A stretch of 64,000 bases of DNA from an uncultured Acetatifactor sp. (lineage in GTDB: Bacteria > Bacillota > Clostridia > Lachnospirales > Lachnospiraceae). Below, one piece after another: positions 1 through 64,000 of this stretch. Below the pieces are notes generated by a model. That model worked only from the letters and a program-made list of their open reading frames with translations. It searched no databases and had not been told where the DNA came from. The translations under genes were made by a program, and so were the position numbers. The stretch is from NCBI GenBank assembly GCA_947629645.1, contig CANREV010000003.1, positions 62,001 through 126,000 on the forward strand. The letters run 5' to 3'. Position 1 is the stretch's first letter. Each line of letters begins with the position of its first letter.

Positions 1-650
1 AAAAGCAGATTTCTTCCCTGAAAGATCAGATCAAACGTCTGGGCGATGTCAACGTAAACGCCATTGAGGATTATAAAAATCTGATGGAGCGTTTTACTTT
101 TATGAAGACCCAGCATGACGATCTTGTGGAGGCGGAAAAAACGCTGGAGGGCATCATCACGGAGCTGGACGATGCCATGAGAAAACAGTTCACCGAAAAG
201 TTCGCGGAGATCACAAAGGAATTTGACAAGGTGTTCAAGGAATTGTTCGGAGGCGGAAAGGGAACGCTGGAACTGATGGAGGACGAGGACATTCTGGAGG
301 CGGGCATCCGCATTATCGCACAGCCTCCGGGAAAGAAACTGCAAAATATGATGCAGTTGTCAGGCGGTGAGAAAGCGCTGACGGCCATCGCTTTATTGTT
401 CGCCATTCAGAATCTGAAACCTTCGCCGTTCTGTCTTTTGGACGAGATCGAAGCGGCGTTAGACGATTCCAATGTGGGGCGTTTTGCCAAATATTTACAT
501 AAGCTGACAAAGAATACGCAGTTTATTGTGATCACCCACCGAAGAGGAACCATGGAGCAGGTGGACAGGCTGTATGGAATTACCATGCAGGAAAAGGGCG
601 TGTCCGCTCTTGTAAGCGTCAACCTGATCGACAAGGAACTTGATAATTAG
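1..650 (+). CDS. smc: Chromosome segregation protein SMC, C-terminal part
   Basis: The frame is open from the left edge (first full codon at base 3), so the N-terminal head, hinge and most of the coiled coil lie outside the window. SMC is the ATPase core of bacterial condensin, acting with ScpA and ScpB in chromosome compaction and segregation. Visible are the post-coil segment RLGDVNVNAIEDY, the ABC signature LSGGEKALTA and the Walker B motif CLLDEIEAALDD, followed by the switch histidine in ITHRRGTMEQ. The order signature, Walker B, H-switch and the short distance to the stop are those of an intact SMC C-terminus. ftsY follows 31 bp downstream, the usual Firmicute pairing, so the two are probably cotranscribed. 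Confidence 0.95.
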   Translation, partial: KQISSLKDQIKRLGDVNVNAIEDYKNLMERFTFMKTQHDDLVEAEKTLEGIITELDDAMRKQFTEKFAEITKEFDKVFKELFGGGKGTLELMEDEDILEAGIRIIAQPPGKKLQNMMQLSGGEKALTAIALLFAIQNLKPSPFCLLDEIEAALDDSNVGRFAKYLHKLTKNTQFIVITHRRGTMEQVDRLYGITMQEKGVSALVSVNLIDKELDN

Positions 651-681
651 GTATAGATAAGGTTTTGACAGGAGGACCGGA

Positions 682-1659
682 ATGGGAGAGGAGAAAAAGG
701 GCTTTTTCGCCAGATTGAAAGCGGGTCTGACTAAGACCAGGGACAATATCGTCAGGGGCATCGATTCCCTGTTTAACGGTTTTTCAGCTATCGATGAAGA
801 TTTTTATGAAGAGCTGGAAGAGATCCTGATCATGGGCGACATTGGCGTCAACGCCACCAACGCCATCGTGGAACGGCTCAGGGAACAGGTGAAAGAACAG
901 CATATCAAGGAGCCTTCGGAATGTAAAAAGCTTCTCATCGAAAGCATCAAAGAGCAGATGCAGGTGGACGAGACCGCCTACACTTTTGAACAGGAACAGT
1001 CCGTCATCATGGTGATCGGCGTAAACGGCGTAGGTAAGACTACCACTGTTGGAAAGCTTGCCGGTAAACTAAAAGAGCAGGGCAGAAAAGTCCTGATCGC
1101 GGCGGCGGATACTTTTCGGGCGGCGGCGGGAGACCAGCTTGCGGAATGGGCCAGACGCGCCGATGTGCCCATGGTCGGAGGCAAAGAGGGAGCGGATCCT
1201 GCCAGCGTAGTGTTCGATGCGGTCAGCGCGGCAAAAGCCAGGGGCGTGGATGTGCTTTTGGTAGATACGGCGGGGCGTCTCCACAATAAGAAAAATCTGA
1301 TGGAAGAACTTCGCAAGATGGACCGGATCATCAACAAGGAATATCCTGACGCCCACAGGGAAAATCTGATCGTTTTAGATGGCACAACGGGGCAGAATGC
1401 ACTGGTCCAGGCAAGGGAGTTTGGCGAGGTGGCAGATCTTACCGGAATCGTACTGACCAAGATGGACGGTACTGCGAAAGGCGGTATTGCCGTGGCGATA
1501 CAGTCGGAATTAAGAATTCCCGTGAAGTATATCGGCGTGGGAGAGACTATTGAGGATCTGCAGAAATTTGATTCCGATGAGTTTGTGAATGCGCTGTTTG
1601 ACGTAAAGCGGGAGGAATCTGAGGCGGAGACGGAAAACACAGAAAGCGCAGAAATTTGA
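682..1659 (+). CDS. ftsY: Signal recognition particle receptor FtsY
   Basis: FtsY is the GTPase receptor of the signal recognition particle and docks Ffh-ribosome complexes at the membrane. The 325-residue protein is the short Gram-positive form. It has a basic N-terminus, a helical N domain, then a G domain with the P-loop GVNGVGKTTT at about residue 113, the DTAGR motif and TKMDG. The ATG at 682 follows GGAGG (671-675) at good spacing. The last 18 residues are Glu-rich and look dispensable. It lies directly behind smc, as in most Firmicutes. The family assignment is certain from the motifs; cotranscription with smc is inferred from spacing. Confidence 0.97.
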   Translation: MGEEKKGFFARLKAGLTKTRDNIVRGIDSLFNGFSAIDEDFYEELEEILIMGDIGVNATNAIVERLREQVKEQHIKEPSECKKLLIESIKEQMQVDETAYTFEQEQSVIMVIGVNGVGKTTTVGKLAGKLKEQGRKVLIAAADTFRAAAGDQLAEWARRADVPMVGGKEGADPASVVFDAVSAAKARGVDVLLVDTAGRLHNKKNLMEELRKMDRIINKEYPDAHRENLIVLDGTTGQNALVQAREFGEVADLTGIVLTKMDGTAKGGIAVAIQSELRIPVKYIGVGETIEDLQKFDSDEFVNALFDVKREESEAETENTESAEI

Positions 1660-1791
1660 TCCGGAAAGCGTAAGCGGCCGCAGGAAGGACGAGGCAAAAC
1701 AAAAATCAGGCGGGAATCAGTAAGCGGTAAAAGACAGAGCCGGAACGGCAACGGAAAAATAGAAACTGAGTAAGAAGGAAGGATTCATGTT

Positions 1792-3015
1792 ATGGAAGAA
1801 CAAATGCTGACACTGGAGAAATTTGAGCAGGCCTCTGAAGTGGTAAAGAAAGTGACATTGGAGACAAAACTGGTTTACAGCGACTACCTGAGCAGCCAGA
1901 CGGGGAACAAGGTTTATCTGAAACCTGAAAATATGCAGTTTACGGGAGCGTATAAGCTGAGAGGCGCATATTATAAGATGAGCACGCTGACGGACGAGGA
2001 GAGACAGAAGGGTATCATCACCGCGTCCGCCGGCAATCACGCGCAGGGAGTTGCCTATGCGGCGCAGCGCTACGGCGTAAAAGCGACCATTGTAATGCCG
2101 ACCACCACGCCGTTGATCAAGGTGAACCGCACGAAAGGCTACGGAGCCGAGGTAGTGCTTCACGGAGATGTTTATGACGAGGCGTGCGCAAAGGCATATG
2201 AGCTGGCGGAGGAACACGGGTATACTTTTATCCATCCCTTTGACGATCTGGCGGTGGCCACCGGACAGGGTACTATTGCAATGGAGATTGTAAAAGAGCT
2301 TCCGCTGGTGGATTATATTTTGGTGCCTATCGGCGGCGGCGGACTGGCAACCGGCGTTTCTACCCTGGCAAAACTTTTGAATCCCAAGATCAAAGTGATT
2401 GGTGTGGAACCTGCGGGGGCAAACTGTATGCAGGCTTCTTTAAAAGAGGGAAAAGTAGTTACCTTGCCTGCTGTCAACACCATTGCGGACGGCACGGCTG
2501 TGAAGACTCCGGGCGCGCTTTTGTTCCCCTATATCCAGAAAAACATCGATGATATCATTACGGTGGAGGACGAGGAACTTGTCGTGGCTTTCCTTGACAT
2601 GGTGGAAAATCACAAAATGGTGGTTGAAAATTCAGGCTTGCTGGCGGTAGCGGCGCTGAAGCATCTGAATGTTAAGGATAAAAAAATTGTATCGATCTTA
2701 AGCGGAGGAAATATGGATGTGATCACTATGTCCTCTGTGGTACAGCAGGGGTTAATCATGAGAGACAGGATTTTTACCGTGTCTGTCCTCTTGCCCGACA
2801 AGCCGGGAGAGCTCTGCAGAGTGTCCGGCATCATCGCGGAGGTAAACGGCAATGTGATCAAGCTGGAGCATAATCAGTTTGTGTCCATCAACAGAAATGC
2901 GGCGGTGGAACTGCGCATCACTTTGGAAGCGTTCGGCCCGGAGCACAAAAAGCAGATCATGGAAGCATTGGAAAAAGAAGGATATAAGCCGAAACAGGTA
3001 AGGACAAATATCTGA
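1792..3015 (+). CDS. ilvA: Threonine ammonia-lyase with C-terminal ACT domain
   Basis: This PLP enzyme deaminates L-threonine to 2-oxobutanoate and ammonia, the entry step of isoleucine synthesis or of threonine catabolism. The PLP lysine is expected at K55 in TGAYKLRGA. The motif SAGNHAQGVA and a glycine-rich phosphate loop GGGGLATG follow, and an ACT domain occupies about residues 325-407. At 407 residues with a single ACT domain it is the short type, also labelled TdcB in some annotations, so biosynthetic versus catabolic use is not settled by sequence. The presence of ilvB, ilvN and ilvC ten kilobases away favours biosynthesis. AAGGAAGG lies nine bases before the ATG. A second in-frame ATG at 1804 is possible. 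Confidence 0.9.
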   Translation: MEEQMLTLEKFEQASEVVKKVTLETKLVYSDYLSSQTGNKVYLKPENMQFTGAYKLRGAYYKMSTLTDEERQKGIITASAGNHAQGVAYAAQRYGVKATIVMPTTTPLIKVNRTKGYGAEVVLHGDVYDEACAKAYELAEEHGYTFIHPFDDLAVATGQGTIAMEIVKELPLVDYILVPIGGGGLATGVSTLAKLLNPKIKVIGVEPAGANCMQASLKEGKVVTLPAVNTIADGTAVKTPGALLFPYIQKNIDDIITVEDEELVVAFLDMVENHKMVVENSGLLAVAALKHLNVKDKKIVSILSGGNMDVITMSSVVQQGLIMRDRIFTVSVLLPDKPGELCRVSGIIAEVNGNVIKLEHNQFVSINRNAAVELRITLEAFGPEHKKQIMEALEKEGYKPKQVRTNI

Positions 3016-3133
3016 CGGGCCGAGATGAATATCCGGCGGACGCCTGACAGATTGGGATAAACATCTGGCGGAACGATGGGCACCTGACAGATTGGGTGAA
3101 CATCTGACGGATCCGGCGGACGCCTGACAGGCC
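3010..3133 (+). repeat. Degenerate intergenic direct repeats (ATCTGACGG units)
   Basis: Three imperfect units begin at about 3010, 3063 and 3102. They share ATCTGRCGG, then CCTGACAGATTGGG (3043-3056 and 3083-3096), and two carry GGCGGACGCCTGACAG. Spacing is irregular (about 53 and 39 bases). The array starts inside the ilvA stop region and ends about 30 bases before yitT. No reading frame or hairpin explains it. Confidence 0.6.
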
Positions 3134-3161
3134 GCAAAATAGAAATGGGAGTCGTAGGGAT

Positions 3162-4067
3162 ATGGCGATGAGCAGGGAGCAGGAGAAAGAGATCCTGTAT
3201 GAAGAGAAAAAAACATGGAAAAGAAGAGTCCTGGATTATCTCATCATTACAGCCGCGTCTTTTTTGTACGCGGTCGCGGTCAGCCTGCTGTTAGACCCGA
3301 ACGAGCTTGCTCCCGGCGGTGTGACTGGTATAGCGGTGATCCTGAACCGTGTCACCCATATAACCACCGGAACATGGATTTTTCTGATTAACGTGCCGAT
3401 CCTGATTCTGGGGATGTGGAAGTTTGGACTGCGGTTCATCTTATCTACCGCTTACTGCACCCTTGCAATTTCTTTTTTCACCAATCTATTAAGCAAAACA
3501 GGCGCGGTTACTGAAGACCTGTTTCTCGCGTCCGTGGCTGGCGGCGCGCTGATGGCGGTGGCGTTGGGAATGGTATTTAAGGCGGGTTCCACCACTGGTG
3601 GTATGGATATCATCATTAAATTGCTGCGGCTGAGATTTCCCTATGCCAGGACCGGATCTTTATTTCTGCTCACAGACGCGGCGGTGGTGACTCTTTCCGC
3701 GGTGGCTTTTCGAAACTTGGAAGTAGCCCTGTATGCGGGGCTTGTAGTGGTGATCAATTCCTTTTTGCTGGATGTGGTGCTCTACGGACGGGACGGCGCC
3801 AAAATGATCTTTATCATCAGCGACCATTACGAGGCTATCACCAGGCGTATTCTGGAAGAGATGGATATCGGCGTCACATACATTTCAGGCAGCGGCGCTT
3901 ACAGCGGCAAAGAAAAAAACGTGATTATGTGCGTGATGAAAAAACAGTTGTCTCCCAAGGCTGAGGAGATTGTCAAGGAGGAAGATCCCATGGCGTTTAT
4001 GATCGTCACAAGCGCTACTGAGATTTTTGGAGAGGGATATAAGAATATTTTCAGCGAGAAGCTGTAG
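3162..4067 (+). CDS. YitT family membrane protein
   Basis: This 301-residue protein belongs to the YitT family: about five to six N-terminal transmembrane helices followed by a cytosolic DUF2179 domain. Visible support is the hydrophobic segments from residue 25 to about 195, the family's LDPNELAPGGVTGIAVI and GSTTGGMDIIIK loops, and the C-terminal domain ending FMIVTSATEIFGEGY. The function of the family is not established. The start could be the ATG at 3162 or at 3168, and neither has a strong Shine-Dalgarno. It is flanked on both sides by degenerate intergenic repeats of different sequence, which is unusual for a core gene. Confidence 0.9.
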   Translation: MAMSREQEKEILYEEKKTWKRRVLDYLIITAASFLYAVAVSLLLDPNELAPGGVTGIAVILNRVTHITTGTWIFLINVPILILGMWKFGLRFILSTAYCTLAISFFTNLLSKTGAVTEDLFLASVAGGALMAVALGMVFKAGSTTGGMDIIIKLLRLRFPYARTGSLFLLTDAAVVTLSAVAFRNLEVALYAGLVVVINSFLLDVVLYGRDGAKMIFIISDHYEAITRRILEEMDIGVTYISGSGAYSGKEKNVIMCVMKKQLSPKAEEIVKEEDPMAFMIVTSATEIFGEGYKNIFSEKL

Positions 4068-4087
4068 CGGAACTGTTACGCGGAACC

Positions 4088-4222
4088 CGGACAGACTGTG
4101 AACCGGGGACCCGGACAGTGCGTGAAACCGTAACTCGGACAGACCATGAACCGGGCCTCGGACAGTGCGTGAAACCGTAACTCGGACAGACCATGAGCCG
4201 GGACCCGGACAGTGCGTGAAAT
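4088..4222 (+). repeat. 47-bp tandem repeat downstream of yitT
   Basis: A 47-base unit starts at 4112, 4159 and 4206 (last copy cut after about 17 bases) with only a few differences between copies. Each unit is itself two diverged halves of about 23-24 bases, both opening with CGGACAG. A further half-unit is seen at about 4088. The array lies between the yitT stop and the flagellin promoter and contains no convincing reading frame. Confidence 0.8.
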
Positions 4223-4227
4223 AATAC

Positions 4228-4256
4228 TTGCCAGATTTCCCCAACTGTTTTATAAT
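4228..4256 (+). promoter_or_regulatory. Sigma-A type promoter of the flagellin gene
   Basis: TTGCCA (4228-4233) and TATAAT (4251-4256) are separated by 17 bases. The -10 is perfect and the -35 matches four of six. The predicted start is near 4263, giving a leader of about 65 bases before the flagellin ATG. Confidence 0.75.
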
Positions 4257-4327
4257 ATAAAAGAGAAGAGATTCGTAAACAGAAATGCTTTGAAAACATT
4301 TTTGTATTTGAGAGAGGAAGTGGTCAA

Positions 4328-5107
4328 ATGAGCATTGGAGCGATTAATACACATAATGTTTACGGGCCGAACAGCACTCATAAATTGTATGAACGTCTCT
4401 CCAGCGGTAAAAAGGTCAACAGAGCGGCGGACGATGCTGCTTCGTTAGCGATCATCCAGAAGCTGCTCACGGAAGAAACCGGTTGGAATGTAGGCACGCA
4501 GAACGCCTGGCAGGGTACGGGCGTGGTCAATGTGGCGGACGGGGCGATGGGTCAGATCACGGATTCTCTGCAGAGAATGAATGAGCTCGGCGTGTACGCC
4601 CAGAACGGTACGTTGTCAGATTCCGACAGGGAAATGATCCAGCAGGAAGTAGACCAGCTGAAAGAGGATATCCAGTCGTTATCCAAAAACACTACTCTGA
4701 ACGAGAAAAAGCTGTTAGACGGCAGTATGGCGGATATCCAGCTTGCGACAAACCCCAGAGGCGGCGGTCTGAGTATCCAGCTTGAGGATACGACTTTGGA
4801 GTCGTTGGGGATCGCTGATTTTGACGTGACGAAAGATTTTGATCTGGATTCTATAAAAGGCGCGCTGGAAAAGGTATCACAGGCAAGGAGTACCATGGGA
4901 GCTACTGCTAACAGCCTGGAGCATGTGCGCAATTCCAACAACACAACGGCGGAGAACCTTTTGGCATCAAGAAGCCGGTTGGAAGACACAGATATAGGAG
5001 AGACTTCGTCAAAACTGCAAACCAATAAAATTTTAGAACATTTTCGGTTTATGCTGCAAAAGCAGAACCAGAATCAGCGGATGTCCATCCTTGGAATGTT
5101 CTCCTGA
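4328..5107 (+). CDS. Flagellin family protein, short form
   Basis: Flagellin is the secreted subunit of the flagellar filament. The 259-residue product has the conserved N-terminal D0/D1 segment (LSSGKKVNRAADDAASLAI, residues about 24-42) and the C-terminal coiled coil (NLLASRSRLEDTDIGETS). Almost nothing lies between, so the surface-exposed D2/D3 domains are absent. The C-terminal tail ending MSILGMFS is not the usual LLQ/LLR ending. No other flagellar gene occurs in the window and the promoter is vegetative in type. GAGAGGAAG precedes the ATG. It may be a minor or alternative filament subunit; that role is inference. Confidence 0.85.
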   Translation: MSIGAINTHNVYGPNSTHKLYERLSSGKKVNRAADDAASLAIIQKLLTEETGWNVGTQNAWQGTGVVNVADGAMGQITDSLQRMNELGVYAQNGTLSDSDREMIQQEVDQLKEDIQSLSKNTTLNEKKLLDGSMADIQLATNPRGGGLSIQLEDTTLESLGIADFDVTKDFDLDSIKGALEKVSQARSTMGATANSLEHVRNSNNTTAENLLASRSRLEDTDIGETSSKLQTNKILEHFRFMLQKQNQNQRMSILGMFS

Positions 5108-5173
5108 GCGGTGTAGACGCGGTTTGATTACAAAGGATGAGTTACGGCGGATTATAAAAATAATCAAATTACT

Positions 5174-5201
5174 AAAAAAGGACTGGAGACAGTCCTTTTT
5201 T
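5174..5201 (+). terminator. Rho-independent terminator after the flagellin gene
   Basis: GGACTG (5180-5185), loop GAGA, CAGTCC (5190-5195), preceded by A6 and followed by T6. It would end the flagellin transcript about 70 bases after its stop codon. Confidence 0.85.
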
Positions 5202-5217
5202 GTTGTATACAGGCGCA

Positions 5218-5376
5218 GTCAGTTTCCTGTGAAGCGTTTCCCGCCTAGTGCAAGTGAAGCGTGTCTGTTTGGTGCAAAAGGTTTTCCACCTGGTGCAAGC
5301 GCGTCAGTTCGGTGCAAATTTTTTCCCGGCTGGAACAAAGCGCGTCAGTTTCACGCAAAAGTTGCCTGCTCTGCAC
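5218..5376 (+). repeat. Degenerate ~40-bp intergenic repeats (GTGCAA units)
   Basis: Four diverged copies start at about 5218, 5263, 5303 and 5344, each opening with GTCWGTTT-like sequence. They carry one or two GTGCAA words separated by a T/C-rich stretch (TTTTCCCGCCTGG type). Together with the flagellin terminator this array fills the gene-free stretch 5108-5430. Open frames across it have no ribosome binding site and no recognisable protein. Confidence 0.6.
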
Positions 5377-5430
5377 AGAACCCCATATGTGCCGTCCGAA
5401 AAGCGGCAATAAAGGGAAGGTGAATCAAAG

Positions 5431-5670
5431 TCAGGAGAAAAGAAGCTCTGAAATATCTACTTTCAGTACTTTACAAAACATTAACAATTCATAGTCCGCT
5501 ACGAACCGTTCCTGCTTTTCAATACGGCTGATTACTTTTTGAGACAATTCTATATTTTCCAGCTGCATTTTGATGGCTAATTCTTCCTGCGTCATTTTCT
5601 GGTCGATGCGGAGCTGCTTTATTTTCGGCCCTACAATATTTGCTTTACCATCATAATTATATATTTTCAA
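5431..5670 (-). CDS. Small XRE-family helix-turn-helix regulator
   Basis: A 79-residue DNA-binding protein consisting of little more than one HTH_3/XRE domain: IKQLRIDQKMTQEELAIKM forms helices 1-2 and the turn, and SQKVISRIEKQ is the recognition helix. The start is TTG at 5670-5668, chosen because GGAGG (complement of 5678-5682) lies seven bases upstream and no ATG is available. A perfect palindrome GAAACGTTTC at 5688-5697 sits just upstream of the ribosome binding site and could be an autoregulatory operator. There is no adjacent toxin, phage or restriction gene to suggest a target. Its regulon is unknown. Confidence 0.8.
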   Translation of the reverse strand: MKIYNYDGKANIVGPKIKQLRIDQKMTQEELAIKMQLENIELSQKVISRIEKQERFVADYELLMFCKVLKVDISELLFS

Positions 5671-5687
5671 TTTTTAACCTCCATGTC

Positions 5688-5697
5688 GAAACGTTTC
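5688..5697 (-). promoter_or_regulatory. Candidate operator of the XRE regulator
   Basis: GAAACGTTTC is a perfect 10-base palindrome six bases upstream of the regulator's GGAGG. Small XRE repressors commonly bind such sites at their own promoter; binding here is inferred only. A second palindrome (GCAGGAT / ATCCTGC with a five-base loop, 5731-5749) lies a little further upstream. Confidence 0.35.
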
Positions 5698-5759
5698 TAT
5701 TGAATAACCTGGACGGACTATACTTGATCCGCAGGATATGGAATCCTGCAGCGTGGTGT

Positions 5760-5853
5760 CGTCCGCAGACGGAATATGGGCTTGGTGTGGCATCGTCCAC
5801 AGACGAAATATGGGCTTGGTGTGGCATCGTCCACAGACGAATTATGGGCTTGG
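5760..5853 (+). repeat. 34-bp tandem repeat
   Basis: A 34-base unit opening CGTCCACAGACGAAATATGG begins at 5760, 5794 and 5828. Copies one and two differ at only two positions, and copy three diverges in its last third. It lies in the gene-free region between the XRE gene and the DUF4190 cluster. Confidence 0.85.
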
Positions 5854-6230
5854 CTTCCTGCCGCATCATGATCTTATTTAGAAGAATACGCTAACTGCTT
5901 GTTTTACATACCTTAAAGATGACTAAAATAATATTTTGTGTCGGAAAGCGCCGTTATATAAAATCAAAAAGCTGACTTTTTCTGCAAAACAATTTAAAAT
6001 GCACATACCTATCTTTAGAGTAAAAATAATATGTATATCACTTATAATTTTGAATGCTGACATATTTTTATATATTGGATTTTACATAAGCTTTTACATG
6101 ATATTTCCGGGACCGGCAGAAAGAAATTTGATTTTTGCGGCAAGTTGATGCGGACAGTCCGGACAATGGTTAATATAACAATAGAACCAAAGGAACTAAA
6201 AGAACCAAAAGAACAGCAGGGAGGAACAAA
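5854..6230. other. AT-rich intergenic stretch without a recognisable gene
   Basis: This 377-base stretch is clearly more AT-rich than its surroundings. A 70-codon frame at 5936-6148 has no ribosome binding site and reads as random hydrophobic sequence. A small hairpin AAAAAG-ctga-CTTTTT lies near 5969-5984. The promoter of the downstream DUF4190 cluster must be here, but no clear -35/-10 pair was found. Confidence 0.5.
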
Positions 6231-6638
6231 ATGGACGGACAGAACATGGGAAATGAACAGAATAATCAAAACAATGGGAACAATGGGAACGGGCAGTACA
6301 GCAATTATCAGGACAATACGGCTAATATGTACTATCAGACACCCGTGGAGGCTGCGGAACCGGCAAAGACAAACGCACTGCAGATCATAGGTCTGGTATG
6401 CGGCATTGTCGGCATAATTGTAGGATGCTGTACCGGATTGGGCGGTCTGATTTTTGGTATCATCGGTCTGATCTGTGCGATCATAGGCAATAATCAGGGA
6501 AAGACCGGAGTGGGCACCGGCGGTCTGATCTGCTCTATTATCGCTATCGTCCTAAGCATCATTGTTTTGATCGTGGCACTTGTATTTAGCGAAGCGCTGT
6601 TTACTTATCTTAATACATACGGAAACTACCCTTATTAA
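6231..6638 (+). CDS. DUF4190 domain membrane protein
   Basis: A 135-residue protein with an Asn/Gln/Gly-rich cytosolic N-terminus (residues 1-45). Two strongly hydrophobic Gly/Ile-rich helices follow (about 50-82 and 95-118), separated by a short loop, the arrangement of DUF4190. GGGAGG lies eight bases before the ATG. It is the first of three small membrane protein genes, with the next ATG three bases after its stop. DUF4190 has no established function; the pairing with DUF2752 and a Tic20-like protein suggests a shared envelope role, which is inference. Confidence 0.8.
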   Translation: MDGQNMGNEQNNQNNGNNGNGQYSNYQDNTANMYYQTPVEAAEPAKTNALQIIGLVCGIVGIIVGCCTGLGGLIFGIIGLICAIIGNNQGKTGVGTGGLICSIIAIVLSIIVLIVALVFSEALFTYLNTYGNYPY

Positions 6639-6641
6639 CTG

Positions 6642-7058
6642 ATGAAAAAGCAGAAATCGCTGGAGGATGATCTTTACAAAATCGGGATATGGGTCTTGGC
6701 GGTATGCTGTGTCGCGGTGCCGGTTTATTTTGGCGCGCTGCTTAATCATGTTAATCTGCCGTCTTGCGTTTGGTTCACTTATCTTGGTATTTATTGTCCG
6801 GGATGCGGCGGAACACGGGCTGTTGACGCTTTACTGCATGGGCGCGTTCTGGAATCCGTATGGTATCATCCGCTGGTCCTTTATACAGTGGTAATCTTCG
6901 GCGGCTTTATGCTGACCCAGACGCTTCAAAGGCTGGGAATAAGACATGTCAAAGGCTGGAAATTTCATAATTGGTATCTCTATGGAGCTATTCTTGTCAC
7001 AGGCTGTAATTTCCTGATAAAAAATCTGCTGTTGCGTTTTTGGGGAATTGCCTTATAA
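6642..7058 (+). CDS. DUF2752 domain membrane protein
   Basis: A 138-residue membrane protein carrying the DUF2752 hallmark CPGCGGTRA at about residues 51-59. That motif lies between a first transmembrane helix (18-38) and two more (about 78-98 and 112-130). The two cysteines could bind metal or form a disulfide; the family's function is unknown. The start is three bases after the DUF4190 stop with no own Shine-Dalgarno, so translation is probably coupled. The gene is the middle member of the 6.2-7.4 kb cluster. Confidence 0.8.
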   Translation: MKKQKSLEDDLYKIGIWVLAVCCVAVPVYFGALLNHVNLPSCVWFTYLGIYCPGCGGTRAVDALLHGRVLESVWYHPLVLYTVVIFGGFMLTQTLQRLGIRHVKGWKFHNWYLYGAILVTGCNFLIKNLLLRFWGIAL

Positions 7059-7106
7059 ATTAACATGATAGAATGCATCGGAAACGATGCGGAAAGGACA
7101 AAAGAA

Positions 7107-7418
7107 ATGAATGGTAAAGTGACTGGTATTTTATCTTACATCACATGGATCGGTTGGATCATAGCTTATTTCGCGGGAGACAGGGAGGGCGCCAAGTTCC
7201 ATTTGAACCAGTCGTTGGTTCTTTGGCTGGCCGAGATTTTGCTGATAGCAATCGCCTGGTCGGCACGTTTTATTCCTCTGGTAGGATTCGTTGTCGGTGT
7301 TGTTGTGCGGATTATACAGGTTGTGCTTTTTATATTCTGGCTCATGGGCCTGATTGCGGCGATCAAAGAAGAAGAAAAACCGCTTCCTCTGATTGGCAGC
7401 ATCAAAATCCTGAAATAA
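7107..7418 (+). CDS. Small membrane protein, Tic20/DUF4870-like
   Basis: A 103-residue protein with about three membrane helices. It opens with NGKVTGILSYITWIGWII and has AKFHLNQSLVLWL between helices, which resembles the DUF4870/Tic20-like family (loop with HxxQ before a helix). The ATG at 7107 was chosen because GGAAAGGA lies ten bases upstream; an in-frame ATG at 7065 lacks one. It ends the three-gene cluster and is followed by a strong terminator. Family membership is by pattern only; function is unknown. Confidence 0.65.
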   Translation: MNGKVTGILSYITWIGWIIAYFAGDREGAKFHLNQSLVLWLAEILLIAIAWSARFIPLVGFVVGVVVRIIQVVLFIFWLMGLIAAIKEEEKPLPLIGSIKILK

Positions 7419-7439
7419 TCTGATACAGAAAAGTATAGC

Positions 7440-7471
7440 AAAACGGTTCGGAGCTTTCCGAACCGTTTTAC
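7440..7471. terminator. Bidirectional terminator
   Basis: AAACGGTTCGGA (7441-7452), loop GCTT, TCCGAACCGTTT (7457-7468), a perfect 12-bp stem with A- and T-runs at its base. It serves the + strand membrane-protein cluster and could also serve the - strand lipoprotein gene that converges on it. Confidence 0.85.
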
Positions 7472-7498
7472 TATCACGCATTTGCAGATTTTCAGTTT

Positions 7499-7984
7499 TC
7501 AATTCTGATTTTCCATCTGCAGATCCACATCCTCCGGCGTTTCCCCGTGCAGGAATGTAATGATAATCTGAACGCGCTTATAGGCTCTGGAGTAATTTTC
7601 GCTGGCGTATGCGGCGGTGTTTTCATCGTAAGAGCCGTTATTGTAAGCTTCGTGATAGCCGGAAACGGCAGTAGTCATATACTCCCCTGCCTGGTCGGCG
7701 ATCTCTTCCAAATAATTAAATTCTTCGGGGAAATCAAGTTCTGCGAAATTCTGGAAAGCTTCATCCAGATCATCCAGGTAAGAGAGCAGCTCCGATACGG
7801 CTCCTTCTGATGAAGCATCGATATTATTGATGGATGTGTCAATCTGGGAAATTTCGGTACAGAAGCTTTCGATGTCATTTTGGAATTGTGTCAGTTCGGG
7901 ATCTTCTCCGCATCCGGATAAAGCCATAGAGGCAAAAAAGCCTGCTATCAGTATTCGGATTTTATTCTTCAACGTGTTTACCAT
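7499..7984 (-). CDS. Putative lipoprotein
   Basis: A 161-residue acidic protein with a lipoprotein signal peptide: a basic N-terminus (LKNKIRILIAGF), a hydrophobic core and the lipobox ALSGC, with Cys about residue 25. The mature part is helical and rich in Glu, Asp, Ser and Tyr and matches no family I recognise. The start is uncertain. The ATG at 7984 is only one base from GGAAAGG, while a TTG four codons later is spaced 13 bases from it. The gene stands alone between two transcription units. Confidence 0.75.
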   Translation of the reverse strand: MVNTLKNKIRILIAGFFASMALSGCGEDPELTQFQNDIESFCTEISQIDTSINNIDASSEGAVSELLSYLDDLDEAFQNFAELDFPEEFNYLEEIADQAGEYMTTAVSGYHEAYNNGSYDENTAAYASENYSRAYKRVQIIITFLHGETPEDVDLQMENQN

Positions 7985-8103
7985 ACCTTTCCAAAGTAGT
8001 TTTGGCTTTTGTCAACAAAATATCTATTATAATTTATCATATATTGCGTTTTTGCGCAATAGTTTGCGGAATTTTATCACTAATTTTGGTTAAAACCCAC
8101 TCT

Positions 8104-8132
8104 TTACGACTAAAACAAGGATGTGATATGAT
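8104..8132 (+). promoter_or_regulatory. Weak candidate promoter of metH
   Basis: TTACGA (8104-8109), 17 bases, TATGAT (8127-8132). The -10 is good and the -35 poor. The 110-base leader contains no recognisable cobalamin or SAM riboswitch core. Confidence 0.35.
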
Positions 8133-8241
8133 AAAAAGAAGTGTATAGGTAACAGGGTCGGGACAATGAAGGTAAAACTTTGGGATACTACTGATAAAAG
8201 GATAGCAAAAAAGGGAATTCAATCAACAGAAGAGAGGCAGC

Positions 8242-10770
8242 ATGACAAGAGAACAATTTAAAGAGTTGGCGGAAAATTTCATCTATCTTGACGGCGCTAC
8301 GGGATCTAATCTGGTGAAAGCCGGCATGCCTTCCGGCGTATGTCCGGAACAGTGGATTCTGGAGCACCCGCAGGCAATACTTGATCTACAAAAAAAATAT
8401 GTGGAAGCGGGGACGGATATTCTCTATGCTCCCACCTTCACGGCCAACCGTATCAAGCTGGCGGAGTACGGTCTGGAGAACCATTTAAAAAAGATGATCT
8501 CCGGGCTGGTGGAGCTTTCCAGACAGGCGGCTTCCACGGCGAAAGACGGGCGGAAAGTGTATGTTGCAGGAGACCTGACCATGACGGGAGAGCAGTTAAA
8601 GCCCATGGGGACGCTGGAACTGGAGACGCTGATCGATGTCTACAAGGAGCAGATCATGGCGTTGGAGGAAGCGGGAGCGGACCTTTTGGTAGTGGAGACT
8701 ATGATGAGTCTCGGGGAAGCCAGAGCCGCCCTGATCGCCGCGAAAGAAGTAAGCAGGCTTCCTGTGATGGTGTCCATGACGTTTGAGGCGGACGCGAGAA
8801 CCTTGTACGGCACGGATGCCGGAACAGCCGCGGTGGTGTTAGAAAGCCTGGGGGCCTGCGCCATCGGCGTGAATTGTTCCACAGGGCCCTCGCATATGCG
8901 CGGAATCATTTCGGATATGGTCTCCCATACTCTTAAGATCCCAATCATTGCAAAACCAAACGCGGGATTACCCTATCTGGACGAGGAGGGGCATACCTGT
9001 TACAATATGGATGCAGAAGAGTTCGCGGAGGAAATGAAGCTCTTAGTGGAAGCCGGGGCCACGGTCCTGGGAGGCTGCTGCGGGACTACGCCGGAATTTA
9101 TCAGGAAGCTTCGCGATCTGTTTGAAAAAAAGATCACCGTATCGCCTGTAAGGAGAGATCCGGCCGTCCGTTATCTGACATCTGAGAGACAGTCCGTTGC
9201 CTTTGGACTGGACGGCAATTTTATGATTGTGGGGGAACGAATCAATCCTACGGGAAAGAAAGCGTTTCAGGCGCAGCTTCGGGAAGGAAACATGGATAAA
9301 GTGCTGCAGTTTGCGGAGGAGCAGGAAATGTGCGGAGCGCAGATCCTTGACGTGAACATGGGCATGAGCGGTATCGATGAAAAGGCTATGATGCTTCGCG
9401 CCATAGAAGAGGTGAGCGGCGTCACCAATCTTCCCTTATCGCTGGATTCCAGCCATGTGGAAGTGCTGGAGGCGGCTCTTCGCCACTATGCGGGCAGGGC
9501 GCTGATCAATTCCATCTCTCTGGAGACAGAAAAAATTGAAAAACTGCTTCCCATCGCAAAAAAGTACGGCGCCATGTTCATTCTTCTCCCTTTGTCGGAC
9601 AAGGGGCTGCCGGAAAATCTGGAGGAGAAAAAGCAGATTATAGATCATATTCTGGAGCGGGCTTATTCCCTTGGTTTCAATCAATATGATGTGGTGGTGG
9701 ACGGTCTGGTGACCACAGTGGGAGCAAACAGGAAGGCGGCCCTGGAGACGCTTGAGACGATCCGTTACTGTAGGGAAAAAGGGCTTGCCACCATATGCGG
9801 GCTGTCCAATATCTCCTTCGGTATGCCGGAGAGAAGTTATGTGAATACGGCGTTCCTCACCCTTGCGATCAAAGAGGGACTTACCATGGCTATTGCCAAT
9901 CCCTCTCAGGAACTGCTGGTAAGCTGCGCTTTGGCGGCGGATCTTCTGCTCGCAAAGGAAGGGGCGGATATCCGTTATATCGAGTACGCAGATACGGCGG
10001 CGCAAAATCGGGAAAAGAGAGAGGCAGCCGAGAAGCAGAAGCTCATGGCTGTCAGTGAAAAAGGAATCATCGGTCAAAATGAAGCTGCAGGCATGGAAAA
10101 AGCTGACGGCAAAAAGGGAGAAGTCATATCGCCTCTCAAAAACGCTGTCCTGAAAGGCAATCGAAACGGTATCGCGGCGCTGACAAAGGAGGCGCTGGCA
10201 GAAGGAGAGGATCCTTCCGCGCTGTTAAACGAGGTATTGCTTCCTGCTATCAACGAGGTTGGGGAGTTGTTTGATCAGGGCAAATATTTCCTGCCTCAGC
10301 TCATCGGCAGCGCGGAGGCCATGAAAAATTCCATTGAAGTTTTAGAGCCTCTGCTGCTTCAGGAGACGCAGAGCCGGAATATGCCGGTGGTGGTCATTGC
10401 CACTGTGGAAGGAGACATCCACGATATCGGAAAGAACCTGGTGGCGCTGATGCTGAAAAATTATGGGTTTCATGTTATTGATCTTGGAAAAGATGTGCCG
10501 AAGGAAGAGATCATCCGCGCGGCAAGAGAGAACAATGCTCAGATCATTGCGCTGTCGGCGCTTATGACGACCACCATGCAGCGAATGCGCGAGGTGATCG
10601 AATTTGCCAGAAGGGAAGGCATCGGGGCGAAAGTCATGATCGGCGGAGCGGTCATCACACAGGATTACGCCGATGAGATTGGCGCGGACGGTTATTCCAA
10701 AGATGCGGCGGAAGCGGTAAAAGTGGCGCAGCGGTTGGTGGGAGAACTGCGGGAAAGTCAGCGCGCTTAG
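8242..10770 (+). CDS. metH: Cobalamin-dependent methionine synthase without reactivation domain
   Basis: MetH transfers the methyl group of methyltetrahydrofolate to homocysteine through enzyme-bound cobalamin. The 842 residues contain three parts. A homocysteine-binding domain (about 1-290) has the zinc cysteines in GVNCSTGP and GGCCGTTPEF. A pterin-binding barrel (about 320-600) opens with VGERINPTGKKAF. Cobalamin cap and binding domains (about 630-842) have the cobalt-ligating histidine at about H727 in EGDIHDIGKNL. The C-terminal SAM-dependent reactivation domain of the roughly 1200-residue enterobacterial enzyme is absent. Clostridial relatives are usually of this short type with a separate reactivation protein, which is not in this window. 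Confidence 0.93.
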   Translation: MTREQFKELAENFIYLDGATGSNLVKAGMPSGVCPEQWILEHPQAILDLQKKYVEAGTDILYAPTFTANRIKLAEYGLENHLKKMISGLVELSRQAASTAKDGRKVYVAGDLTMTGEQLKPMGTLELETLIDVYKEQIMALEEAGADLLVVETMMSLGEARAALIAAKEVSRLPVMVSMTFEADARTLYGTDAGTAAVVLESLGACAIGVNCSTGPSHMRGIISDMVSHTLKIPIIAKPNAGLPYLDEEGHTCYNMDAEEFAEEMKLLVEAGATVLGGCCGTTPEFIRKLRDLFEKKITVSPVRRDPAVRYLTSERQSVAFGLDGNFMIVGERINPTGKKAFQAQLREGNMDKVLQFAEEQEMCGAQILDVNMGMSGIDEKAMMLRAIEEVSGVTNLPLSLDSSHVEVLEAALRHYAGRALINSISLETEKIEKLLPIAKKYGAMFILLPLSDKGLPENLEEKKQIIDHILERAYSLGFNQYDVVVDGLVTTVGANRKAALETLETIRYCREKGLATICGLSNISFGMPERSYVNTAFLTLAIKEGLTMAIANPSQELLVSCALAADLLLAKEGADIRYIEYADTAAQNREKREAAEKQKLMAVSEKGIIGQNEAAGMEKADGKKGEVISPLKNAVLKGNRNGIAALTKEALAEGEDPSALLNEVLLPAINEVGELFDQGKYFLPQLIGSAEAMKNSIEVLEPLLLQETQSRNMPVVVIATVEGDIHDIGKNLVALMLKNYGFHVIDLGKDVPKEEIIRAARENNAQIIALSALMTTTMQRMREVIEFARREGIGAKVMIGGAVITQDYADEIGADGYSKDAAEAVKVAQRLVGELRESQRA

Positions 10771-10982
10771 GGAGGCACTTTGAAATATGACAAAAAATGA
10801 ATCAAATCCTGCAAAAACGATAGAAATTCAGAAATAAAATCTGTAAAATAACCAAAAAGCTGCAAATTCCGCCATATATCGAGTGGGATTTGTGAGCAAT
10901 GTAAAACCGGCTCCGCGCGGCGGATTGGAAACTTCCCGCGGCGGATCATAGAAAGTGGAAAAGGGAAAGAGGAGGAATGGAA

Positions 10983-12599
10983 ATGATAGGAGCAGATGCA
11001 ATCATCAAATGTCTGGAGGCGGAAGGGGTGACTACCGTATTCGGTTATCCCGGCGTTGCCATATGCCCCTTTTATAACAGTATTTTAGAGTCGGATATCA
11101 GGACCATCCTGATCCGGACGGAACAGAATGCCGCGCATGCGGCCAGCGGCATGGCAAGGCTTACCGGAAAGCCGGGGGTTTGCGCCGTGACTTCCGGTCC
11201 GGGCGCTACCAACGTGATCACGGGCATTGCCACGGCTTTTGCGGACAGCATTCCCTTGGTCTGCATTACGGGACAGGTAAACAGCGAACTTTTGGGCAGC
11301 GATGTGTTTCAGGAAGCGGATATTACAGGCGCGGTGGAATCTTTTGTAAAATACAGTTACCTGGTGAAAGACGCAAACGATATCCCAAGGATTATGAAGG
11401 AAGCGTTCTACATCGCGAACACGGGCAGGAAAGGCCCGGTTCTGATCGATGTGCCCATCGATATCCAGAACGCTCCCGTGAGCAAGTTTAAATATCCGGA
11501 GGAGGTTTCCCTGAGGACGTACAAACCTACCGTCAAGGGACATGCCGTGCAGATCCATAAGGTCATCAAAGAGCTGGAGAAAGCAAAGAAACCCCTGATC
11601 TGCGCCGGAGGCGGCGTGCTCTTAAGCGAGGCGCAGGGCGAACTTCAGGCATTCGCGGAAGGGCATCGGATTCCCGTGGTGTCCACGATGATGGGAATCG
11701 GCGTCATGCCGACGGATCATCCGCTGTATTTCGGCATGGTGGGAAATAACGGAAAAGCTTACGCTAACCGCGCCATGAGCGAGTGCGATCTGTTGATCAT
11801 GGTGGGCGCAAGAGTGGCGGACCGCGCGGTGAATCAGCCTGAACTGATCACGAAGGACAAGGTGTTGGTACATATCGATGTGGATCCGGCGGAGATCGGC
11901 AAAAACGCAGGCCCCACCATTCCTTTGGTAGGGGACGCGAAGCATATTTTCAACGATTTTGCCAAGGAGGAATTTGCGGGCAATTATCAGGAATGGCTGG
12001 ATTGTCTGAAGGAGTACAGCGTCTCCATGGTAAAGAAGCGCAATCCGAATCCCGCGTATGTGGATCCCGCGGAATTTATCTCCAGACTTTCCTTAAAGAT
12101 GCAGGAGGACGCGGTCTATGTGGCGGACGTAGGGCAGAATCAGATCTGGTCCTGCGGCTATGCGAAAGTGAGAAAAGGCAAGTTTATGACTTCCGGCGGT
12201 ATGGGGACCATGGGGTATTCCATCCCTGCCGCCATGGGGGCAAAGCTCGCGGCGCCAGGACGTCAGGTGGTGGCAGTCTGCGGGGACGGTTCCTTCCAGA
12301 TGTCCATGATGGAGCTCGCTACGATCTGTCAGCATCGTATCCCCGTAAAGATCATTGTGCTGAAAAACAATTATCTTGGCATGGTGCGGGAATATCAGCA
12401 CTTTACATATAAAGAGCGCTATTCCGTGGTGGATCTGTCGGGAAGCCCCGATCTTGAGAAACTTTCCGCGGCCTATGGGATTCCTTTTTTGCGGCTGACG
12501 AATATGGAAAAATGCGATGAGACCATAGACGCCTTTTTAAAAGATGATGTCTCCATGCTGTTGGAGTGTATCATCGACCCCATGGATATTGTAAGGTAA
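10983..12599 (+). CDS. ilvB: Acetolactate synthase large subunit
   Basis: This thiamine-diphosphate enzyme condenses two pyruvates to acetolactate, or pyruvate with 2-oxobutanoate, in Val/Leu/Ile synthesis. An N-terminal Pyr domain has GYPG and TEQNAAHAASG. The central domain holds MVGARVADRAV, and the C-terminal PP domain has the ThDP motif GDGSFQMSMMELATI ending in KNNYLG. The usual HEQ at the N-terminal active-site helix reads TEQ here. The start at 10983 is preferred because AGGAGG ends seven bases upstream, whereas the ATG at 10977 abuts it. The gene is followed after 12 bases by a small-subunit gene, so it belongs to a biosynthetic holoenzyme. Confidence 0.93.
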   Translation: MIGADAIIKCLEAEGVTTVFGYPGVAICPFYNSILESDIRTILIRTEQNAAHAASGMARLTGKPGVCAVTSGPGATNVITGIATAFADSIPLVCITGQVNSELLGSDVFQEADITGAVESFVKYSYLVKDANDIPRIMKEAFYIANTGRKGPVLIDVPIDIQNAPVSKFKYPEEVSLRTYKPTVKGHAVQIHKVIKELEKAKKPLICAGGGVLLSEAQGELQAFAEGHRIPVVSTMMGIGVMPTDHPLYFGMVGNNGKAYANRAMSECDLLIMVGARVADRAVNQPELITKDKVLVHIDVDPAEIGKNAGPTIPLVGDAKHIFNDFAKEEFAGNYQEWLDCLKEYSVSMVKKRNPNPAYVDPAEFISRLSLKMQEDAVYVADVGQNQIWSCGYAKVRKGKFMTSGGMGTMGYSIPAAMGAKLAAPGRQVVAVCGDGSFQMSMMELATICQHRIPVKIIVLKNNYLGMVREYQHFTYKERYSVVDLSGSPDLEKLSAAYGIPFLRLTNMEKCDETIDAFLKDDVSMLLECIIDPMDIVR

Positions 12600-12611
12600 G
12601 GAGGAAGGACG

Positions 12612-13106
12612 ATGAAAAAGAGAATCTATTCCGTGTTGGTGGAGAATCGTTCCGGTGTCCTTTGCAAGGTGGCCGGGCTGTTTTCCCGAAGATGTTTTAA
12701 TATCGACAGCCTGGCGGTGGGGGAGACGGATGATACGACGGTGTCCTGTATGACCATCGTCAGCAGCGGCGATGAGCGCACTATAGAGCAGACTGAAAAG
12801 CAGCTCAACAAAAAGCTGGATGTCATCAAAGTAAAGACTTATGAAGAACAACAGTGTATCACCAGGGAACTGATGCTGATCAAGGTCAAATACAACAAAA
12901 GCAACCGGCGCGAGATCATGGAACTTTGTGAGATCATGAAAGCGGATATCGTGGATATGTCCAAGCATTTTATGATGATTCAGGTCTGCGACACGCCCGA
13001 GAGAGTAAAGCTGGTGATCAATCAGCTTCAGACCGTCAGTATCGTGGAAGTGGCAAGGACCGGAACACTGGCGCTGGCAAAATGTATGGAGAACGATGAG
13101 GGTTAG
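12612..13106 (+). CDS. ilvN: Acetolactate synthase regulatory subunit, copy 1
   Basis: A 164-residue small subunit with an N-terminal ACT domain (KKRIYSVLVENRSGVLCKVA, FSRRCFNIDSLAVG) and the C-terminal ALS_ss_C domain. Such subunits activate the large subunit and confer valine feedback. The ACT valine-site region is diverged from the canonical copy next door (RCFNIDSLAVGETDDTT versus RGYNIESITAGVT), and the C-terminal half is also less conserved. It begins 12 bases after ilvB with a GGAGG site and is surely cotranscribed with it. It may be a dedicated partner of the somewhat unusual IlvB. Confidence 0.88.
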   Translation: MKKRIYSVLVENRSGVLCKVAGLFSRRCFNIDSLAVGETDDTTVSCMTIVSSGDERTIEQTEKQLNKKLDVIKVKTYEEQQCITRELMLIKVKYNKSNRREIMELCEIMKADIVDMSKHFMMIQVCDTPERVKLVINQLQTVSIVEVARTGTLALAKCMENDEG

Positions 13107-13125
13107 AGACGCGCATTGGTTTTTA

Positions 13126-13154
13126 TTGACATTCTTTGCAGAACTTGTTATCAT
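13126..13154 (+). promoter_or_regulatory. Strong internal promoter before the second ilvN
   Basis: TTGACA (13126-13131), 17 bases, TATCAT (13149-13154): perfect -35, five of six at -10, ideal spacing. The predicted start near 13161 gives a leader of about 25 bases before the second ilvN. It allows ilvN2-ilvC to be expressed independently of ilvB-ilvN1. Confidence 0.75.
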
Positions 13155-13185
13155 AAATGTTGCTATGTTAAAGAGGTGAGATGAT

Positions 13186-13686
13186 ATGCAGAAAAGAGTG
13201 TTTCAGTTGCTTGTGAACAATACGGCCGGAGTGCTGAGCAGAATCACGGGTCTTTTTTCCAGAAGGGGCTACAATATTGAGAGCATCACCGCAGGCGTGA
13301 CCGCAGATCCCAGATTTACCAGAATCACCATTGTGACTTCCGGTGACGAGGAAATTTTGGAACAGATCGAAAAGCAGCTGGCAAAGCTTGTGGACGTGCG
13401 GGATATCAAAGAATTGAAACCGGAGGAGAGCGTATACCGGGAGCTGGTCATGATCAAGGTGCGGGCTACTGCACAGCAGCGTCAGAGCGTGATTGCCGTT
13501 GCGGATATCTTCCGTGCCAAGATTATCGATGTGGCGCCGGAGAGCCTGATGATCGAGCTGACCGGAAACCAGCAGAAGATCGAAGCTTTTATCAGCCTGT
13601 TGGACGGTTACGAGATACTGGAAATCGCCAGAACGGGTATTGCCGGTCTGGGCCGCGGCACGGACAATGTGATTTATATCGATTAG
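13186..13686 (+). CDS. ilvN: Acetolactate synthase regulatory subunit, copy 2 (canonical)
   Basis: A 166-residue small subunit much closer to the family consensus than its upstream neighbour. The ACT domain opens KRVFQLLVNNTAGVLSRITG and continues FSRRGYNIESITAG, followed by the C-terminal domain with RELVMIKVRA and EIARTGIAGLGRG. It shares length and domain order with copy 1 and is clearly paralogous. AAAGAGGTGAG precedes the ATG. It is separated from copy 1 by a strong promoter and leads into ilvC, so its expression may be tied to ilvC rather than ilvB. Confidence 0.93.
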   Translation: MQKRVFQLLVNNTAGVLSRITGLFSRRGYNIESITAGVTADPRFTRITIVTSGDEEILEQIEKQLAKLVDVRDIKELKPEESVYRELVMIKVRATAQQRQSVIAVADIFRAKIIDVAPESLMIELTGNQQKIEAFISLLDGYEILEIARTGIAGLGRGTDNVIYID

Positions 13687-13721
13687 GCAAAAACCGGGAC
13701 ACAGAACCTTATATGCAACCG

Positions 13722-13755
13722 TAAAAATTTTTATAGATGACATAAAAATTTTTAT
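13722..13755 (+). promoter_or_regulatory. Twin AT palindromes upstream of ilvC
   Basis: TAAAAATTTTTAT occurs at 13722-13734 and again at 13743-13755, exactly 21 bases apart, on the same face of the helix. This spacing is typical of paired operator half-sites, but chance in AT-rich DNA cannot be excluded. The site lies between ilvN2 and ilvC. Confidence 0.35.
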
Positions 13756-13769
13756 CAGAATAAATCTAA

Positions 13770-14816
<1,047 letters not shown>

Positions 14817-14880
14817 GGAACATCGGGCTGCCCGGAAACGCAGGTTTCCTAGGAATATGCCGCAGCGTAAAGAGCAAAAC

Positions 14881-14914
14881 AGGGATGTCTGAAAAGGCAT
14901 CCCTTTCTTTGCGG
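14881..14914 (+). terminator. Terminator of the ilv cluster
   Basis: GGGATGTCT (14882-14890), loop GAAA, AGGCATCCC (14895-14903; one T-G wobble), then TTTCTTT. It lies between ilvC and the ABC transporter gene. Confidence 0.75.
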
Positions 14915-14949
14915 AAACGCATTACCAAACAAGCCGGGAGAGGATTGAT

Positions 14950-16755
14950 ATGTCATCTTTAGAAAAGAAGCTGAAAGCTCCAAAAGGAATCGAACCGGAG
15001 CATTGGTTTATTGAGTGTTACAGGAAACATCAGGGGCACCCGTTAAAGATCCTGGTGTCTTTGTATAAGGGAAACTACCATAAATTCCTGCTGGCGGTGT
15101 TCTTTTTCTTCTGCAAGCACGCCTGCGTCTGGGTGCTGCCTATTGTCACCGCGAACATTATCAACGACATCACCACGCAGAATCCTGACAGTACGGGAAA
15201 TATTGTGTTTTATACCATATTGATGATCATTCTGGTGTGCCTGAACGTGCCTATGAATTATCTTTACACAGATTATAAGAGCCAGTCCACCCGGTACGCG
15301 GAGACGGGACTTCGCAAGGCGCTGATCCGCAAGCTGCAGCAGCTTTCTATCTCTTACCATATCGAGACCCAGTCGGGGCGTCTGCAGTCGAAGATCATCC
15401 GTGATGTGGAGGCGGTGGAAGGCTTGTCCACACAGATGTTTTTAAGCATCTTAAATATCGTGCTGAATATTTCCGTGGCGCTGGTGGTCACAGTCCAGAG
15501 GAGTATGATGGTCTTTTTCTTCTTTCTTGTGACGACTCCTGTGGCGGCGGCGACCATGGTATCTTTCCGCAGCATTATGAAGCGAAGGAACAGAGAGTTT
15601 AGAAAAGAGATGGAAGAGACTTCCGCGAGAGTGATGGAAATGGTGGAGCTGATTCCCGTCACCAGGGCCCACGCGCTGGAGGAAGAGGAAGTGGAGAAGA
15701 TGAGCGGCCAGCTTTTCGCGGTGGCGGAAAAGGGATATAAGCTGGATCTCGTTCAGTCTTTGTTCGGTTCCGTGGGCTGGGCGATCTTTCAGATCTTTCA
15801 GGTGATCTGCCTGTGTTTCACCGGATTTCTGGCTTTCCGGGGAAAGATCCTTGCTGGTGATATCACATTGTATCAGAGTTATTTTGCCACCATCGTCAAT
15901 CAGGTGTCGGCGATCATTACGCTGGTGCCCGCCATTACCAAGGGCATCGAGTCGGTGAATTCTATCGGCGAGGTGCTGCTTTCCGAGGACGTGGAACACA
16001 ATGAGGGAAAAGAACAGTTGCAGGGCGTGGAGGGATATTTCTCTTTTCAGAATGTGCATTTCAGGTATCACGATGGGGAGAGCGACACTTTGAACGGTCT
16101 GAATCTGGAAGTGCGGAAAGGGGAAACGATCGCGCTGGTGGGAGAATCCGGCGCGGGGAAATCCACCATATTAAATCTTGTCAACGGTTTCTATCTGGCT
16201 GACAGCGGGCAGGTTCTGCTGGACGGCCACGACTTAAGCCGGATCGATCTGCGAACCTACAGAAAGTATCTTGCGGTGGTACCCCAGACGTCCATTCTCT
16301 TTTCCGGCACCATCCGGGAAAATATCACCTACGGCTGCGAGGACGTGACGCAGGAGAAACTGGATCAGGTCATAGACGCGGCCAATCTGCGCGAGCTGGT
16401 GAACTCACTGCCCAAAGGTCTGGAAACCATGGTGGGAGAGCACGGAGGAAAACTGTCGGGAGGCCAGAGACAGCGTATTTCCATTGCAAGGGCGCTGATA
16501 CGGGATCCCAGGATCATCCTGCTGGACGAAGCGACTTCCGCTCTTGACAGTATATCCGAAAAGCTGATCCAGGAGGCGGTCAATAATCTGACCAGAGACA
16601 GGACTACCTTTATCGTGGCGCACAGGCTTTCCACCATACGGGACGCGGACCGCATCGCCGTGATCAACGCGGGACAGTGCGTGGAATACGGTACCTATGA
16701 GGAACTGATGGCGCGCAAGGGGATCTTCTACAGTATGAAACAGATCCAGAGTTAA
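14950..16755 (+). CDS. ABC exporter, fused permease and ATPase
   Basis: A 601-residue ABC half-transporter that would act as a homodimer in the membrane. About 45 hydrophilic residues precede a six-helix transmembrane domain (about 45-330). The ATPase follows, with Walker A GESGAGKST, the Q-loop PQTSILFSG, signature LSGGQRQRISIARAL, Walker B IILLDEATSALD and the switch histidine VAHRLST, all intact. No partner gene lies nearby, so homodimerisation is likely. Export of a lipid, peptide or drug is the usual role, but the substrate cannot be read from the sequence. Confidence 0.93.
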   Translation: MSSLEKKLKAPKGIEPEHWFIECYRKHQGHPLKILVSLYKGNYHKFLLAVFFFFCKHACVWVLPIVTANIINDITTQNPDSTGNIVFYTILMIILVCLNVPMNYLYTDYKSQSTRYAETGLRKALIRKLQQLSISYHIETQSGRLQSKIIRDVEAVEGLSTQMFLSILNIVLNISVALVVTVQRSMMVFFFFLVTTPVAAATMVSFRSIMKRRNREFRKEMEETSARVMEMVELIPVTRAHALEEEEVEKMSGQLFAVAEKGYKLDLVQSLFGSVGWAIFQIFQVICLCFTGFLAFRGKILAGDITLYQSYFATIVNQVSAIITLVPAITKGIESVNSIGEVLLSEDVEHNEGKEQLQGVEGYFSFQNVHFRYHDGESDTLNGLNLEVRKGETIALVGESGAGKSTILNLVNGFYLADSGQVLLDGHDLSRIDLRTYRKYLAVVPQTSILFSGTIRENITYGCEDVTQEKLDQVIDAANLRELVNSLPKGLETMVGEHGGKLSGGQRQRISIARALIRDPRIILLDEATSALDSISEKLIQEAVNNLTRDRTTFIVAHRLSTIRDADRIAVINAGQCVEYGTYEELMARKGIFYSMKQIQS

Positions 16756-16867
16756 TCAATCTGTAAAAAAATTATCATATTTCTTTAGAAATTCTTTCGT
16801 TTTTTCTGATGTCCGCTTTTATATTTCAGGTCCATACTGTCTTCATGACAACAAAAGAGGAGGCTGC

Positions 16868-16927
16868 GTGAAAATTACACGGACGCGGTCCCCGGAATGG
16901 AGACAAGTATGGATCTTTCTGCAATAA
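16868..16927 (+). CDS. Possible 19-codon leader ORF overlapping the dedA start
   Basis: GTG at 16868 sits four bases after a strong AGAGGAGG, better than anything directly in front of dedA. The frame runs 19 codons and stops at 16925-16927, inside the dedA coding start, in another frame. It could couple translation into dedA. The peptide (Arg/Trp-rich) matches nothing I know. It may be fortuitous. Confidence 0.2.
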   Translation: MKITRTRSPEWRQVWIFLQ

Positions 16928-17424
16928 CCCTTTATTTTACAAGATACGGAGCCGTGGCGATCTTTACGATCGTGCTGCTGGAATACATGAACCTGCCGGG
17001 CTTTCCGGCGGGGATCATCATGCCGCTTTCCGGCGTTATGGCGGCCAGGGGAAATATCAGTTTCCTGCAGGTCATGGTGATCACGGTGGCGGCGGGGCTT
17101 CTGGGGAGCCTGCTCTTATACGGATTGGGCCGAAAGGGCGGCGAGGTGTTTCTTGGCGCTTACACAAAACGGTTCCCAAAGCATAAGGAATCCCTGGAGC
17201 GCAATCTGGAATGGATCAGATCTAAGGGAAGCATGGGCGTTTTCCTTGGCAAACTGATTCCCATGATACGGACGCTGGTCTCCATTCCCGCGGGCGTGGT
17301 GAAAATGAATCTGGCAAAATATGTGACGGCATCCCTTGGCGGCATCATCCTCTGGAACTTTGTTTTTGTGGGAGCCGGATATCTGCTGGGGGATCAGGTG
17401 TTTGAAATCCTGGGAAAAATCTGA
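16909..17424 (+). CDS. DedA family membrane protein
   Basis: A DedA/VTT-domain membrane protein of about 171 residues. The family includes flippases or scramblases for undecaprenyl phosphate and phospholipids. Visible are the re-entrant region EYMNLPGFPAGIIMPLSG, the FLGKLIPMIRTLVSIPAGV motif with the conserved Arg, and a final helix. ATG 16909 has GGAG six bases upstream; an in-frame ATG at 16897 is the alternative. A glycosyltransferase and a two-component system follow closely. The set looks like an envelope lipid or glycolipid unit, although that link is inferred from position only. Confidence 0.85.
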   Translation: MDLSAITLYFTRYGAVAIFTIVLLEYMNLPGFPAGIIMPLSGVMAARGNISFLQVMVITVAAGLLGSLLLYGLGRKGGEVFLGAYTKRFPKHKESLERNLEWIRSKGSMGVFLGKLIPMIRTLVSIPAGVVKMNLAKYVTASLGGIILWNFVFVGAGYLLGDQVFEILGKI

Positions 17425-17471
17425 GAGTGTGCGCACAAAATCAACAAATATAGAAAGGCATGGTGATCCGA

Positions 17472-18659
17472 ATGAAGATCGCATTCATGACAAATAATTA
17501 CAAGCCGTTTACCGGCGGCGTACCGATTTCCATAGAAAGGCTCAAAAAAGGGCTGGAGACGCTGGGGCACCAGGCGGTGGTGTTCGCGCCTACCTATGAG
17601 GAGCAGACGCAGGAAGAAAATGTGTTTAGATATGCCACCTGTATGAAGAAATTTATCGGCGGCATCGTTATCCCCAATCCTTTTGACAAAAGGATTGAAG
17701 AGGAATTCAGGAGACATCATTTCGACCTGATCCATGTGCATCATCCTATGCTGATCGGCAGGACGGCGGCATATTTGTCTAAAAAATATAACGTGCCCCT
17801 TGTCTTTACATACCACACCAGATATGAGCAGTATCTGGAATGTTATACCGGGTGTCGGCTGACGGAAAAGCTTACGCCCTTGTATCTGCAGACTTTTTTA
17901 AAGCATTGTCATTTTGTTTTTGCGCCCACGCAGGGCATGAAGGATTATCTGATATCCGCCTGTAAGGTGCATCCTGACAGGATCGGCATTCTGCCCACTG
18001 GGATCGAGCCGGACAGCTTTCTGGCAAAAGAGGAGGACTGCCGGAGAGTCAGGGAGGCTTACGGGGCTTTGGATATGCCGCTTTTGCTCACCGTCTCCAG
18101 AATGGCGCAGGAGAAAAATATCGCTTTTTTGTTGGAGAGCCTGGCGGTTTTTAAGGAGCGTTTCGGGAAACCTTTCCGGATGATCATGGTGGGAGACGGG
18201 CCGGATAAGGCATCTTACGAGCAGATGGCGCGGAGGCTTGGACTGGAAAGGGAAATCTGCTTTGCGGGCAAGATCCCCAACGGAGAAATCCCGCCCTATT
18301 ACGCGGCGGCGGACGTCTTTTTATTTGCCTCTAAGACGGAGACGCAGGGGATCGTCCTTCTGGAAGCGTTTGCGGGAAGTACGCCTGTGGCGGCGGTGGA
18401 CGCTTCCGGCGTGAGGGACCTTGTGAAAAACGGATCAAACGGGATCCTTGTAAAAGAAGATAAGTATGATTTTGCGGAGAAACTTACCGCGTTGTTAAAT
18501 AGTGAGGAGCTGAAGGGACGCATGTCGGAAAATGCCAGACAGGCTGCCCTTGCCTACAGGGAGGAAGCGGTTGCCTTGCGGGCGGCCCGATATTATAATA
18601 GTGTTATCAACGCTGTAGAAGGAAAAGAAGAGACATGGAAGATAAATACCGTATTTTGA
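17472..18659 (+). CDS. Glycosyltransferase family 4, diacylglycerol-glycosyltransferase-like
   Basis: A GT-B fold retaining glycosyltransferase of about 395 residues. The N-terminal Rossmann domain opens KIAFMTNNYKPFTGGVPIS. The C-terminal donor-binding domain contains MVGDGPDK and the EX7E motif as ETQGIVLLE. The opening and the HHPMLIG / TYHTRYEQY segments resemble 1,2-diacylglycerol glucosyltransferases of Firmicutes, which build membrane glycolipids and lipoteichoic-acid anchors; this is a family-level inference. The start is uncertain (ATG 17460, GTG 17463 or ATG 17472). Its 3' end overlaps the response-regulator gene by 25 bases, indicating one operon. Confidence 0.85.
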   Translation: MKIAFMTNNYKPFTGGVPISIERLKKGLETLGHQAVVFAPTYEEQTQEENVFRYATCMKKFIGGIVIPNPFDKRIEEEFRRHHFDLIHVHHPMLIGRTAAYLSKKYNVPLVFTYHTRYEQYLECYTGCRLTEKLTPLYLQTFLKHCHFVFAPTQGMKDYLISACKVHPDRIGILPTGIEPDSFLAKEEDCRRVREAYGALDMPLLLTVSRMAQEKNIAFLLESLAVFKERFGKPFRMIMVGDGPDKASYEQMARRLGLEREICFAGKIPNGEIPPYYAAADVFLFASKTETQGIVLLEAFAGSTPVAAVDASGVRDLVKNGSNGILVKEDKYDFAEKLTALLNSEELKGRMSENARQAALAYREEAVALRAARYYNSVINAVEGKEETWKINTVF

Positions 18660-19345
18660 TCGTGGAGGACGACAAGGAAATCAGAGAGGGAATCGAAATC
18701 TATCTGCGCAATCAGGGATATGAGGTCTGTCAGGCCGCGAACGGTGCGGAAGGGCTTCGGGCGATAGAGGAACAGGAATTTCATCTTGCCATCGTGGATA
18801 TCATGATGCCCGTTATGGACGGCGTCACCATGCTGATGAAGCTACGTTCCATGAATTATGAATTTCCTGTGATTATGTTGTCTGCAAAGTCAGAGGAAGT
18901 AGATAAGATCATGGGGCTGAACATGGGCGCTGACGATTATGTGACAAAACCTTTTACGCCTTTGGAACTGCTTGCCAGAGTCAATTCCCATCTGCGCAGA
19001 TATTCCAAGTATCTGCGGGCGGTGAATGAGGAAAAGGACGAAGAGCATATTTATACCATCGGCGGGTTGGAACTGAACGAGGACACGGTGGAAGTGACCG
19101 TGGACGGGGAACCGGTAAAGCTTACCCCCATGGAATTTAAGATCGTGCAGCTTCTGATCAAAAATCCCGGCAGAGTGTTCTCGGCGGATGAAATCTACGA
19201 GCGCATCTGGAATGAAAAAGCGGTGAACACAGATACCATTATGGTACATGTCAGAAATATCAGAGAGAAGATCGAGATCGACCCTAAAAACCCAAAATAT
19301 CTGAAAGTAGTGTGGGGCGTGGGCTATAAGATCGAAAAGCAGTGA
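18635..19345 (+). CDS. OmpR-family response regulator
   Basis: A 236-residue two-component regulator. The receiver domain has the acidic triad (EDD at 11-13), phospho-acceptor D55 in VDIMMPVMDG, and the K of KPFTPLELLARV. The winged-helix DNA-binding domain occupies about residues 138-236 (LTPMEFKIVQLLIKNPGRV, TIMVHVRNIREKI). It starts inside the end of the glycosyltransferase gene (25-base overlap) and is followed by its kinase after 46 bases. Its targets are unknown; the upstream DedA and GT4 genes are obvious candidates. Confidence 0.95.
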   Translation: MEDKYRILIVEDDKEIREGIEIYLRNQGYEVCQAANGAEGLRAIEEQEFHLAIVDIMMPVMDGVTMLMKLRSMNYEFPVIMLSAKSEEVDKIMGLNMGADDYVTKPFTPLELLARVNSHLRRYSKYLRAVNEEKDEEHIYTIGGLELNEDTVEVTVDGEPVKLTPMEFKIVQLLIKNPGRVFSADEIYERIWNEKAVNTDTIMVHVRNIREKIEIDPKNPKYLKVVWGVGYKIEKQ

Positions 19346-19391
19346 AAGCCGGGCGGCATATAACAATTGTATCGCAAGAAAGGGAAATGAT

Positions 19392-21965
19392 ATGGAGACA
19401 AACAACATAGAAATCGGAAATCCGGAAACAGAGAACCTGAAAACAGAGAACCCGGAAACAGAGAACCTGAAAACAGGAAACCCGGAAACAGAAAACCCGA
19501 AAACAGGAAACACGGAAACAGGAAATCTGAAAACAGAGAATCCGGAAACAGAAAACACGGAAACAGGGAACATGGGAACAGGAAATCCGAAAACAGAGGA
19601 CCTGAAAACAGAGGACACGGAAACAGAAAATCCGAAAACAGGAAACACGGGAGCCGGAAGCCGGAGCGGGGAGAACAAAAGAACGGAAAAAACGGCGAAA
19701 AAAAGCCGGGGACGAAAAAACGGCTGGGTTTTTCAGGGCCTTCTGGCCGGTCTGCTGTGCGCTGTTATCATCAGCAGTCTGTACGATGTTTTCCGCGATA
19801 ACGCGCAGCAGGCATTTCATGCGGACATAGAAGATTATAGCTATATCGGCTGCCTGTATGAGGCCTGTTATCTGTTATACAAGGATCTGTATAATTCCCA
19901 GGCAGAACAACAGCTGGGATACGAGGAATTATATCTGCAGCCCCGCGAGGGGGACGAATGGATCCTGGACCCGGATTTCTGGAATCATGATGGGGATGAA
20001 ACGTTTTTGAGAAAAGAAGAGGCGCTTTCAGAGGCGGGTACGGATATTTACATTCTTCAGGAGCAGATCTCGCGCGTCTCTGATTTTTTCAAGGAGTTTG
20101 ATCAGCGTTTCAGCGCGATAAACAGAAATTACAATTATGTGATCCGGGACACCGTAACCGGCAGGATGTTCACCAATATGTCCCAGGCGGAATTGTCCGA
20201 GGATATCCGCAGACAGTTTTTCCTTTTAAGTTTTGAATTTGACGATAAGGGAACGGTCACGGTGGGAGAAGACGTGGCGGGTCTTGATCCGGCTGAAATC
20301 AGGAAACTGGCCAACGAAGCCTCCCGTTCCCTGCTCAATGTTTCAAATGATTATTATACGATTAAACGGCCGGTAAACTGCACGGTGACTTACTGTATCC
20401 CCGTCTCGGACTTTGAGAACGGCAGAGCAGCGTGTTTTTCTTTTTCTATGTCAGTATATGAATTCGCAGAGCTCAGTTATATATTGCCGGAAAACGATGT
20501 ATGGTACGGGCAGCTGCATGATTACCGGAGTTCCGGTGTGGGTGACTGGCTGGCCGGATTGCTGTTTTCGGCGGCGCTTCTGGGATTTTGCCTGTCCGCG
20601 TTAAAAAAGAACAGGCCATGGATGGATACGAAGATCTGTTCCGTTCCGCTGGAGGTCCTCTGCGTTTTTGTGATCTTTATCACAACCGCCATATGGTATA
20701 CCTGCGAAGAGATGGTCTACGCGGTGGCGAGCGGCACAATGGAAGCTGTCCTGGCGGGCTATGTGCCTTCGCGGTTCGCCTCTTTTCTCACCAAAGCGTT
20801 GAATTACGGTGCGCTGACCCTGTTTTTTTTCTGCGGCTTTTATCTGGGTGTCTGCGCCGGGGCGGTGAGGGCATTAGGCGTAAAAGAATATATAAAAAAG
20901 CGGTGCGTCATTTACAGGATCTTTCCTTTCTGCAAAAAGAAAGCGTTGGGGATTTATGACATGATCTGCCATTTCGATGTGTCGGCGGATGCCCGTAAAA
21001 CGATCTTAAAAGTAGTGATCGTCAACGCGCTGCTTGTGTTTGTGATCAGTTGTTTCTGGGTGGCGGGACTGCCTTTTGCGCTTGTTTACTCTCTGCTTCT
21101 CTATATCCTTCTAAAAAAATATGTCAGTGATCTGCAAAAGAAGTACGTTTTTTTGCAGCAGGCTGTCAATGAGATCGCGGAGGGAAATCTGAATGTGGAG
21201 ATCACGGAAGACCTGGGCGTCTTCGAGCCCTTTAAGCCACAGTTAGTCCGCATTCAGAACGGCTTCAAAAACGCGGTGGAGGAGGAGACGAAAAGCCAGC
21301 GCATGAAAGCGGAGCTGATCACAAACGTGTCCCACGATCTAAAGACGCCGCTTACGGCGATCATCACCTACATTGATCTTCTGAAAGACGAGAATGTGAC
21401 GCAGGAGCAGAGAAAAGAGTATGTGGATACCCTGGAGCGGAAAGCGCTGCGGCTGAAGGTGCTGATCGAAGACCTTTTTGAAGTCAGCAAGGCGACTTCC
21501 CGCGCCGTCAGCCTGAACCTGATGAATGTGGATATCATGAACCTCGTAAAGCAGGTGGTGGTCGAGATGAGCGATAAGTTAGCCGCGGCCCGCCTGGACG
21601 TGCGTCTGAACCTGACGGACGAAAAAATACTGCTCTTGCTGGACAGCCAGAAGACCTACCGCGTTTATGAGAATCTGCTGGGGAATATCGCCAAATACGC
21701 GCTGGCGGGCACAAGAGTCTATATCAACGGTTTCTGCGTGGACGACAGGGTGGTCATCACCATGAAAAATATTTCCGCTCTGGAGATCACGGTGGATGCG
21801 GCGGAACTTACGGAGCGGTTCGTCAGGGGGGACGTCTCCCGCAATACGGAAGGATCGGGGCTTGGCCTGGCCATCGCGAAGAGTTTTGTGGAGCTGCAGG
21901 GCGGAGAATTTTCGCTGGATGTGGACGGGGATCTTTTCCGGGTGACCACCAGCTGGCAAAAATAA
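19392..21965 (+). CDS. Sensor histidine kinase with N-terminal pentapeptide repeats
   Basis: An 857-residue membrane kinase. Residues 10-86 are about 15 copies of a five-residue repeat (N-P-E-T-E / N-L-K-T-G type), followed by a basic stretch and the first transmembrane helix at about 111-131. An extracytoplasmic domain of about 240 residues comes next, then several more helices (roughly 378-600). A HAMP-like segment and the HisKA domain follow, with H648 in NVSHDLKTPL. The ATPase domain has N-box LLGNIAKYA and G2 GSGLGLAIAKSF. The usual G1 Asp motif is replaced by MKNISA, as in some VanS-like kinases. It pairs with the upstream response regulator. The ligand is unknown. Confidence 0.92.
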   Translation: METNNIEIGNPETENLKTENPETENLKTGNPETENPKTGNTETGNLKTENPETENTETGNMGTGNPKTEDLKTEDTETENPKTGNTGAGSRSGENKRTEKTAKKSRGRKNGWVFQGLLAGLLCAVIISSLYDVFRDNAQQAFHADIEDYSYIGCLYEACYLLYKDLYNSQAEQQLGYEELYLQPREGDEWILDPDFWNHDGDETFLRKEEALSEAGTDIYILQEQISRVSDFFKEFDQRFSAINRNYNYVIRDTVTGRMFTNMSQAELSEDIRRQFFLLSFEFDDKGTVTVGEDVAGLDPAEIRKLANEASRSLLNVSNDYYTIKRPVNCTVTYCIPVSDFENGRAACFSFSMSVYEFAELSYILPENDVWYGQLHDYRSSGVGDWLAGLLFSAALLGFCLSALKKNRPWMDTKICSVPLEVLCVFVIFITTAIWYTCEEMVYAVASGTMEAVLAGYVPSRFASFLTKALNYGALTLFFFCGFYLGVCAGAVRALGVKEYIKKRCVIYRIFPFCKKKALGIYDMICHFDVSADARKTILKVVIVNALLVFVISCFWVAGLPFALVYSLLLYILLKKYVSDLQKKYVFLQQAVNEIAEGNLNVEITEDLGVFEPFKPQLVRIQNGFKNAVEEETKSQRMKAELITNVSHDLKTPLTAIITYIDLLKDENVTQEQRKEYVDTLERKALRLKVLIEDLFEVSKATSRAVSLNLMNVDIMNLVKQVVVEMSDKLAAARLDVRLNLTDEKILLLLDSQKTYRVYENLLGNIAKYALAGTRVYINGFCVDDRVVITMKNISALEITVDAAELTERFVRGDVSRNTEGSGLGLAIAKSFVELQGGEFSLDVDGDLFRVTTSWQK
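19419..19650 (+). repeat. 15-bp coding repeats in the kinase N-terminus
   Basis: About fifteen imperfect 15-base units of the form AACCCGGAAACAGAG encode the pentapeptide repeats of the kinase. The period is strictly a multiple of three, so copy-number change keeps the frame. The long Phe/Ser/Val-rich open frames on the opposite strand here are by-products of this repeat. Confidence 0.85.
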
Positions 21966-21968
21966 AGT

Positions 21969-22003
21969 GTAACAGTTCAGCCTTCGGCCGACTGAACTGT
22001 TAC
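21969..22003. repeat. Palindrome AACAGTTCAG, terminator-like, element family member
   Basis: GTAACAGTTCAG (21969-21980) and CTGAACTGTTAC (21992-22003) form a perfect 12-bp stem around CCTTCGGCCGA. It starts three bases after the kinase stop. No T-run follows, so it is not a classical terminator, though it may stabilise the 3' end. The same AACAGTTCAGCC end occurs at 35113. Confidence 0.7.
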
Positions 22004-22023
22004 AATAAATCAATAAGTTATAT

Positions 22024-22052
22024 TTGAACTATATTCCCATATGTGATATGAT
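22024..22052 (+). promoter_or_regulatory. Promoter of leuCD
   Basis: TTGAAC (22024-22029), 17 bases, TATGAT (22047-22052): five of six at each box. The predicted start near 22059 leaves a leader of about 30 bases, too short for a T-box or leader peptide. Confidence 0.7.
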
Positions 22053-22091
22053 GGTTTTCAGAACAATTACAGAAAGGTTTGGTTGAGCATT

Positions 22092-23366
22092 ATGGGAATG
22101 ACAATGACGCAAAAGATCCTTGCGGCGGCTGCGGGCCTTGAGAAGGTGGAGGCAGGCCAGCTGATCGAGGCGAATCTTGATCTGGTGCTGGGAAACGATA
22201 TCACCAGTCCCGTGGCGATCAAGGAGATGGATAAGTTTAAGGTAAAAGGCGTATTTGATAAAGATAAGATCGCGCTGGTTCCCGACCATTTTGTGCCCAA
22301 TAAGGACATCAAGTCCGCGGAGCACTGTAAATGTGTCAGGGAATTTGCGCGTAAAAATGAGATCACAAACTATTTTGAAGTGGGAGAGATGGGTATTGAG
22401 CATGCTCTGCTTCCCGAAAAAGGCCTGACGGTGGCCGGAGACGTGATTATCGGGGCGGATTCCCACACCTGTACTTACGGTGCGCTGGGCGCTTTCTCCA
22501 CCGGTGTGGGAAGCACGGATATGGCGGCCGGTATGGCCACCGGAAAGGCATGGTTTAAGGTGCCTTCGGCCATCCGGTTTCGCCTGACGGGAAAGCCTTC
22601 CAAATGGATCGGCGGCAAGGATGTGATCTTACATATCATCGGCATGATCGGCGTGGACGGCGCTTTGTATAAGTCGATGGAGTTTACGGGCGATGGGATC
22701 ACAAATCTTTCCATGGACGATCGCTTTACCATTGCCAACATGGCTATCGAGGCAGGCGGAAAGAACGGTATATTCCCTGTGGACAGGCTGGCAAAAGACT
22801 ATATGAAGGAGCACTCAAAGAGAGAATATAAAATTTTTGAGGCCGATGAGGACGCGGTTTATGACGAAGAGTACACGATTGATCTGGGGGCGCTTCGTCC
22901 CACGGTTTCTTTCCCTCATCTGCCTGAGAACGCCCATACCATAGACGAGATCAGACAGATGGATCCGATCGCCGTGGACCAGGTGGTGATCGGTTCCTGT
23001 ACCAACGGCAGACTGGACGATCTGCGCACCGCTGCCAGGGTGCTTCAGGGAAGGCATGTGGCAAAGGGTATGAGATGTATTGTGATTCCGGCCACTCAGG
23101 CGATTTATATGCAGGCCATGGAAGAGGGACTGCTCAGGACGTTTATTGAGGCGGGAGCGGTGGTCAGCACGCCTACCTGCGGGCCCTGTCTGGGCGGATA
23201 CATGGGGATCCTCGCGGAAGGGGAGCGCTGCGTCTCCACTACCAACCGGAACTTTGTAGGCCGCATGGGGCATGTGAGCTCCGAAATCTATCTGGCAGGC
23301 CCTGCCGTGGCCGCTGCCAGCGCGGTCACAGGCGAGATCTCTTCGCCGGAGGATCTGGGGCTGTAG
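22092..23366 (+). CDS. leuC: 3-isopropylmalate dehydratase large subunit
   Basis: LeuC with LeuD isomerises 2-isopropylmalate to 3-isopropylmalate in leucine synthesis, using a [4Fe-4S] cluster. The 424-residue protein is the short homoaconitase-like type. Cluster cysteines are visible in GSCTNGR and [10 protein letters not shown] (CxxC), and substrate residues in [13 protein letters not shown]. The ATG at 22092 matches the usual N-terminus ([10 protein letters not shown]); a TTG at 22083 with AGAAAGG five bases upstream is an alternative. leuD follows. leuA and leuB are not in the window. Confidence 0.93.
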
Positions 23367-23529
23367 AAAGCTTTGGACCGCGGACAGCTTTTTAAGAGGC
23401 TGCCCCGCGAAAGAGGCAACAGGCTGTTTGCGCAGGAGCGTTGCAAACAGTTCTGGCGGCAGACGGTAAAAGCGGTGCTGCGTCTTTTGCACCCCTCCGT
23501 TTTACAGGCGCTCCGGAAAGGATATCGAT
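23367..23529 (+). other. leuC-leuD spacer with hairpin
   Basis: The 163-base gap between two subunits that are normally adjacent contains a hairpin, CTGTTTGC (23424-23431) with GCAAACAG (23443-23450). It holds no gene. It may affect the ratio of the two subunits. Confidence 0.35.
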
Positions 23530-24015
23530 ATGAACGCAAAAGGAACAGTTTTTAAATATGGGGACAATGTGGATACCGATGTTATCATTCCCGCAAGGTA
23601 TCTCAATTCCTCCGATCCGGCGGAACTTGCCGCCCACTGCATGGAGGACATTGACGGAGAATTTATCAAAAAAGTAAAGAAAGGCGATATTATCGTAGCA
23701 AATAAAAATTTCGGGTGCGGTTCCTCCAGAGAACACGCCCCCATAGCCATCAAGGCCGCAGGCGTAAGCTGTGTGATCGCCGAAACTTTCGCAAGGATCT
23801 TTTACCGCAACGCCATCAATATCGGGCTGCCTATCATTGAATGTCCCGAGGCCGGCAGGGGGATCGATGCGGGAGATGAGGTGGAGATCAATTTTGACAC
23901 CGGAGTGATCACTGATGTGACAAAAGGGACTTCTTTTCAGGGACAGGCGTTTCCTGAATTCATGCAAAAGATTATTGCTTCCGAAGGGTTGATCAACTAT
24001 ATTAATAATCAGTAA
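23530..24015 (+). CDS. leuD: 3-isopropylmalate dehydratase small subunit
   Basis: LeuD completes the isopropylmalate isomerase. The 161-residue protein shows the swivel-domain motifs of the short type: [18 protein letters not shown] near the N-terminus, the loop [12 protein letters not shown], and [27 protein letters not shown] precedes the ATG. It lies 163 bases after leuC and is followed by a strong terminator, which closes the leuCD unit. Confidence 0.95.
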
Positions 24016-24022
24016 GGGGGAG

Positions 24023-24055
24023 AACACAGACCTGTTCGCGCAGGTCTGTGTTTCA
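24023..24055 (+). terminator. Terminator of leuCD
   Basis: AACACAGACCTG (24023-24034), loop TTCGCG, CAGGTCTGTGTT (24041-24052), a perfect 12-bp stem ending in TTTC. Confidence 0.8.
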
Positions 24056-24154
24056 CTGAGGAATGAAACCGCGCAATGATGCGGCTTTGCTGTTGGCGGC
24101 CTGTTCTGCACAGCGGGACAGGGATTTTGACAGAGTAAGGAATGGTGATTATTT

Positions 24155-25552
24155 ATGGCAGAAAAAAGTGCTGACAAATCCAGCAAATATGAGATCGATA
24201 TGTGCAATGGCCCGCTGGTGGGCAAGATACTGATTTTTTATGTTCCGCTGATGCTTTCCGGCCTATTGCAGCTTTTGTTCAATGCGGCGGATATCGCGGT
24301 AGTGGGGCGTTTCGCCGGAAATGAATCTTTGGCGGCGGTGGGGGCGACCAGTTCTCTGACCAACCTTATCGTCAACCTCTTTATCGGCCTTTCCGTGGGC
24401 GCTAACGTTTTAGTGGCGCGCTATTACGGGGCGGGACAGCTTAAGGAACTGAAAGAGATGGTGCAGACCGCGGTGGCCACCTCCGTGGCGGGCGGCGTCA
24501 TCCTGGTGTTTGTGGGGCTGCTGGTGGCAAGACCCGCGCTGCTTCTGATGGATACGCCCATGGATGTGATCGATTATTCCGTGCTCTATATGCGGATCTA
24601 TTTTGTGGGAATGCCTTTTATGATGGTATATAATTTCGGAAGCGCTATCCTGAGAGCGGTAGGGGACACGAAGCGGCCGCTTTACTTTCTGTCTGTCGCG
24701 GGAGTGGTCAATGTGGTCCTGAACCTGTTCTTTGTGATCGTCTGCCATATGGGTGTGGCCGGCGTTGCCACCGCCACGGTGATCTCTCAGGGCATCTCCG
24801 CGGCGCTGGTGGTGCGCTGTCTGATAAAGACGGACAGCGCCTATAAACTGGTCGTAAAGGGCTGGAAGATCTCTAAAGACAAGCTGATCAGAATGTTTCA
24901 GATCGGTATGCCGGCAGGGCTGCAGGGGTCTCTTTTCTCCATTTCCAATGTGCTGATCCAGTCTTCCGTGAACAGTTTCGGTTCCATTGCCATGGCGGGA
25001 AATACTGCGGGCAGCAATATCGAGGGTTTCGTTTATACCGCTATGAACGCGTTCCACCAGTCCGCCATCAGTTTTGCCGGACAGAATTACGGCGCTATGA
25101 AATACAGGAGAGTGGGAAAGGTTCTGCTCATCTGTGAAGGCCTGGTAGCAGTTGTGGGGCTTGTTATGGGAAACGCGGCGTATTTCTTTGCGGGACATCT
25201 GTTAAAGATCTATACCACGGATCCCGATGTGATCTCTTACGGTATCCTGCGTATGCGCTATATCTGCGTTACTTATTTTACGTGCGGCATGATGGATGTG
25301 GCGGTAGGCGTTTTGCGGGGGATGGGCTATTCCGTGATGCCTATGCTGGTATCTCTCTCGGGAGCATGTCTGTTCAGAGTCGTGTGGATTTACACCATTT
25401 TTCAGCGGATCAAAACGCTGCCCTGCCTGTATATCTCTTATCCTATCAGCTGGGTGCTGACGTTTTTGGTGCACATGGTATGTTTTTGTATTGTCTACCG
25501 CAAATTGCTGAATAAAACTGCAAACAGCGGTCAGTCTCTGCAAAGTGCTTGA
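24155..25552 (+). CDS. MATE family efflux transporter
   Basis: A 465-residue integral membrane protein with about twelve hydrophobic helices in two homologous halves. It opens with a short hydrophilic segment and MCNGPLVGKILIFYVPLML, typical of clostridial MATE proteins. MATE transporters exchange cations for organic cations, drugs or metabolites at the cytoplasmic membrane; the substrate here is unknown. The helix-2 region FAGNESLAAVGATSSL is well conserved. It lies between the leuCD terminator and the ruvAB promoter, whose -35 box overlaps its stop codon, so it is probably its own transcription unit. Confidence 0.92.
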   Translation: MAEKSADKSSKYEIDMCNGPLVGKILIFYVPLMLSGLLQLLFNAADIAVVGRFAGNESLAAVGATSSLTNLIVNLFIGLSVGANVLVARYYGAGQLKELKEMVQTAVATSVAGGVILVFVGLLVARPALLLMDTPMDVIDYSVLYMRIYFVGMPFMMVYNFGSAILRAVGDTKRPLYFLSVAGVVNVVLNLFFVIVCHMGVAGVATATVISQGISAALVVRCLIKTDSAYKLVVKGWKISKDKLIRMFQIGMPAGLQGSLFSISNVLIQSSVNSFGSIAMAGNTAGSNIEGFVYTAMNAFHQSAISFAGQNYGAMKYRRVGKVLLICEGLVAVVGLVMGNAAYFFAGHLLKIYTTDPDVISYGILRMRYICVTYFTCGMMDVAVGVLRGMGYSVMPMLVSLSGACLFRVVWIYTIFQRIKTLPCLYISYPISWVLTFLVHMVCFCIVYRKLLNKTANSGQSLQSA

Positions 25553-25577
25553 AACATATGTTCGAGTGTGATATAAT
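25549..25577 (+). promoter_or_regulatory. ruvAB promoter with LexA-like site in the spacer
   Basis: TTGAAA (25549-25554), 17 bases, TATAAT (25572-25577). The segment GAAACATATGTTCG (25551-25564) matches the Firmicute SOS box (CGAAC-N4-GTTCG type) at the AAC-N4-GTTCG part, with a perfect AACATATGTT core. A repressor bound there would occlude the promoter. ruvAB is SOS-controlled in Bacillus. Confidence 0.7.
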
Positions 25578-25669
25578 GAGTTCAGTCAGGACAGATGGCG
25601 GTCGGACGGCCGCTTATACCGTGAAGGCAAGGCGTTTGATGAGGCTGACACGACAGGTGGGAGATTCGT

Positions 25670-26281
25670 ATGATAGCATATGTAAACGGGATCGTAGACG
25701 ATATCACGGAGGACAACGCGGTGATCGATGTGGGCGGGGTTGGCTATAACGTAAAGATTTCCGCCGACACGGCCGCAAGGCTTCCGGGGATCGGGGAGGC
25801 GGCAAAGCTTTATACCTATACGAGCGTCAGGGAGGACTCCTTTCTTCTGTATGGTTTTCTGACCCGCGATGATCTGGAGATTTTCAAGAAACTGATCACG
25901 GTAAACGGTATCGGACCCAAGGGCGGCCTGTCCATCTTATCCGTGATGGGCGCGGACGATCTCAGATTCGCCATCATGTCGGGAGACAGCAAGGCGATCG
26001 CCAAAGCGCCCGGAATCGGCGCAAAGACGGCCCAGAGGGTGATTCTCGATTTGAAGGATAAGATCCGGATCGATGATACGATGATTGACAGGGAAATTGC
26101 CGCTGCGGGGGCGTTGAATCCTATGGCGGCGGACAGCGTCCAGAAGCAGGAGGCGGTGGCGGCGCTGGTATCTCTCGGCTACGGACAGGCGGAGAGCCTG
26201 AAAGCGGTAAATTCCATCGAAGGGATCGAAGAAATGGACTCCGGCGCCGTTTTGAAAGCCGCTTTAAAGAAAATGTTTTAG
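25670..26281 (+). CDS. ruvA: Holliday junction branch migration protein RuvA
   Basis: RuvA forms a tetramer that binds Holliday junctions and loads RuvB. The 203-residue product has the three expected domains: an OB fold (MIAYVNGIVDDI to about 62), two helix-hairpin-helix motifs (FKKLITVNGIGPKGGLSIL and IAKAPGIGAKTAQRVILDL), and a C-terminal UBA-like domain that contacts RuvB (EAVAALVSLGYGQAE). It is followed by ruvB after 152 bases without an obvious terminator, and the pair is preceded by the LexA-like promoter. Confidence 0.96.
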   Translation: MIAYVNGIVDDITEDNAVIDVGGVGYNVKISADTAARLPGIGEAAKLYTYTSVREDSFLLYGFLTRDDLEIFKKLITVNGIGPKGGLSILSVMGADDLRFAIMSGDSKAIAKAPGIGAKTAQRVILDLKDKIRIDDTMIDREIAAAGALNPMAADSVQKQEAVAALVSLGYGQAESLKAVNSIEGIEEMDSGAVLKAALKKMF

Positions 26282-26433
26282 ACGGGCCGTTTTGGGAAAG
26301 TTAAAATATGCCAACCGTGAGTTTTTTGAGGGAGCAAAGAAAAATATCTGGTGAGAATCCGGGCTCTCCATGAGAGCATGAAGGTGAAATAGAAGAAACA
26401 TGCTAAACGAGCGACAGGAAGGAAATCCTACCC

Positions 26434-27420
26434 ATGCCCAAGAGGATGATAGAAACAGATCTGACGGAAGAGGATATCAGGATCGAAGGCTCATTGAGGC
26501 CTCAGGTCTTGGATGACTACATCGGTCAATCTAAGGTAAAGGAAAATCTTAAGATATATATCGAAGCGGCAAAGCAGCGTGGAGAGGCGCTGGATCATGT
26601 GCTCTTTTACGGACCTCCCGGTCTGGGAAAGACCACTCTGGCGCAGATCATTGCAAATGAGATGGGCGTGAACATCAAAATTACCAGCGGTCCCGCCATT
26701 GAAAAGCCGGGCGAGATGGCGGCTATCCTGAACAATCTGGAGGAAGGCGATCTTTTGTTTGTGGATGAGATACACCGCCTGAATCGTCAGGTGGAGGAAG
26801 TATTATATCCCGCCATGGAAGATTACTGTATCGACATCATGATCGGAAAGGGTTCTTCCGCCCGCTCTGTGCGTCTGGACCTTCCTAAATTTACGCTGGC
26901 AGGCGCGACTACCCGGGCGGGACTTTTGACCGCTCCTTTGCGGGACCGGTTCGGAATGCTTTATCATATGGATTTTTACACAGTAGAGGAGCTGCAGCAG
27001 ATCATCATGCACTCCGCCAGAGTGCTTGATGTTGAGACGGAGCCTGAGGGCGCTATGGAGATGGCGCGCAGGAGCCGCGGTACGCCAAGGCTTGCCAACA
27101 GAATCTTAAAGCGTGTGAGGGATTTCGCCCAGGTAAAATATGACGGCATCATCACAGAAAAGATCGCTAAGACCGCCCTGGATCTGATGGACGTGGACAA
27201 ACTGGGGTTAGACCATATTGACCGGAATATCCTTGTGACGATGATCCGCAAATTTAGCGGGGGGCCGGTTGGATTGGACACGCTGGCGGCAGCCATAGGA
27301 GAGGATGCGGGCACCATTGAGGACGTTTATGAACCTTATCTGATCAAGAACGGCTTTTTGAACAGAACCCCCAGAGGCAGGGTTGTGACGGACCTTGCGT
27401 ATCAGCATCTTGGATTATAA
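26434..27420 (+). CDS. ruvB: Holliday junction helicase RuvB
   Basis: RuvB is the AAA+ motor that drives branch migration with RuvA. The 328 residues contain Walker [14 protein letters not shown], Walker [11 protein letters not shown], sensor 1 in [11 protein letters not shown], the arginine finger PLRDRFGM, and the C-terminal winged helix ending [16 protein letters not shown]. Length and motif order are complete. AGGAAGGA lies upstream of the ATG at 26434; a Met four codons later is possible. Immediately downstream are an AACAGTCTGGCC palindrome and a 22-bp repeat array. Confidence 0.96.
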
Positions 27421-27448
27421 CGCAGTCTGCGCGGATGGTTTTGGAGGT

Positions 27449-27475
27449 AACAGTCTGGCCAAAGGCTGAACTGAT
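27449..27475. repeat. Degenerate AACAGT...GGCTGAACTG palindrome
   Basis: AACAGTCTGGCC (27449-27460) and GGCTGAACTGAT (27464-27475) form an imperfect inverted repeat. Its right arm is the same as the right end of the 35258-35272 terminal repeat. It lies 29 bases after the ruvB stop. Confidence 0.5.
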
Positions 27476-27479
27476 AGTC

Positions 27480-27543
27480 TTGGCGGCACTAAAGGTTTGG
27501 TTTTGGCAGCGCTAAAGTTTGGTTTTGGCGGCGCTAAAGTTTT
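27480..27543 (+). repeat. 22-bp tandem repeat between ruvB and zapA
   Basis: Units of the form TTGGCRGCGCTAAAGTTTGG start at 27480, 27503 and 27525, with a period of 22-23 bases and near-identical copies. The array ends three bases before the -35 box of the zapA promoter. Confidence 0.75.
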
Positions 27544-27545
27544 AC

Positions 27546-27574
27546 TTGCCTGTCACACCGTTATGAGATATAAT
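27546..27574 (+). promoter_or_regulatory. Promoter of zapA
   Basis: TTGCCT (27546-27551), 17 bases, TATAAT (27569-27574). The perfect -10 and ideal spacing make this a likely vegetative promoter with a leader of about 37 bases. Confidence 0.7.
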
Positions 27575-27617
27575 GGTTTTGTAATGGGTTTTTTACATAG
27601 GTAAAAGAGGTGTGATA

Positions 27618-28019
27618 ATGTCTTCCAAAACGGATACTGAGGTGATAATCGGCGGTAAGGTTTTTACGCTGAGCGGATACGAGAGCGAGGAGTATCTGCA
27701 GAAAGTTGCATCGTACATTAACAACAAGATTAACGAATATAACAAAGTAGACAGTTTTCGCAGACGTCCTATGGACACGCAGGCCGTTTTGCTGCAGCTA
27801 AACATTGCAGATGACTACTTTAAGGCAAAAAAGCAGATTTCCGTTCTGGAGGAAGATCTTCAGTCTAAAGAAAAGGAACTGTACGACCTGAAGCATGAGT
27901 TGATTTCCGCTCAGATCAAGTTAGAGAGCGCGGAGGAAAAGATAAAGACTCTGCAGCAGGAGATAGACGACAATGCAAAAAAGATTGTCAGGCTGGAAAC
28001 GGAATTAAAGAAAAAATAA
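27618..28019 (+). CDS. zapA: Cell division protein ZapA
   Basis: ZapA binds and cross-links FtsZ filaments at the division site. The 133-residue protein has the N-terminal ZapA globular domain (TDTEVIIGGKVFTLSGYESEEYL) and a long coiled coil from about residue 65 to the end (ISVLEEDLQSKEKELYDLKH). The coil is longer than in enterobacterial ZapA but usual for clostridia. ATG 27618 is chosen because AGAGGTG lies just upstream; a GTG at 27612 overlaps that site. A hairpin terminator starts directly at its stop codon, although the U32 peptidase gene follows closely. Confidence 0.88.
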   Translation: MSSKTDTEVIIGGKVFTLSGYESEEYLQKVASYINNKINEYNKVDSFRRRPMDTQAVLLQLNIADDYFKAKKQISVLEEDLQSKEKELYDLKHELISAQIKLESAEEKIKTLQQEIDDNAKKIVRLETELKKK

Positions 28020-28052
28020 GAAAAGCTGTCCGGTGTACGGGCAGCTTTTCTA
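28020..28052 (+). terminator. Terminator after zapA
   Basis: GAAAAGCTG-t-CCG (28020-28032), loop GTGTA, CGG-g-CAGCTTTTC (28038-28050). The stem is long, but the trailing T-run is short, so some read-through into the U32 gene is plausible. Confidence 0.65.
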
Positions 28053-28073
28053 TTGAGCACAGAGAGGAGTTCC

Positions 28074-30368
28074 ATGTCAGGAGAAAAGAAGGTGGAGCTT
28101 TTGGCGCCGGCGGGCAATGTGAACGGATTCTATGGGGCGGTCCGTGCGGGCGCGGATGCGGTATACCTGGGAGGCAGCCGGTTTGGCGCGCGGGCGTATG
28201 CCGAAAATTTTACAACGAAAGAGTTGACAGATTGTATCCGCTATGGACATCTCTTCGGGAGAAAAGTCTATCTTACCGTGAATACGCTCTTTAAGGAGAG
28301 CGAAATAGGTGAGCTTTTTGATTATCTGGCTCCCTTTTACGAGGCGGGGCTGGATGCGGTCATCGTGCAGGATATGGGCGTCCTGCGATTCATCCGGGAG
28401 TGTTTTCCGGGACTGAAACTGCATGCCAGTACCCAGATGACTCTCTGCAGCGGCTACGGCGCAATGCTCTTGAAACAGCTTGGCGCTGTGAGAATCGTGC
28501 CTGCGCGGGAGCTGAGCCTTGAGGAACTGGTCGCGATCAAGGGTCAGACAGGCATGGAATTGGAAACTTTTATCCATGGGGCTATGTGTTACTGCTATTC
28601 GGGGCAATGCCTGTTCAGCAGTATGCTGGGCGGCAGGAGCGGAAACAGGGGGCGTTGTGCCCAGCCCTGCAGACTGCCCTATGAAGTCAGAACGGATCAG
28701 GAAAAGAGCGGCGTGTGTTATCCGCTCAGTCTGAAAGATATGTGTACCATCGAGCATCTTCCCCGTTTGATCGAGGCGGGGCTGGATTCCTTCAAAATAG
28801 AAGGAAGAATGAAAAAGCCGGAGTATGCCGCCGGAGTGACGGCAATCTATCGCAGATATATTGACCGCTATTATGAGTGGCGGGAAAAATACGGCGCCGA
28901 GGAAGCCTTTAAGCGTTATCAGGTATCCCAGAAAGATCTGGAGGCTTTATCCTCCTTATATATCCGTAGTGAAAAACAGGACGGCTATTATTTCAGGCGT
29001 AACGGGCGGGAGATGGTGACGCTTTCAAGTCCGGCCTACAGCGGCGGCAATGAGGCTTATCTTGCCCAGATCAAAGCCCGTTATCTGGAGGAACATTTAA
29101 AACATCCCATAAGGATAAGCGCCGTATTTTTGACCGGGAGGCAGGCGGAGGTGACGCTGCATTTTAATGACATTTCTGTCACTGCTGTCGGGGATACCGT
29201 GCAGAAAGCCCAGAAGCAGCCTGTCACAGAGGAAAATGTGGCCGGGCAGCTGAGCAGGATGGGAGACAGCGCTTTTGTCCCTGAAAGCATGGAACTGACC
29301 GTGGGAACGGACGTCTTTTATCCCTTAGGACAGATGAATGAACTGCGCAGGCAGGCGGTAGCGAAACTGGAGCAGGCTTTGTTAGAACAAAACGGATATC
29401 CGGATAGAAGCGTTTCTTCGCAGGATGAAAAGCCGGAGCGGCAGGGCATGGTTTCATGGGATGGCCTGCCAGACTTAAGAGGCGGTTGGGAATCGCATCC
29501 CAAACCGGAATATACAGGGCTTGTCTGCAGCGTCAGGACAGAAGAACAGCTTCAGGCTGTGGCGGAATGGCAAAAGGAGAAAGATAAAGAGCGCTTTAAA
29601 AGGATCTATATTGACGGTGATCTTTTTTTGGAGCGGATGCGGGAGACGGTTTGTTGTTGTGAAAAATTGGCGGAAAACCCACAGATCTATCTCGCGCTGC
29701 CTTATATTTTGCGAAAGGATGACGATAGTTATCTTGGGGAATTGGAAAGTGTGATGGAGAGATCTCCTTTTTTGCAAGGCGTGCTGGCAAGATCCCTGGA
29801 TGGAATGGCCTACGCTTTTCAGAAAAGATTTCCGATACGTCTGGACGCGGGCGTCTACAGTTGGAACAGTGCATCGTTAGCGGAACTTGGAAGATTTTCG
29901 CGGGGGTTTTGTTTGCCGTTTGAGCTGAATGAGCGGGAACAGCGGCAGCTGTTGGACGAAAAAGAGCACAGGGGCTTGTTTGAAAAAATAATTTATGCCA
30001 GAATCCCTATGATGATAACGGCAAATTGTATCAGGAAAACAGTTTCAGGCTGTCGGAAACAGACTGTCGGGCAGACGGCTTTTCTGAAGGATAAAGGACG
30101 CGAAGAGTTTTCTGTTTTGATTGACAGATATCGCAAGGAATTTCCAACGCTCACAAATTGCCGTCACTGTTATAACGTGATTTACAACAGTGTTCCGCTT
30201 TCGCTCCATCAGAGTGTGGAAAAGTGGCGGGGAAAGGCGGATCTCAGGCTGGATTTTACAACGGAATCCGGAAAGGAAACGCGGCGGATCCTGGAGGCTT
30301 TCTTTGAACAGGGCGCGTTTCCCTGCAAAGAGCACACAACGGGACATGAGAAGCGCGGCGTGGAATAA
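28074..30368 (+). CDS. U32 family peptidase with extended C-terminal region
   Basis: A 764-residue member of peptidase family U32. The catalytic TIM-barrel domain opens VELLAPAGNVNGFYGAV. It carries the U32 signature ETFIHGAMCYCYSGQC with GRCAQPCRLPY, whose cysteines are thought to bind an Fe-S cluster in tRNA or rRNA hydroxylating relatives (RlhA, TrhP). The C-terminal half, with a DUF3656-like region, contains GFCLPFELNERE and a Cys-containing NCRHCYNVIYN motif. Whether it is a protease or an RNA-modifying enzyme is open. GAGAGGAG precedes ATG 28074. A TTG in frame at 28053 overlaps the zapA terminator and is unlikely. SEDS and PBP genes follow. Confidence 0.88.
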   Translation: MSGEKKVELLAPAGNVNGFYGAVRAGADAVYLGGSRFGARAYAENFTTKELTDCIRYGHLFGRKVYLTVNTLFKESEIGELFDYLAPFYEAGLDAVIVQDMGVLRFIRECFPGLKLHASTQMTLCSGYGAMLLKQLGAVRIVPARELSLEELVAIKGQTGMELETFIHGAMCYCYSGQCLFSSMLGGRSGNRGRCAQPCRLPYEVRTDQEKSGVCYPLSLKDMCTIEHLPRLIEAGLDSFKIEGRMKKPEYAAGVTAIYRRYIDRYYEWREKYGAEEAFKRYQVSQKDLEALSSLYIRSEKQDGYYFRRNGREMVTLSSPAYSGGNEAYLAQIKARYLEEHLKHPIRISAVFLTGRQAEVTLHFNDISVTAVGDTVQKAQKQPVTEENVAGQLSRMGDSAFVPESMELTVGTDVFYPLGQMNELRRQAVAKLEQALLEQNGYPDRSVSSQDEKPERQGMVSWDGLPDLRGGWESHPKPEYTGLVCSVRTEEQLQAVAEWQKEKDKERFKRIYIDGDLFLERMRETVCCCEKLAENPQIYLALPYILRKDDDSYLGELESVMERSPFLQGVLARSLDGMAYAFQKRFPIRLDAGVYSWNSASLAELGRFSRGFCLPFELNEREQRQLLDEKEHRGLFEKIIYARIPMMITANCIRKTVSGCRKQTVGQTAFLKDKGREEFSVLIDRYRKEFPTLTNCRHCYNVIYNSVPLSLHQSVEKWRGKADLRLDFTTESGKETRRILEAFFEQGAFPCKEHTTGHEKRGVE

Positions 30369-30405
30369 AGCGCTGCGGATCAATTTGGAAGGATAGAAGT
30401 TTTAA

Positions 30406-31797
30406 ATGCGGGAATATGTAACAGAATTATCAAAATACTTCATAAATGTCTGCATGATCGTCTATACCCTGAACTGTTTACTGCTTCTGACCGGGGGGCG
30501 TAGTAACATAAGGAGTATCAACATTGTGCAGAAAATACTGATTTTCCTGGTGCAGCTTATGTGCTTTACAGATCTGGTGCTGGTCAGCGGGGATGTTCAA
30601 TATGTATTTTTCTATGCGTTCGTACAGATATTTTTGATCGCCGCGATGGTCATGGTGTCTTTGATCTATGAGCGGGCAAACCAGCTTTTGCTGAATAATA
30701 TGTGTATGCTGGCAGGGACGGGGCTCTGTATGATCTCAAGGCTTTCCTTTAACAAGGCGGTGAAGCAGTATATCATCATTTTGCTCTCTCTGATCATTTC
30801 ACTCTTTATTCCGTATCTTTTGTCGAGGATCCATTTCCTCAAAAAGATAACGTGGCTTTACGCAGCGGTGGGAATCGGCCTTCTGAGCATTGTGCTGGTT
30901 CTGGGAGAGACCAGCTACGGAGCAAAGATTTCTTTCAGTCTGGGAGGCATTTCTTTCCAGCCTTCGGAGTTTGTGAAGATCCTGTTTATCTTTTTCCTCG
31001 CGGGTGCGCTCTGGGAAAAGTACAGCTTTGCGAGGGTGGCGCTGACGGCAGTGATCGCCGGTATTCATGTGATCGTTCTGGTGGTCTCTACCGATCTTGG
31101 AAGCGCGGTGATCTTTTTTGCGGGCTATGTGTTTGTGGTGTTTACGGCCACCAGAAATTATCTGTATCTGCTCTGCGGCGCGGTGGGAGGCAGCGGGGCC
31201 GCCTGTGTGGCGTATCGCTTGTTTGGCCATGTGAGGACAAGAGTGTTAGCGTGGAGGAATCCCTGGAATTATATTGACGATCAGGGCTATCAGATCACGC
31301 AGTCGCTTTTTGCTATCGGCAGCGGAAGCTGGTTTGGCATGGGGCTGTTGAAAGGAAATCCGAAAGCTATTCCCAAGGTGGACGCGGATTTTATCTTTTC
31401 TTCCATCTGTGAGGAGCTGGGGGTGATTTTCGGCATCTGCCTGATCCTGATCATGCTCAGCTGTTTTGTCATGATGATGCAGACGGCCATTCAGATCAGG
31501 GACAGATTTTATCAGCTGATCGTATATGGCATTGGAATTATGTATATATTCCAGATCTTCCTCACCGTTGGAGGCGGGGTGAAATTCATTCCCCTGACAG
31601 GAGTAACGCTGCCTTTTATCAGCTACGGCGGCAGTTCGGTCATGACGACTATGCTGATGTTTTTTATCATACAGGGAATTTATATCAGATTACAGCAGGA
31701 AGGAGACAGGCATGGTGGAAGAGGAAAAGCGGCCCCAAAGTACGTTGAAGAAGTCCGCTCAGAGCAGTCGGACAGGACAGAGCAGACAAAGCGGTAA
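30406..31797 (+). CDS. SEDS family peptidoglycan polymerase (FtsW/RodA/SpoVE)
   Basis: A 463-residue polytopic membrane glycosyltransferase of the SEDS family, which polymerises lipid II with a class B PBP partner. The hallmarks are present: ISFQPSEFVKILFIFF, a catalytic-loop Asp in VSTDLGSAVIFF, FIFSSICEELGV, and LPFISYGGSS near the last helix. There are four extra N-terminal helices compared with short FtsW proteins. The last 86 bases overlap the PBP gene in another frame, so the two are translationally linked. Whether it serves division, elongation or sporulation cannot be decided from the sequence. Confidence 0.9.
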   Translation: MREYVTELSKYFINVCMIVYTLNCLLLLTGGRSNIRSINIVQKILIFLVQLMCFTDLVLVSGDVQYVFFYAFVQIFLIAAMVMVSLIYERANQLLLNNMCMLAGTGLCMISRLSFNKAVKQYIIILLSLIISLFIPYLLSRIHFLKKITWLYAAVGIGLLSIVLVLGETSYGAKISFSLGGISFQPSEFVKILFIFFLAGALWEKYSFARVALTAVIAGIHVIVLVVSTDLGSAVIFFAGYVFVVFTATRNYLYLLCGAVGGSGAACVAYRLFGHVRTRVLAWRNPWNYIDDQGYQITQSLFAIGSGSWFGMGLLKGNPKAIPKVDADFIFSSICEELGVIFGICLILIMLSCFVMMMQTAIQIRDRFYQLIVYGIGIMYIFQIFLTVGGGVKFIPLTGVTLPFISYGGSSVMTTMLMFFIIQGIYIRLQQEGDRHGGRGKAAPKYVEEVRSEQSDRTEQTKR

Positions 31798-33307
31798 CAA
31801 GGCGGGCTCAGAGCGGACGGTTTCTGGCAGACGGACATCCTCCGGCAGGCAGTCCGCAGCCGGACAGACGCTTTCGGGCGGACGGAAGCGTCCGGGTTTG
31901 AGCAACCGTCCCCAGATCATGTTATCCTGCGGCTTTTTTCTGGTTTTGTTTGGCGTGTTGATCGGCTATCTGGGGTACTTTGTGGCCACCAGCGAGCAGG
32001 AGATGATCAATAACAGCTACAATTCCAGACAGGAGATCCTGCTCTCCCGCAACTACAGAGGAACCATCTATTCCCGTGACGGAGAAGTGCTGGCGGAAAC
32101 TGTGCTGGATGAGGAACAGAATGAGACCAGGGTGTATCCTTACGCAAATCTTTTCAGCCATGTGGTTGGATATTCTACGCAGGGCCGTATGGGAGTGGAA
32201 GCGCTGGCCAACTATTATCTGATCAACACAAATACTTCTCTGAGCAACAAAGCCGCAAACGATGTTGCCGGATTGAAAAATCCCGGAGATAATGTGTATA
32301 CCACACTTGATACGAAGATTCAGCAGGTGGCGGATGATCAGATGGGTATATACCGCGGCGCTATAGTAGTGACGGAAGTATCCACGGGGAAAGTGCTTGC
32401 AATGGTCTCCCATCCCAATTTTGATCCCAATGAGATACAGGATATCTGGGATTCCCTTGTGGAAAATGATACCAGTTCTATTCTTTTAAATCGTGCAACG
32501 CAGGGGCTTTATCCTCCCGGCTCTACGTTTAAGATTGTGACCGCGTTGGAATACATCAGGGAAAATCCCACAAACTATCAGCAGTATTCGTTTCAATGTC
32601 CGGGGTATTTTATATCCGGAGACAGCAGAATCAACTGCTATCACGGCGCAAGCCATGGCCAGGTGGATTTTGCCCGTTCCTTTGCAAAATCCTGTAATTC
32701 TTCCTTTGCGAATATCGGCATGGGGCTGGACTGGGAATCTTTTGAGGAAACGTTGAAAGATCTGCTTTTTCATGAAGAATTGCCATTGTCTCTTGCTTAC
32801 GCGAAGAGCAGTACGGCAGTCTCTTCTAAGATGACTGTGGATGATATGATGCAGACATCCATCGGCCAGGGCAAGACCCAGATTACCCCCATGCACCTGA
32901 ATATGATCACTTGCGCCATTGCGAACAACGGAGTGCTGATGAAGCCGTATTTCGTGGAACGTGTGACAAACGATGCGGGAGACGTAGTGAAGTCATTTAA
33001 ACCGGACGCTTACGGGCGTCTGATGACGGAAGAGGAAGCGAAAGTATTGTCCGATCTGATGGTGGAAGTGGTGGAGAACGGCACGGCCTCAAAGCTTTCC
33101 GGCCAGTCCTACACGGCGGCCGGCAAGACCGGATCCGCGGAGTATAATAACGTCAAAGGGGACAGTCATGCCTGGTTTACGGGATTTGCGCCCGCAGATG
33201 ATCCTGAAGTGTGTGTGACCATCATCATCGAGGGGGCAGGCAGCGGCGGAGATTATGCGGTTCCTATTGCGAGAAGGATATTTGACGCTTATTTCGGGGA
33301 GAAATAA
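31712..33307 (+). CDS. Class B penicillin-binding protein (transpeptidase)
   Basis: A 531-residue bitopic transpeptidase. A Ser/Arg/Gly-rich cytosolic tail (about 1-68) precedes one transmembrane helix (about 69-92). A pedestal follows, then the catalytic domain with SxxK as STFK, SxN as SCN and KTG in GKTGSAEYN. It cross-links peptidoglycan with the SEDS partner encoded just upstream. The start lies 86 bases inside the SEDS gene, supported by AGGAAGGAGA nine bases before the ATG. The organisation resembles rodA-pbpA of actinobacteria and ftsW-ftsI modules. Confidence 0.93.
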   Translation: MVEEEKRPQSTLKKSAQSSRTGQSRQSGNKAGSERTVSGRRTSSGRQSAAGQTLSGGRKRPGLSNRPQIMLSCGFFLVLFGVLIGYLGYFVATSEQEMINNSYNSRQEILLSRNYRGTIYSRDGEVLAETVLDEEQNETRVYPYANLFSHVVGYSTQGRMGVEALANYYLINTNTSLSNKAANDVAGLKNPGDNVYTTLDTKIQQVADDQMGIYRGAIVVTEVSTGKVLAMVSHPNFDPNEIQDIWDSLVENDTSSILLNRATQGLYPPGSTFKIVTALEYIRENPTNYQQYSFQCPGYFISGDSRINCYHGASHGQVDFARSFAKSCNSSFANIGMGLDWESFEETLKDLLFHEELPLSLAYAKSSTAVSSKMTVDDMMQTSIGQGKTQITPMHLNMITCAIANNGVLMKPYFVERVTNDAGDVVKSFKPDAYGRLMTEEEAKVLSDLMVEVVENGTASKLSGQSYTAAGKTGSAEYNNVKGDSHAWFTGFAPADDPEVCVTIIIEGAGSGGDYAVPIARRIFDAYFGEK

Positions 33308-33310
33308 AGG

Positions 33311-33339
33311 TTGCGCTAAGTTGGTCTTTGGACTATACT
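33311..33339 (+). promoter_or_regulatory. Promoter of the NUDIX gene
   Basis: TTGCGC (33311-33316), 17 bases, TATACT (33334-33339), four bases after the PBP stop codon. The predicted leader is about 35 bases. Confidence 0.65.
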
Positions 33340-33380
33340 GATTTTAAGACAAGGTTTTACACGCTGCAGGAGGAATTGCA

Positions 33381-33833
33381 ATGATAGAAGCAACAAGCTG
33401 TGGTGGCGTGGTGATATTTCGTGGAAAGATCCTGCTTTTATATAAAAATTATAAAAATAAATATGAAGGCTGGGTATTGCCGAAGGGCACTGTGGAGCAG
33501 GGAGAGGATTTCAAAGACACTGCTCTGAGAGAAGTCCTGGAGGAAACGGGAGCGAAGGCTACCATCATAAAGTATGTGGGGACCAGCGAGTATTCTTTCA
33601 CCGTTCCGGAGGATACCGTTGAGAAGGAAGTCCACTGGTATTTGATGATGGCGGATAGTTATTACAGCAAACCACAGAAGGAAGAGTATTTTGTCGATTC
33701 CGGATTTTACAAATATCATGAAGCGTACCATCTGCTGAAATTTGCCAATGAGAAGCAGATACTGGAACGGGCGTACGATGAATATCTGGAATTAAAAAAG
33801 AATAATTTATGGGGCAGCCGAAAGTATTTTTAG
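33381..33833 (+). CDS. NUDIX hydrolase
   Basis: A 150-residue hydrolase of a nucleoside diphosphate linked to another moiety. The complete Nudix box GX5EX7REUXEEXGU spans residues about 36-58: GTVEQGEDFK then REVLEETGA. It has its own promoter directly behind the PBP gene and a terminator that overlaps its last codons, so it is monocistronic. The substrate cannot be predicted; the diadenosine tetraphosphate or RNA 5'-end type are common for this size class. Confidence 0.9.
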   Translation: MIEATSCGGVVIFRGKILLLYKNYKNKYEGWVLPKGTVEQGEDFKDTALREVLEETGAKATIIKYVGTSEYSFTVPEDTVEKEVHWYLMMADSYYSKPQKEEYFVDSGFYKYHEAYHLLKFANEKQILERAYDEYLELKKNNLWGSRKYF

Positions 33834-33849
33834 CTGCCCCGTTCTTTTT
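33811..33849 (+). terminator. Terminator overlapping the NUDIX gene end
   Basis: GGGGCAGC (33811-33818) and GCTGCCCC (33833-33840) form a perfect 8-bp stem, followed by GTTCTTTTTA. The left arm is inside the coding region. Confidence 0.75.
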
Positions 33850-33918
33850 ATCTTATTCAGTTTCGTCATGTGCAAATCCCGCGCATGTTCATGTATTCAT
33901 GCCTTCGCGCTGTATGAT

Positions 33919-34974
33919 TTATACATTCTTTATGATTTCAAGCTCAGGATGATCCAGCAGGTTCAAAATCTGACTTTCCGCATTTTTCAGTACAGGACGG
34001 AAGTATTTGGTAGGATTGATCATAAATACTTCCCAGACGCTGTCATCGTTTAACTGGACGCTGGTGCCGAGCTGCGCATCGGAGATACGCTTCATCAGGG
34101 GAAGCAGCAGCTCCGCATCGTATTTTTCCCTTGTCTCGTTAAAATTATCGAGGATCTGCAGCGGTGTGAGGGCGCTTCGGTAGCTTCTGGGGGAAGCCAT
34201 AGCGATATAAGTGTCGATGATGCCCACATAGCGCGCAAACAGATCGATCTTATTTCCCTTCGTATGGAAAGGATATCCGCTGCCATCCATGCGCTCGTGG
34301 TGCATGGCAGTGACGTTTTTGATCCGCTGATTGACACTGGTGCCGTTTAAGATCTGATAGCCCAGGGCGGGATGCTTCTGCACGATGGCAAACTCCTCCG
34401 CGGAGAGCTTTCCGGGTTTCCAGAGGACGTTGTAGGGGAGTTTTAATTTGCCGATATCGTAATAAAAGCAGGAGAGTATCAGCGTCTCCTTGTCCTCCTG
34501 ATTCATCTGGATCCATTCGGCAAAGATCCCTGCCAGAAGCGCCGCGTTCAGACAATGGTTAAAAGTAAGCTCGTCCTCATTGGGCATGAGGTTATACAGA
34601 AAGTCTAACAGCGTGGTCCCTGTGTTATATGTACTGCGAAGATCGTTGTAGAGCTCCAGAAGCTCACCGTCAGGAATAAATCCGCCCTCCGCGGCAAGGA
34701 AATCGTTCATCAGCTGCTTGTACCGATAAAGATTTGCGGAATGCTTCTGCTCGAACGCTCTGAAATGTTCGTTGTAACGGACCCTTTCATAATGGGTGGA
34801 AGCCAGGTCGATCCCTTCCTTGACAGTCACGCACATGATGGAATAGCGGTGCAGTTTATCGATAGCGGCTTGATCCAGCACCGTATCGGCTTTGTAAAGT
34901 ACATTGCCCTGATTGACGACATCCTCTCCCAGTATCATTCCGGGGGTTAATTCCATTCGCGCTACAACTTTCAT
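33919..34974 (-). CDS. HD-GYP domain protein with degenerate HD motif
   Basis: A 351-residue protein with an N-terminal region of the kind preceding HD-GYP phosphodiesterases (LTPGMILGEDVVNQGNVLY) and an HD-GYP domain from about residue 130. The GYP part is intact: HHERMDGSGYP at 225-235, with KPGKLSAEE and H201. The HD dyad reads Y172-D173 (FYYDIGK) instead of HD, which removes a metal ligand. HD-GYP enzymes degrade cyclic di-GMP and related dinucleotides; this one may be inactive, altered or a binding protein. It has its own strong promoter and is the only - strand gene in the area. Confidence 0.88.
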   Translation of the reverse strand: MKVVARMELTPGMILGEDVVNQGNVLYKADTVLDQAAIDKLHRYSIMCVTVKEGIDLASTHYERVRYNEHFRAFEQKHSANLYRYKQLMNDFLAAEGGFIPDGELLELYNDLRSTYNTGTTLLDFLYNLMPNEDELTFNHCLNAALLAGIFAEWIQMNQEDKETLILSCFYYDIGKLKLPYNVLWKPGKLSAEEFAIVQKHPALGYQILNGTSVNQRIKNVTAMHHERMDGSGYPFHTKGNKIDLFARYVGIIDTYIAMASPRSYRSALTPLQILDNFNETREKYDAELLLPLMKRISDAQLGTSVQLNDDSVWEVFMINPTKYFRPVLKNAESQILNLLDHPELEIIKNV

Positions 34975-35054
34975 TTTTATTCTCCTGCCAGTTCTTTCCT
35001 TATTGTGTGTGAAAAAAATACGAAAAAATGATTTCAGGGTACACTACAATTAAT

Positions 35055-35082
35055 AGTATAGAATATTCTCTAAAAATGTCAA
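35055..35082 (-). promoter_or_regulatory. Promoter of the HD-GYP gene
   Basis: On the - strand TTGACA (complement of 35077-35082) and TATACT (complement of 35055-35060) are 16 bases apart. The -35 is perfect, and the leader is about 73 bases. Confidence 0.7.
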
Positions 35083-35112
35083 TAAATTATTCCATATTTT
35101 GACTATTTTGAT

Positions 35113-35272
35113 AACAGTTCAGCCAGCAGGGATTGAAGGAGCAACATCATGCCTGCATGAATGTCACTCCTTCAATCCCGGCTGAGGGAGCGCCATTTCA
35201 TGAGCAAAGGCAGGCGCATAGCGCCGGAAAGCGCGGCAGCGCGACTTTGCGAATGGCGCTGGCTGAACTGTT
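35113..35272. repeat. 160-bp structured element with 15-bp terminal inverted repeats
   Basis: The ends AACAGTTCAGCCAGC (35113-35127) and GCTGGCTGAACTGTT (35258-35272) are perfect inverted repeats. Inside are two further stems. The first is GGGATTGAAGGAG (35129-35141) with CTCCTTCAATCCC (35167-35179), a perfect 13-bp stem whose loop side also pairs. The second is AGCGCCATT (35189-35197) with AATGGCGCT (35252-35260), enclosing GCAAAG/CTTTGC and two small GC hairpins. The layout is a three-way junction, as in a structured RNA or a MITE-like palindromic element. No ORF with a ribosome binding site and no clear target-site duplication was seen. Confidence 0.7.
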
Positions 35273-35290
35273 CCCTGTATTTTTACTCTC

Positions 35291-35357
35291 AATTGGGACT
35301 TACCAAAAATTGGGGTTTCCCCAAATTGGGGTTTACCCAATTTGGTAAGCCCCAATT
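35291..35357. repeat. Second palindromic cluster (AATTGGG repeats)
   Basis: AATTGGGACTTACCAAA (35291-35307) pairs with TTTGGTAAGCCCCAATT (35341-35357) at 16 of 17 positions. Between them AAATTGGGG/CCCCAAATT and AATTGGGG/CCCAATT segments can pair in alternative ways. AATTGGG words recur four times in alternating orientation. The cluster starts 18 bases after the 160-bp element. Confidence 0.65.
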
Positions 35358-35393
35358 TATTATCTTTTAGATTACAAAAGAATTTTTCTATGA

Positions 35394-35469
35394 TATAATG
35401 ACCTTATTCCAAACTGGGGACGGCCGGATGGCCATCAAAATCATGAATGTTCTTCATTCATGATATAAT
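35394..35469 (+). promoter_or_regulatory. Promoter region with palindrome abutting the -10 box
   Basis: Two TATAAT boxes are present. The first (35394-35399) has ATTACA 17 bases upstream. The second (35464-35469) directly adjoins a perfect palindrome ATCATGAATG (35440-35449) / CATTCATGAT (35455-35464). The palindrome occupies the place of the -35 region and looks like an operator for the gene at 35515. Confidence 0.45.
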
Positions 35470-35514
35470 AGGCGCAAAGGCGATATCATCGGTGTGAGAG
35501 GTTGGGGAGCGCCA

Positions 35515-35838
35515 ATGGCGAGCAGGTTAAACTATCATTCCAAATTGTATCTGAGCGAGAGCATCACAGGGAAAAAGCTGGATAAAATAAAGAAAAAGCT
35601 GGAAAACAGACCGCTGCTTTCGGGTGTGTTCCTGATCGCCATATCGGCAAACCGGTCTGACCAGCTTGATATTTTTGACGCCAGACAGCTGGTACAGCCC
35701 TATTATCGGCATAATCCGCCCTATGTGATCGGCATAGCAAAAAATCGTGAGGAGGCCTTTGCCGTGATAGAAAAGATTGTGCAGGAGTGTCTGCGGGAGA
35801 GAGGGGACTGCGCTCTGAAGGAGTATCTGTTATGCTGA
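35515..35838 (+). CDS. Conserved hypothetical protein
   Basis: A 107-residue soluble protein opening ASRLNYHSKLYLSESI. It has no membrane segment or catalytic motif I recognise. The stretch VFLIAISANRSDQLDIFDA followed by YVIGIAKNREEAFAVIEKI suggests a small alpha/beta fold. ATG 35515 follows GGGGAG at six bases; a GTG at 35494 lacks such a site. Its stop overlaps the start of the DUF2953 gene (ATGCTGA), so it is the first gene of a unit with DUF2953 and gerW. A sporulation-related role is possible from this context only. Confidence 0.75.
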   Translation: MASRLNYHSKLYLSESITGKKLDKIKKKLENRPLLSGVFLIAISANRSDQLDIFDARQLVQPYYRHNPPYVIGIAKNREEAFAVIEKIVQECLRERGDCALKEYLLC

Positions 35839-36848
35839 GTATTTTTGTAAAGATCCTTTCTATATTGGGCATCCTTCTCCTTTGCCTGCTGGGATTGGCG
35901 GTATTGGTACTTCTTTTGGTCCTGTTTTTCCCTATATGCTATAGGGTCATGGGTGAAAAAAATGCGGACGCAACAACGGCACACGTCAGAATCCGGTGGC
36001 TGTTCGGACTGTTGAGAGTCTGTTTTGACTATCCCGAACCGGCGAAAGCGCTTGTAAAGTTTCTGCCTTTTACGGTCTTTGAATCGGGAAAGGCGACCGG
36101 AGAAAACAAGGGGAAAACATCGGAACAGGACAAAGCTCTTGCGAAAAAACAGGCAAAGCCCAAGGCGCAGGCGGCAAAAATGCAGGCGGAAAAAACGCAG
36201 GAGAATGAACTTTCCGCAGCAGGAAATGCAGAAGAAACAGAAAAAAAAGAGGCGTGCAGAGAGGCGGACAACGCAGAGCCAAAAACCTGGGAAAATGACG
36301 GTTCGGACGCCGCAAAAAACGATAGCATGACCGCAGAGACAGAGGCTGCGCCAAAAGAAGATACTGCAGACAATGATCCCTCAGGCGCAGAAGAGAAAAA
36401 GGTTTTCGGGTTTTTTAAAAAATTTGAGAAGATAAAGTACACAATTCGCAGTATATATGATAAAATAAGAAAGATTTGGGAGAATATATCTTATTACGTT
36501 GAGCTCCTTCGGGAGGAAGAGACAAAGCGGTTGTTCGACCATGCGGTATTCCGGTTAGGGAAAATACTGAAAAGCATCCGCCCCAGACATGTCAGGGGCT
36601 CGTTTCTGTTTGGCACGGGGTCGCCGGACACCACAGGCTATGCTTACGGAATATATGGTATTTTTTCACCTCTTTTGGGAGATGAATTGGCGGTGACACC
36701 GGATTTTTCCCGTGCGGTGCTGGAAGGAGATCTCTATATTTCCGGCCATATCACGGTTTTTACGATCCTCTGGAATGGACTGAAAGTACTGTTTGATAAA
36801 AATATGAGGAGATTTGTCAGGAAAATGAAAGCAGGGAGGAAAAAGTAA
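35832..36848 (+). CDS. DUF2953 domain protein (YtfI-like)
   Basis: A membrane-anchored protein of about 338 residues with one N-terminal hydrophobic helix (about 8-35). A short folded region (IRWLFGLLRVCFDYP) comes next, then a long Ala/Glu/Lys-rich low-complexity stretch (about 85-185), and a C-terminal DUF2953 region (RLGKILKSIRPRHVRGSFLFG). The ATG at 35832 overlaps the upstream stop and has AAGGAG at a good distance; longer starts are less likely. In Bacillus the homologue ytfI precedes ytfJ/gerW just as here, which supports a sporulation connection. The low-complexity insert is larger than usual. Confidence 0.82.
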   Translation: MLSIFVKILSILGILLLCLLGLAVLVLLLVLFFPICYRVMGEKNADATTAHVRIRWLFGLLRVCFDYPEPAKALVKFLPFTVFESGKATGENKGKTSEQDKALAKKQAKPKAQAAKMQAEKTQENELSAAGNAEETEKKEACREADNAEPKTWENDGSDAAKNDSMTAETEAAPKEDTADNDPSGAEEKKVFGFFKKFEKIKYTIRSIYDKIRKIWENISYYVELLREEETKRLFDHAVFRLGKILKSIRPRHVRGSFLFGTGSPDTTGYAYGIYGIFSPLLGDELAVTPDFSRAVLEGDLYISGHITVFTILWNGLKVLFDKNMRRFVRKMKAGRKK

Positions 36849-37280
36849 ATGGCAGATAAAGAAAATCAATTTCAGGGCGTGGTGGAGTCTCTGTTGAAAG
36901 GAATGGATACCGTGCTTTCCACTAAGACGGTGGTAGGGGAGGCAACCCAGATCGGGGACACCATCATCCTGCCGTTAGTGGATGTGACTTTCGGCATCGG
37001 CGCAGGAGCTGGCAGCAACGCGGAGAAACATTCCAATTCCGGCGCGGGCGGCATGGGTGGGAAGATGACTCCCAGCGCGGTTCTGGTCATCAAGAACGGT
37101 TACACGAAACTGGTTAATATCAAAAATCAGGATGCCGTGACCAAGGTGCTTGATATGATACCGGATATTGTGGAGAAATTTACAAAGCCTAAAGAGGAAA
37201 ATGTGGATATCTCCGATGCCGAAGTGGTGGATATCGCTTTCCCCGAGGATGGGGAAAACGAAAAACAGATCGAGGACTGA
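36849..37280 (+). CDS. gerW: GerW family sporulation protein (YtfJ)
   Basis: A 143-residue protein of the GerW/YtfJ family, which in Bacillus is needed for normal spore germination. The family core is visible as VGEATQIGDTIILPLVDVTF, the Gly/Ala-rich loop IGAGAGSN and the segment PSAVLVIKNGYTKLVNIKNQ, followed by an acidic tail. The start abuts the DUF2953 stop (TAA then ATG) with GGGAGG just upstream. This and its neighbour indicate that the organism is a spore former or descends from one. Confidence 0.9.
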   Translation: MADKENQFQGVVESLLKGMDTVLSTKTVVGEATQIGDTIILPLVDVTFGIGAGAGSNAEKHSNSGAGGMGGKMTPSAVLVIKNGYTKLVNIKNQDAVTKVLDMIPDIVEKFTKPKEENVDISDAEVVDIAFPEDGENEKQIED

Positions 37281-37345
37281 CAGGCATTGAACGCCGACAG
37301 ATGAATATAATGGAGTGAAGATCATTTTGAGATCAGGGGCGTCCC

Positions 37346-37486
37346 ATGAAAAAGATGCTGGGGTGTGTTGCCGTTTTGATTGCCGTGGGGATGCTTCTTA
37401 TGCTGATCGCTCATAATCGTCTGGTTGGTCTGATTATCATAGCTCTATTGTTGTTTATTGGTTATAATTGTGTGTGTGGCGACTAA
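37346..37486 (+). CDS. 46-residue hydrophobic small protein
   Basis: An ORF of 46 codons encodes MKKMLGCVAVLIAVGMLLML, then a short polar turn (IAHNRLVG) and a second hydrophobic stretch ending FIGYNCVCGD. It would be a hairpin of two membrane helices with two cysteines at the C-terminus. AGGGG lies eight bases before the ATG. It fits exactly between gerW and the coiled-coil gene, which begins 13 bases after its stop. I recognise no family. Being in a sporulation-linked cluster suggests a small spore or membrane protein, but that is inference. Confidence 0.65.
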   Translation: MKKMLGCVAVLIAVGMLLMLIAHNRLVGLIIIALLLFIGYNCVCGD

Positions 37487-37499
37487 GAGGTTGGTTTGA

Positions 37500-38024
37500 A
37501 TGATTGATTGGGACGAGATAAGCAAGGCAAAGAGCACCGATGAATTGAGAGATATAAAGCTCTGGCTTTTTCAGGAAAATATACGTCTGGAAAACGAAAA
37601 AAGAGAGCTTGCCCTTTCTCAGGAAAAGTTTGTAAACGAGCGGGTCAGGCTCCGTCAGGAGTTGGACGAGCTGAACCGCAAGACGCTGTTAGAGCGAAAG
37701 CGCCTGAAAGAGGAGAATATCTTCTTTGAGAAAAAGATGGCGATTCTGCAGGACGGCTTTAAGCATCTGGACGAAGACAGGCGTTCTCTGGAGCAGCAGA
37801 AGAAAGCTCTCGCAGCGGAAAAACTCAGCGTTGCGAAACAGGAATGGCACGGACAGGCTTCCGAGGAGGCGATCAGGCTTTTGTTTCGCGGCACAAATAA
37901 TGCGCTGACGCTCAGAAAAAGATACCGTGACCTCGTCAAGATCTTTCATCCTGACAATCTGTGCGGAGACGAGGAGCTGGTGCAGATGATCAACAGGGAA
38001 TATTTAAGGCGCAAGGGAGATTAA
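37500..38024 (+). CDS. Coiled-coil protein with C-terminal J-like domain
   Basis: A 174-residue protein. Residues about 25-118 are a long charged coiled coil (ENEKRELALSQEKFVNERVR). The C-terminal 55 residues look like a truncated J domain with the HPD tripeptide at 150-152 (KRYRDLVKIFHPDNLCGDEE) and a following helix (QMINREYLRRKG). J domains stimulate Hsp70 ATPase activity, so this may be a DnaK co-chaperone tethered through a coil. A short AAG-type ribosome site precedes the ATG. It ends the 35.5-38.0 kb unit and is followed by a strong bidirectional terminator. Confidence 0.75.
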   Translation: MIDWDEISKAKSTDELRDIKLWLFQENIRLENEKRELALSQEKFVNERVRLRQELDELNRKTLLERKRLKEENIFFEKKMAILQDGFKHLDEDRRSLEQQKKALAAEKLSVAKQEWHGQASEEAIRLLFRGTNNALTLRKRYRDLVKIFHPDNLCGDEELVQMINREYLRRKGD

Positions 38025-38082
38025 GGATTAAAAGAAGATCGGAAAGCGTTCCGGACCGGATTTAAAGCCGCCGGGGCGCTAA

Positions 38083-38116
38083 AAAATTCCCGCGGTTTTA
38101 TGACCGCGGGAATTTT
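38083..38116. terminator. Bidirectional terminator before rpmB
   Basis: AAAATTCCCGCGGT (38083-38096), loop TTTATG, ACCGCGGGAATTTT (38103-38116), a perfect 14-bp stem with A/T ends. It serves the + strand coiled-coil gene and the - strand rpmB gene. Confidence 0.85.
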
Positions 38117-38166
38117 AAAATCAATGTTAAGCCGATTGATACGGACATACCGCCCGTCCTTTAGAA

Positions 38167-38352
38167 CTATGCCCTTTCCACTTTACCGGATCTTAAGCAG
38201 CTGGTGCAGACATGCAGTTTCCTGGCATTGCCGTTGATCATGCATTTTACACTTTTTACATTGGGTTTCCACATTCTGCTGCTCTTTCTATTGGAATGGC
38301 TTACGTTATTACCGAAATGAACGCCCTTGCCACAAATATCACACTTAGCCAT
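38167..38352 (-). CDS. rpmB: Ribosomal protein L28, zinc type
   Basis: A 61-residue L28 of the large ribosomal subunit. It keeps both CxxC pairs (C4-C7 and C49-C52), the zinc-binding form of the protein. The core GKGVHFGNNVSHSNRKSSR is canonical. The start is the ATG at 38352, preceded on the - strand by GAGGAGGTG; the longer upstream frame is not translated. Its promoter lies at 38431-38459. Divergent asp23/DAK2/recG genes match the usual Firmicute order. Confidence 0.96.
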   Translation of the reverse strand: MAKCDICGKGVHFGNNVSHSNRKSSRMWKPNVKSVKCMINGNARKLHVCTSCLRSGKVERA

Positions 38353-38430
38353 CTTGACACCTCCTCGACCTCTGCATTTATTACGTTTCACATTGTTTCT
38401 CATCATGTGCTGCAAACTCGCAACATTGAT

Positions 38431-38459
38431 ATTTTAACAGAAATAGGTAAGAAAAGCAA
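38431..38459 (-). promoter_or_regulatory. Promoter of rpmB
   Basis: On the - strand TTGCTT (complement of 38454-38459), 17 bases, TAAAAT (complement of 38431-38436). The leader is about 70 bases and shows no obvious L28 autoregulatory structure. Confidence 0.6.
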
Positions 38460-38501
38460 GTAAAAAATTCTTTTTTTATTTTTTTGTTTTTATAGTTTCC
38501 T

Positions 38502-38529
38502 TTTTCAGGGAAAACTGTTAGAATACAAT
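38502..38529 (+). promoter_or_regulatory. Candidate promoter of asp23
   Basis: TTTTCA (38502-38507), 16 bases, TACAAT (38524-38529). The -35 is weak. It is divergent from the rpmB promoter. Confidence 0.4.
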
Positions 38530-38581
38530 ATATATGTCTGCTTTCACAGGCGGACGACAGAGAGAAAGGAATGATAGCGAT

Positions 38582-38941
38582 ATGAAAGGTTCTTCGATGA
38601 ATACTCATATGGGAAATATTTTCATTGACAATGAAGTGATCGCTCAGTATGCGGGAAGTGTTGCAGTCGAATGTTTCGGCATTGTGGGTATGGCCGGCGT
38701 AAATGTGAAAGACGGATTGGTAAGACTGCTTAAGATGGACAGTATCACGAGAGGGATCAGCGTATCGTTGAATCAGAATAAACTGATTCTGGATTTTCAT
38801 GTAATTGTCGCGTACGGAGTCAGTATCCTTGCCGTTGCGGACAATCTGATCGACAGCGTAAAATATAAGGTGGAAGAATTTACCGGCATTGAGATCGAGA
38901 AGATCAACATCTATGTAGATGGTGTCAGAGTGATTGATTAA
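38582..38941 (+). CDS. Asp23/Gls24 family protein (YloU-like)
   Basis: A 119-residue Asp23/DUF322 protein. The core IFIDNEVIAQYAGSVAVECFGIVGM and the C-terminal IEIEKINIYVDGVRV are typical. Members are abundant cytosolic proteins associated with envelope stress; the biochemical role is unknown. The start at 38582 (MKGSSMNTHM) fits relatives, and the ATG at 38597 is an alternative. The DAK2 gene starts 14 bases after its stop, an arrangement conserved in Firmicutes (yloU-yloV). Confidence 0.88.
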   Translation: MKGSSMNTHMGNIFIDNEVIAQYAGSVAVECFGIVGMAGVNVKDGLVRLLKMDSITRGISVSLNQNKLILDFHVIVAYGVSILAVADNLIDSVKYKVEEFTGIEIEKINIYVDGVRVID

Positions 38942-38954
38942 GGAGGACTTTGTC

Positions 38955-40673
38955 GTGGGTTTACAAAAAATCGATGCTAAGATGCTTACAAAGATGTTCT
39001 TAGCCGGTGCGAAGAATCTGGAAAGCAAAAAAGAATGGATCAATGAGCTGAACGTGTTCCCTGTTCCCGATGGGGATACCGGTACCAATATGACAATGAC
39101 GATTATGTCTGCCGCGAAGGAAGTCGCCGCCCTTGGAGAGACTGCCGATATGATCGCGATCTGCAAAGCGATCTCCAGCGGTTCCTTAAGGGGCGCAAGG
39201 GGGAACTCCGGCGTGATCCTGTCCCAGCTTTTCCGTGGGTTCACCAAGCGGATCAAGGATGAGCAGGAACTGACTGTGACAGTGTTGGCGGAGTCTTATG
39301 AAAAAGCCGTGGAATCCGCGTACAAAGCGGTCATGAAGCCCAAGGAGGGAACCATCCTTACCGTGGCAAAGGGCATCGCGGACAAGGCGAAGGAACTGGT
39401 GGAAGAGGGCTGTGATGACGTGGCGGAATTTTTGCGTCAGGTAATTGACCATGGCTACTATGTCCTCAGCCAGACACCGGAGATGCTTCCTGTCCTGAAA
39501 CAGGCGGGAGTAGTGGATTCCGGCGGACAGGGGCTGATGGAAGTCTTAAGCGGCGCGCTGGACGCCTACCTGGGCAAAGAGGTCGATCTGTCTCTGGACT
39601 CTCCTGCGGGAAAGAGCGCTCCCGCTTCCGGGAAGTCCTCTCTGGAAGTTCAGGCGGGGGCTGAAATCAAGTTCGGATATTGCACGGAATTTATCATTTT
39701 GTTGAACAAGACATTCAATATCAAAATGGAGATGGATTTTAAGGCTTATCTTGAGTCCATCGGCGATTCGATCGTATGTGTGGCGGATGATGACGTGGTC
39801 AAGGTACATGTACATACCAACGATCCCGGCCTAGCGATTCAGAAGGCGTTAAAGTACGGCGCACTTTCCAATATGAAGATCGACAATATGCGTCTGGAGC
39901 ATCAGGAGAAGCTTTTCAAAATGTCCGAAAAAAGCGGGGAGCCTTTGCCTGTAGAGCTTTCCGATACAAAAACAGCCAAGGTGGAGAACGTTAAAAAAGA
40001 GGAGGTTCCCCCTAAGGATTTCGGGTTTATCGCAGTCTCCGCGGGGGAGGGCGTGAACGAAATCTTCCGGAGTCTGGGTGTGGACTATATCATTGAGGGC
40101 GGTCAGACCATGAATCCCAGTACCGCTGATATTCTGGACGCAGTTGACAAGGTGAACGCCAAAACGATCTTCATTCTGCCTAACAATAAGAACATCATTC
40201 TGGCGGCAAATCAGGCGGTGGAACTGACCACTGAGAAAGACCTGCTGGTCATTCCTACCAAGACCATCCCTCAGGGGATTGCCGCCGTGATCAATTTTGT
40301 GCCTGATATGTCCGCGGATGAAAACGAGGCGGCCATGATTCAGGAGATCAGCAATGTAAAGACCGGTCAGGTGACCTATGCGGTCAGAGATACGGTCATT
40401 GATGACAAAGAGATCAAAAAGGACGATTTCATGGGGCTCGGGGATCATGGCATCCTTTCCGTTGGCACCGAGATCAATGCGGTGGCAAAGGAGACCATCG
40501 CGCAGATGGTGGATGAAGATTCCGTCCTGATCAGCATTTATTACGGGAACGATGTGACACAGGAGGATGCGGAAGCGTTTCGCTCGGAAGTGGAAAGCAG
40601 CCATCCCTCCTGCGATGTGGAACTGCAGTACGGCGGCCAGCCCATCTATTATTATGTGATGTCTGTGGAATAG
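38955..40673 (+). CDS. DAK2 domain kinase, FakA/YloV-like
   Basis: A protein of about 572 residues with an N-terminal DAK2 nucleotide-binding domain (NVFPVPDGDTGTNMTMTI, SLRGARGNSGVILSQLFRG) and C-terminal DegV-like/FakA domains. FakA phosphorylates fatty acids bound to FakB (DegV-family) proteins for phospholipid synthesis; a DegV protein is encoded 2.3 kb downstream. The start is GTG at 38955 because GGAGG (38942-38946) lies eight bases upstream, whereas the ATG at 38934 lies before that site and inside asp23. The order asp23, DAK2, recG is conserved. Confidence 0.9.
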   Translation: MGLQKIDAKMLTKMFLAGAKNLESKKEWINELNVFPVPDGDTGTNMTMTIMSAAKEVAALGETADMIAICKAISSGSLRGARGNSGVILSQLFRGFTKRIKDEQELTVTVLAESYEKAVESAYKAVMKPKEGTILTVAKGIADKAKELVEEGCDDVAEFLRQVIDHGYYVLSQTPEMLPVLKQAGVVDSGGQGLMEVLSGALDAYLGKEVDLSLDSPAGKSAPASGKSSLEVQAGAEIKFGYCTEFIILLNKTFNIKMEMDFKAYLESIGDSIVCVADDDVVKVHVHTNDPGLAIQKALKYGALSNMKIDNMRLEHQEKLFKMSEKSGEPLPVELSDTKTAKVENVKKEEVPPKDFGFIAVSAGEGVNEIFRSLGVDYIIEGGQTMNPSTADILDAVDKVNAKTIFILPNNKNIILAANQAVELTTEKDLLVIPTKTIPQGIAAVINFVPDMSADENEAAMIQEISNVKTGQVTYAVRDTVIDDKEIKKDDFMGLGDHGILSVGTEINAVAKETIAQMVDEDSVLISIYYGNDVTQEDAEAFRSEVESSHPSCDVELQYGGQPIYYYVMSVE

Positions 40674-40748
40674 ATGGGATAGCCTGTAAGCGTTTTACAG
40701 CCCGGAAGCGGGCGTGCACGGAGCAGAGGCTGCGATAAATAGGGATAT

Positions 40749-40789
40749 TGACACGGGAAGGAGACAGGCGCTGTCTCCTTCCTGTGTCA
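40749..40789 (+). other. Long perfect hairpin between the DAK2 gene and recG
   Basis: GACACGGGAAGGAGACAG (40750-40767), loop GCG, CTGTCTCCTTCCTGTGTC (40771-40788): 18 pairs with a single G-U. No T-run follows, so it is not a standard terminator. It lies 50 bases before the recG start and contains AAGGAGA sequestered in the stem. Confidence 0.65.
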
Positions 40790-40837
40790 GTAAGGGAACT
40801 TTGTGCGGCCGTCTGTGGCGGCAGGATGAGAGGAAAA

Positions 40838-42895
40838 ATGGATCGTGATACGCCGATAATCGAATTAAAGGGTGTAGGGGAAAAGACCCGGCAACTGTTT
40901 GCCAGGTTGAATATTTTTACGGTGGGAGAGTTGTTGGATCATTATCCCAGAGATTATGAGATCTTCCGGGATCCGGTTCCCATCCTCCGGGCGGCTGTCG
41001 GGGAAGTCTGTGCGGTGCGCGGGACAGTGACGGGGATCTTGAACGAGAGAAGAGTGAGAAAACTTCATATTCTGAATGTCAATATTTCCGATGGCTCTGA
41101 AACCATGCAGCTGACGTTTTATAATATGCCTTTTTTGAAAAAGACGTTAAAGCAGGGCGTAATATATATTTTCCGGGGCAATGTGCAGACCAGAGGGAAA
41201 TGGAAGATTATGGAGCAGCCCCGCGTATATTCCAAGGAGGACTATACCAGGCAGGAGAATACGCTGATCCCCCGGTATTCTTTGACCAGGGGACTGACCA
41301 ATCAGGCGGTGCAGAAAGCCGTGAAACAGGCGCTGTCCTGCTGTCAGCCGCCTGAGGAATATTATGGGAAAGACTTTTTAGAGTCCAATGGTCTGATGGG
41401 GATCGGGGACGCGGCGGAGGCGATCCATTTTCCAAAAGATATGGACCAGCTTGTCAGGGCGAGACAGCGCCTTGTGTTTGATGAGTTTTTCAGCTTTCTG
41501 TTTCTCATGAGGCAGAATAAAGAATTCAGCGATGGGTTGGAGAATCCTTATCCAATGTTTGAAACGGCGGATACGGTGCGTTTTCTGGAACAATTGTCGT
41601 TTCCTCTCACGAGAGCACAAAAAAGAGTCTGGGGTGAGATCAGGGATGATTTGGGAAGCCCGCACTGTATGAACAGGCTGATTCAGGGAGATGTGGGCTC
41701 AGGGAAGACCGTTCTTGCGGTATTAGCGCTATTGATGACGGCGGCAAACGGTTATCAGGGTGCGCTCATGGCGCCTACTGAGGTGCTGGCCGCGCAGCAT
41801 TTTGAGACGATCTTAGAGTACACGAAGAAAATGGGGCTTATCTTCCGGCCGGTGCTGCTGATCGGTTCCATGACGGCGAAGGAGAAAAGGGAGGCCTATG
41901 AAAAAATCGCTTCCGGAGAGGCGAATCTGATCATTGGCACCCACGCGCTCATCCAGGCGAAGGTGCGGTATAAAGCGCTGGCGCTTGTAGTCACGGACGA
42001 ACAGCACAGGTTCGGCGTCAGACAGAGGGAACAGTTGGCGCAGAAAGGGGACAAACCTCACATTCTGGTCATGAGCGCAACGCCTATTCCCAGAACGCTG
42101 GCTATTATCCTCTATGGGGATCTGCATATTTCTGTGGTGGATGAACTGCCCGCAAACAGGCTGCCAATCAAAAATTGCGTGGTAAACACCTCTTACCGCG
42201 GCAAGGCCTATGAATTTATCGGGAAAGAGGTCAAAGCGGGGAGGCAGGCTTATGTCATCTGCCCCCAGGTGGAAGAGGGGGAAGCGGAAGACCTGGAGAA
42301 TGTGGTGGATTATGCGGAAAAGCTGCGGGAGCATTTGTCCCCGGACATCCAGGTGGCTTACCTTCACGGGAAAATGCGTCCGGCAGACAAAAACCGTATC
42401 ATGGAAGAGTTTGCCGCGCACACCATAGATGTGCTGGTGTCTACCACGGTCATCGAGGTGGGGATCAATGTGCCAAACGCCACTGTGATGATGGTGGAAA
42501 ATGCGGAACGGTTCGGACTGGCGCAGCTCCATCAGTTGAGAGGACGGGTCGGCAGAGGGGAACACCAGAGTTTTTGTATCTTTGTCAGCACAAAAGAAAA
42601 CAAAGAGACTATGGAAAGGCTTCAGATCTTAAACAAGTCTAATGACGGATTCTTTATCGCATCAGAAGATCTGAAGATGAGAGGTCCGGGGGACCTTTTC
42701 GGGATCCGGCAGAGCGGCGTTTTTTCGTTCCGCATCGGTGATATTTATAATGACGCGGCTCTGCTGCAGAAGGCGGCTGCAGCCATGGACGAACTGATGC
42801 TGAGAGACAGGACGCTGTCGCTTCCGGAACACGGTCTTATCAGGAAACATTTGGAGGAAGCGGCCGCGAACAGTGTTGACTTTCGTTCCATATAA
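40838..42895 (+). CDS. recG: ATP-dependent DNA helicase RecG
   Basis: RecG reverses stalled replication forks and processes branched DNA. The 685-residue product has the wedge/OB domain (GVGEKTRQLFARLNIFTVGE, EVCAVRGTVTGI) and helicase motifs: Walker A GDVGSGKTVLAVLA, DEQHRFGVRQ, MSATPIPRTLAI, STTVIEVGINVPNA and GRVGRGEHQS. The ATG at 40838 has GAGAGGA five bases upstream; further upstream Met codons give an unconserved leader. It follows the DAK2 gene after a strong hairpin and precedes degV by 66 bases. Confidence 0.95.
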   Translation: MDRDTPIIELKGVGEKTRQLFARLNIFTVGELLDHYPRDYEIFRDPVPILRAAVGEVCAVRGTVTGILNERRVRKLHILNVNISDGSETMQLTFYNMPFLKKTLKQGVIYIFRGNVQTRGKWKIMEQPRVYSKEDYTRQENTLIPRYSLTRGLTNQAVQKAVKQALSCCQPPEEYYGKDFLESNGLMGIGDAAEAIHFPKDMDQLVRARQRLVFDEFFSFLFLMRQNKEFSDGLENPYPMFETADTVRFLEQLSFPLTRAQKRVWGEIRDDLGSPHCMNRLIQGDVGSGKTVLAVLALLMTAANGYQGALMAPTEVLAAQHFETILEYTKKMGLIFRPVLLIGSMTAKEKREAYEKIASGEANLIIGTHALIQAKVRYKALALVVTDEQHRFGVRQREQLAQKGDKPHILVMSATPIPRTLAIILYGDLHISVVDELPANRLPIKNCVVNTSYRGKAYEFIGKEVKAGRQAYVICPQVEEGEAEDLENVVDYAEKLREHLSPDIQVAYLHGKMRPADKNRIMEEFAAHTIDVLVSTTVIEVGINVPNATVMMVENAERFGLAQLHQLRGRVGRGEHQSFCIFVSTKENKETMERLQILNKSNDGFFIASEDLKMRGPGDLFGIRQSGVFSFRIGDIYNDAALLQKAAAAMDELMLRDRTLSLPEHGLIRKHLEEAAANSVDFRSI

Positions 42896-42961
42896 CATTA
42901 AAATAGACTTTGTGAGATCAAGTTTAGGGAAAAGAAAAAGGAAAGAAGAGAGAGTATTATT

Positions 42962-43831
42962 ATGGCTAATGTTGCAATCGTCACAGACAGTAACAGCGGC
43001 ATCACACAGGCTGCGGCAAAGGAATTGGGCATCTATGTGCTGCCCATGCCTTTTATGATCGATGAGAAGACATATTATGAAGATATCAACCTGACGCAGG
43101 AAGAGTTCTACGGGAAACTTGCGGGCGGCGCCGCCATCGGCACCAGCCAGCCTTCTCCCGAGGCGGTTATGGAACTGTGGGACAAGGTTCTGAAAGAGCA
43201 TGACCAGATCGTGCATATTCCCATGAGCAGCGGTCTCTCAGGCTCCTGCCAGTCCGCCATGATGCTGGCACAGGATTACGAGGGGAAAGTCCAGGTAGTC
43301 AATAATCAGAGGATCTCCGTTACCCAGCGCCAGTCCTGCTTAGACGCCAGACTGCTTGCGTCAAAAGGGATGGACGCCGAAAAGATCAGGGAGTTTCTGG
43401 AGGCGGACAAATTTAACAGCAGCATCTATATCATGCTGGATACTTTATATTACTTAAAGAAAGGCGGCAGGATCACTCCTGCGGCAGCCGCTATCGGCAC
43501 TATGCTGAAATTAAAGCCTGTGCTTCAGATCCAGGGGGAAAAGCTGGACGCTTTCGCGAAGGCCCACACGGTAAACCAGGGGAAATCCATCATGATAAAC
43601 GCCATCAAAAGCGATATTGAAAAGCGGTTCGGCGGCCTGACGGAGGATAAACATATCTGGCTGCAGATCGCCCACACGCACAATGAGGAGGCGGCAAAAG
43701 CTTTCCGGGAGGAAATCCTTGAGCATTTTCCGGGGTATGATGTCCATATTGATCCCCTGTCTCTCAGCGTTGCCTGTCACATCGGCCCCGGTGCGCTGGC
43801 CTTTGCCTGCTGCAAGAAGATAGAAGCCTGA
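42962..43831 (+). CDS. DegV family protein (fatty-acid binding, FakB-like)
   Basis: A 289-residue DegV protein. These bind a fatty acid in a buried tunnel and present it to the FakA kinase. Visible are the first strand NVAIVTDSNSGIT, the SSGLSGSCQSA loop, and the C-terminal HIGPGALAFACCKK motif lining the ligand head. Gene order with the DAK2 kinase two genes upstream supports a FakAB-type pair, although organisms usually have several DegV proteins. AGAGAGT-type sequence precedes the ATG. Confidence 0.92.
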   Translation: MANVAIVTDSNSGITQAAAKELGIYVLPMPFMIDEKTYYEDINLTQEEFYGKLAGGAAIGTSQPSPEAVMELWDKVLKEHDQIVHIPMSSGLSGSCQSAMMLAQDYEGKVQVVNNQRISVTQRQSCLDARLLASKGMDAEKIREFLEADKFNSSIYIMLDTLYYLKKGGRITPAAAAIGTMLKLKPVLQIQGEKLDAFAKAHTVNQGKSIMINAIKSDIEKRFGGLTEDKHIWLQIAHTHNEEAAKAFREEILEHFPGYDVHIDPLSLSVACHIGPGALAFACCKKIEA

Positions 43832-43916
43832 GGGCGGGAAGATTCGTAAGGTGTACGGTTCTGCGGAGGCAGGCTGTGCGCCTTTTTTTGTGGGGCATAC
43901 ATATTGTAGTTTCCCT

Positions 43917-43945
43917 TTTACAAAATACAATATTTATGTTAGAAT
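43917..43945 (+). promoter_or_regulatory. Promoter of the topoisomerase operon
   Basis: TTTACA (43917-43922), 17 bases, TAGAAT (43940-43945): five of six at both boxes. The leader to the ATG is about 58 bases. Confidence 0.65.
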
Positions 43946-44009
43946 ATAATTCATTCAGGATAAGAAGTGCAGGCAGAAGCGGCCGAATGTAAAAGTGAGG
44001 ATTTTTCCA

Positions 44010-45932
44010 ATGGCAAAGACAAATAATTATGATGCTTCCAGTATCACTGTGCTGGAGGGATTGGAAGCAGTAAGAAAGCGTCCCGGCATGTATATCGGAA
44101 GCGTTTCCACGAAAGGGTTGAATCATCTGATCTATGAGATCGTGGACAACGCCGTGGACGAGCATCTTGCCGGATATTGCGATACCATATCCGTCACGCT
44201 GGAAGCGGACGGTTCCGCCACCATATCCGACAACGGGAGAGGAATTCCCGTGGGAATGCATGAAAAGGGCGTCAGTGCGGAACGTCTGGTGTTTACCACC
44301 CTGCATGCGGGAGGAAAATTTGACAATTCCGCGTACAAGACCAGCGGCGGCCTGCACGGCGTAGGTTCCTCCGTTGTGAATGCGCTTTCCCAAAGATTGA
44401 CTGTGCGGGTCAAAACAGGCGGCTTTATTTATGAGGACGCTTATGAGCGCGGAAATCCGGTAGTAGAACTGGAAAACGGCCTTTTGCCTGTGTTAGGAAA
44501 GACCAGAGAGTCCGGGACCACGATCAATTTCCTGCCGGATGATACGATCTTTGACAAGACACGTTTCAAGGAGGATGACGTCAGGAGCCGTCTTCACGAG
44601 ACCGCTTATCTGAATCCCAGACTTACCATTATTTTTCAGGACAAGCGCAGGGAAGTACCGGAGAAGATTACCTATAATGAGCCGGAAGGAATTGTCGGTT
44701 TTATCAAAGATATGAATAAATCCCAGGAGACGATCCACGATGTAGTCTATTTCAGCGGAGAAAGCGAAGGCATTTCCGTGGAAGTAGCTTTTCAGTATAT
44801 CAACGAGTTTCATGAGAATGTTCTGGGATTCTGCAATAATATTTACAATTCCGAGGGAGGCACCCACCTTACCGGATTTAAGACGATGTTCACCAATGTG
44901 ATCAATAATTATGCCCGTGAGATCGGTGTTTTGAAGGAGAAAGATGTGAATTTTACCGGCGCCGATGTGCGAAACGGCATGACGGCGGTGGTGTCTATCA
45001 AACATCCCGATCCCAGATTTGAGGGGCAGACCAAGACAAAACTGGACAATCAGGATGCGGCAAAGGTAGTCAGCAAAGTGACGGGAGAAGAAATCACCCG
45101 TTTTTTTGACCGTAATCTGGAGACGCTCAAAAGCATTATTTCCTGCGCGGAAAAGGCGGCGAAAATCCGCAAGACAGAAGAGCGGGCCAAGACCAACATG
45201 CTGACGAAACAGAAGTTTTCCTTTGATTCCAACGGGAAACTGGCAAACTGCGAATCTAAAGATCCTTCCAAGTGCGAGATCTTTATCGTGGAGGGAGATT
45301 CCGCGGGCGGCAGCGCCAAGACGGCGAGAAACAGGATGTATCAGGCGATCCTGCCCATCCGCGGCAAGATTTTAAATGTGGAGAAAGCAAGCATCGACAA
45401 GGTCCTTGCCAACGCGGAGATCAAGACGATGATCAACGCTTTCGGATGCGGTTTCTCGGAAGGGTACGGAAATGATTTTGACATTTCCAAGCTGCGCTAT
45501 GACAAAATTATTATCATGGCGGATGCGGATGTGGACGGCTCCCATATCTCCACGCTCCTTCTGACGCTGTTTTACCGATTTATGCCGGAACTGATTTTTG
45601 AAGGGCACGTCTATATCGCCATGCCTCCTTTGTATAAGGCTATGCCCGGCAAAGGCAAGGAGGAATATCTCTACGATGACAAGGCTTTGGAGAGATACCG
45701 GAAAACGCATAAAGGGCCTTTCACCCTGCAGCGCTACAAGGGCCTTGGCGAGATGGACGCCCAGCAGCTCTGGGAGACTACGCTGGATCCCGAGACCCGC
45801 CGCATGAAGCTGGTGGAGATCGAGGACGCCCGTATGGCTTCCGAGGTGACGGAGCTTTTGATGGGTACGGAGGTCCCGCCCCGCAAGGCGTTTATCTACG
45901 ACCACGCGCAGGAAGCGGAATTGGATGTCTGA
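44010..45932 (+). CDS. DNA topoisomerase (ATP-hydrolysing) subunit B, ParE/GyrB family
   Basis: The ATPase/TOPRIM subunit of a type IIA topoisomerase, 640 residues. The GHKL ATPase has EIVDNAVDEHLAG, DNGRGIPVG and GGLHGVGSSVVNALS. The TOPRIM domain has VEGDSAGGSAKTARNR and MADADVDGSH, and a C-terminal RYKGLGEMDA motif follows. ATG 44010 has GTGAGGA upstream; GTG 43995 overlaps that site. Its partner lacks a GyrA box, so this pair is more likely topoisomerase IV than gyrase. The true gyrA/gyrB genes near the origin are not in view, so the paralogue label stays open. Confidence 0.88.
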   Translation: MAKTNNYDASSITVLEGLEAVRKRPGMYIGSVSTKGLNHLIYEIVDNAVDEHLAGYCDTISVTLEADGSATISDNGRGIPVGMHEKGVSAERLVFTTLHAGGKFDNSAYKTSGGLHGVGSSVVNALSQRLTVRVKTGGFIYEDAYERGNPVVELENGLLPVLGKTRESGTTINFLPDDTIFDKTRFKEDDVRSRLHETAYLNPRLTIIFQDKRREVPEKITYNEPEGIVGFIKDMNKSQETIHDVVYFSGESEGISVEVAFQYINEFHENVLGFCNNIYNSEGGTHLTGFKTMFTNVINNYAREIGVLKEKDVNFTGADVRNGMTAVVSIKHPDPRFEGQTKTKLDNQDAAKVVSKVTGEEITRFFDRNLETLKSIISCAEKAAKIRKTEERAKTNMLTKQKFSFDSNGKLANCESKDPSKCEIFIVEGDSAGGSAKTARNRMYQAILPIRGKILNVEKASIDKVLANAEIKTMINAFGCGFSEGYGNDFDISKLRYDKIIIMADADVDGSHISTLLLTLFYRFMPELIFEGHVYIAMPPLYKAMPGKGKEEYLYDDKALERYRKTHKGPFTLQRYKGLGEMDAQQLWETTLDPETRRMKLVEIEDARMASEVTELLMGTEVPPRKAFIYDHAQEAELDV

Positions 45933-45970
45933 TGCGGCTTGTGCCTAAGATGTAAGGAAAGGTAAAATAA

Positions 45971-48211
45971 ATGGACGACAACAGGATCATCAAAACAGAA
46001 TACTCGGAGGAGATGCAGAAGTCCTTTATAGATTATGCCATGAGCGTGATCATCGCCAGAGCGCTGCCGGATATCAGGGATGGTTTAAAACCGGTGCAGC
46101 GCAGGACGCTCTACGATATGTATGAGTTGGGGATCCGCTATGACAGGCCATACAGAAAGAGCGCCCGTATCGTGGGGGACACCATGGGAAAATATCATCC
46201 CCACGGCGACAGTTCCATCTATGACGCGCTGGTAGTCATGAGCCAGGATTTTAAAAAGGCAATGCCCCTGGTGGACGGCCACGGAAACTTCGGCAATATA
46301 GAAGGGGACGGGCCCGCCGCCATGCGTTATACCGAGGCAAGGCTTCAGAAAGTAACGCAGGAGGCCTTTCTGGGAGATCTGGACAAAGATGTGGTGGATT
46401 TTATGCCAAACTTTGACGAGACGGAGAAAGAGCCTCTGGTTCTGCCTGTGAAGATCCCCAATTTTTTAGTGAACGGTTCGGAGGGTATCGCCGTCGGCAT
46501 GGCCACCAGTACGCCGCCTCACAATTTAAATGAGGTGATCGATGCCACAAAGGCGTATATGCTGGATGAAAATATCACCACAAGGGAACTGATGCGATAT
46601 GTAAAGGGCCCTGATTTTCCCACGGGAGGCATTGTAACAAACAAGGACGAGCTGGCGGAAGTTTACGAGACGGGAACGGGCAAGATCAAGATCCGCGGCA
46701 AGGTGGAATTTGAGAAGACAAAGGGCGGTAAGACCAACGTCATCATCACTGAGATTCCCTACACTATGATCGGTGTGAATATCTCTAAATTCCTGTCCGA
46801 TGTGGCAGCTCTCGCGGAGACGAAAAAGACGCAGGATATCGTTGATATCTCCAACCAGTCCTCCAAGGAAGGCATCCGCATTGTGATCGAGCTCAGAAAA
46901 GATGCCGATCCGGAAAATTTTGTCAATATGCTCTATAAAAAGACGCGGCTGGAGGACACGTTCGGCGTCAACATGCTGGCGATCAGCCATGGCAGGCCAG
47001 AGACCATGGGGCTAAAGGAAATCATCAAGGCAAACGTGGATTTCCAGTTTGAGATTGCCACCAGGAAATATACCAATCTCCTTGCCAGGGAACTGGAAAA
47101 GAAAGAGATCCAGGAAGGGCTGATCAAAGCCTGCAACGTCATCGATCTGATCATCGAGATCCTGCGGGGCTCCAGGGATCGCGCCATGGCCAAGGCATGT
47201 CTGGTGGAGGGAAAGACCGATGGCATCCGGTTTAAGTCGAAGGAGTCCGCGATCATGGCCGCCCAGCTTTTATTCACGGAAAAACAGGCGAACGCCATCC
47301 TGGAGATGAGGCTGTATAAGCTGATCGGACTGGAGCTGGAGGCGTTAATCAACGATCATGAGGAGACTCTTGCCAATATCTACCGCTATGAGGATATTCT
47401 GGACCGCAGGGATTCCATGGCGCAGGTCATCATGAACGAGCTGGACGAATATAAGAAAGAGTATGGCAAAAAGCGCAGAACCGCGATTGAAAACGCGGAG
47501 GAAGCCGTCTATAAGGAAAAGGCGCCGGAGGAAATGGAAGTAGTCTTTCTGATGGATCGTTTCGGCTACGCCAAGACCATCGACATGGCCGCCTATGAGA
47601 GAAACAAGGAGGCCGCGGACGGGGAGAACCGGTTTGTACTGACCTGCAAAAATACGGGAAAGGTCTGTATCTTTACCGATACGGGGCAGCTGCACACGAT
47701 CAAAGTCATGGATCTGCCTTTCGGGAAATTCCGCGATAAGGGGACGCCGATAGATAATATCAGCAATTTCAATTCCGAGAAGGAAGAGATCGTCTATGTC
47801 GCCAGCCAGACTGACCTGAACCTGAGACAGTTAGTGTTTGTCACCGCCCAGTCTATGATGAAGATTGTGGACGGAGGAGAGTTTGATGTGGCGAAACGCA
47901 CCGTTGCGGCAACGAAGCTTGCGGAGGGGGACAAAGTAGTCAGCGTCACCACTTTGCTGGAACAACGCAATATCATCCTGCAGAGCAAAGAGGGGTATTT
48001 CCTGCGGTTTTTGATCGAGGAGATTCCCGAGAAGAAAAAAGGCGCCGTGGGAGTCCGCGGGATGAAGCTGGGCGCAAAGGATTCCCTGGAGGCTGTGTAT
48101 TACACCAGGGTCATCGACAATGCGGAAATCGAATACAAGGAGAAAGCTGTTACCCTGAACGACTTAAAGCTTGGAAAGCGGGACGGAAAGGGAACAAAGC
48201 TCCGTGTTTAA
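45971..48211 (+). CDS. DNA topoisomerase (ATP-hydrolysing) subunit A, ParC-like
   Basis: The DNA-cleaving subunit, 746 residues. The catalytic tyrosine lies in [10 protein letters not shown]. The quinolone-determining region reads [13 protein letters not shown] with Ser and Asp at the resistance positions. The CTD beta-pinwheel is present ([24 protein letters not shown]). The GyrA box (QRRGGKG type) that allows negative supercoiling is missing; the corresponding loop reads [13 protein letters not shown]. This suggests a decatenating topoisomerase IV function. It follows the B subunit by 38 bases. Confidence 0.88.
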
Positions 48212-48231
48212 AAAGAAAGGGTTAATCATTT

Positions 48232-48789
48232 ATGAGAGTGATCGCAGGGACCGCCCGAAGCCTTCCGTTAAAGACTCCGGAGGGGTGGGACACCAGACCG
48301 ACTACCGACCGTATCAAGGAAACATTGTTTAATATTATGCAGGCGGAGATCCCGCAGGCTGTTTTTGTGGATCTGTTCAGCGGAAGCGGCGGCATCGGCA
48401 TCGAGGCGTTGAGCAGGGGAGCCAAAAGAGCGTATTTTATTGAAAATGCGCCTAAGGCAGCAGCCTGCATCCAACAAAATCTTGCATTTACGAAAATGGC
48501 GGATCGTGCTATAGTATTAAAACAGGATGTGTCCAGCGGTCTTTTTAGCATACATGAAAAAGCGGTGGATGTGATTTTTATGGATCCGCCCTACCATTGC
48601 GGACATGAGAGGCAGGTCCTTTCCCTGCTTGGAGGCATGGCTTATGTGACAGAAGATACGCTGATCGTGGTGGAAGCGGCAAAGGATGAGGACTTTTCCT
48701 ACCTGGAAGAAATGGGCTACAGGATAAGTAAAGAAAAAATTTACAAGACCAATAAACATATGTTTATCCGAAAGGCGTGCGCATTATGA
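48232..48789 (+). CDS. rsmD: 16S rRNA (guanine(966)-N2)-methyltransferase RsmD
   Basis: RsmD methylates G966 of 16S rRNA using SAM. The 185-residue protein has the N-terminal [15 protein letters not shown], the SAM-binding [20 protein letters not shown] and the catalytic FMDPPYHCG. Its stop overlaps the coaD start by four bases (ATGA), the same rsmD-coaD pairing as in Bacillus (ylbH-coaD). It follows the topoisomerase A gene by 20 bases and may share that transcript. Confidence 0.95.
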
Positions 48790-49274
48790 AAAGAGCAGTT
48801 TATCCCGGAAGTTTTGATCCGGTTACATACGGTCATCTGGATGTGATCAGACGCGCCGCAGAGATTTTTGACGTGCTGATCGTCAGTGTTTTAAATAATA
48901 AGATGAAGACACCGTTGTTTTCTGTGGAAGAACGTGTTAAGATACTTAAAGAGGCTACAAAAGATATCCCTAATGTGGAGGTGGACAGTTTCAGCGGACT
49001 TTTGATCAATTATGCTGCTGAAAAGAATCTTCATGTGGCCGTGAGAGGGTTGCGCGCTATCACTGATTTTGAGTACGAGCTGCAGATTGCACAGACCAAC
49101 CGTCTGCTTTCCAAGGGAAAACTGGACACTATGTTTTTGACTACCAGCCTGGAATATGCGTACTTAAGCTCCTCAAGCGTGAAAGAGATTGCCTGTTTTG
49201 GCGGCGATATCAGCCAGTGCGTCCCTGACTTTGTAGCGGATTTGATTTACGAGAAATATCAGATCAAAAAATAA
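48786..49274 (+). CDS. coaD: Pantetheine-phosphate adenylyltransferase
   Basis: CoaD transfers AMP from ATP to 4'-phosphopantetheine, the penultimate step of coenzyme A synthesis. The 162-residue protein has the nucleotidyltransferase motif [27 protein letters not shown] and the C-terminal STLSS-like segment [17 protein letters not shown] 48786 overlaps the rsmD stop, and GAAAGG lies about ten bases upstream; a GTG at 48777 is in frame but less likely. The coiled-coil gene follows by ten bases. Confidence 0.95.
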
Positions 49275-49284
49275 GGAGAGTCTA

Positions 49285-49884
49285 ATGAGCAGCAGAATCG
49301 AACAATTAATTGACGAATTAGAAGAATACATTGAAAGTTGCAAGCCTAAGTTTATGTCCAATTCGGAGATCATTGTCAACAAGGATGAGATCGATGAGCT
49401 GCTCCGTGAACTGCGGATGAAGACGCCGGATGAGATTAAGCGGTATCAGAAGATCATCAGCAATAAAGAAGCCATTTTAAATGATGCCCGGGCAAAAGCG
49501 GAAGCGCTGATCAATGAAACCAACATCAAGACTAACGAGCTGATCAGCGAGCATGAGATCATGCAGCAGGCTTATGCGCAGGCAAACGAGGTAGTCACTA
49601 TGGCGTCCAAACGGGCTCAGGATATCGTGGATAAAGCCACTATGGAGGCGAATGAACTGCGGATGCAGGCGGCAAGGTATACGGAGGAACAGCTGGCGGG
49701 TCTGGAAAGCATTGTTCTTTCTTCCATTCAGGCGGCGAGCGGCAACTACGAGAGCCTGCTGGCTTCCTTAAACCAGTATAAAGAGGTGATCCAGTCCAAC
49801 AGACAGGCGCTTCAGCCGGTGGACGATCTGGAGGATGTCTCCATGGACGGTATGCGGGATAGTGACGGTATCGATATTATCTAA
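49285..49884 (+). CDS. Coiled-coil protein downstream of coaD (DivIVA-like)
   Basis: A 199-residue acidic, almost entirely helical protein. An N-terminal segment (SSRIEQLIDELEEYIESCKP) is followed by a long coiled coil (about 55-165; LNDARAKAEALINETNI) and an acidic tail. Relatives near coaD in clostridia are annotated as ATPase subunit H-like or DivIVA-like, but I see no catalytic motif and make no functional claim. AGGAG lies seven bases before the ATG. Operon position with rsmD and coaD is conserved. Confidence 0.75.
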   Translation: MSSRIEQLIDELEEYIESCKPKFMSNSEIIVNKDEIDELLRELRMKTPDEIKRYQKIISNKEAILNDARAKAEALINETNIKTNELISEHEIMQQAYAQANEVVTMASKRAQDIVDKATMEANELRMQAARYTEEQLAGLESIVLSSIQAASGNYESLLASLNQYKEVIQSNRQALQPVDDLEDVSMDGMRDSDGIDII

Positions 49885-49907
49885 TTTTAAGATTCAAACA
49901 TGAAGGA

Positions 49908-49941
49908 CCGGTTTTCGCGAGGAAGCTGGTTCTTTCCGCTT
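49908..49941 (+). terminator. Possible terminator after the coiled-coil gene
   Basis: GGACCGG and CTGGTTC pair through G-U wobbles around TTTTCGCGAGGAAG and are followed by TTTCC. The stem is modest and the T-run short. Confidence 0.4.
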
Positions 49942-50026
49942 AAAGATCCCGCAACGGCTGCAGGGAGCGTTTTTACTATTATCATGTAAATTTTGTGACA
50001 AAAATATTGCGGAAACGGGGATTGGT

Positions 50027-51526
50027 ATGAAAAGAAGACCCTTTTACGGACTGGGTGCGCTTATGACGGCGTTAGCGCTGTTTTTGTGCCCGTCTATGGA
50101 TGTGCGCGCCGCTTCCAGGCTGCAGGATACGGGCGATAACATCGTCATCGTCATCGATCCGGGACACGGGGGAGATAACAGGGGGACGCTGGAAAACGGT
50201 CATGAAGAAAAGTTTATGACTATGATTACCGCGCGGGCGATGTATGATGAATTGAAAAAATATGACGATGTGGAGGTTTATCTGACCAGGAACACAGATG
50301 TGGATCTGACCCTGAAGGAGCGGGCGGAATTTGCGGCAAGTGTAGACGCGGATTTTTTATTCAGCATCCATTATAACGCATCGGCCAGTCATGCGTCCTA
50401 CGGTTCGGAGGTGTGGGTCCCCATGGAGGCGCCCTATAACGGCTACGGACTGCAGTTCGGTTATGAATTTCTCACCTGGGCGCGGCAGTCGGGGCTGCTG
50501 GTGCGGGGCGTAAAGACAAGACCCGGGGATAAAGGGGATTATTACGGCGTGATCCGGGAATCCGTTGCCTTGGACGTACCGGCGCTTATTATAGAACATT
50601 GCCATGTGGATCACAGTCAGGACGAGGAATATTGTGATTCTGATGAAGATCTGAAAAATTTCGGCATCTCGGACGCCACTGCCGTGGCGAAATATTTTGG
50701 CTTAAAGAGCAGTGCGCTGAATGTGGATTATTCCGATTACTCCCTGATTCAGGCAAGCGCTGCCTCTCTCAATGAACTGACCAGAAACGATGACACCGAT
50801 CCTGAATTTTGTGAGATCTCCCTGAATGACGCGGATTACAACAACGGGAAACTGTCTGTGGATGTGATGGCGGCGGATTATGACACGCCTCTTTTATATT
50901 ATGATTACAGCCTTGACGGCGGCTCGACTTTCAGCGAAAGACAGCCCTGGCCTGACGGCGATACTTTATCCGGAACATGCCGGGATACGTTTACGCTGGA
51001 ACTGGATATCCCGGACAACACCTCGCCCACAGTGATCCTGCGCGCTTACAATCCCTATGACCTCTATGCAGAGAGCAATCCCCTGACGGGCCTTCGGACA
51101 TTCCATACAGAAGGACAGAATGCGGAGCAGGAAGCGGATGGCAATGCTGCCTCGGCACAACAGGAAAATAAATCATCGGATGAGCAGGCGGCAGCTTCAT
51201 CCGCAGACGAAGCTGCCGCAGCGATAACCTCTGATCCGGCCGATCTTGGAATGCGGGGCGATAACAGGATCTTAGGGGAAGCGGAAGGATGGCAGGATAA
51301 CCTGGGAGACCTTCTGGATAACGCGTCTGCCACACAGGCCGCGTCTTCATCGGTGGAAGGAGAGCATGAGGTCAGCTTCTTAAATTTTTTAAAGTTATGT
51401 CTGGTGTTTGTGCTCCTGCTGTTTGTAGTTATCCTCATCTCCCAGACGATTTCTTACCATAAAAGAAAGAGACACCGCCGTCAGCGAAGGAATGATAAGG
51501 GTGACAACAGATACCATAAAACATAA
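50027..51526 (+). CDS. N-acetylmuramoyl-L-alanine amidase with C-terminal membrane anchor
   Basis: A 499-residue exported peptidoglycan amidase (Amidase_3). A signal peptide covers about 1-29 (ALALFLCPSMDVRAA). The catalytic domain has zinc-ligand motifs VIDPGHGG, FLFSIHYNAS and the catalytic Glu in IIEHCHVDH. A Glu/Asp-rich beta region follows (about 260-370), then an Ala/Ser/Glu-rich linker. A C-terminal transmembrane helix (FLNFLKLCLVFVLLLFVVIL) and a strongly basic cytoplasmic tail end the protein. A C-terminal anchor is unusual for amidases, which are normally free or wall-bound through repeats. It would keep the enzyme at the membrane, perhaps at the septum or forespore. Confidence 0.9.
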   Translation: MKRRPFYGLGALMTALALFLCPSMDVRAASRLQDTGDNIVIVIDPGHGGDNRGTLENGHEEKFMTMITARAMYDELKKYDDVEVYLTRNTDVDLTLKERAEFAASVDADFLFSIHYNASASHASYGSEVWVPMEAPYNGYGLQFGYEFLTWARQSGLLVRGVKTRPGDKGDYYGVIRESVALDVPALIIEHCHVDHSQDEEYCDSDEDLKNFGISDATAVAKYFGLKSSALNVDYSDYSLIQASAASLNELTRNDDTDPEFCEISLNDADYNNGKLSVDVMAADYDTPLLYYDYSLDGGSTFSERQPWPDGDTLSGTCRDTFTLELDIPDNTSPTVILRAYNPYDLYAESNPLTGLRTFHTEGQNAEQEADGNAASAQQENKSSDEQAAASSADEAAAAITSDPADLGMRGDNRILGEAEGWQDNLGDLLDNASATQAASSSVEGEHEVSFLNFLKLCLVFVLLLFVVILISQTISYHKRKRHRRQRRNDKGDNRYHKT

Positions 51527-52431
51527 TAGAAAAGATTCAACAGTGTCAGAATGATTTTATGTACCGTGTAGTCAGTGATGGACAGATCTGTGTCCTTAAT
51601 ACAGCTGTAGGTCTGGGCAATGCAGGAAAAACCTCCGAATGACAGTACCAGAAGGCTGTAGAGAGGTGCCTGCGACTGGAGAAGGCTCAGTCCTCCCGTG
51701 ATCTCAAAGAGAGGGGAAAGAAGCGCACACTGTCTGCCGGACAGCACATGCGGAATAAGGTTCAACAGGTTGAACAGGATCATGTATCCTCCCAGCGTCA
51801 GCATATTGCGGATGGCCGCGCTGACAGACTGTTCTGTTTCCGCAAGTACCCTTTCGCCCCTTCTGACAATGAGATCGCCACGAGAGCAGGCCTGCAGCGC
51901 TCCCACGGCTTCTTTCGCATTCAGGAGCGTGTTGAGAGCCCGATAACGGGTATAGCGGAGAAAGATACCGTACAGAAGAGGAATCCCATACATGCCGAAC
52001 AGATAGGGCAGGGTCAGTTCCCGTTGGAGCAAAGGCAGCACGAAACTGCAGTAATAGACGGGGCCGATGTTGTTGCAGAAGGCCAGCAGATAGGAGCTCT
52101 CTTCTTTTGTCAGCTGTCCTCTGGAATAGAGGTCTGATACCACTCTCGCTCCCATGGGAAAACCGCACAGGAAGCCTAACATCATGCAGTAACAAACATT
52201 TTTTCGGACGCGGAAGACTGGACGTATCACAGGATAGAGGAGGGAGGCGATAGTCTCCGTAAGCCCCAGTCGTATGACAATCCCGGACAGGATCATAAAC
52301 GGAAGCAGGGAAGGGATCATCTTTTCCAGCCAGAGGTTTAACCCCATCGAGGCATAGCTTAAGCTGAGTCCGGAGTGGGTCAGGATACAGGCGGTAAACA
52401 GCAGAAACAGGATTGTACCTGTGATTTTCAT
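51481..52431 (-). CDS. YlbJ-like sporulation membrane protein
   Basis: A polytopic membrane protein of about 316 residues resembling Bacillus YlbJ and the nucleoside-recognition (Gate) family. Visible are LEKMIPSLLPFMILSGIVI, the gate-like MMLGFLCGFPMGARVVSDLY and CNNIGPVYYCSFVLP. In Bacillus ylbJ is next to coaD, as here. The start at 52431 is preferred because it begins the first hydrophobic helix and has AAAGGATGAT upstream; an ATG at 52470 adds 13 basic residues. Its 3' end overlaps the end of the amidase gene by 46 bases tail to tail. Confidence 0.82.
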   Translation of the reverse strand: MKITGTILFLLFTACILTHSGLSLSYASMGLNLWLEKMIPSLLPFMILSGIVIRLGLTETIASLLYPVIRPVFRVRKNVCYCMMLGFLCGFPMGARVVSDLYSRGQLTKEESSYLLAFCNNIGPVYYCSFVLPLLQRELTLPYLFGMYGIPLLYGIFLRYTRYRALNTLLNAKEAVGALQACSRGDLIVRRGERVLAETEQSVSAAIRNMLTLGGYMILFNLLNLIPHVLSGRQCALLSPLFEITGGLSLLQSQAPLYSLLVLSFGGFSCIAQTYSCIKDTDLSITDYTVHKIILTLLNLFYYVLWYLLSPLSFLR

Positions 52432-52556
52432 GGCAGTATCATCCTTTCTTTTTATAAAAAGTCGTTTCATACTAATTTAATATTATAGGATCCGGGAAAT
52501 ATTACGCGGCGGTCCATGCCGCCTCTGTATTGTATATGTGATTTTTGAGAGGGTTT

Positions 52557-53957
52557 ATGCGTCTTGACAGATATTTGTGCGAATTGAATATAGGTACCAG
52601 AAGTCAGGTGAAGAATCTCTTGAAAAAGGGTGTTGTCACCTTAAACGGCCGTCCTGTGAAAGATCCCGGCTATCAGGTCGATGAAGAACGGGACAGAGTG
52701 GCGTTTCAGGGGCGGGAGCTAAACTATCGTAAATTTGTATACTATATGCTGAATAAGCCTCAGGGCGTAATATCCGCCACCCGCGATGCCCTGGAGAGAA
52801 CAGTGACGGACCTGCTTTCTGCGGAGGGGCGAAATGACTTGTTTCCGGCGGGCCGTCTTGACAAAGATGCGGAGGGACTTTTACTCATCACCAACGATGG
52901 GGAACTTGCCCACAGACTGCTGTCTCCAAAGTTCCATGTGGATAAGACTTATCTGACGCAGACAAAAAAGCCTTTGTCAAAAGAAGATATCCGCAGTCTT
53001 ACAAAAGGCGTGGATATCGGAGAAAGCAAGCCGACTCTTCCGGCAAAAGTCGAGTCGATTGCCCCCGATCTGATCCGCCTTACCATTCAGGAAGGGAAGT
53101 TTCATCAGGTCAAACGTATGCTGCAGGCCGTGGATAATCAGGTGACGAAACTAAAGAGGATCCGGTTCGGCGATCTTACGCTGGATGAGAGCCTGGCGCC
53201 GGGGGAGTACCGGGAGCTTACCTCGCAGGAGGTGGCAAAACTAAAAATAAACGGAAGGAGTCAGGAACAGAAGTTGAAAGAAGACACGATGATGAAAGCT
53301 GACATGCTGCGGGAGATAGATGCGGTCATTTTCGATCTGGACGGCTCTTTGGTGGACTCCATGTGGATGTGGCATGAGATTGATGTGGAATATCTGGGCA
53401 GGTTCGGGATTCCGTTGCCTGATGATCTGCAGTCTAAAATAGAGGGGATGAGCTTTCATGAGACTGCCGTTTATTTTAAAGAACATTTTCCGATTCCCGA
53501 TACGCTCGATATAATCAAACAAAACTGGAACGAGATGGCATGGGACAAATATATGCATGAAGTGCCGCTCAAAGAGGGGATACCGGAATTTTTGAAAGGA
53601 TGCAGAAAGCGGGGCATCAGGCTCGGCATCGGCACCAGCAATTCCAGAGAACTGGTGGAGAACGTTGTATCGGTACACCGATTGAAGGATTATTTTTCCT
53701 GTATCATGACAGGTTGTGACGTGGAACACGGGAAACCCTCGCCGGATATTTACCTTGCCGTGGCAAAACAGCTTGACGTAGCGTGCGAGCGCTGTCTGGT
53801 GTTTGAGGATATTCCGGCAGGGATACGCGCGGGAAAGAGCGCCGGTATGAGAGTCTGCGCCGTGGAAGATGAATATTCCGTCCCGAACAGAGAGGAAAAG
53901 AAAGCGCTTGCTGATTATTACATAGAGGACTATTATGGATTCTTTGAGGAAAGATAA
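52557..53957 (+). CDS. Fusion: RsuA-family pseudouridine synthase and HAD hydrolase
   Basis: One uninterrupted frame of 466 residues joins two enzymes. Residues 1-230 are an RsuA/RluB/RluE-type rRNA pseudouridine synthase: S4 domain (RLDRYLCELNIGTRSQVK), catalytic D102 in PAGRLDKDAEG, and KFHQVKRML. Residues about 254-466 are a HAD-IA phosphatase of the beta-phosphoglucomutase type: nucleophile D260 in VIFDLDGSLVDS, motif II GTSNS, motif III lysine in GKPSPDIY and motif IV VFEDIPAG. A 20-residue basic/polar linker joins them. ATG 52557 follows AGAGGG; a TTG at 52545 is in frame. An internal ATG-ATG at 53289 has a weak AAAGAAG site. Confidence 0.88.
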   Translation: MRLDRYLCELNIGTRSQVKNLLKKGVVTLNGRPVKDPGYQVDEERDRVAFQGRELNYRKFVYYMLNKPQGVISATRDALERTVTDLLSAEGRNDLFPAGRLDKDAEGLLLITNDGELAHRLLSPKFHVDKTYLTQTKKPLSKEDIRSLTKGVDIGESKPTLPAKVESIAPDLIRLTIQEGKFHQVKRMLQAVDNQVTKLKRIRFGDLTLDESLAPGEYRELTSQEVAKLKINGRSQEQKLKEDTMMKADMLREIDAVIFDLDGSLVDSMWMWHEIDVEYLGRFGIPLPDDLQSKIEGMSFHETAVYFKEHFPIPDTLDIIKQNWNEMAWDKYMHEVPLKEGIPEFLKGCRKRGIRLGIGTSNSRELVENVVSVHRLKDYFSCIMTGCDVEHGKPSPDIYLAVAKQLDVACERCLVFEDIPAGIRAGKSAGMRVCAVEDEYSVPNREEKKALADYYIEDYYGFFEER

Positions 53958-55905
53958 CGGATTCCTGCCTGTGTCTGTGGAAGACATGAGAAAGGAGGGA
54001 ATAGAACAGCTTGATTTCGTGTATGTGATCGGGGATGCCTATGTGGATCATCCTTCTTTCGGGCACGCCATCATCAGCCGCGTTCTGCAGGCTCACGGAT
54101 ATTCTGTCGGAATAATTTCCCAGCCCGACTGGAAAAAGGCGGACAGCATTGCGGCGTTGGGACGTCCGCGCCTGGGATTTCTTGTGTCCTCCGGAAATAT
54201 GGACAGTTGTGTGAATCATTATTCCGTATCCAGAAAAAGACGCTCCACGGATGCGTACACGCCGGGAGGCCAGATGGGGAAACGACCGGATCATGCCGTT
54301 GTAGTGTATGGCAATCTGATCCGCAGGACTTATCGGGATGTTCCCATTATTCTCGGAGGTATTGAGGCAAGCTTGCGCCGTATGGCACATTACGATTACT
54401 GGACGGACAGCTTTAAGAGGTCCGTGCTGCTGGACAGTCAGGCGGACCTGATCTCTTACGGTATGGGAGAGAAGTCCATCGTGGAGATTGCGGATGCTTT
54501 AAAGAGCGGGATCCCTGTGTCAGACATCACGTTCGTGGCGGGAACGGTCTATCGCACGAAAGACATTTCCGGCGTTTACGATGGGGTGAAGCTGCCGTCT
54601 TACGATGAGATGAAAGCGGACAAGTCTTTCTATGCGGCAAGCTTTGCTGTGCAGAATGAAAACATGGATTTCTGTACGGGAAAACCGTTGATCGAGGAGT
54701 ACCCCAGGGGAGTTTATGTCGTGCAGAATCCTCCCCAGCCGCCCCTTACTACACAGGAAATGGATGATATTTACGCCCTGCCTTACATGAGGACGTATCA
54801 TCCTTCCTATGAGAAAATGGGCGGGGTTCCTGCCATTGCGGAGATTAAATTTTCTCTGATCAGCAACCGGGGGTGCTTTGGGGGCTGCAGCTTCTGTGCC
54901 CTGACGTTTCATCAGGGCAGGACGGTTCAGGCGAGAAGCCATGAATCAATTCTGGCGGAAGCGGAAACGCTTATCAAAGATCCTGATTTTAAGGGATACA
55001 TTCATGATGTGGGAGGACCAACGGCGAATTTTCGTCATCCTTCCTGTCAAAAGCAGCTGACCTGTGGCGTTTGTAAAAAGAAACAGTGTCTGTTCCCGGA
55101 GCCTTGCAAAAATCTCTATGTGGATCACAGCGATTATCTGGAACTTCTCAGGAAGCTGAGGGCTTTGCCGGGAGTAAAAAAAGTATTTGTGCGCTCCGGA
55201 ATCCGTTTCGATTATCTGCTTGCGGACTCCGATGACACTTTTTTCAGGGAGCTTGTGCAGCACCATGTCAGCGGACAGCTAAAAGTGGCGCCGGAGCACA
55301 TTTCCGATGTGGTGCTCAAAAGAATGGGAAAGCCGGAAAATAAAGTATATGAACGTTTCGCTGCAAAGTATAAGCAGCTGAACGCCGAGCTTGGGAAAAA
55401 ACAGTTTCTGGTGCCGTATCTGATGTCGTCCCACCCGGGCTCCACATTGAAAGAGGCTATAGAACTGGCGGAATACCTCAGGGACCTTGGGTATATGCCG
55501 GAACAGGTTCAGGATTTTTATCCCACACCTTCCACTTTTTCCACAGTAATGTATTATACGGGAATCGATCCCAGGGACATGAAGCCGGTGTATGTGTGCC
55601 GAAATCCGCACGAGAAAGCCATGCAGAGAGCCCTGATACAATATCGAAACCCCGCAAATTACGATCTGGTCTATGAGGCCTTGACGAAAGCGGGACGGAC
55701 GGATCTCATCGGATTTGGCAAAAAATGTCTGATCCGTCCAAGGAAACCCCAAAACCCGGGCAGGCCGGACAAAAGAGACGAAAACAGCAAAAGCAACAAA
55801 AGCAACAAAAGCAACAGAAGACCCCTCTCAGGGAAAGGAGCGAAAAAGAAGACCATACGGAATATCCACAAGAAGAAAAATACAATGCAGAAAAACGGTT
55901 CCTGA
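53935..55905 (+). CDS. YgiQ family radical SAM protein
   Basis: A 656-residue radical SAM protein of the YgiQ family. The N-terminal region (FLPVSVEDMRKEGIEQLDFV) is followed by the cluster motif CFGGCSFC (CX3CX2C) at about residue 315. A second Cys-rich segment comes next (TCGVCKKKQCLFPEPC) and a conserved PYLMSSHPGST. The family's reaction is unknown. The C-terminal 60 residues are basic and Ser/Asn/Lys-rich, encoded by 9-base repeats near 55790-55815. The start lies 23 bases inside the upstream fusion gene, so translation is probably coupled. Confidence 0.93.
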   Translation: MDSLRKDNGFLPVSVEDMRKEGIEQLDFVYVIGDAYVDHPSFGHAIISRVLQAHGYSVGIISQPDWKKADSIAALGRPRLGFLVSSGNMDSCVNHYSVSRKRRSTDAYTPGGQMGKRPDHAVVVYGNLIRRTYRDVPIILGGIEASLRRMAHYDYWTDSFKRSVLLDSQADLISYGMGEKSIVEIADALKSGIPVSDITFVAGTVYRTKDISGVYDGVKLPSYDEMKADKSFYAASFAVQNENMDFCTGKPLIEEYPRGVYVVQNPPQPPLTTQEMDDIYALPYMRTYHPSYEKMGGVPAIAEIKFSLISNRGCFGGCSFCALTFHQGRTVQARSHESILAEAETLIKDPDFKGYIHDVGGPTANFRHPSCQKQLTCGVCKKKQCLFPEPCKNLYVDHSDYLELLRKLRALPGVKKVFVRSGIRFDYLLADSDDTFFRELVQHHVSGQLKVAPEHISDVVLKRMGKPENKVYERFAAKYKQLNAELGKKQFLVPYLMSSHPGSTLKEAIELAEYLRDLGYMPEQVQDFYPTPSTFSTVMYYTGIDPRDMKPVYVCRNPHEKAMQRALIQYRNPANYDLVYEALTKAGRTDLIGFGKKCLIRPRKPQNPGRPDKRDENSKSNKSNKSNRRPLSGKGAKKKTIRNIHKKKNTMQKNGS

Positions 55906-55961
55906 AAAATAAGGAACAAACCAGAATAGAAATCTAAAAAAGAAAAGAAGGAGATTACAAC

Positions 55962-56738
55962 ATGAACATTGTTATGATCACGGGGGCATCCTCCGGTATG
56001 GGTATGGAGTTTGCATTTCAGATGGACAATTATTTTGATACGATCGATGAATTCTGGCTGATCGCCAGAAGCAGGGACCGTCTTGAGGAAGTCTCCAAAG
56101 CGCTTCGGCATAAGACGAGAGTCCTTGCCATGGATATTACAGATGAGAAGAAACTGGACGACCTGGAAGATTTGATGATTGAGAAAAACGTCACTGTCAG
56201 GATGCTGATCAATGCGGCCGGTTTCGGGATCATGGGACCTTTCTGTGAGCAGGAGCGGGTCACTATGCTGGATATGGTGCGGCTCAATTGCGAGGCATTG
56301 ACCAGCCTTACCCACCGCGTGATCCCCTATATGCGCCAAAACAGCCGCATCATTCAGCTTGCGTCCAGCGCGGCTTTTTTGCCGCAGCCTGATTTCGCAG
56401 TATACGCAGCGACAAAATCGTATGTGCTGAGCTTTTCACGAGCTCTGGGAGAGGAATTGAAAGAGGCCGGCATTTATGTGACAAGCGTCTGCCCCGGCCC
56501 TGTGGATACGCCGTTTCTTGATATCGCGGAGAAGTCGGGAACGACTCTTGCCATCAAGAAATACACCATGGTCAACGCGGAAAAAGTCGTGGCATTGGCG
56601 TTAAAAGACTCTTACCGCAGGCGGACCATGTCAGTATGCAGCCTTCCCATCAAGGGATTTCAATGTCTGACTAAAATAGTGCCCCACGACATACTGTTTA
56701 AGATCGTGGATATCCTGCAGCAGAAAGGGGTTTACTGA
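55962..56738 (+). CDS. Short-chain dehydrogenase/reductase
   Basis: A 258-residue SDR with the NAD(P)-binding MITGASSGMGMEFA (GXXXGXG) and NAAGFG. The catalytic Ser lies in LASSAAFLPQPDF, and Tyr/Lys in YAATKSYVLSFSRAL (YXXXK). The C-terminal region is the longer DltE/YqjQ-like kind (PGPVDTPFLDIAEKSG). The substrate is unknown. GAAGGAGAT precedes the ATG. Its stop overlaps the next start as TGATG. Confidence 0.92.
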   Translation: MNIVMITGASSGMGMEFAFQMDNYFDTIDEFWLIARSRDRLEEVSKALRHKTRVLAMDITDEKKLDDLEDLMIEKNVTVRMLINAAGFGIMGPFCEQERVTMLDMVRLNCEALTSLTHRVIPYMRQNSRIIQLASSAAFLPQPDFAVYAATKSYVLSFSRALGEELKEAGIYVTSVCPGPVDTPFLDIAEKSGTTLAIKKYTMVNAEKVVALALKDSYRRRTMSVCSLPIKGFQCLTKIVPHDILFKIVDILQQKGVY

Positions 56739-57337
56739 TGCAGCTTATGAGGATGTTTTCCGCGGAAAAATATAAAGGTACAAAAGATTATATCAACACG
56801 CAGAAAAAATATGAAATTCTTCGCACGATCCTCTATTTCGGAATCTCTCTTTCTCTGTTCGCGGGGGGCTATATCCAGACGGGGAAAAAGACGAATCTGC
56901 TGACCATTGTGGCAATTCTCGGATGTCTTCCGGCCAGCAAGAGTGCGGTGAATGCAATTATGTTTTTGAGATTTAAAAGCTTAAGTGAAAAAGCCGCATC
57001 GCAGATTGAGAATCATTGTCAGGGACTGCAATGTCTTTATGATATGGTCTTTACTTCCTATCAGAAAAACTATGTGGTCGGTCATCTGACGGTGAAGGGA
57101 AATACTGTCTGCGGATACTCCGAGGACCCGGCTTTCAATGAGAATGCATTTTATCAGCATATAAACGAGATCCTGAGAAGAGACGGTCATAAAGATGTGG
57201 CAGTGAAAGTCTTTACCGATCTGGAGAAATATACAGGGCGTTTAGAACAGCTTAAGCAGATATCGGCAAAGGAATCTGAAACTGGAGCCGGTAAGACTAT
57301 GGCGGTCATTACAACGCTAAAAAGCGTAGTCTTGTAG
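56738..57337 (+). CDS. Hypothetical membrane protein
   Basis: A 199-residue protein with two closely spaced hydrophobic helices (about 27-47 and 52-72: LRTILYFGISLSLFAGGYI and LLTIVAILGCLPASKSAV). They are followed by a soluble alpha/beta domain of about 120 residues. I recognise no family. The ATG overlaps the SDR stop (TGATG), so the two are translated together and may act together. Confidence 0.75.
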   Translation: MQLMRMFSAEKYKGTKDYINTQKKYEILRTILYFGISLSLFAGGYIQTGKKTNLLTIVAILGCLPASKSAVNAIMFLRFKSLSEKAASQIENHCQGLQCLYDMVFTSYQKNYVVGHLTVKGNTVCGYSEDPAFNENAFYQHINEILRRDGHKDVAVKVFTDLEKYTGRLEQLKQISAKESETGAGKTMAVITTLKSVVL

Positions 57338-57360
57338 AAGAGGTTTTTAGGATAAATCAG

Positions 57361-58431
57361 ATGCAGTCAATCATGATAGGAAGCAACCAGGCGGGACAGC
57401 GTCTGGACAAGTTTTTACATAAATGTCTGCCGCAGGCGGGGACAGGATTTCTCTATAAGATGCTTAGAAAGAAGAATATCACCCTGAACGGCCGCAAAGC
57501 CCAGGGAGGGGAACTGCTCATGGAGGGAGACAGCGTCAGTTTCTTTTTCTCACAGGAGACCTTTGAAAAATTCGGAGGAAATGCGGGACAGAAGGTTCAG
57601 GATATTTCTCAATATGAAACCGCCTGTAAACGGCTAAAGGGGATTTCTGTTCTGTATGAGGATGAAAATTTCCTTTTTGTGAATAAACCGGCAGGAATTC
57701 TGACGCAAAAAGCAAAGCCGGAGGACAGCAGCTTAAACGAGTGGCTGATCGGCTACCTGCTGCGGGAAGATCCCGGCCTTGAGATGCAGCTTTCCACATT
57801 CAGGCCTTCGGTCTGCAACCGATTAGACCGAAATACCAGCGGTATCGTGCTGTGCGGCAGGACCCTTTCCGGTCTGCAGTATTTAAGCCGATGCGTTCGG
57901 GAGCGGGAGATACAAAAGGTTTACCGGACTATCTGCGTGGGAGAACTCCGGGAAGGCGGCATTCTGAAAGGATATCTTCAAAAAGATACGGCCGCCAACA
58001 AGGTCCGCGTATCCCGGATACAAAACCGGGATACGCGATTCCAGGATGATAAACAATGGAGCGCTCAAAGCTCAGGCCCGACAGATCAGGGGAAAAGCGG
58101 TAGGGATTATATCGAAACTAAATATTTGCCTTTGTGCATCGGGAAGGGTTTCACTTATCTGGAAGTGCGGCTGATCACCGGAAAGACCCATCAGATCCGC
58201 GCTCATCTGGCTGCGATCGGCCATCCCCTGATCGGTGATCCAAAGTATGGTCAGGCGGATCTAAACCGCAGTCTGAAACAGAAATACGGTCTGCAATATC
58301 AGCTATTGCATGCCTGCAGGATCCGTTTTCCGGAAAATACCGATGGCGTGGGAGCCGCCCTTAGCGGAAGAGAATTTACCGCGCCGGAACCGGAGCTGTT
58401 TCGGCAGATAAGGGAATCCCTTGGATTGTAA
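57361..58431 (+). CDS. RluA-family pseudouridine synthase
   Basis: A 356-residue RNA pseudouridine synthase of the RluA/RluD class. An N-terminal S4 domain (GQRLDKFLHKCLPQAGTGFL) precedes the catalytic domain with VCNRLDRNTSG (catalytic Asp) and TGKTHQIRAHLAAIGHPL. The target uridine (23S rRNA or tRNA) cannot be deduced. The weak TAGGA site before 57361 leaves a Met four codons later as an alternative start. recU follows, with its putative longer frame overlapping this stop; the real recU start is 38 bases downstream. Confidence 0.92.
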   Translation: MQSIMIGSNQAGQRLDKFLHKCLPQAGTGFLYKMLRKKNITLNGRKAQGGELLMEGDSVSFFFSQETFEKFGGNAGQKVQDISQYETACKRLKGISVLYEDENFLFVNKPAGILTQKAKPEDSSLNEWLIGYLLREDPGLEMQLSTFRPSVCNRLDRNTSGIVLCGRTLSGLQYLSRCVREREIQKVYRTICVGELREGGILKGYLQKDTAANKVRVSRIQNRDTRFQDDKQWSAQSSGPTDQGKSGRDYIETKYLPLCIGKGFTYLEVRLITGKTHQIRAHLAAIGHPLIGDPKYGQADLNRSLKQKYGLQYQLLHACRIRFPENTDGVGAALSGREFTAPEPELFRQIRESLGL

Positions 58432-58468
58432 CAGTATCCCGTTTTATCTGCCCCATAGGAGGTTTGCA

Positions 58469-59002
58469 ATGGCAACTTGGAATTCCAGAGGGCTGAGAGG
58501 TTCCACTCTGGAGGATATGATCAACAGAACGAATGAAAAATACCGAGAGGCGGGGCTGGCGTTGATCCAAAAGATTCCCACGCCCATCACCCCCATCAGG
58601 ATGGACAAGGAACGCAGACAGATTACCCTCGCCTACTTTGAACAGAAGAGTACCGTTGACTACATCGGCGTTGTGCAGGGGATCCCTGTCTGTTTCGATG
58701 CGAAAGAATGCGCCGCTGACACTTTTTCTCTTCAGAATATTCATGAACATCAGGTGAAGTTCATGGAAACTTATGAGAAACAGGGAGGCATTGCCTTCTT
58801 TCTCATTTATTATACCCACAAGGATATTCTGTATTATCTGCCTTTGGAAATGCTGTTGTTCTTCTGGAACAGAGCGCAGGAGGGCGGCAGGAAAAGTTTC
58901 CGGTATGAGGAACTGAATCCGGCTTACATTCTGCCTAAAAAGAACGGCATTCTGGTGCCGTACCTGGATATGCTTCAGAAAGATCTGGAGGACCGGGAAT
59001 AA
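58469..59002 (+). CDS. recU: Holliday junction resolvase RecU
   Basis: RecU cleaves Holliday junctions in Firmicutes, taking the place of RuvC. The 177-residue protein opens with the conserved NSRGLRGSTLEDMIN, contains the catalytic STVDYIGV (Asp) and FDAKE (ExK-type), and the helix HQVKFMETYEKQGGIAFFLI. ATG 58469 follows AGGAGG; an earlier in-frame Met adds residues that overlap the rluA gene. With ruvAB in the same window, the branch-migration and resolution genes are both present but unlinked. Confidence 0.92.
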   Translation: MATWNSRGLRGSTLEDMINRTNEKYREAGLALIQKIPTPITPIRMDKERRQITLAYFEQKSTVDYIGVVQGIPVCFDAKECAADTFSLQNIHEHQVKFMETYEKQGGIAFFLIYYTHKDILYYLPLEMLLFFWNRAQEGGRKSFRYEELNPAYILPKKNGILVPYLDMLQKDLEDRE

Positions 59003-59032
59003 TGGTTTGCGCAAGCTGGGAATAATGGTTTG
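58995..59032 (+). repeat. 15-bp direct repeat at the recU stop
   Basis: GGGAATAATGGTTTG is present at 58995-59009 (containing the recU stop) and 59018-59032, a period of 23. It looks like a recent short duplication. Confidence 0.7.
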
Positions 59033-59036
59033 AAGC

Positions 59037-59065
59037 TTGACAACAGGAAACATTTTCGGTATACT
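59037..59065 (+). promoter_or_regulatory. Promoter of the his operon
   Basis: TTGACA (59037-59042), 17 bases, TATACT (59060-59065): perfect -35, five of six -10. The leader is about 130 bases and can form ACCGCG (59101-59106) / CGCGGT (59130-59135). It has no T-box core and no His-rich leader ORF. Confidence 0.8.
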
Positions 59066-59201
59066 ACTAACAGTTTAATTCTCTACCATATTAGCACGAC
59101 ACCGCGTTAAAGCAAAATGCGACCTGTGCCGCGGTCAAACGGATTGACAAAACGGATTGCGCTGGGTGCTTCTGTAGCGATAAAAAAGGAAGGCAGAAAT
59201 C

Positions 59202-60311
59202 ATGAGTAAAAAGTTATTGCATACTCCCGAAGGAGTGCGGGATATTTACGGAAAAGAATACGAGAGGAAGCTCTTCGTGGAGGGGAAGATCCATGAGAAG
59301 CTGCACCTTTACGGATACGAGGATATCCAGACGCCTGCTTTTGAGTTTTTTGATGTGTTTTCCAGAGAAGTGGGGACAACGCCCAGCAAGGAATTGTATA
59401 AATTTTTTGACAAGGAAAACAATACGATGGTGCTTCGGCCGGACTTTACGCCCTCCATTGCCCGGTGTGCGGCGAAGTATTTCTGCGAGGATAAACTTCC
59501 CCTGCGGTTCTGCTATCTGGGGAATACCTTCAATAATACCTCCAACCTTCAGGGAAAGCTGAAGGAAACCACCCAGATGGGCGCAGAACTGATCAATGAG
59601 CCTTCCGTGGAAGCGGACGCGGAAATGATCAGCCTTGTGGTGGAGACGCTGTTAAATGTTGGTCTTAAGCGATTTCAGGTCAGTATCGGACAGGTAGAGT
59701 ACTTTAAGGGCCTGTGCCAGGAAGCCGGACTGGACGAGGAGACGGAACTGGATTTGCGAGACTGCATTTCCGGAAAGAATTATTTCGCCGCGCAGGAGCT
59801 TTTGCTGGAACGCAAAGTAGAAGAACCTTATCAGAGCAGGCTGCTCAAGGTGGCGGATATGTTTGGCAATATGTGTTCTCTGGCTCAGGCAAAAGAACTG
59901 GGTAACAACCCCAGATCACTGGCTGCCATCGAGAGGCTTGAGAAGCTGTATGAAGTTCTGAAAGCATATGGCGTGGAAGATTATATTTCCTTTGATCTCG
60001 GCATGTTGAGCAAATATAATTATTACACAGGTGTCATTTTTAAAGCGTACACTTATGGCGTAGGTGACGCTATTGTCAAAGGCGGCAGATATGACCATCT
60101 TCTGAAGCATTTTGGCAAGGAAGCGCCTGCCGTTGGTTTCTGCGTGGTTATCGACAGTATTATGGAAGCTCTCTTAAGACAGAAGGTGGAGATCCCTTTG
60201 AAAGAGTCTGCAAAAACACTTTATTACAATGAGGCCAATTATCAGGAGAAGCTTACGCAGGCCCAGAAGCTTCGCGGGGAGAATATCGCGGCTGTCCTGG
60301 TACGGGAATGA
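59202..60311 (+). CDS. hisZ: ATP phosphoribosyltransferase regulatory subunit HisZ
   Basis: HisZ is a catalytically dead histidyl-tRNA synthetase relative that activates the short HisG and confers histidine feedback. The 369-residue protein has the class II core: TPEGVRDIYGKEYERK, motif 2-like PDFTPSIARCAAKYF and GNTFNN, and GVGDAIVKGGRYDHLLKHFG near the end. The anticodon-binding domain is absent, as expected. The hisG gene 21 bases downstream is of the short type that needs HisZ. GAAGGCAG precedes the ATG. Confidence 0.95.
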   Translation: MSKKLLHTPEGVRDIYGKEYERKLFVEGKIHEKLHLYGYEDIQTPAFEFFDVFSREVGTTPSKELYKFFDKENNTMVLRPDFTPSIARCAAKYFCEDKLPLRFCYLGNTFNNTSNLQGKLKETTQMGAELINEPSVEADAEMISLVVETLLNVGLKRFQVSIGQVEYFKGLCQEAGLDEETELDLRDCISGKNYFAAQELLLERKVEEPYQSRLLKVADMFGNMCSLAQAKELGNNPRSLAAIERLEKLYEVLKAYGVEDYISFDLGMLSKYNYYTGVIFKAYTYGVGDAIVKGGRYDHLLKHFGKEAPAVGFCVVIDSIMEALLRQKVEIPLKESAKTLYYNEANYQEKLTQAQKLRGENIAAVLVRE

Positions 60312-60332
60312 TCTGTTGGGGAGGAAAGTGAC

Positions 60333-60983
60333 ATGAGTGAAGACAGATATCTGACGTTTGCGCTGGGTAAGGGCAGACTGGCAAATAAGACAATGGAATT
60401 ATTTGAACAGATCGGAATTACCTGCGAAGAGATGAAAGATAAGAATTCGCGGAAACTGATTTTCGTCAACGAGGAATCAAAGTTCCGGTTTTTTCTGGCA
60501 AAGGGACCCGATGTGCCCACTTATGTAGAGTACGGAGCGGCGGATATCGGGATTGTCGGCAGGGACACGATCTTGGAGGAGAACAGAAACGTTTATGAGG
60601 TGCTGGATCTGGGATACGGAAATTGCCGGATGTGTGTCTGCGGTCCCGCGTCTGCATTGGAACTTTTAAAACACCATGAAAGAATCCGTGTCGCCAGCAA
60701 GTATCCCAATATTGCCAAGGATTACTTTTATAATAAAAAACACCAGACTGTGGACATCATTAAGCTGAACGGTTCGGTGGAGCTGGGGCCTTTGGTGGAG
60801 TTGTCCGATGTGATCGTGGATATTGTGGAGACGGGATCTACACTGCGGGAAAACGGTCTGGAGGTTCTGGAGGAGATCTGTCCCCTTTCCGCAAGAATGA
60901 TCGTCAATCCGGTCAGCATGCAGATGGAGTCGGAGCGGATCAAAGAACTGGTCAACCGGCTGCGCAGACAGCTTGTTATCTAA
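60333..60983 (+). CDS. hisG: ATP phosphoribosyltransferase, short form
   Basis: HisG condenses ATP and PRPP, the first step of histidine synthesis. At 216 residues it is HisG_S, lacking the C-terminal regulatory domain of the long form. Visible are FALGKGRLANKTMELFEQ, VEYGAADIGIVGRDT and the PRPP-binding DIVETGSTLRENGL. It depends on HisZ, encoded immediately upstream. GAGGAAAG precedes the ATG. hisD follows after 97 bases. Confidence 0.96.
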   Translation: MSEDRYLTFALGKGRLANKTMELFEQIGITCEEMKDKNSRKLIFVNEESKFRFFLAKGPDVPTYVEYGAADIGIVGRDTILEENRNVYEVLDLGYGNCRMCVCGPASALELLKHHERIRVASKYPNIAKDYFYNKKHQTVDIIKLNGSVELGPLVELSDVIVDIVETGSTLRENGLEVLEEICPLSARMIVNPVSMQMESERIKELVNRLRRQLVI

Positions 60984-61080
60984 GCGTTATGTTGCATGCG
61001 CGGAAGCTTAAAAGTGCAGAGACAAAAAGGAAAGAACGTACAGGAACAAAGAGAACAAAAAAAGATCGGAGGATGGGATC

Positions 61081-62373
61081 GTGCGGATCGTAACATTATC
61101 GTCAGATACAAAACAGAATATTTTAAGTGACCTTTTAAAGAGAAGCCCTGATAATTATTCTCAATATGAGAACACTGTCAATGAGATCATTGAGGCGGTT
61201 AAGACAAGAGGCGATCAGGCTCTTTTTGAATACACTCGGAAATTTGATAAATATGAGCTGAGCGCAGATCGTATCAAAGTCACCCCCGAAGAGATTGCGG
61301 AAGCCTATGAAAAGCTGGATGATTCCCTGATCGAAGTCATGAAAAAGGCAGCCGAAAATATTCGTGCCTTTCATACAAAGCAGCTTAGAAACAGTTGGTT
61401 TGACGCAAAAGAGGACGGCACAATACTCGGTATGAAGATCACGCCGATTGCAAAAGCGGGCGTTTACGTTCCAGGGGGCAAGGCGGCGTATCCGTCCAGT
61501 GTGCTGATGAACGTAATTCCGGCTAAAGTAGCGGGAGTGCGGGAAATCATCATTGCCACGCCTCCCCAGGCGGACGGCAGCGTCAATGCCGGCACTCTGG
61601 TGGCGGCCGACATCGCCCAGGCGGACGCGATCTATAAGGTGGGCGGAGCGCAGGCCATTGCAGCCATGGCTTTCGGCACGGAATCGGTTCCGAAAGCGGA
61701 CAAGATCACAGGGCCGGGAAATATTTTTGTGGCATTGGCGAAAAAGGCTGTTTACGGTCATGTCAGCATCGATTCCATCGCCGGTCCCAGCGAAATCCTT
61801 GTGCTTGCGGACGAGACCGCCAATCCCCGCTATGTGGCCGCTGATCTTTTGTCTCAGGCGGAGCATGACGAAATGGCAAGCGCTATTCTGATCACCACAT
61901 CAAAGGAGCTTGCGCAGAAAGTTTCCGCACAGGTGGATCAGTTTGTGGCGGAACTTTCCAGAAAACAAATCATTCAGAAGTCGCTGGATCATTACGGGTA
62001 TATTCTGGTTGCGGAAACGCTTGAGGACGCCATTGACGCAGTCAATGAGATCGCTTCCGAGCATTTGGAGATTCTGACTGCCAATCCTTTTGAAGTTATG
62101 ACAAAGATCCGCAATGCGGGAGCTATCTTTATGGGGGAGTACGCCTCCGAGCCCTTGGGAGATTATTTTGCCGGTCCCAACCACATTCTGCCCACCAGCG
62201 GCACGGCTAAGTTCTTCTCCCCGGTCAATGTGGATGATTTTATCAAGAAGACCAGCATTATTTCTTATTCAAAAGAAGCCCTGGAAAAGGTACATAAAGA
62301 CATTGAGACTTTCGCTGAAAGCGAGGGATTGACGGCTCATGCCAACAGCATCAAAGTAAGATTTGAAAAATAG
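61081..62373 (+). CDS. hisD: Histidinol dehydrogenase
   Basis: HisD oxidises histidinol to histidine in two NAD-dependent steps. The 430-residue protein contains GVYVPGGKAAYPSSVLMNV, the family signature region DKITGPGNIFVALAKK, AGPSEILVLAD and the catalytic Glu-His in ASEHLEI. The C-terminal PTSGTAKFFSPVNVDDF is complete. The start is GTG at 61081 with CGGAGGATGG just upstream. It lies in the his operon between hisG and hisB. Confidence 0.96.
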   Translation: MRIVTLSSDTKQNILSDLLKRSPDNYSQYENTVNEIIEAVKTRGDQALFEYTRKFDKYELSADRIKVTPEEIAEAYEKLDDSLIEVMKKAAENIRAFHTKQLRNSWFDAKEDGTILGMKITPIAKAGVYVPGGKAAYPSSVLMNVIPAKVAGVREIIIATPPQADGSVNAGTLVAADIAQADAIYKVGGAQAIAAMAFGTESVPKADKITGPGNIFVALAKKAVYGHVSIDSIAGPSEILVLADETANPRYVAADLLSQAEHDEMASAILITTSKELAQKVSAQVDQFVAELSRKQIIQKSLDHYGYILVAETLEDAIDAVNEIASEHLEILTANPFEVMTKIRNAGAIFMGEYASEPLGDYFAGPNHILPTSGTAKFFSPVNVDDFIKKTSIISYSKEALEKVHKDIETFAESEGLTAHANSIKVRFEK

Positions 62374-62387
62374 TTGAGGTGAATGTT

Positions 62388-62975
62388 ATGACACGAATCG
62401 CATCGATAGAGAGAAAGACAAAGGAAACGGAAATCTCTCTCACACTGAATCTGGACGGCAAAGGCCTTTTCCGGGGTTCCACAGGCATCGGCTTTTTTGA
62501 CCATATGCTGGAGGGATTTTCAAAGCACGGCTTTTTTGATCTGGAGTGCAGCGTAAAAGGCGATCTGCATGTGGACGGTCACCATACGGTGGAGGATACG
62601 GGTATCGTTCTGGGGCAGGCCATCGCGCAGGCGGTGGGAGATAAGAAGGGAATCCGCAGATACGGTTCTTTTATCCTGCCTATGGATGACGCGCTGGCGC
62701 TTTGCGCGGTGGATCTCAGCGGAAGACCTTATCTGAATTATGAAGCCGCTTTTCCCACGGACAGAGTAGGCGGACTGGATACGGAGCTTGTGAGGGAATT
62801 CTTCTATGCCGTGTCCTACAGCGCGGGGATGAATCTTCACATCAAACTGTTGGACGGCGTCAACGCGCATCACATGACGGAAGCCATGTTCAAGGCTTTT
62901 GCGAAGGCGCTGGACGAGGCTGCGGGGCTGGACGAGCGTATCACGGATGTGCTCAGTACGAAGGGAAGCCTGTAA
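62388..62975 (+). CDS. hisB: Imidazoleglycerol-phosphate dehydratase
   Basis: HisB dehydrates imidazole glycerol phosphate. The 195-residue monofunctional protein has the metal-binding histidine motifs [28 protein letters not shown] and [17 protein letters not shown]. There is no fused histidinol phosphatase domain. ATG 62388 has GAGGTG six bases upstream; a GTG at 62379 overlaps that site. It starts 14 bases after hisD. Confidence 0.96.
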
Positions 62976-63000
62976 AGACTGTGAAAGGTGTGTAACGCAT

Positions 63001-64000
63001 ATGATGACGAAAAAATTTGTACCCTGTATCTATCTGTATCACGGACACGCAGTGAGAAGTCTGACGGACACTTCCATTGTGGAGACCGACCCTTTGAGGC
63101 TGGTGCATCTGTATAATGAACATAACGCGGATGAGCTTATCGTTTTTGATATGTCAAAGGACGATGCGGAGCATGAGGCGGCGCTTGATACGCTCAAAGA
63201 GATCTGCCAGACTGCGGAGGTCGATGTGATCGGGGCCGGTAATGTGAAGCGTATGGAGGACGTTAAGAAACTGCTCTATGCGGGATGTAAGAAAGCCATC
63301 CTGGATTATGAGAAAGAGGATAATATCGCTATTACCGAGGAAGTTTCCCTGAAATTCGGCAGGGACAAAATTTTTGCAAGTTACAGCGATCCGCAGGTTT
63401 TGGAAGGGAATAAAGACCTGATTGAAAAATACGTTTCCTGTCTGGTACTGATGAATCCCCACTGTATCCGGGAAACCCAGAGTGTGACAGATCTGCCCGT
63501 CTATGTGCAGATTCGTCAGATCGCTTTAAATAAACTGATGGAGATTTTTGCTTACGACAATGTCTGCGGCGTCACCGGGAACACTATCAATGACAATTAC
63601 AAAGAGATCCTGCCGTTAAAAAATCTCTGCCGTGAAAACGGTATTCAGGTGGAGATGTTTGAAGCCGCTTTTAAATGGTCGGATTTTAAACGAAACAGCG
63701 ATGGCATGGTGCCTGTGGTAGTGCAGGATTACCGCACGCTGGAAGTGCTTATGGTAGCTTATATGAACGAGGAAGCGTACAACCAGACCATCAGCACCGG
63801 AAAAATGACTTATTTTAGCCGCAGCCGGAATGAACTGTGGTTAAAGGGCGCTACCAGCGGGCATTTTCAGTATGTGAAGAGTCTGACCGCCGACTGCGAC
63901 ATGGACACCATTCTGGCGAAAGTATCCCAAGTGGGAGCTGCGTGCCATACGGGCGCAAGAAGCTGCTTCTTTCACGAGATCACTAAGAAAGATTATGAGG
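63001..64000 (+). CDS. HisF-like domain fused to phosphoribosyl-AMP cyclohydrolase (partial)
   Basis: The frame is open from ATG 63001 to the right edge, giving 333 codons. Residues about 1-225 are a HisA/HisF-like TIM barrel ([48 protein letters not shown]). The catalytic Asp of true HisF at the PCxD position is Tyr, and the second-half Asp motif is also changed. Residues about 228-333 are HisI, with [20 protein letters not shown] and the zinc cysteines C299 (DCDMD) and those in ACHTG and SCFF. A C-terminal HisE domain probably follows outside the window. The barrel is likely non-catalytic, while HisI looks intact. It is the fifth gene of the his operon. Confidence 0.88.

Follow-up and report, generated by a model that had tools for sequence, protein, structure and literature searches.

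Background

MITEs are short, gene-less, multi-copy elements with inverted ends and flanking target duplications. Ends that begin with GTAA, together with 8-bp duplications, are typical of IS66 elements. Within the ISBst12 group of IS66, ISDge4 has GTGACTACTCAGCA and GTAACTGCTCAGCA as its ends, and its direct repeat, CCTCGATG, is 8 bases long (PMC12898284). A different kind of relative is Clostridiales-1 RNA (RF01699), for which the corresponding row in a table of the 2010 paper reads 'y n n' (PMC2864571). In the literature that could be consulted, mostly outside subscription journals, no description of RF01699 or of the family treated here as mobile was found.

The element at 35113-35272 of the 64-kb window (the window being the whole stretch of DNA analysed) shares features with each of these. 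It is like MITEs in size, lack of genes, inverted ends, copy number and target duplications. It is unlike them in its interior, a branched fold in which pairing is kept and motifs are conserved, and which is not visibly left over from the IS66 interiors found here. Ends of the GT(A/T)AC..TTCA type and 8-bp duplications are shared with ISBst12-group IS66 elements (ISDge4, PMC12898284), whereas the element has no transposase gene, its body was not found in the IS66 loci searched, and its ends differ from those of the IS66 elements found here at 3 or more of 14 positions. As in Clostridiales-1 RNA (PMC2864571), there is a closing helix, a hairpin with a GCTTGC-like tip and an ATGAGCA / TGCGAATG arm, and one relative with a GTAACAG-type left end exceeds the Rfam cut-off for that family; unlike RF01699, the element is without the fourth hairpin, its third arm bears a second mini-hairpin, and its closing ends are different. 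In our judgement the element is very probably a MITE with IS66-type (ISBst12-like) ends, whose body is a maintained fold probably related to RF01699.

Structure of the element

The first-pass annotation had described a pair of perfect 15-bp terminal inverted repeats enclosing a branched fold, and these can be read directly off the sequence: the repeats AACAGTTCAGCCAGC (35113-35127) and GCTGGCTGAACTGTT (35258-35272), a perfect 13-bp stem of GGGATTGAAGGAG (35129-35141) with CTCCTTCAATCCC (35167-35179), and a second compound stem of AGCGCCATT (35189-35197) with AATGGCGCT (35252-35260) that contains GCAAAG/CTTTGC. The ends shared by the family, GTAACAGTTCAGCC...GGCTGAACTGTTAC, lie two bases farther out, at 35111-35274, where this copy has AT...CC and the family GT...AC. 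On the + strand, to which all features of the element are referred, the left terminal inverted repeat accordingly spans 35111-35127 (ATAACAGTTCAGCCAGC here, GTAACAGTTCAGCC in the family) and the right one 35258-35274 (GCTGGCTGAACTGTT followed by CC, which is AC in the family). Hairpin P2 (35129-35179) has a fast-changing stem in which pairing is kept, and a conserved tip, CATGCCTGCATG in this copy and GCTTGC or GCTCGC in most aligned copies. Arm P3 (35190-35259) contains GCGCC...ATGAGCAAAG / CTTTGCGAATGGCGC, blocks that are invariant in the 22 aligned copies described below.

The two GC mini-hairpins that had been noted within this arm, P3a (GGCGC-ATA-GCGCC, 35213-35225) and P3b (GCGC-GGCA-GCGC, 35231-35242), are both present in the consensus fold of the 22 copies, whereas the minimum-energy fold of the 35113 copy pairs these bases otherwise. 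The centroid fold of this copy does show P3a, in which double changes occur at one of five pairs, in 11 of the 22 sequences. The pairs of P3b are invariant in the 22 sequences, so covariation is no test of it. Folded as RNA, 35100-35285 reaches -90.7 kcal/mol; 200 dinucleotide shuffles average -59.6 (sd 4.2), which gives z = -7.36, and none of them was equally stable. As had been claimed, there is no convincing ORF, with three overlapping frames of 63-71 aa. An Rfam scan of the 64-kb window returned no family at its gathering score.

Copies, shared ends and target-site duplications

BLAST against the own genome gave 20 matches, three of which are the palindrome read backwards, leaving 17 places including the 35113 copy; four of these (the 35113 copy among them) are near full length and 13 are partial or variant. 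The end motif RYAACAGTTCAGCC has 26 exact sites in the own genome and its reversed control pattern none. A covariance model built from the 22 copies (R1) matched at least 11 places in the own genome and at least 34 of 61 genus genomes, own included, both counts being lower bounds since scoring was confined to the best 48 candidates of each genome; BLAST by itself found the element in 15 of the 61. A scan of named genomes yielded at least 120 stretches, and the carriers among the 80 matches listed belong to Acetatifactor, Mediterraneibacter, Dorea, Roseburia, Lachnoclostridium and unnamed Lachnospiraceae, together with others labelled merely Eubacteriales, Clostridiales, Bacillota or Firmicutes. 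The family is thus gene-less, multi-copy and dispersed, as MITEs are.

In the loci examined, 123 elements of 60-330 bp have paired ends. The bases just beyond the end motif are largely shared, with G in 91 and T in 81 of the 123 for the left GT, and A in 86 and C in 78 for the right AC. Immediately outside these ends an 8-bp direct duplication is perfect in 22 of the 123 and agrees at 7 or more of 8 positions in 33; when right flanks were shuffled (2000 trials), the mean was 0.22 perfect duplications with a maximum of 3, and the maximum at 7 or more of 8 was 4. One own-genome copy (L024, C42:8968-9127) has a perfect 8-bp duplication. At the 35113 copy itself no duplication is recognisable, its flanks being alike at 5 of 8 positions, and the end bases are degenerate. 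The mobility of the family is well supported. The first-pass annotation had proposed that multiple copies with compensatory changes and neighbours that are not conserved would mark a mobile or REP-like element; its suggestion of a MITE-like palindromic element is supported by the many copies, the 8-bp duplications, the double changes that preserve pairing, and the relatives that have the neighbouring genes without the element.

The window also holds a minimal palindrome made of two ends alone (21969-22003; GTAACAGTTCAGCC TTCGGCC GACTGAACTGTTAC), which has probably arisen from the family by shrinking, and a degenerate two-end palindrome at 27447-27477.

The locus with and without the element

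The element lies between divergent genes, as first described: a gene for an HD-domain protein on the - strand (33919-34974; Pfam match to PF13487) and a small gene on the + strand that starts at 35494 or 35515 (from 35494 it would extend to 35838, and 35494-35838 has no Pfam match). In relatives, ten loci giving the best HD-domain matches were compared: at five of them the HD-domain gene still stands beside the 35515 gene with the element absent, and in the other five this gene pair is not kept. The five element-free gaps measure 241, 323, 159, 124 and ~172 bp, against 540 bp at the own locus; the precise insertion base could not be aligned in them. The family is carried elsewhere in two of these genomes, G005 and G006; the other three (G009, G012 and G015) gave zero R1 matches among the best 48 candidates scored, which leaves G005 and G006 as the informative carriers of the family. 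A non-coding RNA tied to this single locus is ruled out by the five relatives that hold both neighbouring genes without the element.

Between 34900 and 35600 there are 7 promoter-like sites where 1.6 are expected. The three on the + strand all lie beyond the right end of the element. Of the - strand sites, two precede the HD-domain gene, one overlies the left end of the element and reads outward, and one, to the right of the element at 35489-35460, would be directed towards it. A site of the form TTGACA-16-TATACT at 35055-35082 (- strand; a consensus match only) is upstream of the HD-domain gene and outside the element. Across the family, 81 of the 106 elements that could be oriented had usable flanks when naive ORFs of at least 100 aa were counted, 22 elements being overlapped by an ORF. 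The gene on the 5' side is co-directional in 21 of the 81 (p 1.7e-5), and that on the 3' side in 41; with an ORF threshold of 150 aa the 5'-side count is 24 of 81 (p 3e-4).

Two further repeats occupy the gap to the right of the element. A second, unrelated dispersed repeat at 35389-35470 consists of a promoter-like TATGATATAAT start and a hairpin, with a fold z of -2.5; it has 28 more matches in the own genome, several in tandem pairs ~70 bp apart, and by eye a similar block is present in the orthologous gap of G005. At 35293-35365 there is a compound inverted repeat of AATTGGGG units that is terminator-like on the + strand.

Conservation of the fold

Removal of 17 elements that could not be oriented left 106 of the 123 paired elements, among them 77 distinct ones of 150-170 bp, reduced to 76 by dropping one (L194) that was unlike the others. 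Anchor motifs parsed 63 of the 76, of which 29 had one segment layout and 22 of these equal length; the last form alignment A1. In A1 (22 of the 76 copies), pairing is kept in 96.8% of pair cells, and double-sided changes occur at 21 of 59 pairs, hairpin P2 accounting for 20. When the partners were slid by 1-3 columns, 4-12 double-changed pairs and 32-39% pairing resulted, a comparison in which the counted structure is favoured over its slid versions as it was predicted from the same 22 sequences; none of 500 shuffles attained the observed pairing values. P1 and the P3 stems show hardly any variation in their pairs, which are therefore uninformative on pairing. The first-pass annotation had allowed for a chance inverted duplication, with neither homologues nor covariation in relatives; homologues and covariation were both found, and a chance inverted repeat is ruled out by the fold z, the 26 end sites against none for the control, and the double changes.

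Among the mismatches in P2, G-U outnumbers A-C by 75 to 35 in 64 elements, those of 74 in which the stem is clear, and by 42 to 21 in 35 elements after clustering (p 0.011 by cells, 0.052 by elements). This excess points to the strand as read (+) as the folding strand, and it is moderate evidence for that strand. The motifs ATGAGCA / GCGAATG and the P2 tip are conserved across copies beyond plain pairing.

Relation to Clostridiales-1 RNA

The alternative of a structured RNA, also raised in the first-pass annotation, has some substance, in that the body resembles RF01699 across its full length. The 35113 copy gives a full-length match of 35.6 bits, below the gathering cut-off of 48. All ten GTAACAG-type element loci that were compared, three of which had been picked since they were found by an earlier search, match RF01699 at 29.6-54.5 bits, and one is above the cut-off: L050, a relative whose left end and body are the same, at 54.5 bits. 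A further RF01699 match of 50.8 bits (G063:C43) overlaps an R1 match. Under stricter filters, RF01699 had no match in the own genome at E 0.001. The 33 model positions of hairpin P4 of RF01699 correspond to 1 base in the 35113 copy, which does not have the P4 layout.

In the reverse direction, R1 was run on 47 loci, and among RF01699 copies without GTAACAG ends it found five at E < 0.01 (L040, 7e-6; L042, 1.9e-5; L108, 7.8e-5; L047, 0.002; L044, 0.007) and missed the rest. The alignment of the best of these (L040) covers P1 and P2 alone. The R1 matches in L101 and L045 are stretches neighbouring RF01699 copies, and the one in L045 is without the conserved motifs. Plain hairpin families score on the 35113 palindrome too, mir-550 reaching E 2e-4. 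Taken together, the sequence comparisons suggest that the body of the element is likely related to RF01699.

RF01699 is itself multi-copy, with at least 38 matches in one complete genome (G006). A subfamily there has the ends TGATGCC...CATCA and is flanked by 5-bp duplications in 6 of 11 copies against 0.8 expected (maximum 4 in 2000 shuffles), a count made on the 11 of 14 copies with both ends and at a length, 5 bp, chosen after looking; at 4 bp it is 1 of 11 and at 6 bp 2 of 11. Among the other RF01699 copies of this genome, 12 of 20 start -8 to +2 bases from the end of a co-directional (naive) ORF, and the closing stems differ between copies. Both kinds of closing stem are present among twenty RF01699 copies from other genomes. 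Some RF01699 copies thus look mobile, judging by their ends and flanks. Three tandem RF01699 copies of ~155 bp each were observed directly after a co-directional ORF in G006 (L118, 1501-1969).

A probable IS66 partner

The 35113 family has the IS66/ISBst12 combination of GTAA-starting ends and an 8-bp duplication, by comparison with the IS66 loci and with ISDge4 (PMC12898284). Among 86 partly overlapping loci obtained by searches for IS66 transposases are seven distinct insertions whose ends are of the GTNACNNTTCA type and whose 8-bp duplications are perfect, the enclosed gene having been checked for two (L279 and L274). The nearest IS66 ends in these loci differ from GTAACAGTTCAGCC at 3 of 14 positions. 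Counting against an IS66 partner, no exact GTAACAGTTCAGCC ends were found on IS66 in the loci examined (138 genus and 397 family genomes queried with one protein, up to 30 loci being taken from each set), and the own draft genome has no IS66 transposase.

The best link of the body to IS66 is provided by two loci of G006, a genome with two IS66 copies that have GTAACTATTCAG ends. One (L101, 1709-1884) is a complete element with the same body and the ends GTAACTATTCAG...CTGAATCGTTAC; compared with the resident IS66 end, the left one is identical over 12 bases and the right one agrees at 11 of 12. The flanks of this element are alike at 6 of 8 positions. The other is a hybrid copy in L112, whose first 16 bases are those of the resident IS66 end. 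The whole of this hybrid (L112, 440-900) has a left end like that of the resident IS66, a body as in the 35113 element and a right part from a TGATG-type RF01699 copy. Presence of the two in the same genomes shows no association: the element occurs in 12 of 19 genomes with IS66 and in 22 of 42 without (Fisher p 0.58; table counted by hand, with presence of the element taken from the best 48 candidates per genome). IS66 is the probable partner.

Other origins were considered for the family. R1 had 0 matches in 10 IS66 loci searched, and as the body was not found in these loci the element is no simple deletion derivative of these IS66. At least 20 pairs of ends lie more than 400 bp apart, as would be expected of an autonomous element; this candidate was set aside, the two pairs that were inspected (L229 and L243) enclosing ordinary-looking genes as judged from their translations.

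Alternative explanations

The resemblance to RF01699 raises the possibility that the element is primarily a structured RNA with a function, namely a divergent form of Clostridiales-1 that is expressed as a transcript and works in the cell, its many copies being secondary. The full-length match, the score of L050 above the cut-off, the double changes that preserve pairing and the single folded strand indicated by the G-U excess in P2 would all fit; the RF01699 copies of G006 show a similar excess (after clustering, G-U 10 against A-C 2, with p 0.039 by cells and 0.18 by elements), and more than half of the non-TGATG copies there begin at the end of a co-directional ORF. We nevertheless consider this rather unlikely. 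The 35113 copy falls under the Rfam gathering score in a genome without an RF01699 match at E 0.001 under the stricter filters, mir-550 and other plain hairpin families also score on the palindrome, and the element is not conserved at its locus. Moreover, from 34900 to the element there is no promoter-like site on the + strand that reads into it, and the 5'-side gene is directed away in 60 of 81 elements.

The fold may also be questioned from the other side, as palindromy kept by template-switch repair of quasi-palindromes with no selection for the fold. Such repair can alter both arms at once and would thereby mimic covariation. It would not be expected to conserve the ATGAGCA / GCGAATG motifs and the P2 tip, which go beyond plain pairing, nor to produce the moderate excess of G-U over A-C, and we regard it as improbable. 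It is far less probable still that the element is a palindrome of REP type that owes its spread to a RAYT (Y1) transposase. The palindromes are dispersed and some are in tandem, several RF01699 copies have GTAG beside a hairpin, and Y1_Tnp has two matches in the own genome. The fixed ends and 8-bp target duplications speak strongly against it, as REP elements are not known to make them. Two carriers, G029 (at least 48 R1 matches) and G035 (24), are without a Y1_Tnp match, and on these grounds, together with the ends and duplications, this origin is rejected.

Proposed mode of spread and implications

Read as a MITE with IS66-type ends, the element would be a non-autonomous miniature transposon, gene-less and moved in trans by a transposase, presumably one of the ISBst12-like group of the IS66 family that leaves 8-bp duplications. 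The IS66 partner may have been lost from the own genome or may be missing in the draft. The body would be a branched single-strand fold related to RF01699, its pairing maintained, that may act as RNA or as single-stranded DNA. Conceivably the host tolerates insertions because of the fold, or the fold aids the persistence of the element.

A broader proposal, which we put forward tentatively and hold to be possible, is that Clostridiales-1 and the element both branch from a single structured single-strand module that transposon ends of unrelated kinds have carried, GTAAC with 8-bp duplications in the 35113 family and TGATGCC with 5-bp duplications in G006. The catalogued 'small RNA' would then be structured cargo that is mobile, with selection on its fold independent of the transposase that moves it. 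These observations suggest that an Rfam family regarded as a candidate structured RNA since 2010 is at least partly a mobile element, and if this is true the annotation of its many copies would change. With strong covariation and mobility together, the family can serve to test whether the fold serves the host, an RNA or transposition.
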